Source: a virus. From it: a stretch of DNA of 59,675 bases. Both the position numbers and the translations under genes were made by a program. Positions 1 through 59,675 of this stretch are shown piece after piece. The notes beneath the pieces are model-generated. The model worked only from the letters and a program-made list of their open reading frames with translations. It was not told the origin of the DNA and made no database searches. The first letter of the stretch is position 1; the number at the start of each line of letters is the position of its first letter. The stretch lies in the IMG/VR virus record IMGVR_UViG_3300010883_025977, positions 1 through 59,675 of that record. One strand, given 5' to 3'.

Positions 1-267
1 ATCGATCGCCGCGTTGCCGGTAACCCGACGGTTGGCACAGTCATCGGCTGTCTTGAAGAAGGCATCCCATCTGGCCTGCTCATGCATACCAACGAGGCGT
101 GCCACCACCTTTGGTACCTTGACCACATGAAAAGGAACAAACGGATCCAGCCCTAGCTTGAGTGCACGCTTGAGAACTTCATTGTCACGATGCACTTCCA
201 TGATTGCTTTCTTGGCATTCGAGCCTGGTGTACTTTTGATTTGTGACAATATATCTGATACTAACAT
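1..267 (-). CDS. ATP-dependent DNA ligase, N-terminal part (cut by window edge)
   Basis: The reading frame opens with ATG at 267 and runs off the window start, giving 89 residues. I read the frame directly from the sequence. The segment ending RRVTGNAAID, together with the preceding DNEVLKRALKLGLDPF, resembles the start of T4 gp30-type DNA ligase, which has RKLTGNAAIEEL at the same place. Only the DNA-binding N-terminal portion is visible; the catalytic KxDG lysine lies beyond the window. The enzyme would seal nicks during phage replication and repair. It sits 14 bases downstream of a small unknown gene and near a polynucleotide-kinase-like gene, which suits an end-repair cluster. Family call is fairly firm despite the truncation. 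Confidence 0.75.
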   Translation of the reverse strand, partial: MLVSDILSQIKSTPGSNAKKAIMEVHRDNEVLKRALKLGLDPFVPFHVVKVPKVVARLVGMHEQARWDAFFKTADDCANRRVTGNAAID

Positions 268-281
268 TAAAAACTCCGCAT

Positions 282-590
282 CTATGGAAAGTTAACTTCG
301 CCCTCTTGCACTTCGTGTAAAGCACGTTGAGCACGAGCTAGTTGTTGGCTGAACATGTTGACTTGCTTTTCAAGGTGTTTGGTTTCAACTTCTTGTATGC
401 CACACCAGAACCAGAATCTGGGAAAGTCAAAGGCTACCCGATGGCCGGCTTCATCGATATCTCTAGCAGCAACAAAACGTACATGACCCTCGTATCCCTT
501 CTTGTTCTCTCTGTCCTCAAAGGTATACACCTCATAAGCACGGACTCCGGAGTCTTGGATGCCGTCAAACGGTAACTTAAGCTGGACCAT
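282..590 (-). CDS. hypothetical protein, 102 aa
   Basis: The start chosen is ATG at 590 (MVQLKLPFDG), because GGAGG lies six bases upstream of it. An upstream in-frame ATG at 611 lacks a site and would overlap the previous gene. The protein has an aromatic mid-section with FPRFWFWCG, then a C-terminal helix rich in Gln, Glu and Ala that may form a coiled coil. I do not recognise the family. It lies between the kinase-like gene and the DNA ligase in one transcription unit. Confidence 0.6.
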   Translation of the reverse strand: MVQLKLPFDGIQDSGVRAYEVYTFEDRENKKGYEGHVRFVAARDIDEAGHRVAFDFPRFWFWCGIQEVETKHLEKQVNMFSQQLARAQRALHEVQEGEVNFP

Positions 591-591
591 T

Positions 592-999
592 TTAGTCCTC
601 CCAGTTTTCATACATTTCTGCTATTTGATCCATAGTAACATCGTGTTGATTCACAGTCGCAGCCACAGATGGAGTTGGGGCAGTCATCGTCACTGTTGCT
701 GTCGTATACCCACGATCACGGGCTTCATGAACATACTTGAGATACTCATCTCGTGTGATATTGATACAGTCACAGACAACAATATTTTCTTCTGCATCTA
801 AGCTTTGAATGAACGCTTCAAAATTCTTTGCATAATACTCATCAGCCTTGTCGTCGTCCCACAAGAATATTCCCGTTTCTTGTGTATGGTAATCATCAAC
901 TGAATGAATGACACCTCTGGTGCCTGCTAAAAATTTAGCAGTCGTCGTTTTTCGAGAGCCCGGGACTCCTCTCATGATAAATGCGAACTTATTTTCCAC
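592..999 (-). CDS. P-loop kinase-like protein (N4BP2/polynucleotide-kinase type)
   Basis: A GTG start at 999 is preceded by GAGG seven bases away; a longer ATG reading to 1077 would overlap the upstream gene. The protein (135 aa) has the layout of N4BP2-like P-loop kinases: a beta strand into the Walker A region near residue 10 (RGVPGSRKTT), then SVDDYH, a hydrophobic strand IVVCDCINIT, YVHEARDRGY, and NQHDVTMDQIAEMYENWE near the C-terminus. Such proteins phosphorylate nucleic-acid ends or related substrates. The Gly normally just before the Walker A Lys is Arg here (GSRKT), so activity is uncertain. The adjacent DNA ligase suggests end repair. Confidence 0.65.
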   Translation of the reverse strand: MENKFAFIMRGVPGSRKTTTAKFLAGTRGVIHSVDDYHTQETGIFLWDDDKADEYYAKNFEAFIQSLDAEENIVVCDCINITRDEYLKYVHEARDRGYTTATVTMTAPTPSVAATVNQHDVTMDQIAEMYENWED

Positions 1000-1000
1000 T

Positions 1001-1195
1001 TTATACCTCGTCGTGTTCTGTGTTGACTCGGCCGCGACATGCGACCTTATTTTTTCGTGCCTTAGATGTAGACTCATCTAGAGTTACAGCTCGGCCGCGC
1101 CACATCGCAGTTGTTCCACCCGCAGCAAAATGCGCCTTTCGACGAGATGCAGCCTGAGCTTTAATTGGATTATACTTTTTCTTTTTACGTGCCAT
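1001..1195 (-). CDS. small basic protein, 64 aa, unknown
   Basis: ATG at 1195 follows GAGG with eight-base spacing, directly behind a well-formed promoter. The protein is strongly basic from its first residues (MARKKKKYNP) and rich in Arg and Lys throughout, so it probably binds nucleic acid. No family recognised. Its stop overlaps the ribosome binding region of the kinase-like gene, so the two are translated from one message. Being first after the promoter, it is likely well expressed. Confidence 0.6.
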   Translation of the reverse strand: MARKKKKYNPIKAQAASRRKAHFAAGGTTAMWRGRAVTLDESTSKARKNKVACRGRVNTEHDEV

Positions 1196-1204
1196 GTGTT
1201 TTTC

Positions 1205-1250
1205 CTCTATAGTAATATTATACCATACACCTGCTATATTTGCATTAATC
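1205..1250 (-). promoter_or_regulatory. sigma70-like extended -10 promoter at the end of clpB
   Basis: On the minus strand a TATAAT hexamer (1217-1222) is preceded by TGG, an extended -10 element. A weak -35-like TGCAAA lies at 1239-1244, 16 bases upstream. The element overlaps the clpB stop region and reads into the 64-aa basic gene. A near-copy exists at 8105-8150: over 53 bases starting at 1201 and 8101, 44 positions are identical by eye. Confidence 0.7.
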
Positions 1251-3830
1251 ATTCAACAAAAATGATAATGATGTATTGTCATCGACTACACCTATGGAAA
1301 CTGATGCACCTGCCGTTATCTTGTCTTCTAAAACCTGCAACGCTAGCGGCCCCTCAATATAGTGTTGCAGTGCACGCTTAAGTGGTCTTGCCCCAAATTC
1401 TGGGTCGTATCCCGCATCTGCCAAGAAATTCTTGGCTGTCGATGTTAATGATATGTCAATTCCTGTCTTGGCTACTCTTTTTCTAAGATTTTCGAATTGA
1501 ATATCTACGATCTTCTTTACATCTTCCTTTTCCAGACGATTAAAAATAACAGCCTCATCAATTCTATTAAGAAATTCTGGTCGAAAGTGATTTTTGAGAG
1601 CTAACGTAACATTCTTTTCAACTTCTTCTCTTGTGCTATTTTGCATAAAAAACCCAGAGCCGATATTAGATGTCATCAAAATCAGAGTATTCCTGAAATC
1701 AACTGTCCTTCCTAACGAGTCAGTCAGTCTACCGTCGTCTAAAACCTGCAATAACACATTTAGCACATCCGGGTGGGCCTTTTCAACCTCATCAAATAAT
1801 ACCACAGAATACGGTCGACGGCGGACTGCCTCTGTTAGCTGGCCCCCGGATTCATGGCCGATATATCCCGGGGGTGCACCTATGAGCCTTGCAACAGTGT
1901 GCTTCTCCATATACTCGCTCATATCAATTCGAACCATGGCACTTTCATCATCAAACATCAGATCAGTCAATCCCTTAACCAGCTCTGTCTTGCCTACACC
2001 AGTAGGGCCTAAAAACATAAACGATCCCATGGGACGATTTTCATCCTGAAATCCCACTCGAGATCTCCGGAGTGCATCGGAAAGTGATCTGATTGCCTTC
2101 TCTTGGTTAATAACCCGCTTATTCAGAATTTCTTCTATCTTAACTAGCTTCTTTCGTTCATTTGACATCATTTTGTCAACAGGTACACCTGTCCATGTAC
2201 TCACTACTTTAGCGACATCATGATCAGTTACTTCTTCAATTAGCATTGCGCCGTCTTTTTGTGCCTCAGTTAGCGCATTTGTTGCTGCTGTGATCTCATC
2301 GTCTACCCTGGGGATATCCCCATACTGAATTTTTGCAGCTTCGCTTAGATCATGATCACGGCTAGCCTTCTCTAGCAGTGTGCCTAAGTTTTCTCTTTCA
2401 GCTCTGAGTGACTTAGTTTTGTCAATCAAATTCTTCTCTTTGAGCCAGCGTGCTTTCATTACATCACTCTCTTCACGAAGATTGGCAATGGACTTCTCTA
2501 GCTCTTTTACTCGCTGCTTGCTGATCTCATCATCATCACTTGACATTGCCTGCTTTTCGATCTCAAGTTGCTGTAACTGACGTGTCACATCATCAATCTC
2601 ATTTGGCATACTGTCAATTTCAATTTTAAGTCTGGCAGCTGCCTCATCAATTAAATCGACTGCCTTGTCCGGCAATTGCCTTCCGCTGATATACCGATCT
2701 GATAGTCTGGCTGCCGCGACGATAGCTGTATCCTGAATTCTTACGCCGTGGTGAAGCTCATACTTGTCTTTTATGCCTCTCAATATTGAAATTGTCTCAG
2801 CCACAGATGGTGCACCGACGTATACTGGCTGGAATCTTCTCTCTAGCGCGCCGTCTTTCTCTATGTAATTTCGATACTCGTTGAGTGTTGTAGCACCAAT
2901 ACACTTTATCTCGCCTCGAGCAAGGGCTGGCTTTAGAATATCTCCAGCACCTGAACTTCCCTCAGACTTACCAGCACTAACCATAGTGTGGAGCTCATCG
3001 ATAAACAAAATCACGTTACCTGAAGCATTTTTAATATCAGCTAACAGCGCCTTAAGTCGCTCTTCGAATTCTCCTCGGAACTTGGCGCCTGCTAACAGTG
3101 CAGCTACGTCTAGAGAGAGAAGGCGCTTGCCCTTAAGACCTTCCGGGACATCTTGCGCTACTATTCTTCTAGCTAATCCCTCAACAACGGCTGTCTTGCC
3201 TACTCCGGGTTCTCCGATTAGGACTGGGTTGTTCTTTCGGCGGCGGCTCAATACCTGCATCAAACGGCGTATTTCATGATCTCTACCAATCACTGGGTCA
3301 ATCTTGCCTTGCAAGGCAGCCTGTGTTAGATCAAAGGTGTAACGCTCTAGTGTTCTATACGTGCCCTCCGGATTTTCGGTCGTAACTGTTGTATTACCAC
3401 GAATTTCTTGTAGAACAGCTAGCAATAGCTCCCGAGTAAGTCGATTATTTACTAGGGCTACGGCAGCAGATGTCTTACTTTCTAAAATTGCAATAAGCAA
3501 ATGTTCTGTTGAGACATAATCATCACCAAATTGACCTCGTTCAGCGTCAGCAAACTTTAATATTTCCTGTAATTCTCTAGATGCCTGGCCGGCTTGGCCC
3601 CCAGTTACTTGTGGGTACTTTTTTAGATCTTCCTGGAGTTGTTGTCGAAGAGCTGCTACCGGCACTTCCATTTTCTCTAGAGCTGGTAATACAACACTAT
3701 CTGACCCCTTTGCAATGAGCGCTAACAATAAATGCGTGCCCATTATCTTCTGGTGATTGTTTTCCTCAGCAATTGATGCGGAAAGATTAACCGCATTCCT
3801 CGAATTAATTGTGTAGTTTTCGAAATTCAT
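1245..3830 (-). CDS. clpB: ClpB-type AAA+ disaggregase
   Basis: This 861-aa protein is full length for ClpB. It has an N-terminal Clp repeat domain (about residues 1-145), a first ATPase with GEPGVGKT near 205, a coiled-coil middle domain near 400-530 and a second ATPase with LGPTGVGKT near 606. The second ATPase also has an acidic Walker B ([11 protein letters not shown]) and an arginine finger region ([11 protein letters not shown]). ClpB hexamers thread aggregated proteins with DnaK/DnaJ help. There is no ClpP-binding IGF loop, which favours ClpB over ClpA. ATG at 3830 has GGA upstream. It sits two bases downstream of dnaJ in the same operon, so it probably supports folding of the large phage proteome. 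Confidence 0.95.
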
Positions 3831-3831
3831 A

Positions 3832-4878
3832 TTAAAATCCCGCTAATTTTAGTTTCATGAACAGCTTCCGGTGTTCATCTGTAAGTTCCTTGGGAATGGT
3901 TACTTCAATTTCAATCTTATGATCTCCCGTAGAGCCACCATGGACATCAGCAACTCCAAGGCCTGCCAGCCTTAGCATTGAGTCAGGTTGACTTCCTGCC
4001 GGAATATTAACATTTTTCTCGCCGTGAACTGTGTCTATCAATCGTGTGCATCCCAAGGCTGCTTCTGATACTGTTAGCTTAATTCTAGTATAGATGTCTT
4101 TTCCACGCTTTACAAATTTCTTACTTTTTTCAACGTGCACATTTATAAAAAGATCCCCTGTGCCACCCTTGTCATAATGACCCATCTTAGACAGACGAAG
4201 TTGTTGCCCAGATGTAATACCTGCGGGGATTCTAACATTTACACTGGAGGGTTCGCTGTGACCTCCCTTCCCTTTACATGTTCCGCACTTGTTGCTTATT
4301 TCTTTTCCAGAGCCTGCGCAGTTGTCGCACACAGACTGCATGATCATGCGGCCCTGGCTAAACTGAGTTTTTCCAGAGCCTTGACACGGTGCGCATGGCT
4401 TTACTCCTTCTCCGCCGGCGCCGCTGCAGGTTTGACATTTTGTCATTCGTTCAACGACCATATCCCGTGCAATGCCCACAACTGATTCCATAAATGACAA
4501 ACTCATATTAATGAGAATGTCAGCACCTCGATTATGATTTTGTTGTTGTGCTCTAGAGGTGCCGGCGGAGTGCCTACCAAAAAATTCTTCAAATACATCA
4601 CCACCAAAGTGTTGTCGAAACCCTTCAAACGGATCCCATCCATCTGGGTTTGTGCCATGGCCTGGGCCATGGGTGCCGTAAGCATCATACTCAGCTCGCT
4701 TCTGTTCATCGCTTAAAGTTGAGTAAGCTTCTGCCAGCTCTTTGAATTTGTTTTCTGAGGTGGGATCATCAGGGTTTCTGTCCGGATGATATTTGATCGC
4801 TAGCTTTCGATACGACTTCTTAATTTCTTCAGAGGGCGCATTCTTGGAAACTCCCAAAATTTCATAGTAGTCTTTCAC
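3832..4878 (-). CDS. dnaJ: DnaJ co-chaperone
   Basis: The 348-aa protein has all DnaJ parts: a J domain (1-66) with HPD at 31-33, a Gly/Phe-rich linker, four CxxCxGxG zinc repeats ([32 protein letters not shown]) around 146-206, and a C-terminal substrate-binding domain. It stimulates DnaK ATPase and delivers clients. No DnaK is present in the window, so it would work with host DnaK or a phage DnaK encoded elsewhere. The start is GTG at 4878 with GGAG ten bases upstream. It is followed directly by clpB, matching the known DnaJ-DnaK-ClpB functional chain. Confidence 0.95.
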
Positions 4879-4896
4879 GGGCGGTGATCTCCAGAA

Positions 4897-5598
4897 CTAC
4901 TTGCGTCTATTTTTCTTCTTTGACGCCTTGGTTTGTGTGCGCTTTTTCTTCTTGCGGTCTGAAATTACGCTGAGTAACTTTCCGGACTTTTGCATCTTAT
5001 GCTTTCTTAATGCTGTCGGCCCTTGTGTTTCCAGAATATCTTCCTCGCGAAGTTTTTCATGAATCATCTTCTTTACGCGGGCCCTCTTTTTTCTTGCTTT
5101 AGAAAGACGATTCTTTTCCAGGTTGGAAATTCTATCGATATAAAGCACACCGTCTAGATGATCATACTCATGCTGAAGTGCCGCGCTTAAAGGCCAATCT
5201 AGATCAAGAGACTTTTCTTCTCCTTCTAGATTTTGGTATATCACGTTCGCAAATCTGGACCTTACTACAGTCATCGGTGCTTCTTTGACAGATAGACATG
5301 CCTCGGGCCAATTAATTTTCTCTTCGCTCAGCTTAGTCACAGGGTTGATCATCAATATAAACTTCTCTTGAAACTCAAGCGGATCTGGATTCTCTTTTTC
5401 AAATGCTGCTGTATTAATCAAAAGAAATCGCTTCGAAATACCCACTTGCGGTGCTGCTAATCCTGCGCCTCGATTTACCTCAAGTGTATCAACGAGATCT
5501 TTGACTTCTTGCACAAAGGCAGAATCAAAAACTTCAACTTTGCTCGAGATTTTTCTAAGACGAGAGTCAGGATATGTGAGTATCGTCCTGTTAGCCAT
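4897..5598 (-). CDS. def: peptide deformylase with long basic C-terminal tail
   Basis: It removes the formyl group from nascent N-terminal Met. The three metal/active-site motifs are present: GAGLAAPQ near residue 42, EACLS near 98 (EGCLS in most enzymes) and QHEYDHLDG near 140. At 233 aa it is longer than most deformylases because of a Lys/Arg-rich extension from about residue 165 to the end, which might bind ribosome or RNA; that is inference. ATG at 5598 overlaps the upstream stop as TAATG, so translation is coupled. Phage deformylases are known from marine phages; the tail is the unusual part. Confidence 0.92.
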   Translation of the reverse strand: MANRTILTYPDSRLRKISSKVEVFDSAFVQEVKDLVDTLEVNRGAGLAAPQVGISKRFLLINTAAFEKENPDPLEFQEKFILMINPVTKLSEEKINWPEACLSVKEAPMTVVRSRFANVIYQNLEGEEKSLDLDWPLSAALQHEYDHLDGVLYIDRISNLEKNRLSKARKKRARVKKMIHEKLREEDILETQGPTALRKHKMQKSGKLLSVISDRKKKKRTQTKASKKKNRRK

Positions 5599-5846
5599 TA
5601 ATCAATCCAGTCGATTGTAAGCTTATCTTCAACAGTGAGAAGAATATTATCAAATTCCAGCTCGGACGTGTCTCGAAGCTTTCCCTTAATTTTCGCAATT
5701 CTTAGCGCAGCCTGGAAAGCCTTTACATCAAGCTTGTCCTTATAAGTTGCAAGAAGATTCTTTTTCTCTTCTCCCAGTGTCTTTACTTCATTCTCTAACG
5801 TCAAGAGCTTTTCAACTAACTCTATAACTACTTCTTTAGTCGCCAT
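5598..5846 (-). CDS. hypothetical helical protein, 82 aa
   Basis: ATG at 5846 follows AGGAG with normal spacing. The first 45 residues are a Leu/Glu/Lys heptad-like helix, likely a coiled coil; the rest is acidic and ends LTIDWID. No family recognised. Its stop overlaps the deformylase start, coupling the two genes. Confidence 0.6.
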   Translation of the reverse strand: MATKEVVIELVEKLLTLENEVKTLGEEKKNLLATYKDKLDVKAFQAALRIAKIKGKLRDTSELEFDNILLTVEDKLTIDWID

Positions 5847-6027
5847 TTTCTTTCTCCTTATGAAATTCTTTTTCAGCGATGAAATATCCTACCCAGCATC
5901 CAAGTGCAGATAGAAAGTTTACAACTGTCCAATCGTACATCGCTAGCTGAGTATTGAACAACATCATTAATGAGTTTATTACGATACATGTGCCCCAAAA
6001 CCACCGTCTTGTATTAGGTGTTATCAT
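5836..6027 (-). CDS. small membrane protein, 63 aa, two predicted TM helices
   Basis: Two hydrophobic stretches (about residues 9-27 and 34-51) joined by a short polar loop suggest an inner-membrane hairpin, with a charged C-terminal tail (EKEFHKEKENGD). Such hairpins can be holins or superinfection-exclusion proteins, but nothing here decides. The gene overlaps the next by 11 bases. The start has no good ribosome binding site, so it probably depends on coupling to the upstream gene. Confidence 0.5.
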   Translation of the reverse strand: MITPNTRRWFWGTCIVINSLMMLFNTQLAMYDWTVVNFLSALGCWVGYFIAEKEFHKEKENGD

Positions 6028-6245
6028 AATGCGGGTGTGCCTAAATGATCATCCCACACTAATATTACAGCACCTTCAAGCAAGACATGCCAAGCTTGAC
6101 GATTTTTGGGTGATCTTCCTACTGTTTCCAGGAGGAGACCTTTCTTTCCACTTGGGACCTCTAAATACTGCAGACCATCAGTATCAACGAGCGGATACTT
6201 ACCAGACCTGAGTTCTACTAGAACATTAGGCTCCAGGTTCCGCAT
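6024..6245 (-). CDS. hypothetical SH3-like small protein (start uncertain)
   Basis: The open frame extends up to 6359, but that would overlap the previous gene by over 130 bases, so I place the start at the ATG at 6245 (MRNLEPNVLVELRSG), about 11 bases after AGGA. ATG codons at 6254 and 6257 are alternatives. The 73-aa product alternates beta-strand-like hydrophobic residues with turns (RSGKYPLVD, QYLEVPSGKKG, AVILVWDD), like a small SH3-type barrel. Function unknown. Confidence 0.45.
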   Translation of the reverse strand: MRNLEPNVLVELRSGKYPLVDTDGLQYLEVPSGKKGLLLETVGRSPKNRQAWHVLLEGAVILVWDDHLGTPAL

Positions 6246-6606
6246 CGGGGTCATCATCCTGGCTGCCTGTTTCATAGGCCGCCTGTAAGTACGTCGATTT
6301 CTTTTCAACGCGTTTCTTAGAATTCTTTTTTCTTGAATTTGTTTTATTTGTCTTAGCATTGGACGACTCCTTTGCCTGTGTTTTGTCAGCCAGGTTTTCT
6401 TCTCCTGCTGAAGTATACTGCCCTGTCCAGGGTGGCTTAAACATGTCTTTCAAAAGTTCAGGATCCGGGAGCTGTACGTCTTTTTGACGCAAGCTTTCTT
6501 GAAGTTCAACCAAAGACTTGATGTCATTAATTTCGACATACTTTTCAACGGTTAAACCTTTGCGGCGTGCTGAATAAAACTTCCATGTTAGTTTAGACTT
6601 TCCCAT
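6226..6606 (-). CDS. hypothetical basic protein, 126 aa
   Basis: ATG at 6606 has GGAGG nine bases upstream. The N-terminal half (to about residue 60) looks folded, with TWKFYSARRKGLTVEKYVE. The second half is low complexity: Lys, Asn and Ser rich with KKNSKKRVEKK, ending in an acidic tail (DDDPDAEPGA). A nucleic-acid-binding role is possible but not shown. It lies downstream of the sigma factor and HTH genes. Confidence 0.55.
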   Translation of the reverse strand: MGKSKLTWKFYSARRKGLTVEKYVEINDIKSLVELQESLRQKDVQLPDPELLKDMFKPPWTGQYTSAGEENLADKTQAKESSNAKTNKTNSRKKNSKKRVEKKSTYLQAAYETGSQDDDPDAEPGA

Positions 6607-6618
6607 GGGTATTGCCTC

Positions 6619-6912
6619 CTACAGCTTGATATCCGAGTGATCTTCCAAGATCTCAACAATGCTTTCTTGAAATCTTGGATCTTTGGCGGTTCGTGTTAGA
6701 TGATCATCCTCCGCAGGCATATCGAATAAATCGTGAACAGGCGCAGCAATCTTCTTCATTGCCTTGAGAAAGACATTCCTTGCTGTTGCATGATTCATCT
6801 TATGGCCTGATGCTGTCATCTTTTCAGCGATAGATCTATAATCCAAACCTCCCTCAATAGAAGAAATGGTTGCATATCCGTGCTTGCTTTTATGACCTTT
6901 GGGCATACTCAT
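6619..6912 (-). CDS. small HTH protein next to the sigma factor (candidate split region 4.2)
   Basis: ATG at 6912 follows AGGAG by seven bases. That site is encoded by the last codons of the upstream sigma gene, so the two are translationally linked. The 97-aa product has a helix-turn-helix-like stretch at about residues 22-55 (DYRSIAEKMTASG, then HATARNVFLKAMKKIA), which looks like the DNA-recognition part of sigma region 4 (LEEVGKQF, then RERIRQIEAKALRKL). The neighbouring sigma protein lacks this part. It may be a free regulator or a detached region 4.2. Confidence 0.55.
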   Translation of the reverse strand: MSMPKGHKSKHGYATISSIEGGLDYRSIAEKMTASGHKMNHATARNVFLKAMKKIAAPVHDLFDMPAEDDHLTRTAKDPRFQESIVEILEDHSDIKL

Positions 6913-6914
6913 GA

Positions 6915-7685
6915 TTAAACTCCTCCGTTTGCTACTAATTTAATTGCTTGATTCTGTGTGATAGGATGCTTTTTATGCGATGCATCGTCATCAGCAATGC
7001 CGAATCGGAGGCGCATAATTTTTTCCTCTCGCTCATTCAAAGTAGACAAGGCACCCCTTACAACTTCAATGATCTTTTGTTTATCAAGCTCAAGATCCAT
7101 GTCCGGGAAATTTTCGTCGGGGATGATATCACCCAGGGTCCGACTAGAATCACCCGAGCTGTAACGAATGGGCTTGTCAATTGACACAGGGAAAGATGAG
7201 CAAGCTGTTACTGCTGTCAAAGTATCTTGAGAGACACCTAGCAAGTCAGCCAACTCTGCCTTGGACGGAGGAGACCCAAATTCTTCTTCATACTCCTCAC
7301 GAGTTTGACGAATCTTCCACATCATATTCTTTGCGTATGACGGCAATCGAATTGCGCTAGAATGAGATGCGATATGACGACGCACTGCCTGCTTAATCCA
7401 CCAACAAGCATACGTACTAAACTTGAATCCTCGACGCCAGTCAAATCGATCTACGGCCTTCATGAGACCGATACTAGACTCTTGAATAAGATCAGCTAAG
7501 TCGCAACCTCGATTTTGATACTTTTTGGCAATGCTGATCGCCAGACGAAGATTTGCCTGAATCATATGATTTCTTGCGTTTTCGTCCCCGGCCTCAATAA
7601 GCTTTGAAAGCTCCACCTCCTGCTCACGAGTGAGTAAATCAGTTTTTCCGACTTGCTTAAAGAATTGTTGTAATGTATCGCTCAC
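6915..7685 (-). CDS. sigma-70 family RNA polymerase sigma factor, lacking region 4.2
   Basis: The 256-aa protein has region 1.2 at its start (LQQFFKQVGK), region 2 with NLRLAISIAKKY, DLIQESSIGLMKAVDRFDWRRG and FKFSTYACWWIKQAVRR (core and -10 binding), and region 3 with RLPSYAKNMMWKI. Region 4.1 follows (LNEREEKIMRLRFGI). It then ends after about 27 more residues, where the normal -35-recognising HTH should follow. The start is GTG at 7685 behind a perfect AAGGAGGT. It would redirect host RNA polymerase, probably to extended -10 type phage promoters that need no -35 contact; that link is inference. The next gene encodes an HTH. Confidence 0.9.
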   Translation of the reverse strand: MSDTLQQFFKQVGKTDLLTREQEVELSKLIEAGDENARNHMIQANLRLAISIAKKYQNRGCDLADLIQESSIGLMKAVDRFDWRRGFKFSTYACWWIKQAVRRHIASHSSAIRLPSYAKNMMWKIRQTREEYEEEFGSPPSKAELADLLGVSQDTLTAVTACSSFPVSIDKPIRYSSGDSSRTLGDIIPDENFPDMDLELDKQKIIEVVRGALSTLNEREEKIMRLRFGIADDDASHKKHPITQNQAIKLVANGGV

Positions 7686-7699
7686 GCGACCTCCTTGGT

Positions 7700-8005
7700 T
7701 TATTGACTATGATTGTTGTTTTTATAATGACGATGTGGTCGAACTGCTTCAGGGCGTGAACCGGGTCGGCGGTCGTCAGAACGTGTACCAGGACGACGAT
7801 CTCGGGTTCTGCTGTTCCAGCGTGCCCTTCGATAGTATTCATCCTGCAGATAGCAAAATTCTACTTCGTCACCCTGTGTATTCTTTCCTGTCTTTCGACC
7901 TGACTCAATTTTATTCTTAAGATAGCCTAGCATCTCATTGAGTTGGTTATCATTCATCTTCATAAGCACCTCTCGCGTGTATTGTACTTTTTCCTGGGTT
8001 GACAT
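7700..8005 (-). CDS. hypothetical protein with basic PGTR-type tail, 101 aa
   Basis: ATG at 8005 (MSTQEKVQ) is chosen for its GGAG six bases upstream. Residues 1-60 are helical and mixed charge. From about residue 65 the chain is Arg/Pro-rich (RRPGTRSDDRRPGSRPEAVR), likely disordered and nucleic-acid or RNA-polymerase binding. Similar GTRP tails occur in two other proteins of this window. It is the first gene after the promoter near 8117 and precedes the sigma gene by 14 bases. Confidence 0.55.
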   Translation of the reverse strand: MSTQEKVQYTREVLMKMNDNQLNEMLGYLKNKIESGRKTGKNTQGDEVEFCYLQDEYYRRARWNSRTRDRRPGTRSDDRRPGSRPEAVRPHRHYKNNNHSQ

Positions 8006-8104
8006 TTCTTTCTCCATGTTATGCCTATAATTACCAGATTCTCTACGCCAAAATTCAAAACTCACTTTTTTTATCTACTAGGGAATACCTCCATAGTTTG
8101 TTTC

Positions 8105-8150
8105 CTCTATAGTCATATTATACCATGCCCACGCTATACTTGCACTAGAC
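8105..8150 (-). promoter_or_regulatory. sigma70-like extended -10 promoter at the end of groEL
   Basis: Minus-strand TATAAT at 8117-8122 with TGG just upstream, and a -35-like TGCAAG at 8139-8144. It is a near-copy of the promoter at the end of clpB, including the shared downstream ACTATAGAGGAAA. About 100 bases of leader (8006-8104) separate it from the first start codon, and it should drive the 101-aa gene and the sigma operon. Confidence 0.7.
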
Positions 8151-9776
8151 ATTTGATAAAAGTGCATTTTTTTCGTCATTTATTTCAATATCTTCTTGTA
8201 CCATCGCGCAACCCACTGAAAGTAGATTTCTTGCAGCGCTAGAAGCATGATGAACAGCCGACTTAACGACCTTTGCAGGGTCAATAATGCCGGCCTCGAT
8301 CATATCAACATATATTTCTTTTCGTGCATCGTAACCTTTTGACCCTTTGGCCCGATTCACTTTTTCCAGTACAACTTCGGGCGCGCCGCCTGTATTCGCA
8401 ACAATCTGTCTAAGGGGATCCAAGCATGCTTCCTTTACTAACCTAACACCACAATTGTAGTCTTCATTTCCCTTTTGTTCAATCGAATCTATAACTTTTA
8501 CAGCCCTTACTAGCGCGACGCCGCCACCGGGGACTATTCCTTCTTCAATAGCAGCCTGTGTAGCACAAAGCGCATCCTCTACACGGTCCTTGCGCTCGCG
8601 GAGTTCTACTTCAGTAGCACCTCCGACTCGAATAACAGCAATTCCTCCTGATAGCCTTGAAACGCGTCGCTGGAGAGCTTCTCTTTCTGGGCCTGATAAA
8701 GTGGGCTCTTCAATTTGTGATCGAAGTGATTTAACTCTGTCTGCAACAGCATCATTGTTTACATTGCCCACCATGATTAGAGAAGATCCACCCGTAATTG
8801 TGGCCTTCTTGCATGTTCCCATCTCATTTGGGTCGATAGGATCTTTTGATGCAAAGTCTGCAGTCGTGTATACCTTGCATCCCAGAAGAAGACCCAAGTC
8901 AGACATAGCTTTCATCCTGGCATCCCCAAATTCAGGAGCTCTGATTGCACAAACTTGAAGTGTGCCTTTCAGTCTATTGACTACAAGCCCCTGTAACGCT
9001 TCACCGTCTACATCATCAGCAATTATTAACAAAGGTCGCTGTTCCTCATGAGACCGCTCTAGAACAGGTAAAATATCCTTCATCGCGCTAATTTTCTTAT
9101 TGACTAACAGAACAAAGGGATTGATAAACTCTGTCAGCATTCTGTCTTGGTTAGTTACAAAATAGGGCGACAAATATCCTCTTTCAATTTGAGTACCCTC
9201 TACAATGTCTAAAGACGTCTCGAATCCTTTTGCTTCTTCCACAGCGATAGAACCATCTTCGCCTACAGCATTGACTGCTTCACATAGCAGGCGCCCGATT
9301 GATATGTCACCGTTAGCAGAGATGGTCCCTACATGAACGATATCTTCGTCACATTCTATGGGAGTTGACAATTTATCAATCTCATTCTCAACATACTGAG
9401 AGGCTGCGCTCATTCCTCTGCAAAGTTCAGTTGGATCAAACCCAGCGGCGATCATTCGTAAACCGTTACTGTACATTGATTGTGCCAAGACTGTAGCTGT
9501 GGTTGTTCCGTCTCCGGCAATTTCGGCTGCCCTTTGAGCTGCCTCTTTAACCATTTGTGCGCCAAGATTCATGAACCTATCGCTAAGATTAATTGCATGT
9601 GCAACTGTTACGCCATCTTTAGTTAAGTGTGGTGGGCGGCCGGGTCGTTCGATAACAACATTCTGACCGCTAGGACCCATTGTTACTTTTACAGCTGATG
9701 CTAGTATATCGACGCCTGCTGCTATCTTGTCTCGAGCGTCGTCTCCGAACACTAATGTTTTATATGAACTACTCAT
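8145..9776 (-). CDS. groEL: GroEL chaperonin
   Basis: The 543-aa product matches GroEL length and order: DGVTVA near residue 52, GDGTTTATVLAQS around 86-98 (nucleotide binding, catalytic Asp), apical-domain segment PYFVTNQ and RPLLIIADDVDGEAL, then VEDAL and the GGGVALVRA return of the equatorial domain. It lacks the Gly-Gly-Met C-terminal tail of host GroEL and instead ends NALLSNV. A tail-less, diverged GroEL is typical of phage chaperonins. No GroES homologue is in the window; it may use host GroES or work alone. The start overlaps the stop of the 61-aa gene upstream (TAATG). Confidence 0.95.
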   Translation of the reverse strand: MSSSYKTLVFGDDARDKIAAGVDILASAVKVTMGPSGQNVVIERPGRPPHLTKDGVTVAHAINLSDRFMNLGAQMVKEAAQRAAEIAGDGTTTATVLAQSMYSNGLRMIAAGFDPTELCRGMSAASQYVENEIDKLSTPIECDEDIVHVGTISANGDISIGRLLCEAVNAVGEDGSIAVEEAKGFETSLDIVEGTQIERGYLSPYFVTNQDRMLTEFINPFVLLVNKKISAMKDILPVLERSHEEQRPLLIIADDVDGEALQGLVVNRLKGTLQVCAIRAPEFGDARMKAMSDLGLLLGCKVYTTADFASKDPIDPNEMGTCKKATITGGSSLIMVGNVNNDAVADRVKSLRSQIEEPTLSGPEREALQRRVSRLSGGIAVIRVGGATEVELRERKDRVEDALCATQAAIEEGIVPGGGVALVRAVKVIDSIEQKGNEDYNCGVRLVKEACLDPLRQIVANTGGAPEVVLEKVNRAKGSKGYDARKEIYVDMIEAGIIDPAKVVKSAVHHASSAARNLLSVGCAMVQEDIEINDEKNALLSNV

Positions 9777-9961
9777 TATCCCTTCAGCAATCCTTTTCTA
9801 GATTCTAAAATAAGGCCGGGCGCTTCAATAATTCTGCGCTCTCTATTGATAAGATTCTCTGCAACAATTTGATCGCCGACCATGTAGGCAGTTTCTTCAT
9901 TTGTAATAAGACCTGAGGTTCTAAGACGCTCTAGATCTCTATCTGAGACTACTTTCTCCAT
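9776..9961 (-). CDS. hypothetical protein, 61 aa, in the usual groES position
   Basis: ATG at 9961 has a strong GGAGG. The protein is short and mixed charge, with a helical start (SDRDLERLRTSG) and IIEAPGLILESRKG near the end. It occupies the slot where groES precedes groEL but has neither GroES length (about 95 aa) nor its mobile-loop pattern, so I do not call it GroES. It is coupled to groEL by a TAATG overlap and may assist or regulate it. Confidence 0.5.
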   Translation of the reverse strand: MEKVVSDRDLERLRTSGLITNEETAYMVGDQIVAENLINRERRIIEAPGLILESRKGLLKG

Positions 9962-10026
9962 TGTTTTTGTCCTCCATATTTAATAGACCATTAAAATATA
10001 AACACTGGGTTGGGACAGTAAATGTT

Positions 10027-10824
10027 CTATGATAGATTCTGGAACGTTTCTACAAATTTTGGCCAAAACTTCTCATTAATAATGGAGAAAAATTGCATAT
10101 CAGTAAAGACAGATTTGATCTCTGCATCGTCAAAGGCAACGTTGCTTTTTTCTATATTGTCTAAGTCACTACCCATGTCATGGAAGCGAATCATTTCACA
10201 ATTTCGATTAAACTTTTTCAGATTTTCATCATCCTCTAGAAACTTTTGAAATGCTACCTTGTCTTCTAGAAGAAGCGCAGCACGTTTATCGCCGATGCCC
10301 CTGAAGCCGTCTATGTTGTCGGAGCTATCTCCTCGAAGTGCCTTCCAAGAAACATAGTCACACTGCGGTGACTCAATAAACTTTTTTCGAATGGGATTGT
10401 ATAGTTTTAAGGAATCATGAGTTTGCAAAAGTTGATAGAAGTCTGTATCAGATGACACTACAATACACTCATCGTCTTTATGTGTGACTGATGCTAGTTC
10501 AGCTAGCACATCGTCGCACTCATAATATGGATGGCGCACAACATGAACAGGAAATACGTCCTTGAGCATCTTAATCACAAATCGTTTTTGACGATGGAAA
10601 TCATCCGCGTCATGATAGACTCTTTGTGCCTTATACTCTTTCATCATGGCAAGGCGCTTAACTGGCTTACCCTCTAAGATGAAATAGACTCGATCTGGAT
10701 TAAACTTATTAACAGCAGCTCGAAAGCTTCTGAAAAACGTGTAGACGATTGGATTGTCGCCTTTTGCCCAACCCGATCGGGATCTATAGAGCATATTATA
10801 GCCATCAACTAATAGTACTTTCAT
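10027..10824 (-). CDS. FEN/5'-3' exonuclease family nuclease (copy 1)
   Basis: The 265-aa protein has the PIN/FEN signature: VLLVDGYNMLYRS at the N-terminus (first metal Asp), YYECDDVLAELA near 120, SSDTDFYQLLQ near 140, and GDSSDNIDGFRGIGDKRAA near 187, a helix-hairpin-helix with metal-binding Asp. Family members remove RNA primers and flaps. ATG at 10824 follows GAGGAGA. A diverged second family member lies at 56083-57045, so the phage has two. This copy sits away from the replication block, just downstream of its own candidate promoter. Confidence 0.88.
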   Translation of the reverse strand: MKVLLVDGYNMLYRSRSGWAKGDNPIVYTFFRSFRAAVNKFNPDRVYFILEGKPVKRLAMMKEYKAQRVYHDADDFHRQKRFVIKMLKDVFPVHVVRHPYYECDDVLAELASVTHKDDECIVVSSDTDFYQLLQTHDSLKLYNPIRKKFIESPQCDYVSWKALRGDSSDNIDGFRGIGDKRAALLLEDKVAFQKFLEDDENLKKFNRNCEMIRFHDMGSDLDNIEKSNVAFDDAEIKSVFTDMQFFSIINEKFWPKFVETFQNLS

Positions 10825-10839
10825 AGGTGTCTCCTCTTG

Positions 10840-10860
10840 ATAGTATTATAACCCAGGTAT
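10840..10860 (-). promoter_or_regulatory. candidate promoter with TATAAT -10 for the FEN nuclease
   Basis: Minus-strand TATAAT (10845-10850) overlaps the stop codon of the upstream gene and is followed by ACTAT and the gene's own GAGGAGA. It resembles the promoters near 1217 and 8117 in the -10 and downstream sequence but lacks an exact TGn extension. No -35 is obvious. Confidence 0.4.
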
Positions 10861-11313
10861 CGATACATTTACATTCGCATACGTGCCATCAGGTAATTTA
10901 ACTTTTGTTTTTGTGCCAACTCCAGGCTTGGCATTGCCATTTGATGCGTTGACAAAAATATCAGCCACGTCTGGAGTTGCATCAACAGGACTTTGTACTT
11001 GTACACCTAATCCGATATCAGCTTCTTGATAACTGTATTTTGATTTTGCCATCTCTAGGGCTTCATTAACAATCTCATTGATATGAGCCGTCGCGTTGTC
11101 ACGCATATGTTGACGGACAGCTTCAGCACTGCTAAAGTGATTTGCGCCGATGGCACTTAATGTGTACGTCTGCTTTTTACTATCACCCTGGACCTTATAC
11201 TCAACAGTCTCACCGTCCAAAGTTTTTCGAACTACCTGCTCAACCACACGCACCGGTAGTACACGCTTGTGTTTATCCGATATTACGAATACAATTTGTC
11301 CAACATCATACAT
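10846..11313 (-). CDS. hypothetical protein, 155 aa
   Basis: ATG at 11313 follows GAGGTGG. The first 75 residues look like a beta-rich SH3-type domain (QIVFVISDKHKRVLPVRVVE, VEYKVQGDSKKQTYTLS). A helical stretch follows, then a Gly/Asn/Val-rich end (KLPDGTYANVNVSIPGL) that looks beta-stranded. No family recognised. It probably has its own promoter at 11334. Confidence 0.55.
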   Translation of the reverse strand: MYDVGQIVFVISDKHKRVLPVRVVEQVVRKTLDGETVEYKVQGDSKKQTYTLSAIGANHFSSAEAVRQHMRDNATAHINEIVNEALEMAKSKYSYQEADIGLGVQVQSPVDATPDVADIFVNASNGNAKPGVGTKTKVKLPDGTYANVNVSIPGL

Positions 11314-11330
11314 AAAGCCACCTCATACTC

Positions 11331-11345
11331 TATAGTATAACAGGT
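11331..11345 (-). promoter_or_regulatory. candidate extended -10 promoter
   Basis: Minus-strand TGTTATACT: -10 hexamer TATACT at 11334-11339 with TGT as extension, followed by ATAGAG as in the clpB and groEL promoters. It lies about 20 bases upstream of the 155-aa gene start. No clear -35. Confidence 0.45.
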
Positions 11346-11369
11346 GGCCCTAGAAGTGTTCAGGATTTT

Positions 11370-11720
11370 TTATTTATTGAAGCTCTTAAATCCAATGCCT
11401 GTAAAGAGGCCAGCAGAGGGCTGATCTGGATTGTGTGGAGATCCGAACGAATTTGCATCGTCGTACGTGGGATCGTATCCATAAGCTGAAGAAATGGACT
11501 TATTTTGTACAGCATCAGAAAAGTGTCGCTCAGACCGCTTATTAGCTAGCTGAGCCATTACTACATTCACTTCTTCACGAATAATATCGCGGAGCTTCTG
11601 TAGCTCTTGGTTTTCTGATTCGATTAAAGCCTTAAGTTCAGCCCTCTCATTGAGAGGTTTGTCATTACTTTCATCGCTAAGGCCGGAAAGGACTGCTAAT
11701 CTGTCTGCGCTAAGTTTCAT
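11370..11720 (-). CDS. hypothetical virion-associated protein candidate, 116 aa
   Basis: ATG at 11720 (MKLSADRLAVLSGL) follows AGGAG. A mid-section helix with ELQKLRDIIREEV resembles the amphipathic leader of the tagged proteins elsewhere in the window, though here it is internal. The C-terminus is Ser/Asn/Pro/Gly-rich and ends GIGFKSFNK. A CATATTTAAT-type candidate late promoter (11738-11750) lies 17 bases upstream, hinting at late expression. Function unknown. Confidence 0.5.
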   Translation of the reverse strand: MKLSADRLAVLSGLSDESNDKPLNERAELKALIESENQELQKLRDIIREEVNVVMAQLANKRSERHFSDAVQNKSISSAYGYDPTYDDANSFGSPHNPDQPSAGLFTGIGFKSFNK

Positions 11721-11737
11721 AGTTCATCGCTCCTACC

Positions 11738-11750
11738 GTATTAAATATGC
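11738..11750 (-). promoter_or_regulatory. candidate late promoter, GCATATTTAATAC
   Basis: Minus-strand copy of a motif (consensus RCATATTTAATRC) found upstream of four late-looking genes in this window. It ends 17 bases before the start of the 116-aa gene. Confidence 0.4.
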
Positions 11751-11753
11751 GTC

Positions 11754-12410
11754 TCAGACAACCTTTTCCAAATGTACAGAGAATTTTGGAGGTGTGCTTG
11801 TCCAATACTCAACACTCTTATCAAGCTGCCTCTTTTTATAGGGAGGAAGGTTAGGGCTTAAAAGCTTCTTTTGCAGTTTTTCTAAATTTCGATTATTAAT
11901 ATTCTCGAAAGAGCCCAACAGTGGCCTGCATTTCTTCATGGCTCTGTGTTTATACATAGCAACTTTTCCTCGTGCACCATTTGATAGAGGACGAAAGTCG
12001 TCAACAGTCAGACCTTCGAATAAAAACACAGCAAACTCTTCAAACTGCTGATCTGCTATGACGTATAAATAGTCTAGGGCACCCTTCTTCTGGAGTGTCT
12101 CAAAATCAGACTGCAAGCTTATTGCACCCGATTTATGTCTGCTGGTAAGCTTACACTCTATCTCTTTGTCTAGCTCTTCAATAACGATATCAGGTTGCCC
12201 TGTTCTTCCGTCTTCAAAGACACCGGAATATCTCTTTGCCAGCTCTTGGGCAAAAAACTTTTCCTGTGTCTGGGACATCACAATATTCCTCCTGCCCAGA
12301 TTATCTAATAAGTCCATTCCGTATACTTTGTAAAGATCTACAGCTCCCTGATGGAACCCTCTCATCTTTCGTAAAGCATTCTTTGTCATCTCACTATCGA
12401 TATACGCCAT
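11754..12410 (-). CDS. PD-(D/E)xK restriction-endonuclease-fold nuclease
   Basis: ATG at 12410 (MAYIDSEM) follows GAGGT. The motif TGQPDIVIEE followed by EIECKLTS (about residues 78-97) is a textbook PD-x(n)-ExK catalytic core, with an upstream helix QEKFFAQELAKRY that would carry the accessory Glu. The rest is helical with a basic end (KKRQLDKS). It could degrade host DNA, act as a repair nuclease or be homing-like; the sequence does not decide. The frame opens at 12446, but the upstream start lacks a binding site. Confidence 0.65.
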   Translation of the reverse strand: MAYIDSEMTKNALRKMRGFHQGAVDLYKVYGMDLLDNLGRRNIVMSQTQEKFFAQELAKRYSGVFEDGRTGQPDIVIEELDKEIECKLTSRHKSGAISLQSDFETLQKKGALDYLYVIADQQFEEFAVFLFEGLTVDDFRPLSNGARGKVAMYKHRAMKKCRPLLGSFENINNRNLEKLQKKLLSPNLPPYKKRQLDKSVEYWTSTPPKFSVHLEKVV

Positions 12411-12488
12411 ATTTACCTCTAGGTCATAAAACATTACCTGAAACAATAATACAGCGAGACAGGTAAATTTACAATAAGGGGAGGGCTT

Positions 12489-12959
12489 ATGACACCTTTT
12501 TTAACAGTGGTCTTCGGTGTTTTGTTTGGAATTGCTGCAACATGCTTGGCAATGCTCTGGATTGCATCGACAAATGACTACGCCGCCGCGGTCTTGCCAG
12601 GTCAACGATGGAAGGTTAAAGGGTTGGGAGTTATCACAATCAAGGAAACACTTTCTGGGGGCAAGTATTACACTCAATACGGTAACGGCACAAACGTAGC
12701 TTATATTACTGAGCGTGGGCGGGCTGGACACTGTTCTCGGCATGCTATTACAAAGCACGGAACTCTTGTTCGACAAATGGCCAATGTCGTGTTTGTTAAC
12801 GACGATGCTGTCAGCGACGTGAGTGATAATCTACATACTTATAATCGTTATGGGCGGATCAATACTGATAAGACACAAGACACAATCGACGCAGAATTTT
12901 GTGATCCGGTAGAACATGATAATGTCTACCACCTTGCCCGGCGGCGAAATCTCAAATAG
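12489..12959 (+). CDS. membrane-anchored hypothetical protein, 156 aa
   Basis: One of the few plus-strand genes, convergent with the next and divergent from the nuclease gene. ATG at 12489 has GGAGG four bases upstream. Residues 4-26 form a single hydrophobic helix, followed by a soluble domain with LPGQRWKVKGLGVITIKE, a likely SH3-like barrel, then a polar tail. Topology suggests an N-terminal signal anchor with the domain outside the inner membrane or in the cytoplasm. A role in envelope modification or exclusion is possible but unsupported. Confidence 0.6.
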   Translation: MTPFLTVVFGVLFGIAATCLAMLWIASTNDYAAAVLPGQRWKVKGLGVITIKETLSGGKYYTQYGNGTNVAYITERGRAGHCSRHAITKHGTLVRQMANVVFVNDDAVSDVSDNLHTYNRYGRINTDKTQDTIDAEFCDPVEHDNVYHLARRRNLK

Positions 12960-13316
12960 CTAGCTTAAGTTATTGCGTACATTCTGTGTTATCTTTTGGC
13001 CCTTAGAGGCAGCATCTTTAAGCGGTTCAAGACCCAGCACCATCCTAACTTGATCAAATACATCGACTGTTAGGCTACTCTTAAGATGAGACATGTTCGC
13101 ATACTGGTGCAAATCAAGCTCTGTTACAGGTAAATCCTCACCCTCAGGGCCTGGCTCTAGTTCGCCTGTATCTTTCGATTCAAAAATAAAAATTACACCT
13201 GGCATCGTTTTATCGTCGGGAACATGTATGAATGGAATGTTTGATGTCATTCCATCTTCAACCTCTTCGTAACAAATTTCAGGTACCCACATCATAGAAT
13301 TTTTTTCTGGCTGCAC
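12960..13316 (-). CDS. hypothetical protein, 118 aa
   Basis: GTG start at 13316 with AGGAG seven bases upstream. Acidic protein with NIPFIHVPDDKTMPGVIFIFE in the middle, suggesting a small alpha/beta fold, and a Lys/Asn tail. No family recognised. A candidate extended -10 promoter lies 40 bases upstream. Confidence 0.5.
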   Translation of the reverse strand: MQPEKNSMMWVPEICYEEVEDGMTSNIPFIHVPDDKTMPGVIFIFESKDTGELEPGPEGEDLPVTELDLHQYANMSHLKSSLTVDVFDQVRMVLGLEPLKDAASKGQKITQNVRNNLS

Positions 13317-13354
13317 TTGCTTACTCCTTCGAATCGAACAGTATGCTTATTGAT

Positions 13355-13367
13355 CTAGTATAACACT
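13355..13367 (-). promoter_or_regulatory. candidate extended -10 promoter
   Basis: Minus-strand TGTTATACT with -10 TATACT at 13357-13362, overlapping the end of the upstream gene. Same extended -10 form as at 11334. Confidence 0.4.
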
Positions 13368-14688
13368 AGGCCTCGATCTTGTAATCGTCAACCTGGGCCA
13401 GGGCATCTTCGATCATCTTGAAGTATTCTCTACCTGTTTCAGTGCTGCTTACTGCCTTAAAATTCTTTTCACCTTTGACAGGAACGTCAAGCATAATTGC
13501 TTCTTTGAGTTGCTCTTTAAGCGTCGGAAGCCCTTCTTCAAGTTGTGCTTGAATATCTTTTTTTGCTTCCATAAAGACGACTATTTTTGCGGACTCTAGA
13601 AGCTCTTCTTCCGGGATCTCATCTTCAGGCTTTAGATTCTTTTCTTTCTTTACCTGTTCGATGAATTCTTCTTCTCCAACTAACTTCTGGGCTGCCTCTT
13701 CTATGGCGGGGGCTACTGAAGCAGTATCCCCTACTTCTAGACCTAGCTGCTTAGCCTCTTCGAGCGCGGCGCCGAAATCTTCTAGGTTGGTTGCAGAACC
13801 CAAAGATTGAACCATTGCTAGTTGTTGTTCACCAGCTTCCAAAAGCTCTTCAATGTGCTTTTTCTTATTATCAATAAAGGCAGCTGCCTGCTTTGCTAGC
13901 TCCTTTGTGATTCCTGTCTCTTCAAGATACTCATCCAGCCCCTTATCAAATTCGGCTTTAGACATTGGTTTCATATCACCCGCTTTGTCCTCATAGCCTT
14001 CAATTCCCCAGGGCGGACCGGGTTTATCCGTCTTTTTCTCAGCTAGGAGCGGACCGTCGGGTGCATAGTGTGTTATAAAGAATATGTCAGCCATCTCCTT
14101 AGCTGTATTTTTCAGCGTTGTTATCAGACCCCCCTTATCATTCGATGATGATTTAGAAAAATCACCTCTAGACTTGCCTGAGGTACCTTTTGTATCTTTC
14201 ATAGAGTCATACTGGACGCCCGGTATCATACCAGCCAAAGGAAGTCGCCAGCCGGCGTCGTCTAAATAATTGACCACACCGGGGACAGATTTTGCTGAAG
14301 CTTTGCCGAGAGCAGCGCCAAGTGCAAGCTGCGGCGCTAGCATAAATGCTAATGGCGCAGCATGATCAGAAAATGCAGCAGCATTTCTCGCCTCAATAGG
14401 CTCCCAGGCTTTTTGTATTTCTGCTTTTCTAGAATCGTACGCTTCCATAGCAGCTTTTTGTTTTTTGGGAGATAGTGTGGTAATCACGTCAAACTGAAGC
14501 TTGAGCACGTTTAGAATGTCCATGCCGGCTAGCTTTGCTGAGTTGACCACGTCCACAAAGGGTCCAACAAATGTGGAATACAAATTTGCCTCCTCCTCTT
14601 TCAAAAGCTGATTTTCTTGTCGGCCTTCTGAAAGAATCTTGCGAATCATTTCTCTTACTTGCTGTTCTTCTTCTAAATGTTGTCTCAT
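13366..14688 (-). CDS. leader-tagged virion/internal protein candidate, 440 aa
   Basis: The N-terminus (EEEQQVREMIRKILSEGR) is an amphipathic helix ending in LSE-G, the form of a T4 capsid-targeting sequence with its (L/I)xE protease site. The body is helical and charged: a segment at about 100-160 has Ala/Leu/Pro-rich hydrophobic stretches (PLAFMLAPQLALGAALG) that may insert in a membrane, and the C-terminal half is Glu/Lys-rich with LKEQLKEAIML. No enzymatic motif seen. Candidate packaged protein delivered on infection. It is divergent from the plus-strand cassette. Confidence 0.6.
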   Translation of the reverse strand: MRQHLEEEQQVREMIRKILSEGRQENQLLKEEEANLYSTFVGPFVDVVNSAKLAGMDILNVLKLQFDVITTLSPKKQKAAMEAYDSRKAEIQKAWEPIEARNAAAFSDHAAPLAFMLAPQLALGAALGKASAKSVPGVVNYLDDAGWRLPLAGMIPGVQYDSMKDTKGTSGKSRGDFSKSSSNDKGGLITTLKNTAKEMADIFFITHYAPDGPLLAEKKTDKPGPPWGIEGYEDKAGDMKPMSKAEFDKGLDEYLEETGITKELAKQAAAFIDNKKKHIEELLEAGEQQLAMVQSLGSATNLEDFGAALEEAKQLGLEVGDTASVAPAIEEAAQKLVGEEEFIEQVKKEKNLKPEDEIPEEELLESAKIVVFMEAKKDIQAQLEEGLPTLKEQLKEAIMLDVPVKGEKNFKAVSSTETGREYFKMIEDALAQVDDYKIEA

Positions 14689-14712
14689 TGATTTACACCC
14701 GCAGCTTTATGT

Positions 14713-14725
14713 ACATATTTAATGC
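14713..14725 (+). promoter_or_regulatory. candidate late promoter, ACATATTTAATGC
   Basis: Plus-strand copy of the CATATTTAAT motif, 31 bases upstream of the nucleotidyltransferase start. It would drive the three-gene plus-strand cassette. Confidence 0.4.
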
Positions 14726-14755
14726 TATAGACTAAATATATACGCGGAGGCGTCA

Positions 14756-15361
14756 ATGAAAATCGGTTTAGTTCCAGTATCAGCAAAACCTTATCATGCT
14801 GGGCATCATGCATTGGTAGAGAAAGCTTCTACAGAAAATGATAGAGTAATTCTATTCGTTTCAACATCCAATCGACATCGGAAAGATGAATTTCCCATCG
14901 ATGGTGCTGACATGTCTAGAATATGGCGAGAAGAGCTAGAAGGTGTCATGCCAGGGAACGTTGAAATTCAATACGGTGGATCTCCTGTTAGAAAAGTATG
15001 GGAAACATTAGGAATGGCAAACGATTCAGACTCTCCTGACACATACGTCGTCTACTCTGACCCGCAGGATACTGCACAAAATTACCCTGAAAAGAATCTT
15101 ACAAAATATTGTGGGGACTTAAGAGCTAGTGGTCAATGTCTTCTAGCAGCAGAAGAAGATCCGGGCGGGCTTACTCGAGGTGAAGGCACTCCTAACGTTA
15201 GCGGCACTAAAGTTCGAACCATGTTAGAAAAGGGCGACTTTGAGTCATTTAGCGCAATTATGCCTGCCGGTGTTAATGGTCAAAATATCTTTGACATACT
15301 GACGAAGAAGCCTAAAAACGAGCGGTTACTGCGCACGTACATTGACACAATTTTGGGATAA
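14756..15361 (+). CDS. HIGH-superfamily nucleotidyltransferase
   Basis: The 201-aa protein begins KIGLVPVSAKPYHAGHHALV: the AGHH is the (H/T)xGH nucleotide-binding motif of cytidylyl/adenylyltransferases. VSGTKVRTML near residue 155 is the second signature (ISxTxxR). Members make NAD, CoA, FAD or activated lipid heads; substrate cannot be told here. NMN adenylyltransferase-type activity would fit phage NAD salvage. GGAGG precedes ATG. It leads a plus-strand cassette with two lipoproteins. Confidence 0.75.
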   Translation: MKIGLVPVSAKPYHAGHHALVEKASTENDRVILFVSTSNRHRKDEFPIDGADMSRIWREELEGVMPGNVEIQYGGSPVRKVWETLGMANDSDSPDTYVVYSDPQDTAQNYPEKNLTKYCGDLRASGQCLLAAEEDPGGLTRGEGTPNVSGTKVRTMLEKGDFESFSAIMPAGVNGQNIFDILTKKPKNERLLRTYIDTILG

Positions 15362-15414
15362 TTTACGAGGGTGTTGCCTTCTAGGGCATACTTAAAAATG
15401 GAGGACCCCTCTCT

Positions 15415-16038
15415 ATGCCCCGCTCGCTCAGGCACCTTTCTTGCCTTACATTCCTTTGTTTGACAATTGTCTCAGGTTGCTCAGCTTACGTCAACGATGA
15501 CGATAGCGCCGATCCGACCATCACAGTAACAGTCACTGATCCTACGACACCCGAGCCCAGTCCCATTACATGGGAAGACTGCGGCGGGGTGTATGGCGAT
15601 CATCCTTGCGACTTCACATTCCAAGATCAAAATGATGATGACTGGAATTTATACGATCATTACGGAGAAGTCATCTTAATTGACTTTTCAACAGCGTGGT
15701 GTTACTGGTGTAGGGTTTCTGCTGCTGATGTGCAGTTAATGCAGGATACATACGGACCTGATGGGTTCACATGGGTCACACTTTTAGTTGAGGACGTCAA
15801 TGGAGGCGACGTTAGTTTAGACGAAGTTCAGTTGTGGGTAGACACTTATGGTATCACAACTGCGCCAGTATTGGCGGCAGACAGAAGTATAATTGATACG
15901 ACAGGTGAAGATGGCTTTCCAGTTACTAGTTGGCCTATGTTTATTTTAGTCGACCGGGACATGACAATTACTTGGGGACTCCGTGGTTGGAGCCAAGAAA
16001 TGATCCTGGCAGCAATAGAGGATATACTAGGCCAATGA
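15415..16038 (+). CDS. thioredoxin-fold (TlpA-like) lipoprotein
   Basis: A signal peptide ends in a lipobox (TIVSGC, Cys about residue 22), so the mature protein would be lipid-anchored in the envelope. After an Asp/Thr/Pro-rich linker, residues 75-205 form a thioredoxin fold: VILIDFSTAWCYWCRVSA with the redox CxxC, FTWVTLLVED, and a SWPMFILVD cis-Pro-like strand. It would oxidise, reduce or shuffle disulphides outside the cytoplasm. Such lipoproteins are typical of cellular bacteria, so it was probably acquired from the host. The next gene starts two bases after its stop. Confidence 0.82.
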   Translation: MPRSLRHLSCLTFLCLTIVSGCSAYVNDDDSADPTITVTVTDPTTPEPSPITWEDCGGVYGDHPCDFTFQDQNDDDWNLYDHYGEVILIDFSTAWCYWCRVSAADVQLMQDTYGPDGFTWVTLLVEDVNGGDVSLDEVQLWVDTYGITTAPVLAADRSIIDTTGEDGFPVTSWPMFILVDRDMTITWGLRGWSQEMILAAIEDILGQ

Positions 16039-16039
16039 G

Positions 16040-17059
16040 ATGAAACTTCATACAGCAATCGCGGCAGTCTTTGCGCTTTCCTTTATGACGGGTTGTAATT
16101 CTGAAAACTATCTCGTGCATGAAAAAGAGACACTGGTAGAAGTTTACTCTGAAGTCCCTGTCTATATCGAAACAGAAGTCCCCACCGACAACGAAGATGT
16201 CGAGATATGGGTTGACTCATTCACACAACCTCGATCAGTAGACGGCGTCGATATCCTCTGGGTTATTGATACATCCGGGTCGATGAGCCGCTACGAAGCA
16301 AATCTATTGGTTGGTATCGAAACAATGCTGAACGCGCTTCCTCCATCTGGCTGGCGCCTGGCAATGACTTCAAACTCTCCAGACAAAGCAGCTCTAGAAT
16401 CACAATTTCCACTAGTGCCGGGCGACGATATTGATGACGCAGAAGCGATGTATGCGGCGATGGGAATCGGTCACCACGAGAAGGGCTTTGATGCCACATA
16501 CGAATACATCATGAACAATTCGTACGCATCAACTTGGATGCGCCCAGATGCTGCATTATTAGTTGTTTTTGTGTCTGACGAAGAAGACCAGAGCAACAGC
16601 CACTTTCCTATAGTACAAGACTTCATCAACTGGTATCAAACACAGCGCGGGGGATCAGTTTATCTCTCAAGTATTGTCAACGTAGCCGCGGCTGATTCAG
16701 CCTGCACGTGGAATGTCAATGCGATCGATATTGGTGACCGTTACATGGAAGCTACCAATTATTTTGGAGGTGTAATTGTTGATATCTGCAGCGAAGACTG
16801 GTCCGCTGGGGTGACTGATGCTAGTGTGCAGATCGACCCCTTCGAAGAATGGTCCCTGACACATCCTGCTGTTGAAGCTACTATCCGCGTATTTATTGAT
16901 GGTCAACTCAATTGGGACTGGACATACGACGCTCCTTCCAACAGCATCGCCTTCACAGTAATACCCGGGGGCGGGGATCATATTGAAATTGCTTACGTAA
17001 TTGATGATACACCCGACGATACGGGCGATGATGACGACTCAGGCGATACAGGCCCTTAA
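16040..17059 (+). CDS. von Willebrand A-domain lipoprotein
   Basis: Lipobox FMTGC gives a lipid-anchored Cys near residue 19. A vWA domain follows from about residue 70: VDILWVIDTSGSMSRYE carries the MIDAS DxSxS, and AALLVVFVSDEEDQS supplies a later acidic MIDAS residue. The C-terminus after about 280 is a short beta domain, then an Asp/Gly/Thr tail (DDTGDDDDSGDTGP). vWA lipoproteins of this form occur in Myxococcota-like genomes, where they are thought to bind proteins or surfaces. In a phage it might alter the host surface. Overlap spacing shows an operon with the thioredoxin lipoprotein. Confidence 0.82.
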   Translation: MKLHTAIAAVFALSFMTGCNSENYLVHEKETLVEVYSEVPVYIETEVPTDNEDVEIWVDSFTQPRSVDGVDILWVIDTSGSMSRYEANLLVGIETMLNALPPSGWRLAMTSNSPDKAALESQFPLVPGDDIDDAEAMYAAMGIGHHEKGFDATYEYIMNNSYASTWMRPDAALLVVFVSDEEDQSNSHFPIVQDFINWYQTQRGGSVYLSSIVNVAAADSACTWNVNAIDIGDRYMEATNYFGGVIVDICSEDWSAGVTDASVQIDPFEEWSLTHPAVEATIRVFIDGQLNWDWTYDAPSNSIAFTVIPGGGDHIEIAYVIDDTPDDTGDDDDSGDTGP

Positions 17060-17205
17060 GAAGTCCTCAGAGTTAACTCTAGAGACATCTTAAACAATTG
17101 TCCAACCGAATATATGGTTATCTAAAGAGAGTGTACTAGAGTGATCATTCTGGATCACCCAGAGGCTTTCATTGCTCACTATCTGCGGTGATCGCTATAG
17201 AAAGT
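17060..17205. other. convergent intergenic gap, 146 bases
   Basis: Between the plus-strand vWA gene and the minus-strand block. It holds one short inverted repeat, GTGATC/GATCAC (17141-17158), without a T-run. I see no gene, promoter or clear terminator. Confidence 0.4.
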
Positions 17206-17637
17206 CTACAGAAAGTTGCCGGCATCATCAAGGACATCACTCATCTGCGATCCATCTTGATGATACTCGCCATTGATGCCATACGGCCCGATCGGTTTGC
17301 CTGTTTGTTCCCCCACAGCGTTGTCAATGTAATCAAAAACTTGTGTAACAGCGTCTACAAATGCCTCTGCTTGTGGACTACCAGAATCGGCGTATGAGAC
17401 ATCATCAGGATTCGACGATGTTGCTAGCAATGCTGCATGTGCGGAGAAAAGGCTGCTCGCCAAGTCATCAGGAACCTGCACACTGAACTCTTGTCCTTCG
17501 TGGTCTCCGTTGACCATGTGACCCCCAGCCTGTTCCAACAGCTTCCTGCGCACAATGCGACGGATCTTCTGCTCAGCCAGAACTTTGGCTTTCTCTTCTT
17601 TGATGATACTTCTGAGTTGTCTTTTTGTGATTTTCAT
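17206..17637 (-). CDS. leader-tagged internal protein candidate, 143 aa
   Basis: The start is ATG at 17637, giving the tag MKITKRQLRSIIKEE; the frame stays open to 17769 but overlaps the previous gene and has no site there. The tag is the clearest example of the shared leader, with a second helix (RIVRRKLLEQAGG) offering a further (L/I)xE-type site. The remainder is acidic and Gly/Asp-rich (SNPDDVSYADSG, YHQDGSQMSDVLDD). No enzyme motif. A CATATTTATAAC promoter candidate lies 22 bases upstream. Confidence 0.65.
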   Translation of the reverse strand: MKITKRQLRSIIKEEKAKVLAEQKIRRIVRRKLLEQAGGHMVNGDHEGQEFSVQVPDDLASSLFSAHAALLATSSNPDDVSYADSGSPQAEAFVDAVTQVFDYIDNAVGEQTGKPIGPYGINGEYHQDGSQMSDVLDDAGNFL

Positions 17638-17659
17638 GAATAGTATCCTAGCAAATTCT

Positions 17660-17672
17660 GTTATAAATATGC
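17660..17672 (-). promoter_or_regulatory. candidate late promoter, GCATATTTATAAC
   Basis: Minus-strand variant of the CATATTTAAT motif between two tagged genes, 22 bases upstream of the start at 17637. Confidence 0.4.
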
Positions 17673-19028
17673 TTACGGTCGGTATTTTGCCAGAGGCACA
17701 TCGTACCTGGTATATTTCCGGGCAAACTGGAACTGATCTTGGGCGTAGACCCTCATCAACTGTTTCCACACATCTGCAACTGCTTTATAGAAATGGTCAT
17801 TTTTGAAGAAGTTCTTAGCTTGCTTATCTAACAGCGCTTCGACCTTGTCTTCTAGCTCTTTCTTCCATTTTTGATCTACAACTTTTCCAGCTAGCTGTGA
17901 GACGACGTCTTTCTCTTGCGATGAGAAGGCCTCGAAGATCAGGCGCTTAACAGCGGGTCGTGCTTTATTCTGCGCTCGTACGATCTGATTAGCATGTTCT
18001 TGAAGCATCTTTTTCTCATTCTGATACTCCTCTTTTATCAAGCTTGACATGTTCTTATCTTTCGAAAGCCCTTCGCCCCAGACACCTTCTCCAGAAGCTC
18101 CTTTTACGGGGGTCTTAAATTTGGGTTTTCCTTGTGTGATGCGAGAAAATTTAATTTTTTCACCGTACGGGCTGGGAATCATCATAAATCCTTCAGCAGT
18201 AACCAGTATCACACCGCTTAAATCAAAAACCTCATCAGCACTGATAGTTTCTTCCCACTCAGTTCTCAGGGCTTCTGGAGATTCAAAAACTTTGCTATTT
18301 AATGATGCAAGGGCAGATGCAGCTGCTGCAGCATCGCCTAAGCCTCCGGCGGAGTCTTCGTCTGTTATCCCTAGCAACCTAGATATTTTCAACATATTTG
18401 TTGGTGTTACTTCATAGTTCTTTTCGTCTATCTTCACATTAAGAAGATCACCTTGCATATTAGTTACTAGCTGCGCTGCTGCATCAAGCATGTCCATTAT
18501 TTTTTCGAATCTATTGGCTGTAATTTCTCCGCCCAGTGTCAAAACGGCATCGGTCTTACCAGATGTAGTAACTGTTTCTTCATAGAAGGCTTTTATCTTG
18601 TCGAATTGTGTCTTTGTTTGACTAGCATCAGCTAGCTCAACAATACCTGGTTGTTCTAGAAATTCTGCTAATTCATCTATGGCAATTCTTATAGTTTTAT
18701 TGATGGGACCAAAAGCAGTAATCCCCTCAGTCCCCGGACGTATTTCTTTTGAGTTATCTGGGGCTTTTACTTCCCACTTTCCAGCGTAAGGCCCATCTGT
18801 TATAGATAGATCAAATGATTCTGATTGTCCTTGAACCTCAGCCCCTAAAATTTCTGCTAATCGATCTTCACCGGGTCCTACACCAGAGCGCCCTTTAAGT
18901 GCGGTTGAGCTTTCAAAATTTGCCCAAGGCATTAATTTTCCCATCTCGATCTCAGGTTGTGCAGAGCTATCTTGTGCCGGTGGTCCTTCTATTAATGTCT
19001 TAATGTATGTTTCTAGTAAATTACTCAC
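17673..19028 (-). CDS. leader-tagged PD-(D/E)xK nuclease-like protein, 451 aa
   Basis: The start tag SNLLETYIKTLIEG ends in LIE-G, an ideal prohead-protease site. Residues 50-95 carry a nuclease-like core: EDRLAEILGA (helix Glu), SFDLSI (Asp) and KWEVKAP (ExK). The rest is helical, with DVVSQLAGKVVDQKWKKELEDKV near the end. GTG start at 19028. It ends two bases from the ligase-type gene upstream, so the pair is co-expressed. Inference: a packaged nuclease that could act on host DNA or RNA, or trim phage ends, soon after entry. Confidence 0.6.
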   Translation of the reverse strand: MSNLLETYIKTLIEGPPAQDSSAQPEIEMGKLMPWANFESSTALKGRSGVGPGEDRLAEILGAEVQGQSESFDLSITDGPYAGKWEVKAPDNSKEIRPGTEGITAFGPINKTIRIAIDELAEFLEQPGIVELADASQTKTQFDKIKAFYEETVTTSGKTDAVLTLGGEITANRFEKIMDMLDAAAQLVTNMQGDLLNVKIDEKNYEVTPTNMLKISRLLGITDEDSAGGLGDAAAAASALASLNSKVFESPEALRTEWEETISADEVFDLSGVILVTAEGFMMIPSPYGEKIKFSRITQGKPKFKTPVKGASGEGVWGEGLSKDKNMSSLIKEEYQNEKKMLQEHANQIVRAQNKARPAVKRLIFEAFSSQEKDVVSQLAGKVVDQKWKKELEDKVEALLDKQAKNFFKNDHFYKAVADVWKQLMRVYAQDQFQFARKYTRYDVPLAKYRP

Positions 19029-19030
19029 GT

Positions 19031-20296
19031 CTACCCCATCAAAATCGGTAATGCATATCTTAAATATTCTCTTACCAACGCTTCCTCTTGCTTCGAAGCA
19101 CCAGAGGGTCCCATGCGGCGCGCCCGGCCGATGATCTGATTAGCCATCGCGAATGTGCCTGTGAGCTTATAGAGTTTACCGCTGCCAGGCGGCTCTTCAA
19201 AAACAACGCCCTCCATGTCTGAGGCCATGTTCTCAATGTCGCCTAGCTTCTCCATCTGGGCTGCTAGCATGTCGCCCATAGCTTCTGCATCTTCACCTTG
19301 GGCGCCTTCTATCGCTGCAATAGATGTTTGCAGCTCCTCTTTCATACGTGCAACCTCTTTATCACTGTCACCGGCCTGAAAGAACGATTGCATTCCGCGC
19401 ATGACCTCAATAGCAAAATCACTAATGACTCTTTCAATGGGCGCCGCGGCGCGTGATATCGTTTTCTTTGAATTTGTCTTGGTAGCCATGGAGCTAATTT
19501 GCTTTGCCACATCTTTGGGAACATCCTTCTTGAGATCCCTTAGAGATGGCGCATTTTCTTGTCCAAGAATTCGCTTAATGATCCCCTCTTGCTTGACAAC
19601 AGGGATGGGTAGATTCCCAACTTCTCCCTGTCTAAGCTTTTCTGCAACGAAATCACCAATAGTAGCATCGTCAGACATTCCAAGTGCAGACAGACCGGAC
19701 TCTAGGGTTTCAATATGGCCGCCCTCAGTGATGTCTTTCAGATCAACAATCTGTGGCCCAGATACTCTCCAGCCTTCTGCATCTAGCTCACCTTCAAGAT
19801 CCTCAACCGAATCAACTAATTGCTTGAATGACCCCTGAGACTCCACGGCAGGCTCGGGTCCATCAAAATTTTGTAGATTATGAAGCACAACATTATTAGC
19901 GCCGTACTGAATGATATTGGGATTGTCCACATACATGATTTCGGCATTGATATAGTTAGCACCATTTGCAAAAACGGCAGTCTTGTCTTCTTCTGACATT
20001 CTATCAACAGCCCGAGTGATTGCCTTGAATCCGTTCATGAAAGCATCTTCTGCTGGGTGGTCTTTCCACTTACCGGCGAATTCCTCTGGAGACATACCAC
20101 CTTTTTTAATATCACCAGCATTACGAGCTGTCTGGAGGGCATCGTCTCTGTATGTAAAGAATAGATTCTGGCCGTCGACCTTTTCTACTACTTCGATATC
20201 AGCTGATGCTACGTTACGTAGTATTTCTTTGATTTCGCCGAATGTGAAATCTAAATTTTCGTGAAGGTGACTGAGGTGACCTGCGACTCCGCCCAT
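19031..20296 (-). CDS. ligase-type covalent nucleotidyltransferase (RNA/DNA ligase-like), 421 aa
   Basis: The motifs of the ligase superfamily are readable in order: motif I EKVDGQNLFF (Lys about residue 40 would carry AMP), an Arg in ARNAGDIKKGGMS, motif III YINAEIMYVDNP, motif IV MEGVVFEE and motif V KLYKLTG. The N-terminus (HLSHLHENLDFTFGEIKEIL) is family-specific. It could join RNA or DNA ends. It lacks the leader tag but is paired with a tagged nuclease, so a cut-and-seal or repair couple is possible. ATG at 20296 has AAGGAG. Confidence 0.72.
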   Translation of the reverse strand: MGGVAGHLSHLHENLDFTFGEIKEILRNVASADIEVVEKVDGQNLFFTYRDDALQTARNAGDIKKGGMSPEEFAGKWKDHPAEDAFMNGFKAITRAVDRMSEEDKTAVFANGANYINAEIMYVDNPNIIQYGANNVVLHNLQNFDGPEPAVESQGSFKQLVDSVEDLEGELDAEGWRVSGPQIVDLKDITEGGHIETLESGLSALGMSDDATIGDFVAEKLRQGEVGNLPIPVVKQEGIIKRILGQENAPSLRDLKKDVPKDVAKQISSMATKTNSKKTISRAAAPIERVISDFAIEVMRGMQSFFQAGDSDKEVARMKEELQTSIAAIEGAQGEDAEAMGDMLAAQMEKLGDIENMASDMEGVVFEEPPGSGKLYKLTGTFAMANQIIGRARRMGPSGASKQEEALVREYLRYALPILMG

Positions 20297-20343
20297 TATG
20301 CTCTCCTTATGCGTAGACTAACTATAGTCTGCATCTCACAGAT

Positions 20344-20721
20344 TTACAGGGCGCTAACTATTAAGTCTTCTAAATCTTCTAAACTTAGATCTGGCTCTTT
20401 ACCTTTTGCATCCGGATCTGCTAGGGCTGGTTCCTCTTCTACAGTTGGGTGCATTATTTGGCCCTGCTTATTAGCTGCTCTAAAATCTCTGCGCAGTACT
20501 TTAAGAAGACCGTTATAGTAGTCCCTAGAATCAGTCCTTACGCTACATCCATTTCTTTGGTGAGTCGCATCATCGAGACGCATTTCGATATCTGCTATAC
20601 ATTCACCAGATCCAAACGGAACTGTATCACCCCCGAAACAACGATGTTCCTTTTCGCCGGGAACTTCCTTCATCTCTCGGAGTATCATACTTCTTAAATG
20701 TGCTTTACTTAAATTCTTCAT
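20344..20721 (-). CDS. leader-tagged small protein, 125 aa
   Basis: Starts KNLSKAHLRSMILREMKE, the shared leader with ILRE as possible cleavage site. The body has two Cys-containing turns (HRCFGGDT, GSGECIADIE, NGCSVRTD) and an acidic end with LSLEDLEDLIVSAL. No family recognised. GGAGG upstream of ATG at 20721. Confidence 0.6.
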   Translation of the reverse strand: MKNLSKAHLRSMILREMKEVPGEKEHRCFGGDTVPFGSGECIADIEMRLDDATHQRNGCSVRTDSRDYYNGLLKVLRRDFRAANKQGQIMHPTVEEEPALADPDAKGKEPDLSLEDLEDLIVSAL

Positions 20722-20725
20722 TTTG

Positions 20726-21442
20726 TTAGCCTCCTAAGATTCTATATCGCGCCAACACCTGTGTTTTGTCAGCAACTTCACCTACTACAATTGGTAGATC
20801 TCCGGTGCCTTGTTCGCTGGGCTTTTGTTTTGCAGAAGATTTATTTGAAGCAGTTGCTGCAGCAGCTTTTTGAGCTGGCTTCGAAACTTCAGCATCTCGC
20901 TCTTTTTTCTTGGCTTGAATTTTTATTCCAACAGAAGTAGGGTCAGGAGCTTCGTCACCGTCAACGTCAGCAGTTAATATTTGGGTTAATCCACTGAGCA
21001 TTATATAGAGCGCTTGCTTTTCACCTGCGTCTAGACCGTCAAAATATTCGCTCAGCCCTTTTTGGACCTCTTTATCCTTTGTAGACTTTCCACTGCGCAT
21101 CATGTTTAGCATATTAACGATTTGCTCGACATCAGCATTTGCAATATCATCTTCGGAAGGAATTACAGCATCAGCATCTTCCTCCTCTTCTTTTTTTCCG
21201 GTGGCAGCTGCAACAGCAGACGCCTGCTTCTTTTCTTTGTCCTCTTCAGTGCCTTCGTCTTCAGCTTCATCTATTTCATCAGCACTGTCACTTGCATCGA
21301 GAGCTTTGGTTCTATCCGCCATGTCGCCCTGCTTTTTTCTTTCATCTTCTAGTAGTGGAGACAAAAGTTCACCAAATGAAGACATCGTGGCTTCTCGAAT
21401 CAATCTATCTAAATCTTTTAAGATGTCTTTTTTAGCTATCAC
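20726..21442 (-). CDS. leader-tagged acidic protein, 238 aa
   Basis: GTG start at 21442 with GGAAG. The N-terminal IAKKDILKDLDRLIREATM gives an IRE-A cleavage-like site. Residues 40-105 are very acidic and low complexity (EEDKEKKQ, KKEEEEDADA), then a folded-looking helical stretch (VEQIVNMLNMMRSG, GEKQALYIMLSGLTQIL), then Ala/Lys/Ser-rich. The charge pattern resembles scaffold or core proteins of prohead assembly. Either core component or packaged protein. Confidence 0.55.
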   Translation of the reverse strand: MIAKKDILKDLDRLIREATMSSFGELLSPLLEDERKKQGDMADRTKALDASDSADEIDEAEDEGTEEDKEKKQASAVAAATGKKEEEEDADAVIPSEDDIANADVEQIVNMLNMMRSGKSTKDKEVQKGLSEYFDGLDAGEKQALYIMLSGLTQILTADVDGDEAPDPTSVGIKIQAKKKERDAEVSKPAQKAAAATASNKSSAKQKPSEQGTGDLPIVVGEVADKTQVLARYRILGG

Positions 21443-21445
21443 TGT

Positions 21446-21640
21446 TTACTTCCGGGTCCAACGAACTCGTTGACGCCAGTCCTCACGGGATTGTGCAGCT
21501 CTTCGTCTATTAGCAGTGAGTTCTTCAGCCTCAGCTAGCTCTCTAGTGCGTGTATCACGCTTTTCAGTACGCTTATCCAGATCTTTCATAAATTTATCAA
21601 ACTGAAATGCCTGGTCTTGGTCTTTTGTCTTCTTGCTCAT
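21446..21640 (-). CDS. small charged helical protein, 64 aa
   Basis: ATG at 21640 with GGAGG eleven bases upstream. Almost entirely Lys, Arg, Asp, Glu and Gln, predicted as one long helix (KFMKDLDKRTEKRDTRTREL), ending basic. No tag, no family. Confidence 0.5.
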   Translation of the reverse strand: MSKKTKDQDQAFQFDKFMKDLDKRTEKRDTRTRELAEAEELTANRRRAAQSREDWRQRVRWTRK

Positions 21641-21646
21641 GATGAT

Positions 21647-22120
21647 TTAAGCCTCCGTTGTTATTGTATAACTATTCGAGTCTTTCGAGTCTTTCTCTGT
21701 CTCAATAACAATCGTAATGAGTGCATCATTCGAGCCAAAAAACTCTGTCGTTTTTGACACTGTCTCTGCATCTTCAACAGTCCAAACTACTTCTGTTTCT
21801 CCAGACGGGAATGAAAAAATGACTTCATTCACTTCACCAAATTTTAACATGGAGTTTGCTGTACTATGTGTAGTTTCGAAAACCACACTTCGGGAGTATT
21901 CTGACTTATTAAACCTCGCGGTTCGCCCTGACACTACATTGCCGCTTCTGCTAATAATAGAACACTGCATAAATGTGTCTGTTGCAGGATCTTCTGTTAC
22001 TGGTTCTGATAACGCTAGGCGCCCTAGCAAAGAATCACTTACGATCATGTTGTCGGGGTTGGTCACAGAGCGCTTCCATTCATTTTCGATATTATCAGTT
22101 TTATTGTTGTCTGAACTCAT
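21647..22120 (-). CDS. hypothetical beta-rich protein, 157 aa
   Basis: ATG at 22120 with GAGAGG. Short helical start, then regular beta-like alternation (QCSIISRSGNVVSGRTARF, NEVIFSFPSGETEVVWTVED) and an acidic Ser/Thr end. Possibly a small virion decoration or baseplate part, judged only from neighbours. Not recognised. Confidence 0.5.
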   Translation of the reverse strand: MSSDNNKTDNIENEWKRSVTNPDNMIVSDSLLGRLALSEPVTEDPATDTFMQCSIISRSGNVVSGRTARFNKSEYSRSVVFETTHSTANSMLKFGEVNEVIFSFPSGETEVVWTVEDAETVSKTTEFFGSNDALITIVIETEKDSKDSNSYTITTEA

Positions 22121-22124
22121 TCTA

Positions 22125-22523
22125 TTAATCCTCTCTATAATATGCTATATCAGCTCTTATTTGATCTGCTTCTTGTGCGTATTCTAAATCGAGCTCGGTC
22201 ACATCGTTAACCTCATGTGTGTATACTTCGACTATGACTTTAGGATACTCACCGGTGACTTTTGCAAAATGTCCGAACTCGTGTTCAAACTGGAACAGCT
22301 CAAGTAAAAAGTTATGATACATGGCATGATCAGAAAATTCATACTCTCTCATAAGTCGACTTGGATCTGTTACTCTTTTCCACTCAGTATTTTTTGATGC
22401 TCGCACTGGAAGTCCGTTGTCACCCGGGGAAGTCAAAGTTCCCGGCGGGAGTTCCCGTATAATACGCATGGGAACCTCCGGTTCAAAATATGACGACATC
22501 ATCTCTGTGAGCAAACTACTCAT
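22125..22523 (-). CDS. pterin-4a-carbinolamine dehydratase (DCoH)-fold protein with leader-like start
   Basis: Residues 50-130 follow the DCoH pattern: LMREYEFSDHAMYHNFLLEL, FEHEFGHFAKVTGEYPKVIVEV, YTHEVNDVTELDLEYAQEADQI. In active dehydratases a His-His-Pro triad binds the pterin; here the first two positions read GHF, so catalysis is doubtful. The N-terminus (SSLLTEMM) contains an LTE leader-like site. PCD-like proteins are known in phages. Its place among tagged proteins suggests a virion or cargo role rather than metabolism. Confidence 0.6.
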   Translation of the reverse strand: MSSLLTEMMSSYFEPEVPMRIIRELPPGTLTSPGDNGLPVRASKNTEWKRVTDPSRLMREYEFSDHAMYHNFLLELFQFEHEFGHFAKVTGEYPKVIVEVYTHEVNDVTELDLEYAQEADQIRADIAYYRED

Positions 22524-23881
22524 TATTTATCCTGCGGGCCATGGCCTTTTCGAGTTGGGGTTTTTATATAGTCATCTAGTCCCTGTGGGTCCTTGACATC
22601 GACGCCCATCTCTTCGAATTCTTCTACAGTCTGGTTCATTGACTGGACCGCTATTGAAAGCTGTTTTTGTCTATTCAGACCCTTCCATCGGCTGACTGCA
22701 ATATCTGCTAGACCAGCTTCGGGTTGTGCCATCTTAAGAAGGTCAGCAAAACTTCCTTCCAGGCTATCACCTAATTGTACAGCTTCTTCTTCACTAAGTC
22801 CTAACTTAGCTGAGACTTTTCCAATTTTCTTTGCCAGCTTGGCAGGATTTCTTTCTGCTCCGCCTGTAGCTTGGTTAACAATAGTTTGCCACAACTCTTT
22901 GGGCACCCCCGTGCTTGAAAGGTGTGCCTCAAGCTTCTTTCTGCCGGCTTTCTGTACTGCCTGAAAACCTGGCATTACAAATGCTGCAACAAAAAAGAAC
23001 CTAAATGAATCTAACTCTTTCACAGACTGGGGCTGGCTTTGTAGCAGTTTTACGTCTTCAGGCTCAAACATACCAATCTTCGGATCAGCCAGCGCATTGA
23101 TATACTCACTAGTTGCAGTATCCATCAGCGCTGTGACTTCTTCTTTCTCAAGCTGTACGGCAAAATAATTCATACGCTTGAGGATCTTATCAATATGTTG
23201 TCTGGCACCGGGTGCGCCTGCAAATCCAAACTCAGCTGCTATTTTCTCAAATGTAGCGTCGCCAGATTGTTCAGGTGTTTGTGCCACCAATTCTTCAGCA
23301 GCTTCTTCAAACTCCGGAAAATCTTCATCTGGTAGAATTGACATTCCCATTTCATCGTATTGCGCATCAGAATAATCACCAGGATCGCCAGAGTCGTATC
23401 CTGCCTCTCTTAGCCGCCCTTCACCTTTTAACTTTTCTTCTTTAGAGATATCTTTCTCTGCGTCTATCGGTGCTGATTCTTCATCAGCATCATCATCTAG
23501 CGGGTTATTTTTTTCTTCTGGCGTATTCTGTTTTTCAGCTGCCTTGTCCACAAGACGATGCATTTCTTTATAGAAGAACTCTACTTGATCGTCAGGAACC
23601 AGCGATGCTAATGAAGCACTCGCGCGCTCCAGCTCTTTGACATTGGAAGGTGAGTATTCTTCATCTTCAATTGGTGGCCTCTCATCAGCTAATTGATGTG
23701 CCATCATATCAGTTGGTTTAAGGGGAACGTCTGCCGGGACAGTTACTTCTGGCTTCTTTTCATCGTCGTCTTCTGGATCCCCCATCTGGGGACCGGGTTG
23801 ATCATACATTCCGTATTGAACATTTTCAAACAAAAGATCGTCTATGATCAGCCGGAGGTTCTTTTTAGATATAGATTCCAT
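22523..23881 (-). CDS. leader-tagged virion/internal protein candidate, 452 aa
   Basis: Starts ESISKKNLRLIIDDLLFENV: amphipathic leader with LFE-N site. Residues 30-190 are acidic and poorly ordered (DPEDDDEKKPE, NNPLDDDADEE); from about 200 the chain is helical with FRFFFVAAFVMPGFQAV near 290 and LGLSEEEAVQLGDSL. No enzyme motif. The start at 23881 has GGAG, and a palindromic GCATATTTAATGC lies 24 bases upstream, fitting strong late expression. Confidence 0.6.
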   Translation of the reverse strand: MESISKKNLRLIIDDLLFENVQYGMYDQPGPQMGDPEDDDEKKPEVTVPADVPLKPTDMMAHQLADERPPIEDEEYSPSNVKELERASASLASLVPDDQVEFFYKEMHRLVDKAAEKQNTPEEKNNPLDDDADEESAPIDAEKDISKEEKLKGEGRLREAGYDSGDPGDYSDAQYDEMGMSILPDEDFPEFEEAAEELVAQTPEQSGDATFEKIAAEFGFAGAPGARQHIDKILKRMNYFAVQLEKEEVTALMDTATSEYINALADPKIGMFEPEDVKLLQSQPQSVKELDSFRFFFVAAFVMPGFQAVQKAGRKKLEAHLSSTGVPKELWQTIVNQATGGAERNPAKLAKKIGKVSAKLGLSEEEAVQLGDSLEGSFADLLKMAQPEAGLADIAVSRWKGLNRQKQLSIAVQSMNQTVEEFEEMGVDVKDPQGLDDYIKTPTRKGHGPQDK

Positions 23882-23907
23882 ATGATATCTCTCCAGTTTA
23901 TCTTACA

Positions 23908-23920
23908 GCATTAAATATGC
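23908..23920 (-). promoter_or_regulatory. candidate late promoter, palindromic GCATATTTAATGC
   Basis: Best copy of the CATATTTAAT motif, near-palindromic, 24 bases upstream of the 452-aa tagged gene and after the lysis-type membrane gene. Confidence 0.45.
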
Positions 23921-23935
23921 TGCAGAAGCCGCCGT

Positions 23936-24418
23936 TTACTGGTTGATCTGGCCTAATGCATAGCCGGCGCCGAGGGTGACACTAATTCCTAAAACGACTC
24001 CGATAATAATACCAAATTCAGATGATTGATACCAAGGACGAGGCTTAAATTGTTTTTCTAAGAAATTAATTTGATCGTTCTTGATCAATAGTATCTCTGA
24101 GTGTCTTAACAATAGCGCTTCACTTCGTGCGCCGCAGAGGTCTATTTTAAGTTGTAAATCAGACCTTAAAAGCCCCAATTGTCTATCTGTCTCAATTTTG
24201 CATGTCGCTTGGGTGAACTCTAAATCAACCATTAGCCGTGCAGATGCAGGTGTATTAAAAAGTGTGCCAGCAAATGGAGCAGGATCGCCCTTCTTGATTG
24301 TTACTACTCTCTCATCAGCAGGAGGAGGTGTATCGTCGGCGTAGGCAATGGTTGGTATCGTTATAGAGTATAACGTGAATGAGACCAAGACTAGATGAGC
24401 TATAACTTTTTTTAACAT
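23936..24418 (-). CDS. exported membrane protein, 160 aa (spanin-like candidate)
   Basis: ATG at 24418 has AGGA seven bases upstream, better than the TTG at 24424. A signal peptide (LKKVIAHLVLVSFTLYSITIPTIAYA) ends about residue 26 at AYADD. A periplasmic part follows with KKGDPAPFAGTLFNTPASA and a helical stretch to 120, and a C-terminal TM segment (about 133-153). GDPAPFAGTLF-type segments recur in marine-phage proteins near lysis genes. A role in spanning or disrupting the envelope is plausible but unproven. Confidence 0.6.
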   Translation of the reverse strand: MLKKVIAHLVLVSFTLYSITIPTIAYADDTPPPADERVVTIKKGDPAPFAGTLFNTPASARLMVDLEFTQATCKIETDRQLGLLRSDLQLKIDLCGARSEALLLRHSEILLIKNDQINFLEKQFKPRPWYQSSEFGIIIGVVLGISVTLGAGYALGQINQ

Positions 24419-24441
24419 AGGCAAATCCTATAACGTATGCC

Positions 24442-25965
24442 TTAGTCGTTAAGGATTCCTGCCAGTTTTTGCCATCGCTCTACAACAATCTCACCAGAAC
24501 GATTACGTGAGTCTTTGACAGTAATCTTTTCTGTGGGGTCTGTGCCCTTTCCAAATAATTCGGCTGTCCACGGAGCTTTTCCGTGCTCGCCGCCATCTCT
24601 AATTCCGGGAGGTGCAATTGATTGTAGATATTCGTCTAGATCACCAGTTGATGCCTTGAACCCTTGATTTTCAAGTGCTTTCACAAGCTTTTCTTTCTGC
24701 TCATCGCTTAGGTCACCTGGTTCTGGTATCCCACCGTCGTCTGAGTCAATCTTAGCTCTCTTAACAGCTTGTTTCTCCATTCCTGCTAAAGAACGAGCTG
24801 AAGTGTCTCCATCACACCCCTCGATATCTAGACCGCCGAGTCCGGATCCAAGAGGCTGACATATCTGATTTGAGAATTCTTTTGCATCAGCTGGCTCGAA
24901 AGGGTCGGGTGGAGTATAAACATGAATCTGGTCAAACCCAGCTGACTCCATCGCGTCGAGGGCAGAGCCGTTAGCAGTGATCTTTCCTCCTTCAATGGTG
25001 GGCGCAGTGTCAAATATTCTTTCCACTTCTTTCTGAGCAACTCGACGTCCGCCTGTAGCTGCTCTGTGCAGATTTGCGATTGTTGTTCTTTCTTTGGGTT
25101 GATAAATGTAAACACCGATCAGAGTTACAGATGGAAATTCCGGGTCTTCTTTTAACTTGCCCAGCTCCTCAATTCTTCCAATATCAGCGGAGGACTCGCC
25201 GGCCTGATCCATAAGATAGATACTCGCATAGGTGGAATCCTCGACTTCTTTAGCACCGATTCCTTTAATCTCTTCTTTAACAGTATCCATGTATTTGCCG
25301 GCGGCCATGGCCCGGACGCCTAAGGTACCGTCCCCCGGACCAGTGACACCTAAGACTGCGTTGAGCTCTTCTGGCGCGCCTTCGATAGATTTCGAAAATC
25401 CTCGTGCTTGTGTGAAAAATGCCTGTGTGTTAGAAAACTCAGCAAACTCTGAAGCGGCGGCGTCGACATCATCTTCATTGTCTGACATTATCTTCTCATA
25501 AGAAGCCTTATCTAGAACATCAGCTAGCGACTGAGTCTTTCCAGACTCATTTACATGATAATAGTCAGTAATTACTGCGTCATACTCTTCGCCGCCGGAA
25601 ACTCTTTTAGCAATTTCTTTGAAAACAAGCGGCGGCAATGTCGATGTCATGGCTGTAACCATGAGTTCATCTTCTTCAGAAAAGAAGTTTGCAGAGTCTT
25701 CTTTTGCCATCGATTTTAGCCAGTCTTTGTAGTTGACGTCTGCATCAATGCCAGCGAAGTCTCCAACAGCTTTTTTAGCTGCACCCTTTCCTGCTGCAGG
25801 AGGACCGTATAAAACAACCAGCGTAACAGGCTTTGCGTTAGCTTCCTCCGCAATTGCTGCCATATCGACTTTTTCACCATCTTCAAAAAGCAGGTCAGCG
25901 AGCCGCGGTGATTGTGTCGTCTCCTGAATAAGCGATCTAAGCTGTCTTTGTGTAAGTTTTCTCAT
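24442..25965 (-). CDS. leader-tagged P-loop NTPase/kinase-like protein, 507 aa
   Basis: Tag RKLTQRQLRSLIQE at the start, then LADLLFEDGE offers a second site. At about residues 47-66 a strand and Walker A (TLVVLYGPPAAGKGAAKKA) mark a P-loop kinase of the zeta-toxin/adenylate-kinase type. VTLIGVYIYQP near 285 and AATGGRRVAQKEVE near 307 could be later nucleotide-kinase elements. The C-terminus ends RWQKLAGILND, a short tail shared with the 548-aa tagged protein. Substrate unknown. If packaged, it would act in the host at entry. Confidence 0.62.
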   Translation of the reverse strand: MRKLTQRQLRSLIQETTQSPRLADLLFEDGEKVDMAAIAEEANAKPVTLVVLYGPPAAGKGAAKKAVGDFAGIDADVNYKDWLKSMAKEDSANFFSEEDELMVTAMTSTLPPLVFKEIAKRVSGGEEYDAVITDYYHVNESGKTQSLADVLDKASYEKIMSDNEDDVDAAASEFAEFSNTQAFFTQARGFSKSIEGAPEELNAVLGVTGPGDGTLGVRAMAAGKYMDTVKEEIKGIGAKEVEDSTYASIYLMDQAGESSADIGRIEELGKLKEDPEFPSVTLIGVYIYQPKERTTIANLHRAATGGRRVAQKEVERIFDTAPTIEGGKITANGSALDAMESAGFDQIHVYTPPDPFEPADAKEFSNQICQPLGSGLGGLDIEGCDGDTSARSLAGMEKQAVKRAKIDSDDGGIPEPGDLSDEQKEKLVKALENQGFKASTGDLDEYLQSIAPPGIRDGGEHGKAPWTAELFGKGTDPTEKITVKDSRNRSGEIVVERWQKLAGILND

Positions 25966-25976
25966 TGCTTGTGTCC

Positions 25977-26390
25977 TTAATCAACGTGGATGCTAAATCC
26001 CGTTAGCTCTGACAGTTTTTGGGTGATGGCTTCCGGGTCTTCCTTGTTTTCTTTTATTGCTTTTTCTACAGCTTTCCGCTTAGTCTTAGTCAACTCTTTA
26101 CTAGAGGATCTGTACATGTCTTCGACCTGGGACATCGTTTCCTGGTACCGCTTGAGAGCGGCATCTCGTTTGTCTAGTTCAAGCTGGTGTGATTTTTCTA
26201 TCGCATCTAGCTCTTTGGTATGTGATTCTTTGCTCTTTTCTAGTATCTTATCTAAGTCATCTGATTTTTGTGTTAAAACCCAAATAACAATAGGAATAGC
26301 TGCACCTACTAAAATTTGCCAGTACTTTTTACACCAGGCCAATGCCTTCTTAAAGAATGTTTGTACTGCTAGCCATGTAATCATATTCAT
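25977..26390 (-). CDS. membrane protein with long coiled coil, 137 aa (i-spanin-like)
   Basis: One TM helix near residues 25-42 (ILVGAAIPIVIWVLTQ) is followed by about 70 residues of charged coiled coil (DLDKILEKSKESHTKELDAI). An N-terminal anchor with a periplasmic coiled coil is the plan of Rz-type inner-membrane spanins, which help disrupt the outer membrane. With the small two-TM protein upstream this may be a lysis pair; a scaffold role is the alternative. Confidence 0.5.
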   Translation of the reverse strand: MNMITWLAVQTFFKKALAWCKKYWQILVGAAIPIVIWVLTQKSDDLDKILEKSKESHTKELDAIEKSHQLELDKRDAALKRYQETMSQVEDMYRSSSKELTKTKRKAVEKAIKENKEDPEAITQKLSELTGFSIHVD

Positions 26391-26396
26391 ATCTTT

Positions 26397-26597
26397 CTAC
26401 TGAGCTGGTCCATGCTTCCACAAAACAGCAGCGTCTACTAAAGCTTGCGTTCCGATATATGCTAAAGTAACTGCTACCCAGTCACTGCTAGTGACCACAC
26501 CGGACAGACACAAATAAGTTGCTGTGCCCCAAGCCAAAAACTTTCGACTTATAAATCGTTCTACGTGTTTATCAAAAAATGCTTTAACGCGTGCCAT
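26397..26597 (-). CDS. small membrane protein, 66 aa, two TM helices (holin-like candidate)
   Basis: ATG at 26597 (MARVKAFF) has GGAGG five bases upstream. After a basic-aromatic N-terminus come two hydrophobic helices (KFLAWGTATYLCLSGVV and WVAVTLAYIGTQALVDAAV), then a polar end. Size and hairpin topology fit a class II holin. It lies next to a spanin-like gene, but the recognised endolysin is far away at 50640-51560. Confidence 0.5.
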   Translation of the reverse strand: MARVKAFFDKHVERFISRKFLAWGTATYLCLSGVVTSSDWVAVTLAYIGTQALVDAAVLWKHGPAQ

Positions 26598-26611
26598 GGT
26601 ATCCTCCAAAT

Positions 26612-26920
26612 CTAGTTAATCATTCCCCCGTCGTCGTCGTCAGATCCGAACGGGCTCATCTTGACTAAGTATTCTTCTAGTGGATCAACTGCACCTCTAT
26701 TTGCTGTGCCAATGACCTGCTGTAGGGCATCGTAAATTGTATTCATGTCAATTGCCACTTGTTGCTGAGCTGTCAACATGATCTTAATCATACTATCCAC
26801 AGCTATTAAATTGGTTGAAATTTCAGACATTGCGCTCCTGAGATTCTTATTATCCCTTTCAACCTCGTCTAAACGTTGCGCTAATTTTTCTAATTTTGTA
26901 GACTTTGAAAATAATCCCAC
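26612..26920 (-). CDS. coiled-coil protein, 102 aa
   Basis: GTG start at 26920 with AGGAG six bases upstream. Residues 8-65 form a heptad-like helix (LEKLAQRLDEVERDNKNLRS); the end is acidic (SDDDDGGMIN). No family recognised. Probably a small oligomeric virion or assembly component. Confidence 0.5.
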   Translation of the reverse strand: MGLFSKSTKLEKLAQRLDEVERDNKNLRSAMSEISTNLIAVDSMIKIMLTAQQQVAIDMNTIYDALQQVIGTANRGAVDPLEEYLVKMSPFGSDDDDGGMIN

Positions 26921-26935
26921 TGCCTTCTCCTTTTG

Positions 26936-27214
26936 TTACTCAAACGGGTTGTCTGTCTCAATTAAATTGAATATCGATTCAGAATCTGTCTTGGAAACTT
27001 TTTTGATCTGACGCTCTCTTTTTTCATGCTCTATCTGATCTAAGATATCACAAAAGTGTGTCTCTCTATCACAAATTCTGGCTGCTAAATTATCAAATAC
27101 TTCTTGCATGGAAAGACCCCTCCTCAACAATATCGTACGAAGTTCAGCATGAGTAGACTTTGTCAGATTTATATGGACGGACTTTTTAGTTTCGAAATCT
27201 CTAAGGGAAGACAT
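26936..27214 (-). CDS. ribbon-helix-helix-like protein, 92 aa
   Basis: KKSVHINLTKSTHAELRTIL then LRRGLSMQEVFDNLAARI (about residues 10-48) reads as a beta strand and two helices, the layout of ribbon-helix-helix DNA-binding domains. The C-terminal part is basic and acidic mixed. It could repress or activate the late block, though no operator was located. Confidence 0.5.
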   Translation of the reverse strand: MSSLRDFETKKSVHINLTKSTHAELRTILLRRGLSMQEVFDNLAARICDRETHFCDILDQIEHEKRERQIKKVSKTDSESIFNLIETDNPFE

Positions 27215-27220
27215 AAAAAC

Positions 27221-27925
27221 CTACGCCATTGGGGTCATGGCGCCGACGCCATAAACGGGTGCATCTGTTTCTGGGCCCTCTGGATCAAAAGTTATACCGT
27301 GATTCTTTTCTAAGTCTTCTTCGAATGCGACAGCCAGCGGCTCTCCATATTTTGAAGCAAGAAACTCACGGGACTTAGTAAAGATCATCATCTCCATGTC
27401 CATGAGGCTTTGATAGTTTTGTATTAGTCTGGCAACATTGTTGGTATACGTTGGAATATCCAGTGCTGGAACTGCAGCTTCTTCCTCGGCTTCAAAAAGA
27501 AGAAATGTTAAGCTAGGAGTGAAGCTCTCTTGTGTTACAGCTTCGTACTCAGGCTCAGCAGCCTGTGTGACTGCCAGAGCCTGAGCTTCAAAGTCAGACA
27601 ATATATTATTTAGCTCGATATCAACTCCACTGTCAGAGGGCCCGGTAGCTGCATCTTCTGGAGCTTCTTCAGAAGCCCCGCTGTCTTCAGCTTCCTCGTC
27701 ACCACCTTCTTCTGCCGCAGCGTCATCTTCTCCGCCCTCCTCTTCTCCACCTTCCGCTTCTCCACCTTCTTCAGTGTCTTCAGCAGCCTCTTCGGTTTCA
27801 CCCCCTTCATCGGCAGCCTCTTCTTCCTCACCGCCGCCGAAGATATCTTCTTCTTCCTCTTCAGAGAGAAGCGATAATTCTTCAACGATTAATCTTCGAA
27901 GATAGCTTTTGGAAAGTTTATTCAT
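27221..27925 (-). CDS. leader-tagged highly acidic protein, 234 aa
   Basis: Starts NKLSKSYLRRLIVEELSLLSEEE with IVE and LSE sites. Residues 22-95 are almost only Glu, Asp, Gly and Ala (a 70-residue polyacidic stretch), followed by a helical domain (YTNNVARLIQNYQSLMDMEM). TFLLFEAEEE near 140 gives another possible processing site. Polyacidic tagged proteins could mimic DNA, act as prohead core, or be cargo. Overlaps the SOD-like gene by one base. Confidence 0.6.
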   Translation of the reverse strand: MNKLSKSYLRRLIVEELSLLSEEEEEDIFGGGEEEEAADEGGETEEAAEDTEEGGEAEGGEEEGGEDDAAAEEGGDEEAEDSGASEEAPEDAATGPSDSGVDIELNNILSDFEAQALAVTQAAEPEYEAVTQESFTPSLTFLLFEAEEEAAVPALDIPTYTNNVARLIQNYQSLMDMEMMIFTKSREFLASKYGEPLAVAFEEDLEKNHGITFDPEGPETDAPVYGVGAMTPMA

Positions 27926-28665
27926 TAGTTCTTCACCTCAACTGTGATCTTAGCCATGCGCTCGCATCTTTTGAACCTTCCGTTGATATGGTCCCAATCA
28001 AGCTCTTTCATCATAGCAATAATATATGTCTTTCTATCATCTAAGTAGTCTCTGTAATACGCGCCCTCTGAGGTATCTAGAACTATTACTGGGTGCATCC
28101 CTACGGGCACGTTCTTCGACTCCTCATCAATGACATAATTCATGTATCTGTTAAGAAATGTGTTATAGCCGGTAACTACATACCCACTGCGTGCAGACAT
28201 TCCGCATGCAATGAAATCTTTTTGCCACTCGTCAAAGTTCCCAAAATCCCGCTCTAAACGCATGAATGTAATTGAGTCCATAGCCAGCTGGCTTTGGGGA
28301 TCACTAATATTTTCGAAATGGAGGGCTCTTAAAAAAGCTGCATTTAGACAGTGCACTTCATCAACTTTCAAATTACGAAACTCAGAGGAATACTTGTCTG
28401 CATCTTCTCTATTAGCAGTTTCAAGTTGTGCTGCAACTGAATTCAATGCTTCAATATGACTTTCAAAATCTGATTGACGTGCATGCTTGGTCTTTTGGCT
28501 CAGAAACTCTGTAGCCAGAGAAAACTTCTTTGCCTGAGTTACATACGCCTCTTTAATCACAGCCTTTCTTTTAGCGCGTATTGGGCTTTTTGGGGGAAGA
28601 CCTAAGGACTTTCGAATTTCTCTTATTACTTGATCTTCAACGCCTGCGTTTTTCTTTCCAGCCAT
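27925..28665 (-). CDS. Fe/Mn superoxide dismutase-fold protein with lost metal ligands
   Basis: The C-terminal 150 residues follow Fe/Mn SOD: LERDFGNFDEWQKDFIACG, SARSGYVVTGYN, HPVIVLDTSEGAYYRDY, RKTYIIAMMKELDWDHIN. In SODs the metal is held by three His and one Asp. The Asp is kept (VLDTSE), but the His in DVWEHAYY is Gly here (SEGAYY), and the second-helix His appears to be Ala (LNAAFL). So the fold is present but dismutase activity is unlikely. The N-terminus is basic with VIKE-A resembling a protease site. Probably a virion structural or cargo protein. Confidence 0.7.
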   Translation of the reverse strand: MAGKKNAGVEDQVIREIRKSLGLPPKSPIRAKRKAVIKEAYVTQAKKFSLATEFLSQKTKHARQSDFESHIEALNSVAAQLETANREDADKYSSEFRNLKVDEVHCLNAAFLRALHFENISDPQSQLAMDSITFMRLERDFGNFDEWQKDFIACGMSARSGYVVTGYNTFLNRYMNYVIDEESKNVPVGMHPVIVLDTSEGAYYRDYLDDRKTYIIAMMKELDWDHINGRFKRCERMAKITVEVKN

Positions 28666-28666
28666 G

Positions 28667-29083
28667 TTATTTCACCTCGTATTCTTTTTCGAATTCTGTT
28701 TGATCAACGACAAATACATCATCATCTGAGAGCTCTTCTGGCTTCTCGTTTGAAGCTGAAACTGGTAGGTCTTCTTCGGGTGCTGATTGAGATATTGGGG
28801 CGATAAGATCGTCCTCCGCCATAACACTTGTTGCGTCTGCAGGATTTATGCGACCCACATCCGGATTTCTAAGCTTAACTGACACGTTTCCTTCGACATC
28901 TTGTGCTACAGAATCTACAGTATACTCATACTGACTCTCCTTGTGTCGTACTTTGAGGCCTTTATGAATAACAACGTTCCCCTGCTTGTCCAGCAAGTCC
29001 GTTTCGCTCATTACTTCATGGAGACGCTTATTATAAGAGTCTCGTATAAGATAAATCAGATCTTTTTCAGAAATCGCATTCAT
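28667..29083 (-). CDS. leader-like small protein, 138 aa
   Basis: ATG at 29083 (MNAISEKDLIYLIRDSYNKR) lies ten bases after AGGAG; the frame stays open to 29113 but that overlaps the upstream gene. The first 20 residues match the shared leader in pattern, though the acidic residue after IR is Asp. Residues 40-85 look like a small beta domain (VIHKGLKVRHKESQYEYTV) and the rest is acidic. Unknown function. Confidence 0.5.
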   Translation of the reverse strand: MNAISEKDLIYLIRDSYNKRLHEVMSETDLLDKQGNVVIHKGLKVRHKESQYEYTVDSVAQDVEGNVSVKLRNPDVGRINPADATSVMAEDDLIAPISQSAPEEDLPVSASNEKPEELSDDDVFVVDQTEFEKEYEVK

Positions 29084-29087
29084 AAGA

Positions 29088-30734
29088 TTAGTTCTCCTCA
29101 GGTATACCAGCAATACGACGCCACTTTTCGGCTATTATCTCTTCTTCATCATACACATATCTATCTTCTGATAAAGCTTCGGCTGGTGTTTCGTAATTAC
29201 TTTCATACGGGAGACCTGCAATTTTTTGCCATGCATCACGATCGTCGTTTCGTTTTTCGAAATTATTAAGTGGCATCATCGGAATAAGTGCTTCATGGAG
29301 CATTCCCGATTTGAGTTCTTCTCTAAACTTTCTATTTAGATAGCTGTATGTAATCCTATACACCTTGCCAACTGTCAGATTAGTTCGGGATTCTTCAGCT
29401 TTACTCACCATTGATGCAGCTAACTGTGGAATTAATTGCTCTAGAGAGTCAAAATTCTTCTTCGCGAATCTCTTACTCTTAATAAGTGTTTCTTCGTGTT
29501 CTGACCGCCATTTTTGAACTGCTTTTGCCACAACCTTTGCAATCGCATCAGCAGCGCCATCCAAGCTAGTTTGAATTCCTGTCTTAAGGCCTCCAATTCG
29601 ATCCTTAGAGTCCATTGTCTTTTTACTTGTATCAGATAAACCGTCATACCAGCCTTGAACCGCACCCATCGCTGCGTCTGCAGGTGATGTAATCTCGGCT
29701 GCTGCTTCTTCAGCTGCTGCCTGAAGTTCTTCTTCTGCAGCTGCTTGTTCTTCTTCGGCTTCTTCCTTTTTAGCAGGTGGTGCTCCGAGCTCTTTCTCTA
29801 ATTCTTCGCCGCCTTCCCCGCCCTTAGCTGCTTCAGGATTTGCAGCCATCTCTGCACCGGCTTGCGCTGATGTGGTGGCTGCGGCAGTATCAGAAATAGC
29901 TTCTTCGAACCCGGATTGAACTTCAGTAATTCCGGCTGCTACTTCTTCCAGTTCTACAGGGGTGCATTTTACAATTTCTTCTGCAAATGTGTTAGGATCG
30001 ATCCCGGTTTCTTTGTCACCAAAAAGTCCCTTAAAGAATGATCCCACTGCAGAAAAGAATCCGCCGGCTTCACTTTTAGCAGCGTCCATGCCGCCCTTGA
30101 ATGCCTGTTGATACCACTTTGGAACAGCAACTGCCTTTGCGGCGCCTTTCTTTAGTGTTTTGATATCGGGAAACTTTATTGCATCATCTTCACCATACTT
30201 GTTTGCGAGCTCTTCTAGCGGAAGTTCTTTATCTTCGTCAGGAATCTTATCTAAAACAGGCGCCAGGTTTTGCATAAATGAGTCTGCTGCACCAATAATA
30301 GATGCGGAAGCCTTTCCTGCATTGGATAACTTTGTGTTAACGTCTTCTACCTTCTTGGCAAGGCCTTTTGCATCGCCCGAGATGGCCATTGATGCAAGAT
30401 CACCGACTTCTGGAATATCAGTGCCCAGAGCTTGAACTGCTTTGAGTGTATTAGGAAACTTATTGTCTGACTTGTTAAGGGCACCAGCTAGGGCTTCCAT
30501 CCCTGCTTTCATTTTATCAATTGAAGCAGAAAGCGTATTTGCGTCTTCCTCAGTAAACTTGGGTCCTTCTTCTTCAGCTTCTGAAAGCAAAAAGCTAGAT
30601 AAGTTTTTTGATATTAGACTTGTTTCTAGCAGACCCCTATCCTGAATGGCTTCAAGCATCAATGCTTTAGAATGAACACCGGCCATGCCGCGTGCTATTT
30701 CCATAATCGAATAGCTTTTAGTTTTCTTGATCAT
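29088..30734 (-). CDS. leader-tagged large helical protein, 548 aa
   Basis: ATG at 30734 follows GGAG by seven bases (an in-frame TTG three bases earlier is less likely). Residues 1-60 include SSFLLSEAEEEG, an LSE-A site. The middle is Ala/Glu-rich and low complexity (KKEEAEEEQAAAEEELQAA) with hydrophobic VGSFFKGLFG near 230. Two copies of a tail peptide occur at the end: DAWQKIAGLPYE and EKWRRIAGIPEEN, the second at the C-terminus and like RWQKLAGILND of the 507-aa protein. Possible pilot, core or cargo protein. No catalytic motif. Confidence 0.55.
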   Translation of the reverse strand: MIKKTKSYSIMEIARGMAGVHSKALMLEAIQDRGLLETSLISKNLSSFLLSEAEEEGPKFTEEDANTLSASIDKMKAGMEALAGALNKSDNKFPNTLKAVQALGTDIPEVGDLASMAISGDAKGLAKKVEDVNTKLSNAGKASASIIGAADSFMQNLAPVLDKIPDEDKELPLEELANKYGEDDAIKFPDIKTLKKGAAKAVAVPKWYQQAFKGGMDAAKSEAGGFFSAVGSFFKGLFGDKETGIDPNTFAEEIVKCTPVELEEVAAGITEVQSGFEEAISDTAAATTSAQAGAEMAANPEAAKGGEGGEELEKELGAPPAKKEEAEEEQAAAEEELQAAAEEAAAEITSPADAAMGAVQGWYDGLSDTSKKTMDSKDRIGGLKTGIQTSLDGAADAIAKVVAKAVQKWRSEHEETLIKSKRFAKKNFDSLEQLIPQLAASMVSKAEESRTNLTVGKVYRITYSYLNRKFREELKSGMLHEALIPMMPLNNFEKRNDDRDAWQKIAGLPYESNYETPAEALSEDRYVYDEEEIIAEKWRRIAGIPEEN

Positions 30735-30786
30735 CAATCATCTCCAAGATTGCATACACTACCATCTATATGTATCCTGGAACAGG

Positions 30787-31188
30787 CTAGAGTTTCCTCA
30801 CCTTGATGCCTGCGTCCAAAAGTATTTCTATGCTGCTAGTGTCTCTATACTCTTCATTATATATCACTTCGTCAATGCCAGAGTTTACCATTGCCTTAGC
30901 ACATTGACGGCATGGTGATAAAGTAACATACAGCTTCTTGTACTTGGGATTATTATAATCCATTTTGAGCAATGCGTTAATTTCTGCATGTATCATACCT
31001 GACTCACCAGGGACAATTGACTCAATTGAATTGGGTCCTCCAGAATAATTTCCGTTATAACCCACAGCCAAGACCTGTGTATTATCTTCGGTCACTACAA
31101 TAGCACCCACCTGATATCGGGGGTCATACGATCTTTTAGAAATAATATTTGCTGTCTGCATCCAGACATCATCCCACTTAGGTCTCAT
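30787..31188 (-). CDS. dCMP deaminase
   Basis: The zinc-dependent deaminase signature is complete: MIHAEINALL (His and catalytic Glu about residues 75-77) and LSPCRQCAKAMVNSG (two zinc Cys). It converts dCMP to dUMP, feeding thymidylate synthesis by ThyX in this window. Length 133 aa is typical. It overlaps the DHH gene by 11 bases, in one transcription unit with thymidine kinase. Confidence 0.92.
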   Translation of the reverse strand: MRPKWDDVWMQTANIISKRSYDPRYQVGAIVVTEDNTQVLAVGYNGNYSGGPNSIESIVPGESGMIHAEINALLKMDYNNPKYKKLYVTLSPCRQCAKAMVNSGIDEVIYNEEYRDTSSIEILLDAGIKVRKL

Positions 31189-32161
31189 CTTTTTTTACCT
31201 CGCTAACATAATCAGAAGAAATATCGTCTTCGAAACCCAAAATAACTTGTGCGGTCTCCGGAATCGTATTTGCGTCTAGACAGATTGTTGTCAATATGGG
31301 CTCTTCTTCCTCTGTTGGATCATCGGGCAGATCAAAGAGGTCGTCGACGTGCGCGTCGCCGGGGAGGGTGAACCCAGCGGCCTTTTTATGTCCGCCGCCT
31401 CCAAATGACTTTGAAATCTCTGAAACATCTACATGCTCATGGAATGCTCTTAAGCTTACCTTTACCTGTCTGTCCTCATGATCATAAAACCAAATTACAG
31501 CAAAATCACAATCCGGGGATAGTCGCGCACCTATCTCAGACATCCAGTGCGATGAGTTTACTACCATGACATCCATTCCTTCATATTTTCTATGAGTAGC
31601 CTTTTCGCAAACTTTCTTAATGACAGTCTTCGAGTAAGCTAGAATATACGAGCCACGCTTAACTGTGTCATCAAATACAGAGTCATCTTCAAATTTCTCA
31701 AATTCTTCGAACTCAAACGGAATCATATCGAAAGCAGCACTAAACTCTTTAGAGTACGCCAATTCCCACTTCCACAAGTCTCTGTCTTGGATGTAGTCAA
31801 TAAACTTTGGTGCTTCTTTTCCAGGGTGAAAAAAGTCCCAAGCAAGACGAGCACCGGACTTTGTCATATCAAAATGTGTGTTTGATATATCATGGAGCTC
31901 AACCATCGCTGACTTGTGATGATCAATAACAATAAGCCCTTCAGCATCTTTGATCATTTGCTTTGTAATTGAATTATTGTATGAAAAGTCTAGAATAGCT
32001 ACAACTTTCCCTTCTACATCTGGCGGTGGTGTTCCGTGTTTACACGGAAAGTATTCGGCTCGGTTTCCAAGACACTTCCATGCTGCGTAAGCAGCTCCGA
32101 AGCCATCTGTACAGTCAGCATGATATATCACGCAATTTACTTGATTAGGCTCAACAACCAT
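31178..32161 (-). CDS. DHH-family phosphoesterase
   Basis: The DHH motif (IVIDHHKSAM, about residue 80) with an upstream Asp (AILDFSYNN) and N-terminal YHADCTDGFGAAY, plus the DHHA1 C-terminal motif SFGGGGHKKAAGF near 275, place it with oligoribonuclease/NrnA-like enzymes. It could degrade nanoRNA or short DNA oligomers to recycle nucleotides. SD GGGGA precedes ATG at 32161. Confidence 0.85.
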   Translation of the reverse strand: MVVEPNQVNCVIYHADCTDGFGAAYAAWKCLGNRAEYFPCKHGTPPPDVEGKVVAILDFSYNNSITKQMIKDAEGLIVIDHHKSAMVELHDISNTHFDMTKSGARLAWDFFHPGKEAPKFIDYIQDRDLWKWELAYSKEFSAAFDMIPFEFEEFEKFEDDSVFDDTVKRGSYILAYSKTVIKKVCEKATHRKYEGMDVMVVNSSHWMSEIGARLSPDCDFAVIWFYDHEDRQVKVSLRAFHEHVDVSEISKSFGGGGHKKAAGFTLPGDAHVDDLFDLPDDPTEEEEPILTTICLDANTIPETAQVILGFEDDISSDYVSEVKKDET

Positions 32162-32163
32162 AT

Positions 32164-32733
32164 CTAGTCCCCTTGATTGACATAGCTATGATGTTCCCAG
32201 CATCGCGGTTCGTACATATCTGCACCACCTATTGCGATTTCCTCGAGGCCATCTAGCTTTCTGTGTGTGTAATAAGCGTCTCTTCCTGTTATTGGGCAAA
32301 CAGCTGGACAAACTTCAATCTTGGTGGCCCATGGCATAATATCTCTGATCTCCTCAAAAACATTCCCGCTAGCGGACAACTGTAACGAAGACACAACGAC
32401 AGATTTGCCGCTCTTAAATAGGTCTATTACAGCCTTCGCTGACCCTTCTATCATAAAGGCTTCATCTACAGCTACCACGTCAATCTCTCCTAACATCTTC
32501 TCATATACATATTGTATCATATTTTCGCCTGTATTTACACCGACTGCAGAAATACACCCCCCAGAATGTGTTCTGATCTCTAATTCAGAGTATCTATCAT
32601 CCATGATGGGCTTAAAAGCCACTATCCGGCGATTCTGGTATCGATAGCGATCTATAGATGCTAGCATTTTTGTTGTTTTGGACCCAAACATGGGTCCTGT
32701 AAAAACTATTAATTCTGGGTCAGATTGTCTCAT
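32164..32733 (-). CDS. tdk: thymidine kinase (type II)
   Basis: P-loop GPMFGSKTTKML near residue 14, Walker B VVAVDEAFMI near 93, lasso/zinc segment with CPAVCPITGRDAYYT and YEPRCWEHH. It phosphorylates thymidine to dTMP, salvaging host DNA breakdown products. Length 189 aa matches the family. Lies between the DHH phosphoesterase and an epimerase. Confidence 0.92.
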   Translation of the reverse strand: MRQSDPELIVFTGPMFGSKTTKMLASIDRYRYQNRRIVAFKPIMDDRYSELEIRTHSGGCISAVGVNTGENMIQYVYEKMLGEIDVVAVDEAFMIEGSAKAVIDLFKSGKSVVVSSLQLSASGNVFEEIRDIMPWATKIEVCPAVCPITGRDAYYTHRKLDGLEEIAIGGADMYEPRCWEHHSYVNQGD

Positions 32734-32756
32734 TACGCCCCCTTAGTTGATTGTTA

Positions 32757-33797
32757 TTATTCAAACACACTTCCCTCATCATCCCCCCTGTCGTCGTCAA
32801 ACTTATCGTCCCACCATGAGAGAGTCTGTTCTAGACCCTCACTAAATGAGTACTCAGGATCATAATTTAGATCCTGGCATGCGCGTGTAATGTCCGCGAG
32901 GGTATGCATTACATCGCCAGAGCGCCAGGGTGCGTTAACTACTTCGACATCTTCGAAATGATCTTTTAGCTTTTCTAATATCTCATTATTTGTTATAGAA
33001 GCACTCGATCCGATGTTATATACACACCCAGCAATATTGTTTTCTGACGTGGCTGCACATATGTTTGCTTGAACCACATCTCCTACATACACCATATCTC
33101 GGGATTGTGTACCGTCGCCATCAGATCGCAAGGGTTTATCGTTATAGATGGCATCACACCACGCTGAGACTGCTGTTGAGTATGGCGAGCCACCTAACTG
33201 TTTTGGGCCGTACACATTAAAGTATCTTAAAGAAACAATATCCAGGCCGTACAACTTTGTGAACAAAGCTGCATATTGCTCTCCTTGCAACTTTTGTAGA
33301 CCATACGGAGACTCCGGGTCTCCTATGACACTTTCTCTAGTTGGAAGCAATGCTACGTTTCCATAAATTGCTGAGGACGATGAGAACACAACTCTTTCAA
33401 CATTAGCATCTGCGCATGCCTTGAAAAGCTCAACTGTCTTAAGAACATTAATCTCAGTCGTTACTTGCGGAAACTTTACACTATATTCCACACGAGGATT
33501 TGCAGCTAAGTGAAACACAAAGTCATAACAGTTATCGTAAATACGTTGCAACACACTTTCATGCGCGAAATCTCCACAAATAATCAAAGAATTCTTCTTG
33601 TCTCCTTCTTCAAATTGATCTTCATACAAGTGGAGAGTATCAGTAGTGATGATTCTCTTGTCTATGTCTTCCAAATTCTCAAGAAGACCGTTCGACAAAT
33701 CATCAACGACATCGACACTCCAACCCATTTCGACTAACTGACATACTAAGTTGCTTCCGATAAATCCACAACCACCCGTAACTAGCGCTTTAGACAT
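32757..33797 (-). CDS. NAD-dependent nucleotide-sugar epimerase (GalE/WbpP-like)
   Basis: Extended SDR: Rossmann motif TGGCGFIGSNL at the N-terminus, VFSSSSAIYGN, active-site Tyr/Lys in SPYGLQKLQGE, and RYFNVYGPKQ. It interconverts UDP-sugars such as UDP-GlcNAc/GalNAc or Glc/Gal; the substrate cannot be read. An Asp/Glu C-terminus (DDKFDDDRGDDEG) is unusual. Phages use such enzymes for sugar modification of DNA, virion or host surface. A second SDR lies at 38484-39455. Confidence 0.82.
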   Translation of the reverse strand: MSKALVTGGCGFIGSNLVCQLVEMGWSVDVVDDLSNGLLENLEDIDKRIITTDTLHLYEDQFEEGDKKNSLIICGDFAHESVLQRIYDNCYDFVFHLAANPRVEYSVKFPQVTTEINVLKTVELFKACADANVERVVFSSSSAIYGNVALLPTRESVIGDPESPYGLQKLQGEQYAALFTKLYGLDIVSLRYFNVYGPKQLGGSPYSTAVSAWCDAIYNDKPLRSDGDGTQSRDMVYVGDVVQANICAATSENNIAGCVYNIGSSASITNNEILEKLKDHFEDVEVVNAPWRSGDVMHTLADITRACQDLNYDPEYSFSEGLEQTLSWWDDKFDDDRGDDEGSVFE

Positions 33798-33845
33798 AAT
33801 ATTTTCTCCTCAACAAATTGTACCCAGAAAGTAGGTAGGGTATAA

Positions 33846-34772
33846 CTATTCCTCAATAATGTGTGCAGAATTAAGTGTCACATGAAGATGACACTGTGTG
33901 TTACATAAATCAGGAAGTTTTAGTCTTCGAAGTATTCTACCTGTAAGATAGTATAAAAATCGAAGATCATATAAGAAAGTGTTGACAACATCAGATGATC
34001 TACAGACAACATGTACATTTAGCACATCGCTTCTAAACATCGTATGTATCAAGGAAATACAGGAGTCTTGTGTGAAGATAAACCTTCTAGAAGCTGCTGG
34101 CATTTGCAATTTATTGTACTCATTCTTGCCGGCAAGTTCATTACTAATATTTGACAATACGCCTGATAGAATATTGGCATAATATGCCTCTTCTGCTTCA
34201 TGTGCAAGAATAGTGGAATCCTGGTGCGGATTTTTGTATGAAAGGCGAAACTTGAGGGGCGAGCATTCTTTGCCAGGAGTTGATGAAACGTTCATCATGA
34301 TATCATTAACAACATCAAATTCATTGTATCCTTCAACATCGCGGAGCCACTCTGTCACACCATTAGAAATAGTGTTAGACGACGTGTCCTCGTTAATTTC
34401 AGCAACATAAACTGTAGAAAACCCTTTTATCTTTTCTGCCTCATTAGAAAATATAGTCCATAGGCGCCTCAAAGATTCCAAATCTTGAATCTCATCACCG
34501 CGCATTTGATATCTTTTTTCGATCACACGCCAGGCAGGCAATAACACAATCGTTCTATTGTTCAGATTGTTGATTGTGTTATGGAGTCTTTCACGCCATA
34601 CATCGTCATCGCCTCTTTCATAAAGAATACTATAGCAAAGCATGCTAAGCTCTGCACGATCTTGAATATTCCACTTATAGCCTGACTGGTGGTGTAGGTC
34701 ATTATACAGAGTTGTCTTCCCTGCTAAGTCTGGGCCTTCGATTGTTATCGTATCAAGTTGAAGTTTTATCAT
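33846..34772 (-). CDS. fusion: dNMP kinase-like P-loop domain + thymidylate-synthase-like domain
   Basis: Residues 1-150 resemble thymidylate kinase (TITIEGPDLAGKTTLYNDL Walker A; RTIVLLPAWRVIEKRYQMRG). Residues 200-308 follow the C-terminal half of thymidylate synthase or dCMP/dUMP hydroxymethylase: CRSSDVVNTFLYDLRFLYYL matches the RSxDV phosphate-binding and following helix, and HVTLNSAHIIEE matches the GDAHIYxNH substrate motif. The catalytic Cys of the PPCH motif is not evident (MPAASRRF). So the enzyme may bind dUMP/dTMP without methylating it. Overlaps dnaE by 20 bases. Confidence 0.6.
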   Translation of the reverse strand: MIKLQLDTITIEGPDLAGKTTLYNDLHHQSGYKWNIQDRAELSMLCYSILYERGDDDVWRERLHNTINNLNNRTIVLLPAWRVIEKRYQMRGDEIQDLESLRRLWTIFSNEAEKIKGFSTVYVAEINEDTSSNTISNGVTEWLRDVEGYNEFDVVNDIMMNVSSTPGKECSPLKFRLSYKNPHQDSTILAHEAEEAYYANILSGVLSNISNELAGKNEYNKLQMPAASRRFIFTQDSCISLIHTMFRSDVLNVHVVCRSSDVVNTFLYDLRFLYYLTGRILRRLKLPDLCNTQCHLHVTLNSAHIIEE

Positions 34773-37700
34773 ACGCTGTAACCCTCTTTATCTTATACGA
34801 ACTAGTAGACATGCCCCAGTTTGCATCATTGTGAACATTTGCAACCCAAATAGTGTATAAATTCGGTGGCTCATTAAACTTGCCCCAAACACGGACCCAC
34901 CCGCTGTTATTGTTATTGTCAATGCACTTGAATCTATAGAAAGGCTTACCGTTCTTTGTCATTTTGGTTATAATGTCTGTTACACAAAACCATCCGACGC
35001 CGCGTTCGCCGGTTGGGACAGAAAATACAGACCCAATATTCTTTTTATTGATTCTATCGACCAGTGCTTCGGGAAATACTAAGTCATTACTGACAGACGA
35101 CGTAAGATCCATGTAGTTAGATATTTTTTCTGTTCTATCCCAGTCAGGCAACTTTCTATACTCATCTCGAAGGGAATCTAGAACAGACTCAAGCCTCTCA
35201 CCATTTTTTTGAGCTCGCTTTACCTGAGTTTTTGTAAGTCCGTACATACCCTTTCGAAGAGTTTCATAGTTTGAGCCCTCAGTAAGGATAGCTAAAAGTT
35301 GACGATGATTTTTAATTTCTTCAGACTGGAGCTCTTCCAGGGAACCGAATGCCTCAACCTTACACAAAGATCTGAACGCAGTCTTATTCATTTTAGAGTG
35401 TTTCCACGTGCCCTCTTCTGTATAGAGCAGCTCAAATATACTCTTATACGGGCGCATCATCATAATTTCTTCCATCGCTGTATTTCCTACACCCTTAACT
35501 GAGCTTAGGGGCGGAACAAATGATTGAGTGTCAGCAGAGAATTCCCATTCATTTCCGGAATAATTTACGTCAGATGCAGAAAACTTATATCCATAAGACT
35601 TAATTTCTGAAATGGCTTTTTCTAGACCTTTGGGGCTGTTGTTCTCAGATTGAAGAATAGTTGCTAACCACTCCTTCTCGTAATGTGTATGGAGCCATGC
35701 AGCGTAGTAAGAATCGATTGCGTAAGCTACAGCATGTGACTTATTGAAACCATACACAGAGAAAGCCTCAATGGTCTTCCAGAGAGCTTCTGTAATTGTT
35801 TTGTCAATACCGTGGAGTTCATAGGCTCCGTCGACAAACTTTTTACGAGCTTCCTCTCGTTCACCGCCTTTTTTGCCCATAGTATCGAGCGACTTCTTTA
35901 CAAGGGTCTTGCGAAGCTTATCAGACTCACCCGGAGAGAAGCCAGCTAGCTCTACAGCTAGAGTCATAAACTGCTCTTGAAAGACTACAAAGTTAAATGT
36001 AGGCCCGAGCACAGATTCAATCACAGGGTGGTCATACTTGATCTCAGATGCATTCTTCTTAGCTTTGACATATTTCCTATGGACGTTTGCTTTAAGTGGT
36101 CCTGGTCGATATATGGCTGTTAGAGCTGCTAGCTCTGTAATGGTCGTCGGCTGTGCTGCAAGACAGAATCTCCGGGCACCGATAGCAGTAAACTGAAACA
36201 CGCCTGTAAAATGTCCTTTATGATATGCATGCTTCCAAACGTCTATGTCATCCTGATCGTTGAAGCGACAATTTAGATGTTCATCAAAAAACGACCTAAT
36301 GTCAGCAAACGTTGGACTTACATTACCCTGCTTTTTAAGAATGCGTCCGATACAATTTTCAACGTCCTTGAGCAATGTCAAACCCAGGAAATCAAACTTT
36401 AGAAATCCGTTATCTTCCAGGTTTCTGAAGTTCATGCCTTCAGTCCAGGGTGTTTGTAGATCTCCACGTACTCCAATGATTGGCATTGTTGATGCTAGTT
36501 CATCGGGAGGAGCAATAATAACGCCTCCGGCGTGACGACCGATCGATCTGTTCTCCATGAATAGAGTTTCAACATGCTTGCCTACTTCCGGATATTTTTC
36601 CATAAACTCCCGGTAGCCTTTAGAATACTTGAGGCAGTCCTCGTGCTTGAGCACAAATACAGACTTTTCCTGATTTTCATCCTTGGCATGCTTCATAACC
36701 TCCTCTTGGAGTGGACCGGTCATCTTGTTAACTTCACCGAAGTCAATACCGTAGAATTTTGCAATATCCTTGACCAGAGACTTAAGCTTCAAGGTATTGA
36801 AGTTAGAAACTGGAATAACAGCATCGTCGCCAAACAACTCTCGAGATGCGTCAATAAGTGCTTCACGATCACCTGCATCGGTATCGATATCTGGCCATGA
36901 AGTACGATGCCTCCCAAGAAAGCGCGACCAGAGGAGACCGTGAGGAAGCGGATCAATCTGCGTAATGCCTAACAAGTAGTTAACTAACGAACCTGCACCT
37001 GAGCCTCGGCCGGGGCCGAAGAGTGTTCGATTCTCAGCCAGATGAAAGATTTTATACATTGCCAAGAAGTAAGCTTCGTAACCAAGGAACTTGATATCAG
37101 ACATTTCATCCTTCATACGATCGACGTACTCAGGTTTGCCGGCCAGGTCCTCGCGGATCATAGCTTCCTTTACAAGGTCTGTGAGCATACTGAAGGCAGA
37201 CTTCTCAGGCGTGCCGAACTTGGGCAGCTTAACACTAGTATCAATCCACGTGTCTTCGCACTTTTGCCATGCAATATCGTGTGTCCGGTTAATTGAGTCA
37301 CGGACTAGTTCTTCATGCCCGTGATAGAAATCATACTGATCATGTCCTTGCTTGAATTCATCCCACATCTGGGCCGCATTCTTAGGATACAACATGCACT
37401 TGAGATCCGCCTCCTTGGGAAGCATGCTCTGATCAACCTTGCCACCCATCCAGCCCAGCTTTTTATATAGCTCACGGGCCTGCCACTTATTTGGGTCTGG
37501 GAAGTGTGAGTCTGCAGTAGAGACTAGAGGAATTCCAGTTTTGCCCGAAAGCTCTAAAAGACACCTATTAGTCAGATGCTGGGCTGGCAAATCATTGAAT
37601 TGCATTTCTAGAAAAAAGTTGTCTTGGCCTACGCAGTCAACAAATCGATCTGTCATATTTTCAAGGCGATTCATAATAGGGTTATAATCGTCAAGATTGT

Positions 37701-38415
37701 TTACTAGACCCGGATGCAAGTCATCGAATTTCAAAGTTGGAAATTGCTGGTATATCAATCCAGACGCCAGGCCGCCGACGCATGCAGTAGAGACTACAAG
37801 GCCTTCACCATGTTCTTTGAGTAGCTTGTAATCAATACGTGGGAACCGATAGAATCCGTCCTTGTATGACTTCTTAACAAGCGTGAAAAGATTGCCAAGG
37901 CCTTCCTGATTTTTAGCAATGACAACCAAGTGGTAGTAACGCTTCCATAGCGGCTTGCCAATCCTCGAGCGCTTTGTTTCCTCCTCGTCCTCAATGATGT
38001 GTCCGCCTTGCTCTACCTCTTTCTCAGCATCAATAACAATATTTTCGGTAGCTAACTTTTCCTTCTGCTTAGAAGATTTAGCATCTTTAACCGATTGACG
38101 ATGCGCATCATATTGATCACGCCAGTCTTCTAGAGACGGAACAAAGTAAAACTCAACACCGTAAAGTTGTCGATACTTTCGTCCTGCTTTTTGCATTTTA
38201 AGTGTATGCGCACGAGCATGTGCCAGACCAGAACCATTTCCATGATCAGTTAAAGTCCAGGAGTCCATTCCTTGACCTTCCGAAAGAATGAAATCGATGT
38301 GTTCCTTAGGATAACCCAGCCCATCAAATGTGCTAAAGGATGAATGTGCATGTAAACCGGTAAACCGGGTTGGGGGCTGTATCAGATCAAATTTAGATTT
38401 CAATGTTAACTCCAT
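34753..38415 (-). CDS. dnaE: DNA polymerase III alpha-type replicative polymerase
   Basis: C-family polymerase of 1220 aa: PHP domain first (TGLHAHSSFSTFDG, SWTLTDHGN, STADSHF) with metal-binding residues kept, so a PHP proofreading exonuclease is possible. Palm follows with GPGRGSGAGSLVNYLLG and catalytic PDIDTDAGD near residue 495. Then fingers and HhH region (YRPGPLKANVHRK, FNKSHAVAYAIDSYYAAWL) and a C-terminal OB-like domain. It probably replaces T4-type family B polymerase at the phage fork. The start at 38415 directly follows a T-run; ATG lacks an SD, while TTG four codons on has GGAG. Confidence 0.95.
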   Translation of the reverse strand: MELTLKSKFDLIQPPTRFTGLHAHSSFSTFDGLGYPKEHIDFILSEGQGMDSWTLTDHGNGSGLAHARAHTLKMQKAGRKYRQLYGVEFYFVPSLEDWRDQYDAHRQSVKDAKSSKQKEKLATENIVIDAEKEVEQGGHIIEDEEETKRSRIGKPLWKRYYHLVVIAKNQEGLGNLFTLVKKSYKDGFYRFPRIDYKLLKEHGEGLVVSTACVGGLASGLIYQQFPTLKFDDLHPGLVNNLDDYNPIMNRLENMTDRFVDCVGQDNFFLEMQFNDLPAQHLTNRCLLELSGKTGIPLVSTADSHFPDPNKWQARELYKKLGWMGGKVDQSMLPKEADLKCMLYPKNAAQMWDEFKQGHDQYDFYHGHEELVRDSINRTHDIAWQKCEDTWIDTSVKLPKFGTPEKSAFSMLTDLVKEAMIREDLAGKPEYVDRMKDEMSDIKFLGYEAYFLAMYKIFHLAENRTLFGPGRGSGAGSLVNYLLGITQIDPLPHGLLWSRFLGRHRTSWPDIDTDAGDREALIDASRELFGDDAVIPVSNFNTLKLKSLVKDIAKFYGIDFGEVNKMTGPLQEEVMKHAKDENQEKSVFVLKHEDCLKYSKGYREFMEKYPEVGKHVETLFMENRSIGRHAGGVIIAPPDELASTMPIIGVRGDLQTPWTEGMNFRNLEDNGFLKFDFLGLTLLKDVENCIGRILKKQGNVSPTFADIRSFFDEHLNCRFNDQDDIDVWKHAYHKGHFTGVFQFTAIGARRFCLAAQPTTITELAALTAIYRPGPLKANVHRKYVKAKKNASEIKYDHPVIESVLGPTFNFVVFQEQFMTLAVELAGFSPGESDKLRKTLVKKSLDTMGKKGGEREEARKKFVDGAYELHGIDKTITEALWKTIEAFSVYGFNKSHAVAYAIDSYYAAWLHTHYEKEWLATILQSENNSPKGLEKAISEIKSYGYKFSASDVNYSGNEWEFSADTQSFVPPLSSVKGVGNTAMEEIMMMRPYKSIFELLYTEEGTWKHSKMNKTAFRSLCKVEAFGSLEELQSEEIKNHRQLLAILTEGSNYETLRKGMYGLTKTQVKRAQKNGERLESVLDSLRDEYRKLPDWDRTEKISNYMDLTSSVSNDLVFPEALVDRINKKNIGSVFSVPTGERGVGWFCVTDIITKMTKNGKPFYRFKCIDNNNNSGWVRVWGKFNEPPNLYTIWVANVHNDANWGMSTSSYKIKRVTAYDKTST

Positions 38416-38454
38416 AAAAAAGCCTACGACTTATTCTATTATAAATCGTAGGCT
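38416..38454 (-). terminator. intrinsic terminator directly before dnaE
   Basis: Inverted repeat AGCCTACGA (38421-38429) and TCGTAGGCT (38446-38454), 9 bp with a 16-base loop, followed on the minus strand by TTTTTT running straight into the dnaE ATG. It would stop transcription from the upstream SDR gene. The loop contains TATAAT, so a promoter for dnaE may lie inside the same element. Confidence 0.6.
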
Positions 38455-38483
38455 CAAGAATTACACTTGCAGAAGCAAAAGAA

Positions 38484-39455
38484 TTAAAAAAACTTTGTTA
38501 GATCAATTCCTTTCATCTCTGCTTCATCAAGATATCGAAGTGGATTATACTCTCGATCACTAGTGTTAGCAACTATACTCCTCCAAGACATTATAATACC
38601 CTCTTTCAAAGAAATTTTCGGTTCCCACCCAGATATATTTCGAAACTTTTCAGAACTTAGAATGTGATTGCCTAAATAGTCGGTCTCCGGATGCCATTTA
38701 ACCATATACGACAAATCATGACCGCATGCGCCAGACATTACATCGATAATTTCGCCCACTGTAAGCGGTGTTTCAGCTGCTACGTTAAAGTCATCTTGCC
38801 AATGACCTCCTGAGCATGCGGCTGCTACGGCATCACAAAAGTCTTCTACATGAAGATAATCTTTTTTCTTCTTGGGATCTAAAAACATGTCTACTGAGGT
38901 TCGTTGCTTAAGATGTGAGAAAAACGACTTTGCCATTAGAGAATTCATATCTCCTACACCACCGTAGGCAAACAAAGGGCGAACGATAAGCCAGTTCCTT
39001 GCCTGTGATTTGACAATTGACTCGCCTGCCTGCTTTAATGCTCCGTATAGGGTTTTAGGTGCCTGACTACTCTGCTCAGTAATCGTAGTTTCTTGGTAAC
39101 GAGGTGTATCGTATATTACAGTTGTCCCCATGTAGCAAACTGGGATGTTTGCCATATTCGCGGCTTGAGTAATGTTATACGTACCGTCGACGTTGGTCAA
39201 TGTAGACTCAGCATGATCTAGCGCAACAACATCAGTCCCTACTTTCGCGGCGTTATGTACAACTACATCAACGCCTAAATTTTGAAACAAATCCGCCCAA
39301 GCTTCAGCTGAGTTTCTATGGACACAAATCTCCCCTGAGTCTATTCGCGTCAGGGGAGATTCATTAGTGTCAACTACAAGACCACCTACTTTTTCAAATG
39401 ACTTTGAGAGATTCTTAGCAATAAATCCCTTTTCTCCCGTCACCAATACTCTCAT
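38484..39455 (-). CDS. NAD-dependent sugar epimerase/reductase (extended SDR)
   Basis: Rossmann start VLVTGEKGFIAKNLS, mid motif VVVHNAAKVGTD, active-site Tyr/Lys TLYGALKQAGES, and IVRPLFAYGG. Length 323 aa. Its GxxGxxA spacing (GEKGFIA) and YxxxK fit GDP-fucose synthase or dTDP-sugar epimerase relatives, with VFL-type DYLHVEDFCDAV downstream. It likely makes an activated sugar together with the 32757 epimerase. It ends just before the dnaE terminator. Confidence 0.8.
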   Translation of the reverse strand: MRVLVTGEKGFIAKNLSKSFEKVGGLVVDTNESPLTRIDSGEICVHRNSAEAWADLFQNLGVDVVVHNAAKVGTDVVALDHAESTLTNVDGTYNITQAANMANIPVCYMGTTVIYDTPRYQETTITEQSSQAPKTLYGALKQAGESIVKSQARNWLIVRPLFAYGGVGDMNSLMAKSFFSHLKQRTSVDMFLDPKKKKDYLHVEDFCDAVAAACSGGHWQDDFNVAAETPLTVGEIIDVMSGACGHDLSYMVKWHPETDYLGNHILSSEKFRNISGWEPKISLKEGIIMSWRSIVANTSDREYNPLRYLDEAEMKGIDLTKFF

Positions 39456-39456
39456 A

Positions 39457-39981
39457 TTACTCGATCTCTTGATCGTAGGGTTCCATGATCAAAGACTTGG
39501 TCTCAAAGCAGCGTGCTAAATAGTCTTCAAGATCTTCAAACGAAGTACAGACCTTTACACCGCTTCTAGCAAGCATCAGGTTAAACTTTGCGCCTGCTGG
39601 TAATCCAGCACAGAAGTAAATAATGGGCTTCTTATGTGCAAAGGCAAATCCAGCTTCCCAAATAGTTCCGATATCCTTATCACGAGTATTAACCAGTAAG
39701 AAATCTGCTGACACAATATGCTGTAAATTTCCTACAAATGTTGCGTCCTGAGTTTCCTTGGGCGCATCGGGCGGGCAGACAAAGATTCGACGAGGGCTCG
39801 CGAGATCAATCCACTCCTTATCGTCAAAAATATTCTCTAGAGTAGAAAGCTCTTCAGCTGCATCCGGACTAAACCAGCCAGAAGCTAAATACACCTTAGA
39901 CTTGGCTGGAACATCAGCCTGATCGGGTGTCGTAGCCTCAGGCTCATTCTGGTCGGGGGTTTGTTCATTGTCAGTTGTCAT
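39457..39981 (-). CDS. nucleoside 2-deoxyribosyltransferase-like protein
   Basis: After a 25-residue acidic/Pro/Gln start, KVYLASGWFSPDAAEEL and DIGTIWEAGFAFAHKKPII give the NDT fold: substrate-binding start and the catalytic Glu in TIWEAG. These enzymes move deoxyribose between bases or hydrolyse modified nucleotides. With thymidine kinase and ThyX it supports nucleotide salvage. SD is weak (GGAG 12 bases away). Confidence 0.75.
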   Translation of the reverse strand: MTTDNEQTPDQNEPEATTPDQADVPAKSKVYLASGWFSPDAAEELSTLENIFDDKEWIDLASPRRIFVCPPDAPKETQDATFVGNLQHIVSADFLLVNTRDKDIGTIWEAGFAFAHKKPIIYFCAGLPAGAKFNLMLARSGVKVCTSFEDLEDYLARCFETKSLIMEPYDQEIE

Positions 39982-39996
39982 TTTGTTCGTGTTCTC

Positions 39997-40968
39997 CTAA
40001 ACGTTGTTTTCGTAGTCAGCCTTAAGCTGGTTAAATTCACTCATTAATTCACGCCACATAGTAGTAAAAACCTTTTCTCCTGTGCCATGTGTTCCATTCA
40101 TCTCTTCCCGTCGGCAGGGATAAATAGTGTCTGCTTCATGATAATCAAATGTATCATTCTTTGGTTCTGGCTGATACAAATTGGTGCCGCGACTAATCCA
40201 CTTGTTCCCTTCCTTGACACGGAAGGTATTGATATAATGGAAGTCGGGCTTATCAAAGTTAAATACTTGTGTTAGCTCAGGAATCGTCCTACACGCTTCA
40301 ATTGCCATGCGTGCTGCAAGAATATTGTCAGCAGCTGGTTGAATCTGTACATCCTGACGCTGCCTAACAAATCCGATTAGATCTTTGAGATTAAGCCGCA
40401 TATAGTAAAATGACGTCATACACTTTGGAAGAATCATTCGAGAATCCATCATGGAGACAACCTTGGAGTCAGTCATGTCTGCATAAAGTTGCTTCGACAT
40501 GTTTACCAGCTCCTGATATCGCTCTAAAAATTCGGGGGAGTTTTCAACAGACTCGGGCACAACAACTGGATCATCACGTAGATCTCTATCACCAGTACAC
40601 TGAGCAGCAAATGAACCTGCTCTATGACGAATAATATGCGTTACTTCCTGAAAGGAAAGGCCAGAGAGCCTAAAGGTGAAACCAAGACATTCCATTGGTG
40701 TTGGAAGCGCACGAAATTGTAACACATCAAGCAAATTCTTGCTCTTAATGCTTTCAGGCGCTGTGTCTGGGTTAACTTCACCAGGTGTATCTGCCCAAGT
40801 TGCTTTAACATAGTGCCATGCAACATTTCGAGCTTGCTCAGTGGTGGGTGAATCTACCAATTCAACTTTAAGAGCTTCGAGGTTGTTCTGAAACGTTGTG
40901 TTTACAGGTCTTCCAAACTTCAAGTCCATCGGGAGTTCAATTGGTTCTAAATCATTGTTTTGGGGCAT
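39997..40968 (-). CDS. thyX: flavin-dependent thymidylate synthase ThyX
   Basis: VTHIIRHRAGSFAAQCTGDR carries the ThyX signature RHRx7S, but the last Ser is Cys here (AAQC). ThyX uses FAD and methylene-THF to make dTMP from dUMP. MILPKCMTSFYYMRLNLKDLIGFVRQR near residue 195 is the second conserved segment. At 323 aa it is longer than bacterial ThyX (about 230), with an extra C-terminal part from about residue 250. CAGGAG precedes ATG. Confidence 0.9.
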   Translation of the reverse strand: MPQNNDLEPIELPMDLKFGRPVNTTFQNNLEALKVELVDSPTTEQARNVAWHYVKATWADTPGEVNPDTAPESIKSKNLLDVLQFRALPTPMECLGFTFRLSGLSFQEVTHIIRHRAGSFAAQCTGDRDLRDDPVVVPESVENSPEFLERYQELVNMSKQLYADMTDSKVVSMMDSRMILPKCMTSFYYMRLNLKDLIGFVRQRQDVQIQPAADNILAARMAIEACRTIPELTQVFNFDKPDFHYINTFRVKEGNKWISRGTNLYQPEPKNDTFDYHEADTIYPCRREEMNGTHGTGEKVFTTMWRELMSEFNQLKADYENNV

Positions 40969-41008
40969 TATAGTTTCTCCTGTTTTGCCTTGTTATATAA
41001 TCCAATAG

Positions 41009-41299
41009 TTAAAAATACTCATCAAATGGCAAGTGTTCATCGACAGAGTAATCTTTTTTCGGTTTTTCTTCTTTAGGGTAAAATTGATCTTCCACAGCAT
41101 CAAAAGCTTCTCGATAACCTCTTCTATTCCACCCTGAGTCTCCAATGAGAAGCCACACATCAAATATTGCGTCGGTCAAAACTATAGAAAAATCTTCACG
41201 TGTCTGTTCTAGAACAATATCCTTACATACATCTTTTATTGGGATGCCTGTCATGACTTTCCTAGCAAGAACTTTTATGTCTTCTTTAGATAGTATCAA
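41009..41299 (-). CDS. hypothetical protein, 96 aa
   Basis: TTG start at 41299 overlaps the stop of the upstream gene (TTGA) and has GGAG seven bases before it, so translation is coupled. Helical and acidic, with WLLIGDSGWNRRGYREAFDA in the middle and EEKPKKDYSVDEHLPFDEYF at the end. Not recognised. Confidence 0.5.
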   Translation of the reverse strand: MILSKEDIKVLARKVMTGIPIKDVCKDIVLEQTREDFSIVLTDAIFDVWLLIGDSGWNRRGYREAFDAVEDQFYPKEEKPKKDYSVDEHLPFDEYF

Positions 41300-42255
41300 C
41301 TTTCAACTCCTTCAATAATAGCCGCCAATTCTTCAGATGTACACTTTGAAAATGAGATTCTAAGAATGCCGGCCCTATCATTGACTTCTTCATTATAGGG
41401 TAATGCAGGGACAATTACTTTTACTCCATGCTTTGCCAATTCGGCTGAGTGTTTTGGAGAATCATCAATCGCGCAAACTACTGCGCCTTCATTATAGTAT
41501 TCTTGATCAGCTAACCAGCGAAACTTTTCTCCAGAAAATCCGATTGCGTCGAACGGAATTCCCATTTTTTCTAGCCACCAGTAGGTGTCATAGTAGCACC
41601 TCATATTATCTGAAGGTCTTGCGGTCAAGATCTGGATCCAATACCCTTTAACACGCAATATATTCATAACTTCAACGACCTTCTGATCGACTGAAAGTTT
41701 TCGAAACCCATCGTTTGCAATGAATTCTCTAAAAACAGCTTCTGGCTCAGAGCCGGCGGACTTGACGCCCGCTGTATTATAATATTCCTTAGAATCCGGG
41801 TCTATTATTACACCCTTTTCGTCGGCTAACCATTGGTTGAATGTTTCACGAAACCCTGCGATTACGTCGTCACAGTCAAAAATAATAACCTTTTGTCCTG
41901 GATTGCGTTTGTTAGTCTCGTGGGCATGCCTCATATGTAGAAAGTTATCTTTTGCTTCGCATGCTTCAACAAAATCTTCTGGCTTTATTTGCCACAAATT
42001 GAGTGTGGCTAACATGTATCGAAAGATGTCTACAGACTTGTATACAATTTTTGCATGATCAACCTCATGCTGCGTGTGACGATGATCTTTATAGTTGACT
42101 GCTGATATCAAATCAGAGGCTGCTGTGTGTAAACTTAACACAAATGTCTTGGTAATCTCTTCTTTCTCTTTTTCAGACAATTCGTCAGGATCAAAGAATA
42201 AGTTCGAGAAACCTCGTTGTGTGTTAAGCGCGTTTACTAATGTCTCAAACGACAT
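41296..42255 (-). CDS. fusion: MazG/dUTPase-like helical domain + HAD 5'-nucleotidase
   Basis: Residues 25-120 are all-helical with LHTAASDLISAVNYK and YKSVDIFRYMLATLNLW, resembling all-alpha NTP pyrophosphatases (dUTPase_2/MazG). From about 123 a HAD phosphatase begins: VIIFDCDDVIAGF (nucleophile Asp), QILTARPSD (motif II Thr), FRWLADQ and AIDDSPKH (metal Asp). Together it could turn dNTPs to dNMPs then nucleosides, controlling pool balance or clearing dUTP. The first-domain acidic triad is partly lost, so its activity is uncertain. GGAGG precedes ATG. Confidence 0.68.
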   Translation of the reverse strand: MSFETLVNALNTQRGFSNLFFDPDELSEKEKEEITKTFVLSLHTAASDLISAVNYKDHRHTQHEVDHAKIVYKSVDIFRYMLATLNLWQIKPEDFVEACEAKDNFLHMRHAHETNKRNPGQKVIIFDCDDVIAGFRETFNQWLADEKGVIIDPDSKEYYNTAGVKSAGSEPEAVFREFIANDGFRKLSVDQKVVEVMNILRVKGYWIQILTARPSDNMRCYYDTYWWLEKMGIPFDAIGFSGEKFRWLADQEYYNEGAVVCAIDDSPKHSAELAKHGVKVIVPALPYNEEVNDRAGILRISFSKCTSEELAAIIEGVES

Positions 42256-42481
42256 TTTGTCCTCCCGACTGTATTACAGCCAAATCATTTATAGACGCGT
42301 TGAATACTTCATTACCAACTAATACTTCACACTGACCTGGAGCATAAAAATCCTCTGTTGAGGCCCAAAGTATGATCCCGATGGTACCGTCTTCAACCAC
42401 AGCATTTTGAGTACCTTGCCTTGTGAAATATTTGCACGCGGCAGGTCCTATGAATTTTACTAAATCATGTATACGAATCAC
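42245..42481 (-). CDS. hypothetical SH3-like protein, 78 aa
   Basis: Reads as a small beta barrel (RIHDLVKFIGPAA, GTIGIILWAS, CEVLVGNEVFNASINDLAVI), similar in style to the small protein ending at 6024. Start is GTG at 42481, without a clear ribosome binding site and close to the divergent plus-strand gene, so the start is uncertain. Confidence 0.5.
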   Translation of the reverse strand: MIRIHDLVKFIGPAACKYFTRQGTQNAVVEDGTIGIILWASTEDFYAPGQCEVLVGNEVFNASINDLAVIQSGGQNVV

Positions 42482-42503
42482 AATAAAATATAAACAGTTA
42501 GCT

Positions 42504-42522
42504 AAGAAAGTACAACTTTCTT
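42504..42522. promoter_or_regulatory. perfect inverted repeat in divergent intergenic region (operator candidate)
   Basis: AAGAAAGT-ACA-ACTTTCTT: 8-bp arms, 3-base loop. It lies between the minus-strand 78-aa gene and the plus-strand hemolysin-III gene, 17 bases before the latter's ATG. Could be an operator or an RNA hairpin near the start. No T-run follows, so it is not a terminator. Confidence 0.4.
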
Positions 42523-42535
42523 CGGATTTAAGTAG

Positions 42536-43177
42536 ATGGCAAAGACACCATATCTACGTGATAACGATGAAGAGATCGTCAACGCGCTCCTTCATGCTGT
42601 GGGTCTGGGCCTCGCTCTGGCCGGCACAGCTGCACTTGTCTCTTTATGTGTGGATAAATCTTTAGCACATTGGGTCTCGGCACTTTGCTTTAGCCTTACA
42701 CTAGTCTTTACTTACTGTATGTCGACTCTTTATCACGGCACAATGGAACCAGGTAAAAAAAGACAGTGGAGACTATGGGACCACATATCAATTTATGGTG
42801 CAATTGCAGGTGGGTGGTCACCCATGTTTTTATTATATACTGCTTCGCCGTATAACTGGTTTCTTTTTAGTCTTATGTGGACGTTGGCGATTGCTGGATC
42901 ATTCTACAAATTTAGAAATCTGGGTAGACATGAAATCATCTCGCTCATGAGTTACATCTTAATGGGGTGGATTGGATTTATACCCATAGCTTGTGGGCTG
43001 ACCATGGTTCCCGCAGGCTGCGGCATGTGGCTTCTTGTCGGAGGAGCCTTCTATACAGTCGGCTCATACTTCTATTATACAGACTTTAAGCCGTACTTTC
43101 ATTCCATCTGGCACATAATGGTAATGCTGGGAAGCTTATGCCACTATGTTGGCACATACGCGTTTCTTCTTAGCTAG
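42536..43177 (+). CDS. hemolysin III / PAQR (YqfA-like) integral membrane protein
   Basis: Seven TM segments by eye over 213 aa. The PAQR/HlyIII metal-site residues are present: STLYHGTM near residue 63, WDHISIYGA near 83, and HSIWHIMVMLGSLCHY near 184 (paired His). The family are membrane hydrolase/receptor-like proteins affecting lipids or pores. It is plus-strand, isolated, and overlaps the next minus gene by 8 bases at its end. Probably host-derived and used to remodel the host membrane; the phage benefit is unknown. Confidence 0.85.
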   Translation: MAKTPYLRDNDEEIVNALLHAVGLGLALAGTAALVSLCVDKSLAHWVSALCFSLTLVFTYCMSTLYHGTMEPGKKRQWRLWDHISIYGAIAGGWSPMFLLYTASPYNWFLFSLMWTLAIAGSFYKFRNLGRHEIISLMSYILMGWIGFIPIACGLTMVPAGCGMWLLVGGAFYTVGSYFYYTDFKPYFHSIWHIMVMLGSLCHYVGTYAFLLS

Positions 43178-43985
43178 GGACTGTCACGCCTAATTTATCA
43201 GCATAATGTTGAAGATGCGAATCCATCATTCTTGTGCGCAAAACTTCTCTTTCTTCCATGCTTGTATCAGGAGCGTTACGATCTAAGTACATGCTGATGT
43301 AGCCTTCAAGCTTTGTCATGAAATTATCAAATTGTGTCTCAGGAACAGCATCGTCCATATACGCAATGATCTCTTCTACGCGCGCGTCAATCTCGTCGGG
43401 ATCTTTTATATGAGTGTCTAGATCCGCATTTGTAATACCGTCCAGGGGCCGGCCATAAATTAATCGTTGTATAGTGTGCTGCATCTCATGAACTAGTGTT
43501 GCTCTGAGATGTCTTTCGGCGCCTTGCAAGAATGCTCGGGTCTTTTCTTCTGGTGCAGGCAGATGTATTAATGCTTCAATTAGCCCAGCGTCTTCAAGGA
43601 CATCGTCGCCGGAGTGGATGTAACCTGCGTCTAGATCAAAAACTGAAGACGTTTTGTCGTATACACCCTGAATTACAAAGTCTACATCATGAAGAATTTC
43701 GAAATACTCGCCTGTAGGCATTGGAAGCTCTTCTTCTATTACATGTAGACCAATAGCGGCTTCTGCTATGAAATCAATAGTGTCATACTCAATGTGGAAT
43801 GTAATGTTCTTGTCAAAACCGTGCTTATTGAAAACCTTAGATATAAATTGAATCGCTGGGCCTGCAAGAAAATTTGCAGATCCGCGTAAATCTATTCGTC
43901 GTGAAAGAGGCGACGACTTTGTCGTCGACTCTTCTGGGCTTGTCTCTTCAAGTAGCATTTGTATTGTTTCTCTAAGAATATGCAC
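43170..43985 (-). CDS. leader-tagged zinc metallopeptidase-like protein, 271 aa
   Basis: GTG start gives the tag HILRETIQMLLEE, matching the shared leader with an LEE site. At about residue 165, LRATLVHEMQHTIQRL contains HEMQH, an HExxH zinc-binding and catalytic motif. A likely third ligand is a Glu in DEIDARVEEIIAYM some 30 residues on, as in gluzincins. The remainder is helical with an acidic N-terminal half. Inference: a peptidase packaged in the virion that could cut host proteins on entry or process virion parts. The weak start site leaves the exact N-terminus open. Confidence 0.65.
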   Translation of the reverse strand: MHILRETIQMLLEETSPEESTTKSSPLSRRIDLRGSANFLAGPAIQFISKVFNKHGFDKNITFHIEYDTIDFIAEAAIGLHVIEEELPMPTGEYFEILHDVDFVIQGVYDKTSSVFDLDAGYIHSGDDVLEDAGLIEALIHLPAPEEKTRAFLQGAERHLRATLVHEMQHTIQRLIYGRPLDGITNADLDTHIKDPDEIDARVEEIIAYMDDAVPETQFDNFMTKLEGYISMYLDRNAPDTSMEEREVLRTRMMDSHLQHYADKLGVTVPS

Positions 43986-43998
43986 ATTACTAAGTATC

Positions 43999-44376
43999 TC
44001 AGTAGCCAGTTCTTAGACGGTCATGAATTATGGCATCCTTCTTAATATACGCGTCAAAAAGTTCATCTGCGTCTACGCCAGTAAGCACTAATAAAGAGAA
44101 AAAATAGTTAAAAGCATCCACCACCTCTTCTAAAAACTCGTCTCTATCAAATTCTTTTACCTCTGTTTTCTTATGAGGCTTCCAATTCTTGAGATGCTGC
44201 AATGCTTCGAACATTTCCTCGACGCCCTTAAGTGCTGTATCACGCAAAACTTGCTGTGATGCCTTGTCGGTCAAGTCAACAGGCCATTCTGGATAGATGC
44301 CCGGCTTGTCGCTGGTCATTTCTATCATGAACCGCTGTCGAAGCCTAAACATTTCTTTGAGCATATCTTTATTCAT
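43999..44376 (-). CDS. dUTPase/MazG-like all-alpha nucleotide pyrophosphatase
   Basis: Matches the dimeric dUTPase_2 family: KGVEEMFEALQHLKNWKPH (acidic ExxE helix then NWK), and FLEEVVDAFNYFFSLLVLTG (second acidic ExxD helix), ending DAYIKKDAIIHDRLRTGY. It would hydrolyse dUTP to dUMP, preventing uracil entry and giving ThyX its substrate. 125 aa is at the short end of the family. GAGG precedes ATG at 44376. Confidence 0.78.
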   Translation of the reverse strand: MNKDMLKEMFRLRQRFMIEMTSDKPGIYPEWPVDLTDKASQQVLRDTALKGVEEMFEALQHLKNWKPHKKTEVKEFDRDEFLEEVVDAFNYFFSLLVLTGVDADELFDAYIKKDAIIHDRLRTGY

Positions 44377-44378
44377 TA

Positions 44379-44627
44379 CTATTCCTCAGGTGCCTCATCA
44401 AAAGGTGTCGTGGGGGCGTCAGTGACTTCAGATAACATATTCTGAATATTTGCGTCCCAATTCTCTACAAAAGTGGGAGACAAAGTCATCTTATCATCAA
44501 CTTGTACCAAGCGCAAAGTGCGCAAATTGTCGACGATATCAGTCCCAGTTAGCATGGCCACCTGCAAAAGCTTAGCAATGCCGGCGATGGCGTCGTCTGA
44601 TAGTGTTACTTCATTTTCTATAGACAT
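44379..44627 (-). CDS. hypothetical protein, 82 aa
   Basis: ATG at 44627 has AGGAG. Helical, acidic, with SDDAIAGIAKLLQVAM and a disordered acidic end (TTPFDEAPEE). Two bases from the dUTPase gene. Not recognised. Confidence 0.5.
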   Translation of the reverse strand: MSIENEVTLSDDAIAGIAKLLQVAMLTGTDIVDNLRTLRLVQVDDKMTLSPTFVENWDANIQNMLSEVTDAPTTPFDEAPEE

Positions 44628-44637
44628 TATTATTCTC

Positions 44638-45444
44638 CTATTTTTGAACTTGCGGAACCCAATGGGTTGTCCTACCGTCTGTTGTCTTTTCTCTTATCAC
44701 GTTTAGACCATTTGGGTCCTTTCTCTGATTATAAACTGCGAACCTTCTTGTGTATTGGCCTTCTAACCCATCGAATGTCTTATATGACCGAATCGTTGCG
44801 CCGCCGCTCCGATAGCTATCACGCAAGACATTTTTAATGGTTTCATTGAGAGAATTTATCTCTATATCTGTTAAAGAAGATACTTTGCGGTGAGGCGATA
44901 TTTCGGCGCGCCAGAGAGCTTCTGCTTTTACATAATTTCCCACACCAGAAACAATGCTTTGATCCATTATAGCTTTAGCTATCGTCCACTTTTTCTTTCT
45001 GTGAATTCTTTCACAGAATTTAACATGGGAAACATCTTCTGACAGCATATCCGGCCCTAGAGATGCTAGCTTTTTTTGTAATTGATGTCTTCCGTATACA
45101 AACTTAAGCGTGCCAAAATTTCTTTGGTCTGTGTAATATATTGTGGTGCCGTCATCTAGCAATAGCGCGACTCTAGAATGTTTATGAAGCTTATTTCCCC
45201 AGTGGCCGGTCATTCCTAAGGACGAATAGAGAAAATGGCCGCCGGTCATAATCCAATACAGAAATTTTCCATGGACGCCGATACCGATGATCTTGGCAGG
45301 AATATTTTCGTTAAACTCAGACAAGCCAGGCAAGTCTTTTTTAATATACCTCCCACTCATAATCTCAACAGACAATAACACACGGCCCGAAACTGCCGCG
45401 GCTAAATCTTTGCCAAACCTTTTTACTTCAGGACCTTCAGGCAT
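44638..45444 (-). CDS. Fpg/Nei-family DNA glycosylase with a cysteine-less (zincless) finger
   Basis: Starts PEGPEVKRF, where Pro2 would be the catalytic amine and Glu the second residue; GPE matches Nei-type. Then HGKFLYWIM, SSLGMTGHW (substrate loop), and helix-two-turn-helix SIVSGVGNYVKAEALW near 175. The C-terminal finger region VYNQRKDPNGLNVIREK then GRTTHWVPQVQK keeps the finger outline and the DNA-contacting Arg but has none of the four zinc Cys, as in NEIL1 and mimivirus Nei1. It would repair oxidised bases. A hairpin covers its ribosome binding site. Confidence 0.82.
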   Translation of the reverse strand: MPEGPEVKRFGKDLAAAVSGRVLLSVEIMSGRYIKKDLPGLSEFNENIPAKIIGIGVHGKFLYWIMTGGHFLYSSLGMTGHWGNKLHKHSRVALLLDDGTTIYYTDQRNFGTLKFVYGRHQLQKKLASLGPDMLSEDVSHVKFCERIHRKKKWTIAKAIMDQSIVSGVGNYVKAEALWRAEISPHRKVSSLTDIEINSLNETIKNVLRDSYRSGGATIRSYKTFDGLEGQYTRRFAVYNQRKDPNGLNVIREKTTDGRTTHWVPQVQK

Positions 45445-45447
45445 AAC

Positions 45448-45472
45448 ACTCCCTCAGATGCTCATCTGGGAG
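45448..45472 (-). promoter_or_regulatory. hairpin sequestering the glycosylase ribosome binding site
   Basis: Arms ACTCCC (45448-45453) and GGGAGT (45467-45472) pair, with a 2-base bulge, a further 4 bp (AGAT/ATCT) and a tetraloop. On the mRNA the GGGAG used as Shine-Dalgarno for the start at 45444 lies in the stem. It may act as a thermosensor or a site for translational control; function not shown. Confidence 0.45.
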
Positions 45473-45566
45473 TCTCTGTGTGGCCCCAGAACGTCTTCTA
45501 TGTGTTATCAATGGTTCCATAAGGATTTAAGCCTCCTGTGAATCTGTGAACCTTAGAATAATAATT

Positions 45567-45752
45567 TCAGGTGCACCTGAGTTCAGGCTTGAGTGCTCTT
45601 ACTTCATCCAAGAGAATTGACTTTCCCTTAGACAAACATTCAGATACAATCCTGTCAGACACCATCTTCCTTGCTGCTGACGATCCTAAATTTACTTGCT
45701 GCTCAGCAAAATCTTCTAGAATTTGCTCGATCTTTTTGTGTATTGATGACAT
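45567..45752 (-). CDS. hypothetical protein, 61 aa
   Basis: ATG at 45752 (MSSIHKKIEQ) chosen for GAGGTG six bases upstream. Helical and charged with EQQVNLGSSAARKMVSD in the middle and LKPELRCT at the end. Not recognised. Confidence 0.5.
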   Translation of the reverse strand: MSSIHKKIEQILEDFAEQQVNLGSSAARKMVSDRIVSECLSKGKSILLDEVRALKPELRCT

Positions 45753-45801
45753 GTGTAACACCTCTCTATAGAAGTGTACGTACAGAGGGGCAAAAGAACA
45801 A

Positions 45802-46545
45802 CTATCGAATCAGTTTTTTTGGCCTTGTGCCTACTTTTCGTGTTCTGGCAGGGTGTGCTGTCTTATCTGCATCACTTTCATGATGCTGGATTATATCACG
45901 TAGAATATCCTTAGACACCGGTGGGTGTCCAGTTCTGCGGAGATAGCTGTCTAATAGATTGAGCCTTAAGTCTATGTTACCCTCAGACTCTCCCCAGGCC
46001 CAGCCATAGCTTTCTTCAATTGTTGTAATCTGAGCGTTGATTTTTCCCTCGAGATCATTGTATATCTTTTTTAGATCGGAAAGAGAGTATCCCATTGTTA
46101 GGGGATCGATATCCAGTGTTATGGCAATCTCAATAAGCTCAGCAGTATTTTTGGTGTCGTGAGCAGACATAGCGCGCTTAAACAACTCTTCATTTTTTTC
46201 TGCGTCTTTCGTATCATTGTTCAAGATTCCTTGGCGATCTGGGTGGGTTGCAAATGCTATCTTTCTATAGAGCGATCTCGTCGGATTTTTCTCTCCCGGA
46301 ATGGGCTCAGTTTCCCTTTTTATATCTTCCAAGGTCTTGCGAGCTTCAGCAGTAGCTTTAATATTTCTTTCAAGAACAGATGTGTCTTGTTTGACTCTAA
46401 TATTGCCTGCTGCTATACGCAAAACAGCCGTAAAATCTAGATCGTATAGAGTAAAAAGCTCTTGGTGATCTAGTAAAATGCTCTTTTGATAAGCTGCTCT
46501 TTTAGACCAAGACTTTATCTTTATTGTTATTGCGCTATTTCCCAC
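45802..46545 (-). CDS. J-domain-like protein, 247 aa
   Basis: GTG start at 46545 (weak site). Around residues 85-135 a J-domain helix II/III pattern is readable: RSLYRKIAFATHPDRQG with HPD, and KNEELFKRAMSAHDTKNTAEL. Before it is a long helical arm; after it YSLSDLKKIYNDLEGKI and a basic end TRKVGTRPKKLIR. J proteins stimulate Hsp70, so this may recruit DnaK to a phage process such as assembly or replication. It differs from the classical DnaJ at 3832-4878. Confidence 0.6.
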   Translation of the reverse strand: MGNSAITIKIKSWSKRAAYQKSILLDHQELFTLYDLDFTAVLRIAAGNIRVKQDTSVLERNIKATAEARKTLEDIKRETEPIPGEKNPTRSLYRKIAFATHPDRQGILNNDTKDAEKNEELFKRAMSAHDTKNTAELIEIAITLDIDPLTMGYSLSDLKKIYNDLEGKINAQITTIEESYGWAWGESEGNIDLRLNLLDSYLRRTGHPPVSKDILRDIIQHHESDADKTAHPARTRKVGTRPKKLIR

Positions 46546-46610
46546 ACTATGCCCACAAGTCTAGATTATTCTATAGATCTAAATATTAGAATTGCTGCGA
46601 TTTGTGACTA

Positions 46611-47150
46611 TCATGATGATTTTTCAGGTTTGTGCTTGGAATCTGTTTCGGATTTCTTAATGCTTGATTTTGCTTTTCTAATATTTTTCAAGCCCTCTGG
46701 ACGAGTACCCGGGCGGTGCGGCGTATTTTCATCTATAATTCCGTCTGCTACCTTTTTTTCCAAATTTTTTTGTTGGTTTTCTTTTTCAATAACAGCAGCA
46801 GCTTCATCAGCAACTTTTTGCTCAAGGTTATCTATAATAGTAAGCGTGACTTTAAGCCCCTCAATACAGCCTTCGGATGTGCCTGTGGATTTAGACAGCT
46901 GATGTCCCTCATCGATGATGCCTTTCTTTAAGATACCCACAGATTCATTTAATACAACTCTAAGCGGTTCGTCGATATTAAGCACACCAAGTGCTGCAAT
47001 ATGTCTGTCAACATGAACCTGTACTCTAGCTATTATTTCATTGCCGATAGACTCGATATATGCTCTCTTCTCAAAAAGCTTATTAACATAATCTACCGAA
47101 TTTTTTATCTCTTCTCTAATATTGTTTAGCACAACACTGTCGCTGGTCAT
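46611..47150 (-). CDS. coiled-coil protein with basic C-terminus, 179 aa
   Basis: ATG at 47150 overlaps the upstream stop (TAATG), so the frame up to 47174 is not used. Helical throughout; CIEGLKVTLTIIDNLEQKVAD suggests a coiled coil. The end is Lys/Arg/Ser-rich with RPGTRPEGLKNIRKAKSS, similar to tails in the proteins at 45802 and 7700. No family. Confidence 0.5.
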   Translation of the reverse strand: MTSDSVVLNNIREEIKNSVDYVNKLFEKRAYIESIGNEIIARVQVHVDRHIAALGVLNIDEPLRVVLNESVGILKKGIIDEGHQLSKSTGTSEGCIEGLKVTLTIIDNLEQKVADEAAAVIEKENQQKNLEKKVADGIIDENTPHRPGTRPEGLKNIRKAKSSIKKSETDSKHKPEKSS

Positions 47151-47398
47151 TATAGGACACCTAGCCCAAGACATACAGCAATTACTACAACCAAAGTTGC
47201 TGCTGTTCCAATCACTAGCTTTTTGAAGTTACTAAAATCTGACCTGAGATTTTCGAGGCTGTGTTTGATCAGATCAGCCTCAGCCTTCTGCTGATTCAAG
47301 TGTGAAACAACAGATTCTCCATGCTCTATTAATTCTTGTATGTCTTCTTGTGTATCATCGACTCTCTTGTTGATATCTGTAATTCGTAATTGTGCCAT
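47150..47398 (-). CDS. coiled coil with C-terminal TM helix, 82 aa
   Basis: A charged coiled-coil helix (RVDDTQEDIQELIEHGESVV) is followed by a single hydrophobic tail helix (VIGTAATLVVVIAVCLGLGVL) at the C-terminus: a tail-anchored membrane protein. Possible lysis or envelope role. GGAG precedes ATG at 47398. Confidence 0.5.
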   Translation of the reverse strand: MAQLRITDINKRVDDTQEDIQELIEHGESVVSHLNQQKAEADLIKHSLENLRSDFSNFKKLVIGTAATLVVVIAVCLGLGVL

Positions 47399-47461
47399 TT
47401 TATTCTCCTTTTGTCTAGAACGAGACTTCTTCTAATATAATAATCGCTTCTTGCAGAAAAT

Positions 47462-47491
47462 AAAAAAAATGGGGGGCACAAAGTGCCCCCC
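47462..47491 (-). terminator. strong intrinsic terminator
   Basis: Perfect 9-bp stem GGGGGGCAC (47471-47479) / GTGCCCCCC (47483-47491) with AAA loop, and on the minus strand eight T residues after it. It closes the transcription unit of the tail-fibre-like gene ending at 47548. Confidence 0.85.
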
Positions 47492-47547
47492 ACAAGATTT
47501 GCTTAGCTTGCGCTAAAGCTTATCTTTATACTTCATGAAATAACCGG

Positions 47548-50436
47548 TCAGTTGAGTACCACCTGTACGATGTCACCTCTTTCAAGCGCGAATCCAAAAA
47601 CGATTTCCGAACCAGCACTTGATACATGGTAGAAAACGTAATCACCGGAATCGCCGAAAGACCCAGCCGCGATGCCACCACCGCTGCGCTGACCTTCTCT
47701 TAAGAGCTGACCATTAACGTACACCTTAGCCATCCTGTTCGAATCCGTTACATCAGTCGCAGAGTTCTGCGCCGCACCAGAGATCGGGTGGAAGATATGG
47801 TTAGTTAAAGCAAGACCTGTACCAGCAGCGAGTGTAGCTGTTCTCTCATAGATATCTCTATGTTGCTCCATCGCCATCAGAGATGTGGTGTCGTCACCGG
47901 CCTTGAGCACTTTGAGCATACCCGAGGAGCCGGCGACCCACGAACCAGCGGCTTCCACCGCGACCAGCTGGTCATGGAGTGACTCAACGTAGTCACTTAA
48001 AGAAAGCGTTACGTTTCCACCGATAACGGCATCGGCACCACCGGTGACGCTAAGGAATGTGCCTGCATCACTGTGCGTTCCCAAAACAATGTCATCAAGT
48101 GTGGTTTGACCTGTTCCGCCCTTAGCTACTGTAACAGTATCTGATAGAGTTGAACCAGCTGCCGTTACAGTAATATTAGCGGAACCATCAAAACTGACTC
48201 CATTAATAGTTCTAGCAGTTGCTAGTACCGTTGCCCCAGCGGCAAGAGTTGCGTTTGCTGGAGTTATATTTGCACTTCCATCAAAACTAGTCCCACCAAT
48301 CGTTCTAGCAGTCGCGAGGATCGTAGCCGTAGAAGCATTACCAGTTAAGGCACCAACAAAGGCTGTGGAGGTAATCGAGGAAGGCCCGGTTACAACGCCG
48401 CCATCCATGACAACGCCCTCAACAGTGACTGCACTACCAGCTGCAGCGGTGACTGACAAAGCGCCGGACGATGCAGCAATTGCGTTACCATCCAAGCCGA
48501 TGTTATCAACCTGAAGTGCAGTCAGAGTACCAAGACTTGTGATGGCGCTTTGAGCAGCATCAACACTTAGCACACTGGAAGCGGCTGTGAGTCCAGCACC
48601 CGCAAAGAGAGTAGCAATATCAGCAATGTCTTCTTTATGTGAGCCACCATCAGAATCAACGAATGGAATGAAATCGCCTGTTGCCAGTACTTCCGCAGTC
48701 AGTTCAGAGAGCTCGAGCGCCATATCGGAACCAGCCTTGACTAAGCCATAACCAGCGGTAATTGCACCAGCACCAGAGAACTGGGTGAATGCGATCGCTG
48801 TGGTGTTTAGGGTAATTGCGCCATCGGTGGTCAAAACCCAACCTGAATCTGAGTTGGTTCCCTCTTCAACAAAGAAGTAAGCCCCTGATTGAGCTTCAGC
48901 CGATGAGTTGAGGTCAAGAGAGCGTGTCAGAGTAACAACAGAGCTGCCATCAATGCCAGCAACAGTATAGATACCGTTCTGCAAGTGAACAGTTTCATCA
49001 TTATCCTGATGTTTCAAAAGAACACGATCACCAGTTACCAGCACAACACTGTCAACGGTTAGTGCACCAGTCCCTGACGCTTCAGTCCACACTCCGCCAG
49101 AAAAGGCGTAGCCCGAGCCGAATGCGGCGTTGGGAGCAACACGAACTGAGTCTTTGGAACTTAGTCCTTGCTTAAGCGCGTCAACATACCCCTTCGAGGC
49201 CGGGTGTAACGCCAGCGTCGGATCGGCTGTCAGTACAATGTGGCCTGTCATGGTGCCACCGCCTCTTGATAGAGCAGCATTAGCAGTGACTGTGGTAGAT
49301 GATAAAATTCCATCTCTTGTTGCAACATCAACACCGTCAAAGGTTGAGTTGGTTGTAATTGCACCTGTCATTGCACCACCAGATTTTGGCAGAGCGGCAA
49401 CACCAAGAGCTATCTCAGCATTAATTGAGTTAGCTAGGTGATCGGCGATAACCTGATCATCAGAAATGTGAGCAGTTAAGATTGCATTATTAGCGATGTT
49501 ATCAGCTTCTACAGCATCTTCGGCAAGCATCGCGTGCTCAACTGCGGCTGCAGCGATTGTAAGAGCACCACCGCTTGCGATACCAGCATCACCTGAAACA
49601 TCATTGAACACTGCATCGCGAATGACACTGAAGTCTGCTCTCTTAAGAGCACCGCCATCAGAAATCATCAGCTCGTCAGCATCAGCTACATCGCCAGTCA
49701 TTTCTGTTTGGCCAGAAATGGCAGTTTGGTGGATCATTGAGCCCTCAACCGAAGCAGCAGCGATCGTAAGCGCGCCGCCATTGCCTACGGTTGCATCACC
49801 ACTAAACTGACCAAAAATAGCGTTAGAAACTTGAGAGAAGCTTAGCTTCTTATGGTTGACGTTGGAGTTGTCCCAAATAACCATCTGGTCGGAGTTGAGT
49901 TCGACGGTTCCGTCACCATCCATCCCTGCACTCAGGGTGTTAATGGCAAGACCGACAGAAACCTCATTTACACTGCCGGTAGTGGCGAGACCTTGTCCGC
50001 CAGCGATGTCGAGAACTTCTGAATCGAGGTCAATGCTTAAAGTGCCGGGGTTGTCAGCTTGGAAGTCCAAGTCTGCGGCAGTCACCTGAGTATCAACATA
50101 AGTCTTAACAGCCGCGGCTGTGATTAATGCATTGTCGAGGTTCCCGATGGTGCCCGTCAATGGGCTGTGTGAATACGGCGAGGCGCCGCGACCCTTGAGC
50201 GTGGTGACACGCTGCCAATCCATTGTTCCACCCGGCGACATCCCGATGGCAGCCCCAACGTTAATGTCGGATTGGAACGAAACACCCTCCTGGTCGGTGA
50301 GTGTTATAAATTTTATGAGTGACTTTTCACCGCCGGCGGCGCCTGCATATTTGTGTTTAATTTCGAAAGCGTTCGCTGAGTTACCCGGTAGTGATCCGGA
50401 AATTTGAGAAAACCTTATTTGAGTTCTATTGGCCAT
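47548..50436 (-). CDS. tail-fibre/virion repeat protein, 962 aa
   Basis: A long, beta-rich, low-Cys protein built of repeats: GGALTIAAA(S/A)VE appears twice with preceding SGDAxxxxGGALT, and two SGGAMTGxI/GGGTMTGxI segments follow, the pattern of phage tail-fibre stem domains (TMTG-like). TLALHPASKGYVDA near 415 is typical of fibre/knob units. ATARTINGVSFDGSANIT and ATARTIGGTSFDGSANIT near 750-790 are another repeat pair. It likely forms a trimeric fibre contacting the host. GGAG precedes ATG; a terminator follows. Confidence 0.72.
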   Translation of the reverse strand: MANRTQIRFSQISGSLPGNSANAFEIKHKYAGAAGGEKSLIKFITLTDQEGVSFQSDINVGAAIGMSPGGTMDWQRVTTLKGRGASPYSHSPLTGTIGNLDNALITAAAVKTYVDTQVTAADLDFQADNPGTLSIDLDSEVLDIAGGQGLATTGSVNEVSVGLAINTLSAGMDGDGTVELNSDQMVIWDNSNVNHKKLSFSQVSNAIFGQFSGDATVGNGGALTIAAASVEGSMIHQTAISGQTEMTGDVADADELMISDGGALKRADFSVIRDAVFNDVSGDAGIASGGALTIAAAAVEHAMLAEDAVEADNIANNAILTAHISDDQVIADHLANSINAEIALGVAALPKSGGAMTGAITTNSTFDGVDVATRDGILSSTTVTANAALSRGGGTMTGHIVLTADPTLALHPASKGYVDALKQGLSSKDSVRVAPNAAFGSGYAFSGGVWTEASGTGALTVDSVVLVTGDRVLLKHQDNDETVHLQNGIYTVAGIDGSSVVTLTRSLDLNSSAEAQSGAYFFVEEGTNSDSGWVLTTDGAITLNTTAIAFTQFSGAGAITAGYGLVKAGSDMALELSELTAEVLATGDFIPFVDSDGGSHKEDIADIATLFAGAGLTAASSVLSVDAAQSAITSLGTLTALQVDNIGLDGNAIAASSGALSVTAAAGSAVTVEGVVMDGGVVTGPSSITSTAFVGALTGNASTATILATARTIGGTSFDGSANITPANATLAAGATVLATARTINGVSFDGSANITVTAAGSTLSDTVTVAKGGTGQTTLDDIVLGTHSDAGTFLSVTGGADAVIGGNVTLSLSDYVESLHDQLVAVEAAGSWVAGSSGMLKVLKAGDDTTSLMAMEQHRDIYERTATLAAGTGLALTNHIFHPISGAAQNSATDVTDSNRMAKVYVNGQLLREGQRSGGGIAAGSFGDSGDYVFYHVSSAGSEIVFGFALERGDIVQVVLN

Positions 50437-50639
50437 TATATAATTCTCCTATTTTGTGAATACAATGTCTTGTTGTTGTGTTTACGCAATCAACATGAAA
50501 AACTTGACATCAACCTATCACAGAACTTCATTTATCGTGTGTTTTGTCCATATAGGAAATTAGCACGCTTAATTTACGCCTCTAAGTATCCATTTGATGG
50601 AGATTTATTCAGGCAAAAGTTGCTATCTCAAAAAAAGAT
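50437..50639. other. intergenic gap between endolysin and fibre genes, 203 bases
   Basis: AT-rich. Contains a weak plus-strand open frame without a good start, and no convincing hairpin or promoter. It may hold a promoter for the fibre gene, but I cannot define it. Confidence 0.3.
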
Positions 50640-51560
50640 TTATGTTAACTTTTTAGCCTGCAGCAGCATATTTTTTAGATCTAAACCACCGCAGTCGATC
50701 TTTCTTCTTGTCAAATTATAGTGATTTATAAACCCTTCAAATTGAGAAGCTTCACACCGCTTGTCAACTGCTTCAACTAACATCCCGTATTTATCAACTG
50801 GGCACTCTAGAGGGATGCCTAGTCCGTTATGTATTGCTGCCCAAAGAGCTTTAAGCGCTTCAAGCTGAGCAGGATAAAAGTCCAGATGCTCACCCAGGTC
50901 GCGGCCATGGACTTTTGCTACACCTTTCTTGACAACCGGCCGAGGCCCAAAACCATTATTAATGTACCAGTCCTGATATTTCGTATAGTACGCATTTGAT
51001 ATTTCTACACCAATACTATCATGGTTCCAGCGGCGGCCGCCGGCTTGCCATGCAGAATGTTGGGTATCTAATAACTGATAGATCGTGCCGTCATTGTCAA
51101 TACAGAAGTGAACTGATATCCCTCTTTTTGCTAGTACCTTTGCACAACTTTTTGCTGATAGACACACATCCCAGTGGTTTACAAAGAAATGCGGTTTTCT
51201 ATCAGGCTTGCCGGCGTAGCTCGAATATGTTCCTGGCTCACATTTGAGACCATCGTCGTCAGACCACAATACAACCTTGTCCCAGTTGATTGCAATAAGA
51301 TCACCGTTATGAACAATGTGTTTGCTTGTCGGGGTTGATGTTAAGGGTTTATATTCGGAAAGACTTTCGTCTCTTTCAGTGAATATTCTACGAAAAGTGT
51401 CTGGGCCACACAGACCATCGGCCTTGAGGCCTTTTCTTCTCTGCCATTTTCGGATTTCATCAACTAACTTTTCGTCAAATTCTTCTTTGCCAAACCAGTC
51501 GGGATTCCAACCTAGCTTGGTAGACGAAGCTTCGTTGTAAAAGATCTTGTCTATAGCCAT
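50640..51560 (-). CDS. endolysin: N-acetylmuramoyl-L-alanine amidase with peptidoglycan-binding domain
   Basis: Residues 25-65 form a PG-binding helix bundle (LVDEIRKWQRRKGLKADGLCG). From about 125 an Amidase_2 fold: FFVNHWDVCLSA (zinc His), SVHFCIDNDGTIYQLLD, QHSAWQAGGRRWNHDSIGVEI, later FINHYNLTRRKIDCGG (zinc His and Cys). It cuts the bond between MurNAc and the stem peptide for host lysis. No signal peptide or SAR helix is seen, so it needs a holin. It lies next to ClpP and the fibre gene. Confidence 0.9.
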   Translation of the reverse strand: MAIDKIFYNEASSTKLGWNPDWFGKEEFDEKLVDEIRKWQRRKGLKADGLCGPDTFRRIFTERDESLSEYKPLTSTPTSKHIVHNGDLIAINWDKVVLWSDDDGLKCEPGTYSSYAGKPDRKPHFFVNHWDVCLSAKSCAKVLAKRGISVHFCIDNDGTIYQLLDTQHSAWQAGGRRWNHDSIGVEISNAYYTKYQDWYINNGFGPRPVVKKGVAKVHGRDLGEHLDFYPAQLEALKALWAAIHNGLGIPLECPVDKYGMLVEAVDKRCEASQFEGFINHYNLTRRKIDCGGLDLKNMLLQAKKLT

Positions 51561-51585
51561 TGCTAACTCCGTTTGTTAGCTATAA

Positions 51586-52188
51586 CTATTCTAGATCTAT
51601 ATCCACTCCAACTTTAATATGAAATTTTGGTACTCGAATCTGATTTACCAAGTTATACTTTTTGGCTTCTACAGCATCCATGAACCAATCGGCATGCTTC
51701 TTTGTGAAAACTTTTTTCTTGAAAAAGTCATCTTTCTTACCGCAGTTCCTGGCCATCATAGTAAAAATCTTTTCGTCTAGGCGCTCTGCTTCTTTAACAT
51801 CAGCTTTGAGCTCTTCAATTTTTCCAAATCCGCCGCTGCTAACATCATGGATCATAATTGTTGCATCCGAGTCAGCAAATCGTAGTCCTTCATCACCAAA
51901 TGAAAGTAGCACAGCTCCGCAAGACATTGCCTTGCCCTCAACAATTGTTGCTACAGGAAGCTCAGCATTCTTGATCGCGCTAATCATCGTCATGAGGCTG
52001 TAAACCTGTCCCCCATAGGAGTCGATAATTACGGGAATTACTTTTTGTCCTGTATTATGAGCCTGTGCTATTTGTTGCTGGAATTCCTTTGCTGACTTCT
52101 CATCAAACTTGTTGACTCTAACAATTATCGGAGTCTTCCTTAGCTCGTACTCTTTTAATAAGGGCGATATTTCTGTTGTCCACTTCAT
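51586..52188 (-). CDS. clpP: ClpP-like serine protease (catalytic Asp replaced by Asn)
   Basis: ATG at 52188 follows GAGG; the frame open to 52218 overlaps the RNR gene. SYGGQVYS (oxyanion loop), GKAMSCGAVLLSFG with the nucleophile Ser near residue 92, and TIMIHDVSSGG with the catalytic His near 118 match ClpP. The third residue, Asp in GLVDSI of E. coli ClpP, reads Asn here (NLVNQI). It may be weakly active, an assembly partner, or a head-maturation-type protease. The phage also makes ClpB, which normally does not feed ClpP. Confidence 0.8.
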   Translation of the reverse strand: MKWTTEISPLLKEYELRKTPIIVRVNKFDEKSAKEFQQQIAQAHNTGQKVIPVIIDSYGGQVYSLMTMISAIKNAELPVATIVEGKAMSCGAVLLSFGDEGLRFADSDATIMIHDVSSGGFGKIEELKADVKEAERLDEKIFTMMARNCGKKDDFFKKKVFTKKHADWFMDAVEAKKYNLVNQIRVPKFHIKVGVDIDLE

Positions 52189-52195
52189 ATTTTCC

Positions 52196-54667
52196 TCAAT
52201 TACATTTGCTGTGACCACACGCAGTACACGCGACGCAGCCTTCTTGATATTTTAATGTATCCTCAGCACCACAACTTCCACAAACCGACTTGCCAGGAAC
52301 AGTGCCGTCCTTAATAAATGACTTCAAGACCCTAGCAATAACCTTAGAAAAAGAAAACATGTCCATTTCTGTGTCTTTTTGCAATTGCTCAACTACGTAA
52401 TTTATAGGAGCGCCATGGCGCAATGCAAGTGATATTGTTCTCGTAAATCCTGCGTGATTAGGGTTGTCAAAAACTGAAACGATATCTTTGATTAGAATCT
52501 CGTCACCGTTCTTTCCGATTCTTAAGTCATATCGGGAGTTCTTCGTTTTATACGGATGCTTTATAATTGTCCCGCTCTTATACTTCTTGGGTGTTTCTAT
52601 GTATTTCTGGAGACCTCCCATTACTTCATAAGGTCTACCATCCAAAAGGCCTACAAGTATTGTCCATGCTTCACCCTTGATGGTCGCATGATGGATAGCG
52701 CACTCTAACTCATCGGGACGACTGGGTGCTAGGTGCATTTTGAACTCAGAGACATTCTCATCGTCAGATGCAACTAGTACACCTGCGCGGCTGCCATCTC
52801 TATAAACAGTTACACCTTTACATCCAAGCTCCCAGCCCGTCATATAGACATTCTTAACAGTCTCAACATCGATATCTGCAGGTAGATTTGTTGTGTTAGA
52901 TATTGCATGGCAGACCCATTTTTGTGCTGCCGCTTGTAGTTTTACCTTTGAAACCCAGTCAATATCACTGGACGTTGCCTTCCAATACGGCGACATTTCA
53001 ATTTTTGTCTGATTTGTCGTGTCCATCCACTGCTTGAATCCGTGATGATAGACTGGATATTCCTGCCATCGATCTCCGCTGTCATCCACAAAATCCACAC
53101 GACCATCAACATCGTTTTCTGTGAGCTTTTTCCTTCTTGTATAAGTCAACATATAAGCCGGCTCGATTCCGGAGGTCGTTTGAGTTAAGACGCTCACAGA
53201 ACCAGCAGGGGCTGTTGTTGTAATTGCTATGTTTCTTCTTCCATGCTTTTTCATCAAGCGACGAAGATCATCATCTTCATTCAAAATTCGCTCTATGTAC
53301 TCATGGCCTTCTTCTTTGTCAAAATTATATGCTGGAAATGCGCCGCGTTCTTTTGCTAGATTACACGATGATCGATATGCGTTGATTGTCAGTGTCTTGT
53401 ATAGCATTTCAATAAAGTCTATAGACTCTTGACTCCCGTATCGAAATCCGGCTGCAGCAACAGCATCGCCGACGCCGGTGACGCCCAGCCCCGTTCTTCG
53501 ACCTAATCTAGCCATCGCCTCTATGTTATTCCACATATTTTTTTCGATAGCCTTAACAGAATCAGGCTCAGGATCGGCAGCAACCTTAGCCAGAATCTTT
53601 TCGATTTGTTCAATTTCCAGATCAATCATGTCATCCATCAAGCGCTGTGCTTTTTGGGAAACTTCTGACATCTTTTCGAAATCAAACGATGCATTTTCTG
53701 TATATGGGTTGCGGACAAAGGACGTCAGATTAACAAGCATTAGCCTACAACTGTCATAAGGTGACAGAATGATCTCCCCGCACGGATTGGTTGACATCGA
53801 ACCAAATCCTTCTTCTTCATATATGTCAGATGGAGTCAATCGCTTGGCTGTGTCCCAAAATAGAAGGCCGGGTTCAGCACATGCATGCGCTGATTGTATG
53901 ATATCGTCCCATAAGTCTTGTGCACTTGTCATTTCAGAGACAGATGGATCATCAACATCTACTGGAAAGCGCAGTTCAAAATCCTTATCATCCCTAACTG
54001 CTCTGAGAAATTCATCAGTCAGACGAATTGATATATTGGCGCCGGTGACCCTTGTCAGCTCCCGCTTAATTTTTACAAAATCCCTAATCTGTGGGTGGTG
54101 AACAGAGATAGTAAGCATAAGAGCTCCGCGACGTCCGCCCTGAGCCACTTCCCTGCATGAATTTGAAAACCTATCCATGAAAACTTCGATACCATCTGTT
54201 GTCCTTGCACAATTGCCTGTTGAGAGACCTTTCGGTCGTATTGTTGATATATCAAATCCCACTCCGCCGCGGCGCTTAGCAATTTGAACTAGTTCTTGAT
54301 CTGTTTTACAAATGCCGCCGTAAGAATCATGTGGTGACTCGATTACAAAGCAGTTTGAAATTGACTGAATTTGAAAAGGGTTTCCGATCCCAGACATAGG
54401 TGAGCCCTGGGGGACAACATACTTGAAGTCCTTGAACAAACTGTATATCTCATTTTCTGACATGGGGTTCGGATAAGCTGCTTCGATTCTGGCAAATTCT
54501 TTGGCCAGCCTTTTATGCATAGCATCTGGCGTGCTTTCTAGAATTTCCCCTTCTTTAGACGTCAAAGCGTATTTAGTTAAAAATACATTTGCTGCTAGCT
54601 CGTCGCCGTGGAAATAAGATAAGCTTTCTTCAAATGCTTGTGAAAAATTATTGCTACTAGCACTCAT
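52196..54667 (-). CDS. nrdJ: class II (B12-dependent) ribonucleotide reductase
   Basis: The alpha/beta barrel is marked by SNCFVIESPHDSYGGICKT, RRGGVGFDIS and NPCGEIILSPYDSCRLMLVN (catalytic Cys on the barrel loop and radical motif). At the end, CGSCGAEDTLKYQEGCVACTACGHSKCN gives the reductive Cys pair. The segment from about 640-760 is the TSCPD domain of NrdJ. Class II needs adenosylcobalamin and no small subunit, so the host or environment must supply cobalamin. It makes dNTPs for replication. It sits beside ClpP and helicase. Confidence 0.9.
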   Translation of the reverse strand: MSASSNNFSQAFEESLSYFHGDELAANVFLTKYALTSKEGEILESTPDAMHKRLAKEFARIEAAYPNPMSENEIYSLFKDFKYVVPQGSPMSGIGNPFQIQSISNCFVIESPHDSYGGICKTDQELVQIAKRRGGVGFDISTIRPKGLSTGNCARTTDGIEVFMDRFSNSCREVAQGGRRGALMLTISVHHPQIRDFVKIKRELTRVTGANISIRLTDEFLRAVRDDKDFELRFPVDVDDPSVSEMTSAQDLWDDIIQSAHACAEPGLLFWDTAKRLTPSDIYEEEGFGSMSTNPCGEIILSPYDSCRLMLVNLTSFVRNPYTENASFDFEKMSEVSQKAQRLMDDMIDLEIEQIEKILAKVAADPEPDSVKAIEKNMWNNIEAMARLGRRTGLGVTGVGDAVAAAGFRYGSQESIDFIEMLYKTLTINAYRSSCNLAKERGAFPAYNFDKEEGHEYIERILNEDDDLRRLMKKHGRRNIAITTTAPAGSVSVLTQTTSGIEPAYMLTYTRRKKLTENDVDGRVDFVDDSGDRWQEYPVYHHGFKQWMDTTNQTKIEMSPYWKATSSDIDWVSKVKLQAAAQKWVCHAISNTTNLPADIDVETVKNVYMTGWELGCKGVTVYRDGSRAGVLVASDDENVSEFKMHLAPSRPDELECAIHHATIKGEAWTILVGLLDGRPYEVMGGLQKYIETPKKYKSGTIIKHPYKTKNSRYDLRIGKNGDEILIKDIVSVFDNPNHAGFTRTISLALRHGAPINYVVEQLQKDTEMDMFSFSKVIARVLKSFIKDGTVPGKSVCGSCGAEDTLKYQEGCVACTACGHSKCN

Positions 54668-54685
54668 TTTTTATTCACGCCTCCT

Positions 54686-56086
54686 CTACTCTCTATCATT
54701 GCTTATCTCGCACCACTTCTTTTTTAGAAGCTTCTTCATATCGGTTTCGTCTTGCTGAGCTACTTCATTTAGTGTCAGCTGCTTTTCGTCTAATATCTCT
54801 ATCTTAGACTGTGAAGTGTCAATGTGAATAGGAAATAGCAAACCATCTCGGCCGGCACGATTCTTGGCGATAAAGAGGCGTCCAGTGTTTGAAGACTTCT
54901 CCAAAGGCTTTCGTGACAGTGATATTACTACGTCTGCTACCATTGCCTTTCCATAAGCCTCAGCCATATTTTCAAGCCCCACAATATCTGACTTTGCTGA
55001 GTCTCTATTTGCCTGTGACGCTGTCCAAATAGGTATATTCATTTCCATAGCCATATTTCTTAGCTCTTCATAAATTAGCTTAAGCTCATGGCGCATAGAA
55101 TCATACTGCCTTGTTGATCTCATAACGTCTGCATAATCCACCATGATTACATGAGGCTTAAACCCTTTCATAGACAACTTTTCTATGTGGTTTCTAATTG
55201 TGATAACAGACGCGGATCCAGTTGGGAACTCTTTAATAATAAGTCTTCCAAGACCTGAATCTTTATAGCGGGCCATAACCATTTCTTTATTATCTTGCAC
55301 ATCATTGCTAGCAATGTCACATAAATTGGAATCGTACCTTATCCCTACATTAGTCTCTGAAAGCTCAAAAGTGTAATGTAGTACATTTTTTCCCACTCTC
55401 ATTGCATTAGCACCCAGTGCTACTAAAAAGTGAGATTTTCCCACACCAGTGTTAGCTGTGATTACACCAATCTCGCCCTTACCAAGACCTCCTTGCAAAA
55501 TATCTTTTTTGTCTAGACGGGCCAGGCCCGTGGGACAAGCAGCGCGGCGGTGTTTCACAAATCTAGCTTCAGCGTCCTCAAAAAAGTCGTGTCCCACTGA
55601 TGAGGGCATGCCAACAGCAACTGCCTCTTTCATTAGTCCTACAACAGATTCGAATTTATCGCTAGAGATAAGCTCTACAGCTTGTTCAAGTGCATCCTTA
55701 AATGCCTGTCGCTTACAAAAGTCTAAGCTTTTGTCTTTAACGTATTTTTGATCTCCAGGATTAGGACTAGACTTTACTCTGTGAAGGTACTCCACTATCT
55801 GATCTCGAAGAATCGAATCATTCCCATGGGAAAGATCATCCTTGATGATAGTGATTAAAAGCCCGAGTGTTGGAAAAGTCTTATATTTCGTATAATAGCT
55901 AAAGTACTTGTCAGCTAAGTACGACAAATATTTTATATCAAAATAGCTGGACTCCATAACTTCAATCATCTGAGCTGCCCATACATGATCTGTTAAAAGT
56001 CCTTGAAACACCCCTTCCTGAAATTGCTTGCCATAGCGACTAAAGTATGGGTTTTCATTTTTTCTAATTAATTTCTCTTGGTTCAT
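54686..56086 (-). CDS. dnaB: DnaB-family replicative helicase
   Basis: The RecA-like core begins near residue 195 (GLARLDKKDILQGGLGKGEIGVITANTGVGKSH) with Walker A TGVGKS near 215; HVIMVDYADVMRS is Walker B. The N-terminal 180 residues are helical, like the DnaB/gp41 dimerisation domain. It unwinds the phage fork ahead of the DnaE polymerase. Overlaps the FEN gene by 4 bases. Confidence 0.88.
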   Translation of the reverse strand: MNQEKLIRKNENPYFSRYGKQFQEGVFQGLLTDHVWAAQMIEVMESSYFDIKYLSYLADKYFSYYTKYKTFPTLGLLITIIKDDLSHGNDSILRDQIVEYLHRVKSSPNPGDQKYVKDKSLDFCKRQAFKDALEQAVELISSDKFESVVGLMKEAVAVGMPSSVGHDFFEDAEARFVKHRRAACPTGLARLDKKDILQGGLGKGEIGVITANTGVGKSHFLVALGANAMRVGKNVLHYTFELSETNVGIRYDSNLCDIASNDVQDNKEMVMARYKDSGLGRLIIKEFPTGSASVITIRNHIEKLSMKGFKPHVIMVDYADVMRSTRQYDSMRHELKLIYEELRNMAMEMNIPIWTASQANRDSAKSDIVGLENMAEAYGKAMVADVVISLSRKPLEKSSNTGRLFIAKNRAGRDGLLFPIHIDTSQSKIEILDEKQLTLNEVAQQDETDMKKLLKKKWCEISNDRE

Positions 56087-57045
56087 ACATCTTGTCCTAT
56101 AGTATTGACGGTCATAAAGAATGAATCCACATCAAAGCTTTGAATACCCTCTCGGAGCAACATCCTCATAAGTTCTATTTTATTCCTCTTGGGCTCAAAA
56201 GTATCGATTGAGTAGTTAATTTTTTCAATTTGTTCTGCTGCTAGATTAGATGTGCCCAGAAACATTATTTTCCAATTCCTGCGAGCTATATCTGCATTCT
56301 CAACAATGTTAGTATAGAGAAGCAGCTTCTTGTTTTCAAGCTGCGATTCTGCGTAATTAACTACGTCGTCTACAGATACGTCCTCTTCGTCTCTCAGGAT
56401 ATCGATTCTTTTTGAAAGTGACTTGAATCCGGCTCGAGCGATTCCAGGTATACCGTCTGAAGGGTCCCCTGTGAAACACCTTGCTGTACAAAAATTAGAA
56501 TGATGAACACCAAACTTTTCTTTGACATGATGAGATGTAATGAATACTTTTTGGCCAGGAGACCACTGTACGACCTTATCTGATAGTAACTGATACAAAT
56601 CTTTGTCAGACGAAACTATTACGCATTTCTGCCCCTGAAGCTTGTGTTTAACTAGATAACCTATAACATCATCAGCTTCGCAGTCAGAAGCATATATTTG
56701 TGTTACTGGGACATGACGAAGCGACTCGATAATGAGCGACACCTGATTGTCTCTATTATGATAAGTGTCCGGAATTTCTGAATAAAAGCGATTTAGCTTT
56801 TGCGGACGTCGGCCTTGCTTATACTCCGGGAATATTGCACGCCTACGAGCAGAACCGCCGCCTTCCCATGCGACCATAACTTGTGAAGGATTAATCTTTT
56901 CACATAAAAGTTTTATAGCTTTCAGGAAGCCTACAAACCCACCAACATGATTTCCTTGATCACTCATCGTCGGATTGACAACGAAGTGTCGGGTAAAGAC
57001 ATTTAATCCATCAATTAGCAGAATTGGCCCAGATGACGATGACAC
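56083..57045 (-). CDS. FEN/5'-3' exonuclease family nuclease (copy 2)
   Basis: GTG start at 57045 after GGAGG. ILLIDGLNVFTRHF, ASDCEADDVIGYL, VSSDKDLYQLLS and GDPSDGIPGIARAGFKSLSK give the FEN signature. 320 aa, longer than the copy at 10027. It lies inside the replication operon (RecA, helicase), so it probably removes Okazaki primers, while the other copy may act elsewhere. Confidence 0.88.
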   Translation of the reverse strand: MSSSSGPILLIDGLNVFTRHFVVNPTMSDQGNHVGGFVGFLKAIKLLCEKINPSQVMVAWEGGGSARRRAIFPEYKQGRRPQKLNRFYSEIPDTYHNRDNQVSLIIESLRHVPVTQIYASDCEADDVIGYLVKHKLQGQKCVIVSSDKDLYQLLSDKVVQWSPGQKVFITSHHVKEKFGVHHSNFCTARCFTGDPSDGIPGIARAGFKSLSKRIDILRDEEDVSVDDVVNYAESQLENKKLLLYTNIVENADIARRNWKIMFLGTSNLAAEQIEKINYSIDTFEPKRNKIELMRMLLREGIQSFDVDSFFMTVNTIGQDV

Positions 57046-58227
57046 TTAGGCCTCCGGGTCAACAATTTCGTCGCTTAGCTCCATAGAGACAGCGCGAATT
57101 TCTTCATATGACTCAGTATCGATATCGATTTTGTCTGAAAGATTTCTTACTAGGGCTGCTTCTAGAAGACACTCAATAAACGGCGCATGCTCAGAATTTG
57201 ACATTACTTGATCAAAGTCTGCCTTATAGAACTTCTTTTCAATAAGAAGCTCCCCTGTCTTTTCGTCTATAACAGTAAACGTTTTCCACGATCCGGTGCC
57301 GGCGACCTCTATAGTTTTGCCCTGGGCAGATTCTTTACCGTGTTTTCTCAAAAGATCGAATATTTGCTCATGCTCTTTGATGCCCTTGCCAAAGTGAATC
57401 TCAAAATTAACAGTTCTAAAGGGTGGTGCTACTTTGTTTTTGATCGTCTTAGCAGAGACATTGATTCCAATGACTTCTTTGTCTTTGTTTGTAATGGGCT
57501 GGCCGGCGCCGAGTTTAATCCTGACTGAAGAATGAAACGGGATTGCCTTGCCACCTGGCGTCGTAGTAGGATCACCATACATAACACCAATTTTAGTTCT
57601 AATTTGATTCAGGCAGATCATTAACACGTTTTGATTCGCAATAACCCCTGTAATCTTGCGCATTCCTTTCGAGATTGCACGTGCTTGCAGACCGATACTT
57701 TCCTTATCGTAGTCTCCAAGCAGTTCAGCTTTTGGCGAAGAAGCTGCAACAGAATCCCAGATAATCGTAACTGGAACGTCCTTGTCCATTGCCTTTGCCT
57801 TCAAGATTGTAGCCTCAGTAATGGATAGAACTTCCTCGGTGCAATGAGTGTCCACATAGACAAATCCTTTGCTGATATCTACACCGAGAAGTCCGAGATT
57901 TTCTACCGAAGTTGCATTTTCCGTATCAATATACACAGCAATTCCACCCATTTCTTGGGTAGATCTCGCAATTTGAATGGCGATGTGAGACTTGCCAATA
58001 GAGGGCGGACCGAATATCTCTATGATTCGTCCTTCTGGAAGGCCTCCGTTAGATCTGTTAGCGATGATATAATCAAGTTGTTTTGATCCCGTACTAATCC
58101 ACCGCTTCACATGTGTAGGGGACTCATCGTATGCCAAGTTATAAGCTACTTGGGTTCCAGCTTCTTTATTCAAAGATTTAATTAAGTTTGCAGTAAAATC
58201 CTGCGGGCTTTTATGCTTGGGCGCCAT
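57046..58227 (-). CDS. recA: RecA recombinase
   Basis: ATG at 58227 (MAPKHKSPQDF) has AGGAG five bases upstream; a TTG at 58242 in frame is less likely. Walker A GPPSIGKSH near residue 70, Walker B VTIIWDSVAASSP near 138, and loop region NQIRTKIGVMYGDPTTTPGGKAIPF near 205 are RecA hallmarks, including the DNA-binding loop 2. It drives strand exchange for repair and recombination-dependent replication. True RecA rather than the UvsX of T4-type phages. 393 aa. Confidence 0.93.
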   Translation of the reverse strand: MAPKHKSPQDFTANLIKSLNKEAGTQVAYNLAYDESPTHVKRWISTGSKQLDYIIANRSNGGLPEGRIIEIFGPPSIGKSHIAIQIARSTQEMGGIAVYIDTENATSVENLGLLGVDISKGFVYVDTHCTEEVLSITEATILKAKAMDKDVPVTIIWDSVAASSPKAELLGDYDKESIGLQARAISKGMRKITGVIANQNVLMICLNQIRTKIGVMYGDPTTTPGGKAIPFHSSVRIKLGAGQPITNKDKEVIGINVSAKTIKNKVAPPFRTVNFEIHFGKGIKEHEQIFDLLRKHGKESAQGKTIEVAGTGSWKTFTVIDEKTGELLIEKKFYKADFDQVMSNSEHAPFIECLLEAALVRNLSDKIDIDTESYEEIRAVSMELSDEIVDPEA

Positions 58228-58258
58228 TTTGTCTCCTATCAATTACAGCTCAAGTGAG

Positions 58259-58282
58259 AAAGGGGAGCCGAAGCTCCCCTTT
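58259..58282 (-). terminator. intrinsic terminator after the SSB gene
   Basis: A 10-bp stem AAAGGGGAGC / GCTCCCCTTT with, on the minus strand, a stable C(UUCG)G-type tetraloop. It lies between the SSB gene (ends 58293) and RecA start (58227). The T-run is short, so it may be only partial, letting some transcription enter recA. Confidence 0.7.
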
Positions 58283-58292
58283 CATTATATTA

Positions 58293-59090
58293 TCACACGT
58301 CTTCTAGATCGGCGAATGCTTCATCCAGAGACTTATACTTGCCTCCGTCTGAAGATCCTTCGGTGCTAGAATTGCTGCTAGTTGTTGAAGTCTTTTCCGG
58401 AAAATTTCCTCGAGTTGTACCCTCTGAAGTTTCTTCGTCGCCGTTGAGCCAATCATTTACAATCTTCTCAAGCTCATCATAGGTCTTGCATGTATACAGC
58501 TGATCCAAATCCGGCAGACTTGAAAGCCACTGCTTAGTAGTGTCCTTGTCAGTAGAGAGCGCTGAACTCTTTCCTCGAGGCCGGACCTCAGTCATTGCCC
58601 ACTGTCGTCCTGGTGCCTTAGTACAGTTGACCTTTACATCTCGACCCTCTGTAGGATCAGTAATGTCACCGTAATCTTCATCAAGCATGATATTGAGAAG
58701 TGATTGATAAACAGTCTTACCAAACGACCAAAGGCGTACACCCTTGTCCTCTTCACCCCTAACAATAACAGGGGCATAGCTTCGCATCTTAGGATACAGC
58801 TTCTTGGCTAGCTCATATGATTCCTTAGAACCTTCCTCTCGAAGCTTGGTAATAAGCTCCTGGACAGGATCTGGGCTGCCGAACTGATTGGGGGCAAGAA
58901 GCCCTGGGTTGTTTCCGATATTATAATAGAACCAGCGCTCCTTAAAGGGCTGTCCGTCATTATCGGGGAATGACAAAAGTCGAATAGTAGCTTCTTCGCC
59001 CTCTTGTGGGCGCCACATAGAATTCTGTCGGGAATTAGTTCCAGAAAGCTTGTTTAGCTTTCGTCGAATTGCATCAAAGTCAATAGCCAT
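58293..59090 (-). CDS. single-stranded DNA-binding protein, gp32-like
   Basis: A short basic N-terminus (DAIRRKLNKLSG) resembles the gp32 self-assembly region. Residues 25-170 form an OB-type core with ATIRLLSFPDN and PFKERWFYYNIG. The C-terminal Ser/Thr-rich linker ends in an acidic tail (KSLDEAFADLEDV) that would bind helicase and polymerase. It protects fork ssDNA. AAGGAG precedes ATG at 59090. Confidence 0.75.
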   Translation of the reverse strand: MAIDFDAIRRKLNKLSGTNSRQNSMWRPQEGEEATIRLLSFPDNDGQPFKERWFYYNIGNNPGLLAPNQFGSPDPVQELITKLREEGSKESYELAKKLYPKMRSYAPVIVRGEEDKGVRLWSFGKTVYQSLLNIMLDEDYGDITDPTEGRDVKVNCTKAPGRQWAMTEVRPRGKSSALSTDKDTTKQWLSSLPDLDQLYTCKTYDELEKIVNDWLNGDEETSEGTTRGNFPEKTSTTSSNSSTEGSSDGGKYKSLDEAFADLEDV

Positions 59091-59124
59091 TTTTTATCTC
59101 CTTAATATTCAATGGTCAGTTTGC

Positions 59125-59180
59125 GTCTCTTCTCTAAGAGTAGATCAGCAATATAAGTGTAGATTTTATATGTTAAATGT
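59125..59180 (-). promoter_or_regulatory. weak sigma70-like promoter candidate for SSB
   Basis: On the minus strand a TTTAAC (-35-like), a 16-base spacer and TATATT (-10-like) lie about 60-90 bases upstream of the SSB start. Weak on consensus; listed only because the gap (59091-59193) otherwise holds nothing. Confidence 0.25.
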
Positions 59181-59193
59181 TCAAATTATAGTG

Positions 59194-59469
59194 CTATTTA
59201 TTTTTCTTAAAGTTAGCATAGTTTCGTTTACCGAATCTGTTCTTTTCAAGATTCTTGGGAGCTCCACCACTGTGGCCCACAATCTGTCCAGAAGCTGCCA
59301 TACCACCGCCGCCGCCGCCGACTGAGGACATCTCTTCTTTCGATTCCTCTTCACCTCGTTCTTCAGTGAAATCAGGTTCGATAAGAAGATCATCATCTTT
59401 TTCTTCTTTGGTGTCTTCGTCGTGATGTGACTCAAGTAAAAATCTTATGTATTCTTTAAGAAGTTTCAT
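59194..59469 (-). CDS. leader-tagged small acidic/Gly protein, 91 aa
   Basis: Starts KLLKEYIRFLLESHHDED: the shared leader with LLE-S, close to the T4 internal-protein form. Acidic stretch to residue 45, then a Gly run (SSVGGGGGGMAAS), then a basic Lys/Asn end. Candidate packaged or core protein. No good SD upstream. Confidence 0.55.
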   Translation of the reverse strand: MKLLKEYIRFLLESHHDEDTKEEKDDDLLIEPDFTEERGEEESKEEMSSVGGGGGGMAASGQIVGHSGGAPKNLEKNRFGKRNYANFKKNK

Positions 59470-59486
59470 AGCACTGTATAACTATG

Positions 59487-59675
59487 TCACGCTACCGTTC
59501 TTGTCTTATGAATAGTGGACCTCTTCGCGAGTTGCAAAAGAAGCGCTAAAGAGGGCTCGTCGCCCACATAAAATCTATTTTCTTCAAAATGTGAACCTTG
59601 TGCTAGCTGGATTGCCAGCCACTCTTCGGTTGACAGTTGAACACCAAAACTTTGCAACAAGCAAAGTGATCGATG
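59487..59675 (-). CDS. hypothetical protein, C-terminal part (cut by window edge)
   Basis: An open frame runs from the window end to a TGA at 59487, 62 codons plus stop. It reads helical and polar, with LSTEEWLAIQLAQGSHFEEN and a basic end. I read the frame directly from the sequence. Not recognised. Confidence 0.5.
   Translation of the reverse strand, partial: HRSLCLLQSFGVQLSTEEWLAIQLAQGSHFEENRFYVGDEPSLALLLQLAKRSTIHKTRTVA

Follow-up and report, generated by a model that had tools for sequence, protein, structure and literature searches.

A phage protein joining a P-loop kinase to a compact thymidylate synthase-superfamily domain, a candidate for modifying and phosphorylating dCMP

What is the function of a phage protein in which a nucleotide kinase is joined to a relative of thymidylate synthase (TS), and on which nucleotide would it act? 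The question is raised by a gene on the minus strand at positions 33846-34772 of a 59,675-base virus record, the whole of which was analyzed (the window). A first-pass annotation had placed an open reading frame at these positions, and this encodes 308 amino acids and is a real gene. Its start ATG lies inside the final 20 nt of the gene for DNA polymerase III alpha (34753-38415, minus strand), i.e., the two genes overlap by 20 nt. A scan of IMG/VR contigs yielded 105 places encoding a relative, of which 80 loci were kept; the fusion occurs in more than 100 uncultured phage contigs, with the kept loci on contigs of up to 284 kb. The same architecture was present as one open reading frame in the 79 further loci, and in 80/80 the fusion gene came directly after the polymerase gene. 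A tblastn search of 50,697 records of cultured phages, in which the queries were three members of the family and the domain, gave no clear stand-alone or fused relative, the sole exception being a weak kinase match to HTVC119P. We found no published description of a kinase/TS-like fusion in the open literature. One full-length relative (L032; PBHZ01000014.1) lies in a contig that was assigned to a marine Euryarchaeota MAG; despite its archaeal bin, this contig is probably viral.

Downstream of the fusion gene, on the same strand, are genes for an NAD-dependent nucleotide-sugar epimerase (32757-33797; 49/80 loci), thymidine kinase (32164-32733; 66/80), dCMP deaminase (30787-31188; 65/80) and a DHH phosphoesterase (44/80). 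Upstream are a second epimerase, a nucleoside deoxyribosyltransferase and a ThyX-family protein and, farther away, an all-alpha NTP pyrophosphatase.

The kinase half (residues 1-147; 34332-34772, minus strand) was modeled by AlphaFold2 with a pLDDT of ~90. It had been described initially as carrying an N-terminal P-loop of the thymidylate kinase type, and the searches agreed. With a single sequence the Pfam evidence was weak, and the phrog_761 "thymidylate kinase" family matched the protein with an E value of 7e-7; each of the ten sequences in our initial family alignment also matched phrog_761 (best E = 5e-15). In the PDB, the family profile found YorR of the Bacillus SPbeta prophage (2axp, 3kb2; E = 1.2e-6), which is the closest solved sequence relative of this half and, unlike the fusion, has no TS-like domain. 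Among the 80 sequences there was no variation in the EGPDxxGKT P-loop, DR38-39 or RGD91-93, residues G13, G18, K19, D38, R39, R87 and R91-G92-D93 being present in 80/80; the Walker A (GxxxxGKT), DR and RGD-type lid motifs are thus all found. Because these motifs are invariant, the kinase half should be active.

The C-terminal half (residues 149-308; 33849-34328, minus strand) required a family profile, because a single sequence did not suffice: phrog_160 (thymidylate synthase) matched it with an E value of 0.02, and phmmer with the whole protein gave no match in the PDB. When hmmsearch was run against the PDB with a profile of ten relatives, T4 dCMP hydroxymethylase (dCH) came first (E = 0.008). 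With a profile of 69 relatives it was again the best match (E = 6e-4), and the next distinct protein was AfhB, the dCMP hydroxylase of phage HY126 (9iqu, 9iqc). Alignment of the domain profile with a phage dCH/AfhB/TS profile by hhalign gave a probability of 96.5% (E = 9.8e-10). AlphaFold2 yielded a pLDDT of 89.8 and a pTM of 0.86 for the full protein, and of 95.3 and 0.90 for the TS-like domain alone. A Foldseek search with the domain model placed AfhB on top (E = 8.5e-7), followed by MilA and TS, all of the matches listed being TS family. TM-scores to TS-family entries were 0.47-0.65 by query and no higher than 0.44 by target, low target scores being expected of a superfamily member that has been shortened. 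Judged by profiles and models, residues 149-308 are a compact domain with the TS fold, of the dCMP-hydroxymethylase/hydroxylase type, whose nearest known proteins are T4 dCH by sequence and AfhB by structure. The first-pass annotation had proposed this joining of a kinase to a TS-like domain and its checking by HMM and by structure, both of which detect the TS superfamily; the 110 residues that it had assigned to the TS-like part become about 160.

The same annotation had stated that the Pro-Pro-Cys motif with the catalytic cysteine was missing. Conservation was counted in 80 sequences, whose TS-like domains have a median identity of 32% in pairwise comparison; one stops before Arg258, so that later positions are counted out of 79. 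Pro-Pro is indeed absent, but the cysteine is not lost: Cys238 (34059-34061, minus strand, as are all codons that follow) is conserved in 78/80, and in all hhalign runs yielding an alignment it was mapped onto the catalytic Cys148 of T4 dCH or the corresponding residue. In those same runs Arg258-Ser259 (33996-34001; 77/79), the Arg-Ser phosphate motif of TS and dCH, aligned with Arg168-Ser169 of T4 dCH, and Asp269 (33966-33968; 79/79) aligned with Asp179 or, in true TS, with Asn. Arg229-Arg230 (34083-34088; 79/80 and 78/80) were placed on Arg123-Arg124 in the better alignments, and His304 (33861-33863; 77/79) corresponds to His216. Cys238 is exactly 20 residues before Arg258-Ser259, as is Cys148 before Arg168 in T4 dCH; this spacing was found in 76/79 relatives, and together with an Arg-to-Asp spacing of 11, also that of T4 dCH, in 75/79. 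In E. coli TS the distance between C146 and R166 is likewise 20, and that from the arginine to the base-reading residue N177, at the Asp269 position, is 11. Loss of the catalytic cysteine was therefore rejected. The nucleophile is retained, which reverses the meaning of the earlier observation and averts a wrong sensor model.

Glu194 (34191-34193; 78/80) is a possible counterpart of Glu60 of T4 dCH. It lies in an E-x-x-Y context, and its distance from Glu169 equals that between Glu35 and Glu60. A firm assignment was not adopted, the alignments disagreeing on the Glu60 match and global hhalign on subsets being unstable, and Glu194 was left as a candidate. The two exceptions to Cys238 are sister sequences (L115 and L116, 65% identical), which sit on contigs of 239,550 and 211,364 bases. 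These have jointly lost Glu194, Cys238, Arg258, Ser259 and His304 but retain Asp269, the fold and the kinase. From this joint loss, the five residues act as one site, which suggests that Glu194 is part of it. The TS-like domain of these two proteins is a natural pseudo-enzyme for comparison.

In T4 dCH, Asp179 selects cytosine over uracil and protonates N3, and Arg123/Arg124 grip the phosphate from the other subunit (PMC6400193). The Asn of ThyA-type enzymes was not found at the N177 position in any of the 79 members, all of which have Asp269; this favors a cytosine nucleotide and speaks against the dUMP/dTMP sensor or regulatory thymidylate kinase proposed at first.

Parts of the domain that would face a folate cofactor are shortened. 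Between the first strand (Glu35 in T4 dCH, Glu169 here) and the Arg123 position there are about 28 fewer residues than in T4 dCH, the Trp82/Ser94/Tyr96 segment and the helix before Arg123 being reduced, and the loop from the two arginines to the cysteine is 16 residues shorter. The protein ends 4 residues past His304 (1-7 residues past in 75/79), and the C-terminal tail that closes on folate in ThyA-type enzymes is absent; T4 dCH is likewise without this tail (PMC6400193). The hydroxymethylase signature consists of an Asp three residues before the Cys plus Ser/Thr94-x-Tyr96 (PMC6400193). Among the 80 sequences no conserved S/T-x-Y was found; the -3 position is Asp/Glu in 42/80 and Gln in the window protein, and the -2 position is Asp in 60/80. 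By alignment, then, the folate wall is reduced, and the shortened segment and loop, together with the lack of a clear match to Ser/Thr94-x-Tyr96, make it doubtful that the domain has a site for folate.

AfhB offers a precedent. Its PDB titles describe a dCMP hydroxylase and riboflavin-dependent monooxygenase, and it was crystallized with FAD and dCMP. By analogy, this suggests that TS-superfamily members can change cofactor or work without folate. The Mosigvirus 5-hydroxy-dCMP synthase is reported to be a TS-superfamily enzyme (2026; PMC13390438). AfhB shares with the fusion the Cys, the Asp and a Ser-Ala-His motif (SAHVF in AfhB, NSAHII in the fusion), but is a 238-residue stand-alone protein with a full segment before the Arg-Arg motif and no kinase domain. 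In Mosigvirus LF82-33 a near-identical AfhB gene is one gene away from a thymidylate kinase gene and a few genes from those for DNA polymerase and arabinose-5-phosphate isomerase.

A close parallel is T4 gp42 (PDB 1b49/1b5d, 6a9b), whose Cys148, Asp179, Arg123/124, Arg168, Ser169 and His216 are all matched in the fusion. Together with the dNMP kinase gp1, it provides the same order of steps, in which dCMP is modified and then phosphorylated; T4 dNMP kinase accepts 5-hydroxymethyl-dCMP (PMC10653934). In T4, however, these are two proteins, whereas the fusion is one chain, and its kinase is closer to YorR and thymidylate kinase than to gp1. Among cultured phages, the two halves are neighbors in Pelagibacter phage HTVC119P, where the gene for gp15, a homologous kinase (hhalign E = 3e-18), overlaps that for gp16, a dCH-type protein with Asp186, and in Enterococcus phage nattely, where gene 50 (homologous kinase; E = 9e-11) overlaps gene 51 (dCH-type, with Asp174). 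In each there are two overlapping genes, and gp16 and nattely 51 are full-length, unlike the fusion domain.

These results suggest that the protein handles a cytosine nucleotide and point to a route to modified DNA bases. The fusion, its fold, the conserved site and the gene linkage are established here; ligand, chemistry, cofactor, dimer, channelling and DNA modification are inferred. Our main reading, to which we give a probability of roughly 45%, is that of a bifunctional nucleotide protein, in which a shortened domain of the dCMP hydroxymethylase/hydroxylase branch modifies dCMP at C5 and the kinase phosphorylates the product. A dimer of TS-like domains would bind the cytosine deoxynucleotide, Asp269 reading the base, with the phosphate held by Arg258, Ser259 and Arg229/230 of the partner subunit; Cys238 would attack C6 and so activate C5 for modification, after which the fused kinase would phosphorylate the modified product, perhaps by channelling within the chain. 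A single chain would then do the job of T4 gp42 plus gp1, beside the replicative polymerase gene. We favor a dCMP-modifying role because the pocket residues are kept at 32% median identity and with the T4 spacing, and modification followed by phosphorylation because full-size dCH-like enzymes adjoin homologous kinases in HTVC119P and nattely. It is weakened by the reduced folate segment, by the missing Ser/Thr94-x-Tyr96 signature, by the unstable Glu60 match, by the lack of the fusion in cultured phages and, to a small degree, by the negative search for a T4-type DNA glucosyltransferase described below. A more specific proposal, in which production of C5-modified dCMP relies on flavin, on some other cofactor or on a partner (e.g., the divergent ThyX described below) and supplies the adjacent polymerase, is more tentative.

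A possible alternative, which we hold with some doubt, is that the cofactor site has been lost and the domain only binds dCMP, or C5-modified dCMP made by another enzyme, and presents it to the kinase or switches the kinase. Such a regulatory or substrate-presenting role is allowed by the reduced segment for the folate wall, the lack of a tail and the retention of nucleotide-contacting residues, and by the loss of five pocket residues in L115 and L116 with fold and kinase kept, a loss that a regulator could tolerate more easily than an essential enzyme could. However, a nucleophilic cysteine in 78/80 exceeds the needs of pure binding, and AfhB suggests that folate-free function is possible in this family. 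That the domain is a degenerate TS/dCH remnant, fused by accident and kept only as a structural or dimerization part of the kinase, would fit its greatly reduced length relative to the TS and dCH proteins compared, and the decay in L115/L116; we consider it very improbable, given pocket residues almost invariant in the 78 other members at ~32% identity and a single open reading frame in the 80 loci kept from the 105 contigs with a relative. The dUMP/dTMP sensor also seems unlikely. The thymidylate kinase-like N-terminal half and the nearby ThyX, thymidine kinase and dCMP deaminase are in its favor, but Asp rather than Asn at the base-reading position in 79/79 and retention of the nucleophile are against it. 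ThyX, as had been noted at the outset, is encoded in the window (39997-40968, minus strand; Thy1 E = 3e-17), and the family was present in 21/21 fusion genomes, in none of which did PF00303 detect a second, complete ThyA/dCH; the domain is therefore probably not needed for dTMP supply, which would be independent of it.

Phages evade restriction and CRISPR via cytosine replacement. The enzymes known to produce modified dCMP are related to TS, and their product has to be accepted by a second protein, a kinase. If the main reading is correct, a large lineage of uncultured phages would unite both activities in a single polypeptide whose TS part is strongly reduced. Modified DNA would then be predicted in more than 100 uncultured phage contigs, and the protein could serve as a compact enzyme for the synthesis of modified nucleotides and would put to the test whether TS chemistry can do without the folate wall.

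The ThyX-family protein of the window is divergent (~330 residues). One copy was present in each of the 21 fusion genomes, 12 of which carry a second, canonical ThyX, and it may have a role other than making dTMP. In cultured phages a single relative was found (45% identity), encoded by Geobacillus phage GR1 in the vicinity of a glycosyltransferase and a P-loop NTPase. Usually within a few kb of the divergent ThyX gene is that for the all-alpha NTP pyrophosphatase (phrog_12184; 43999-44376, minus strand), which was present in 21/21 fusion genomes. T4 gp56 is a dCTPase, and the pyrophosphatase may be one also; it may simply be a dUTPase, because no trimeric dUTPase was detected in 13/21 genomes. 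A search for the T4-type DNA beta-glucosyltransferase family gave no match, a result of low weight since the search controls were silent too. General glycosyltransferases were found in few of the 21 genomes (GT1 in 5, GT2 in 3), so that glycosylation of DNA is not common to them all.

Three other features of the window were noted. A homologue of the formamidopyrimidine-DNA glycosylase Fpg/MutM (44638-45444, minus strand), a base-repair enzyme, is encoded near the possible base-modification cluster. A membrane protein related to haemolysin III (HlyIII; 42536-43177) is on the plus strand, opposite to its neighbors. Finally, at least five otherwise different proteins have in common an N-terminal motif of approximately M-x-x-[ST]-[KQ]-x-x-L-R-x-[LIM]-I (minus-strand reading frames starting at 27925, 25965, 23881, 20721 and 17637), with looser versions elsewhere, which could be a signal for virion targeting or processing.
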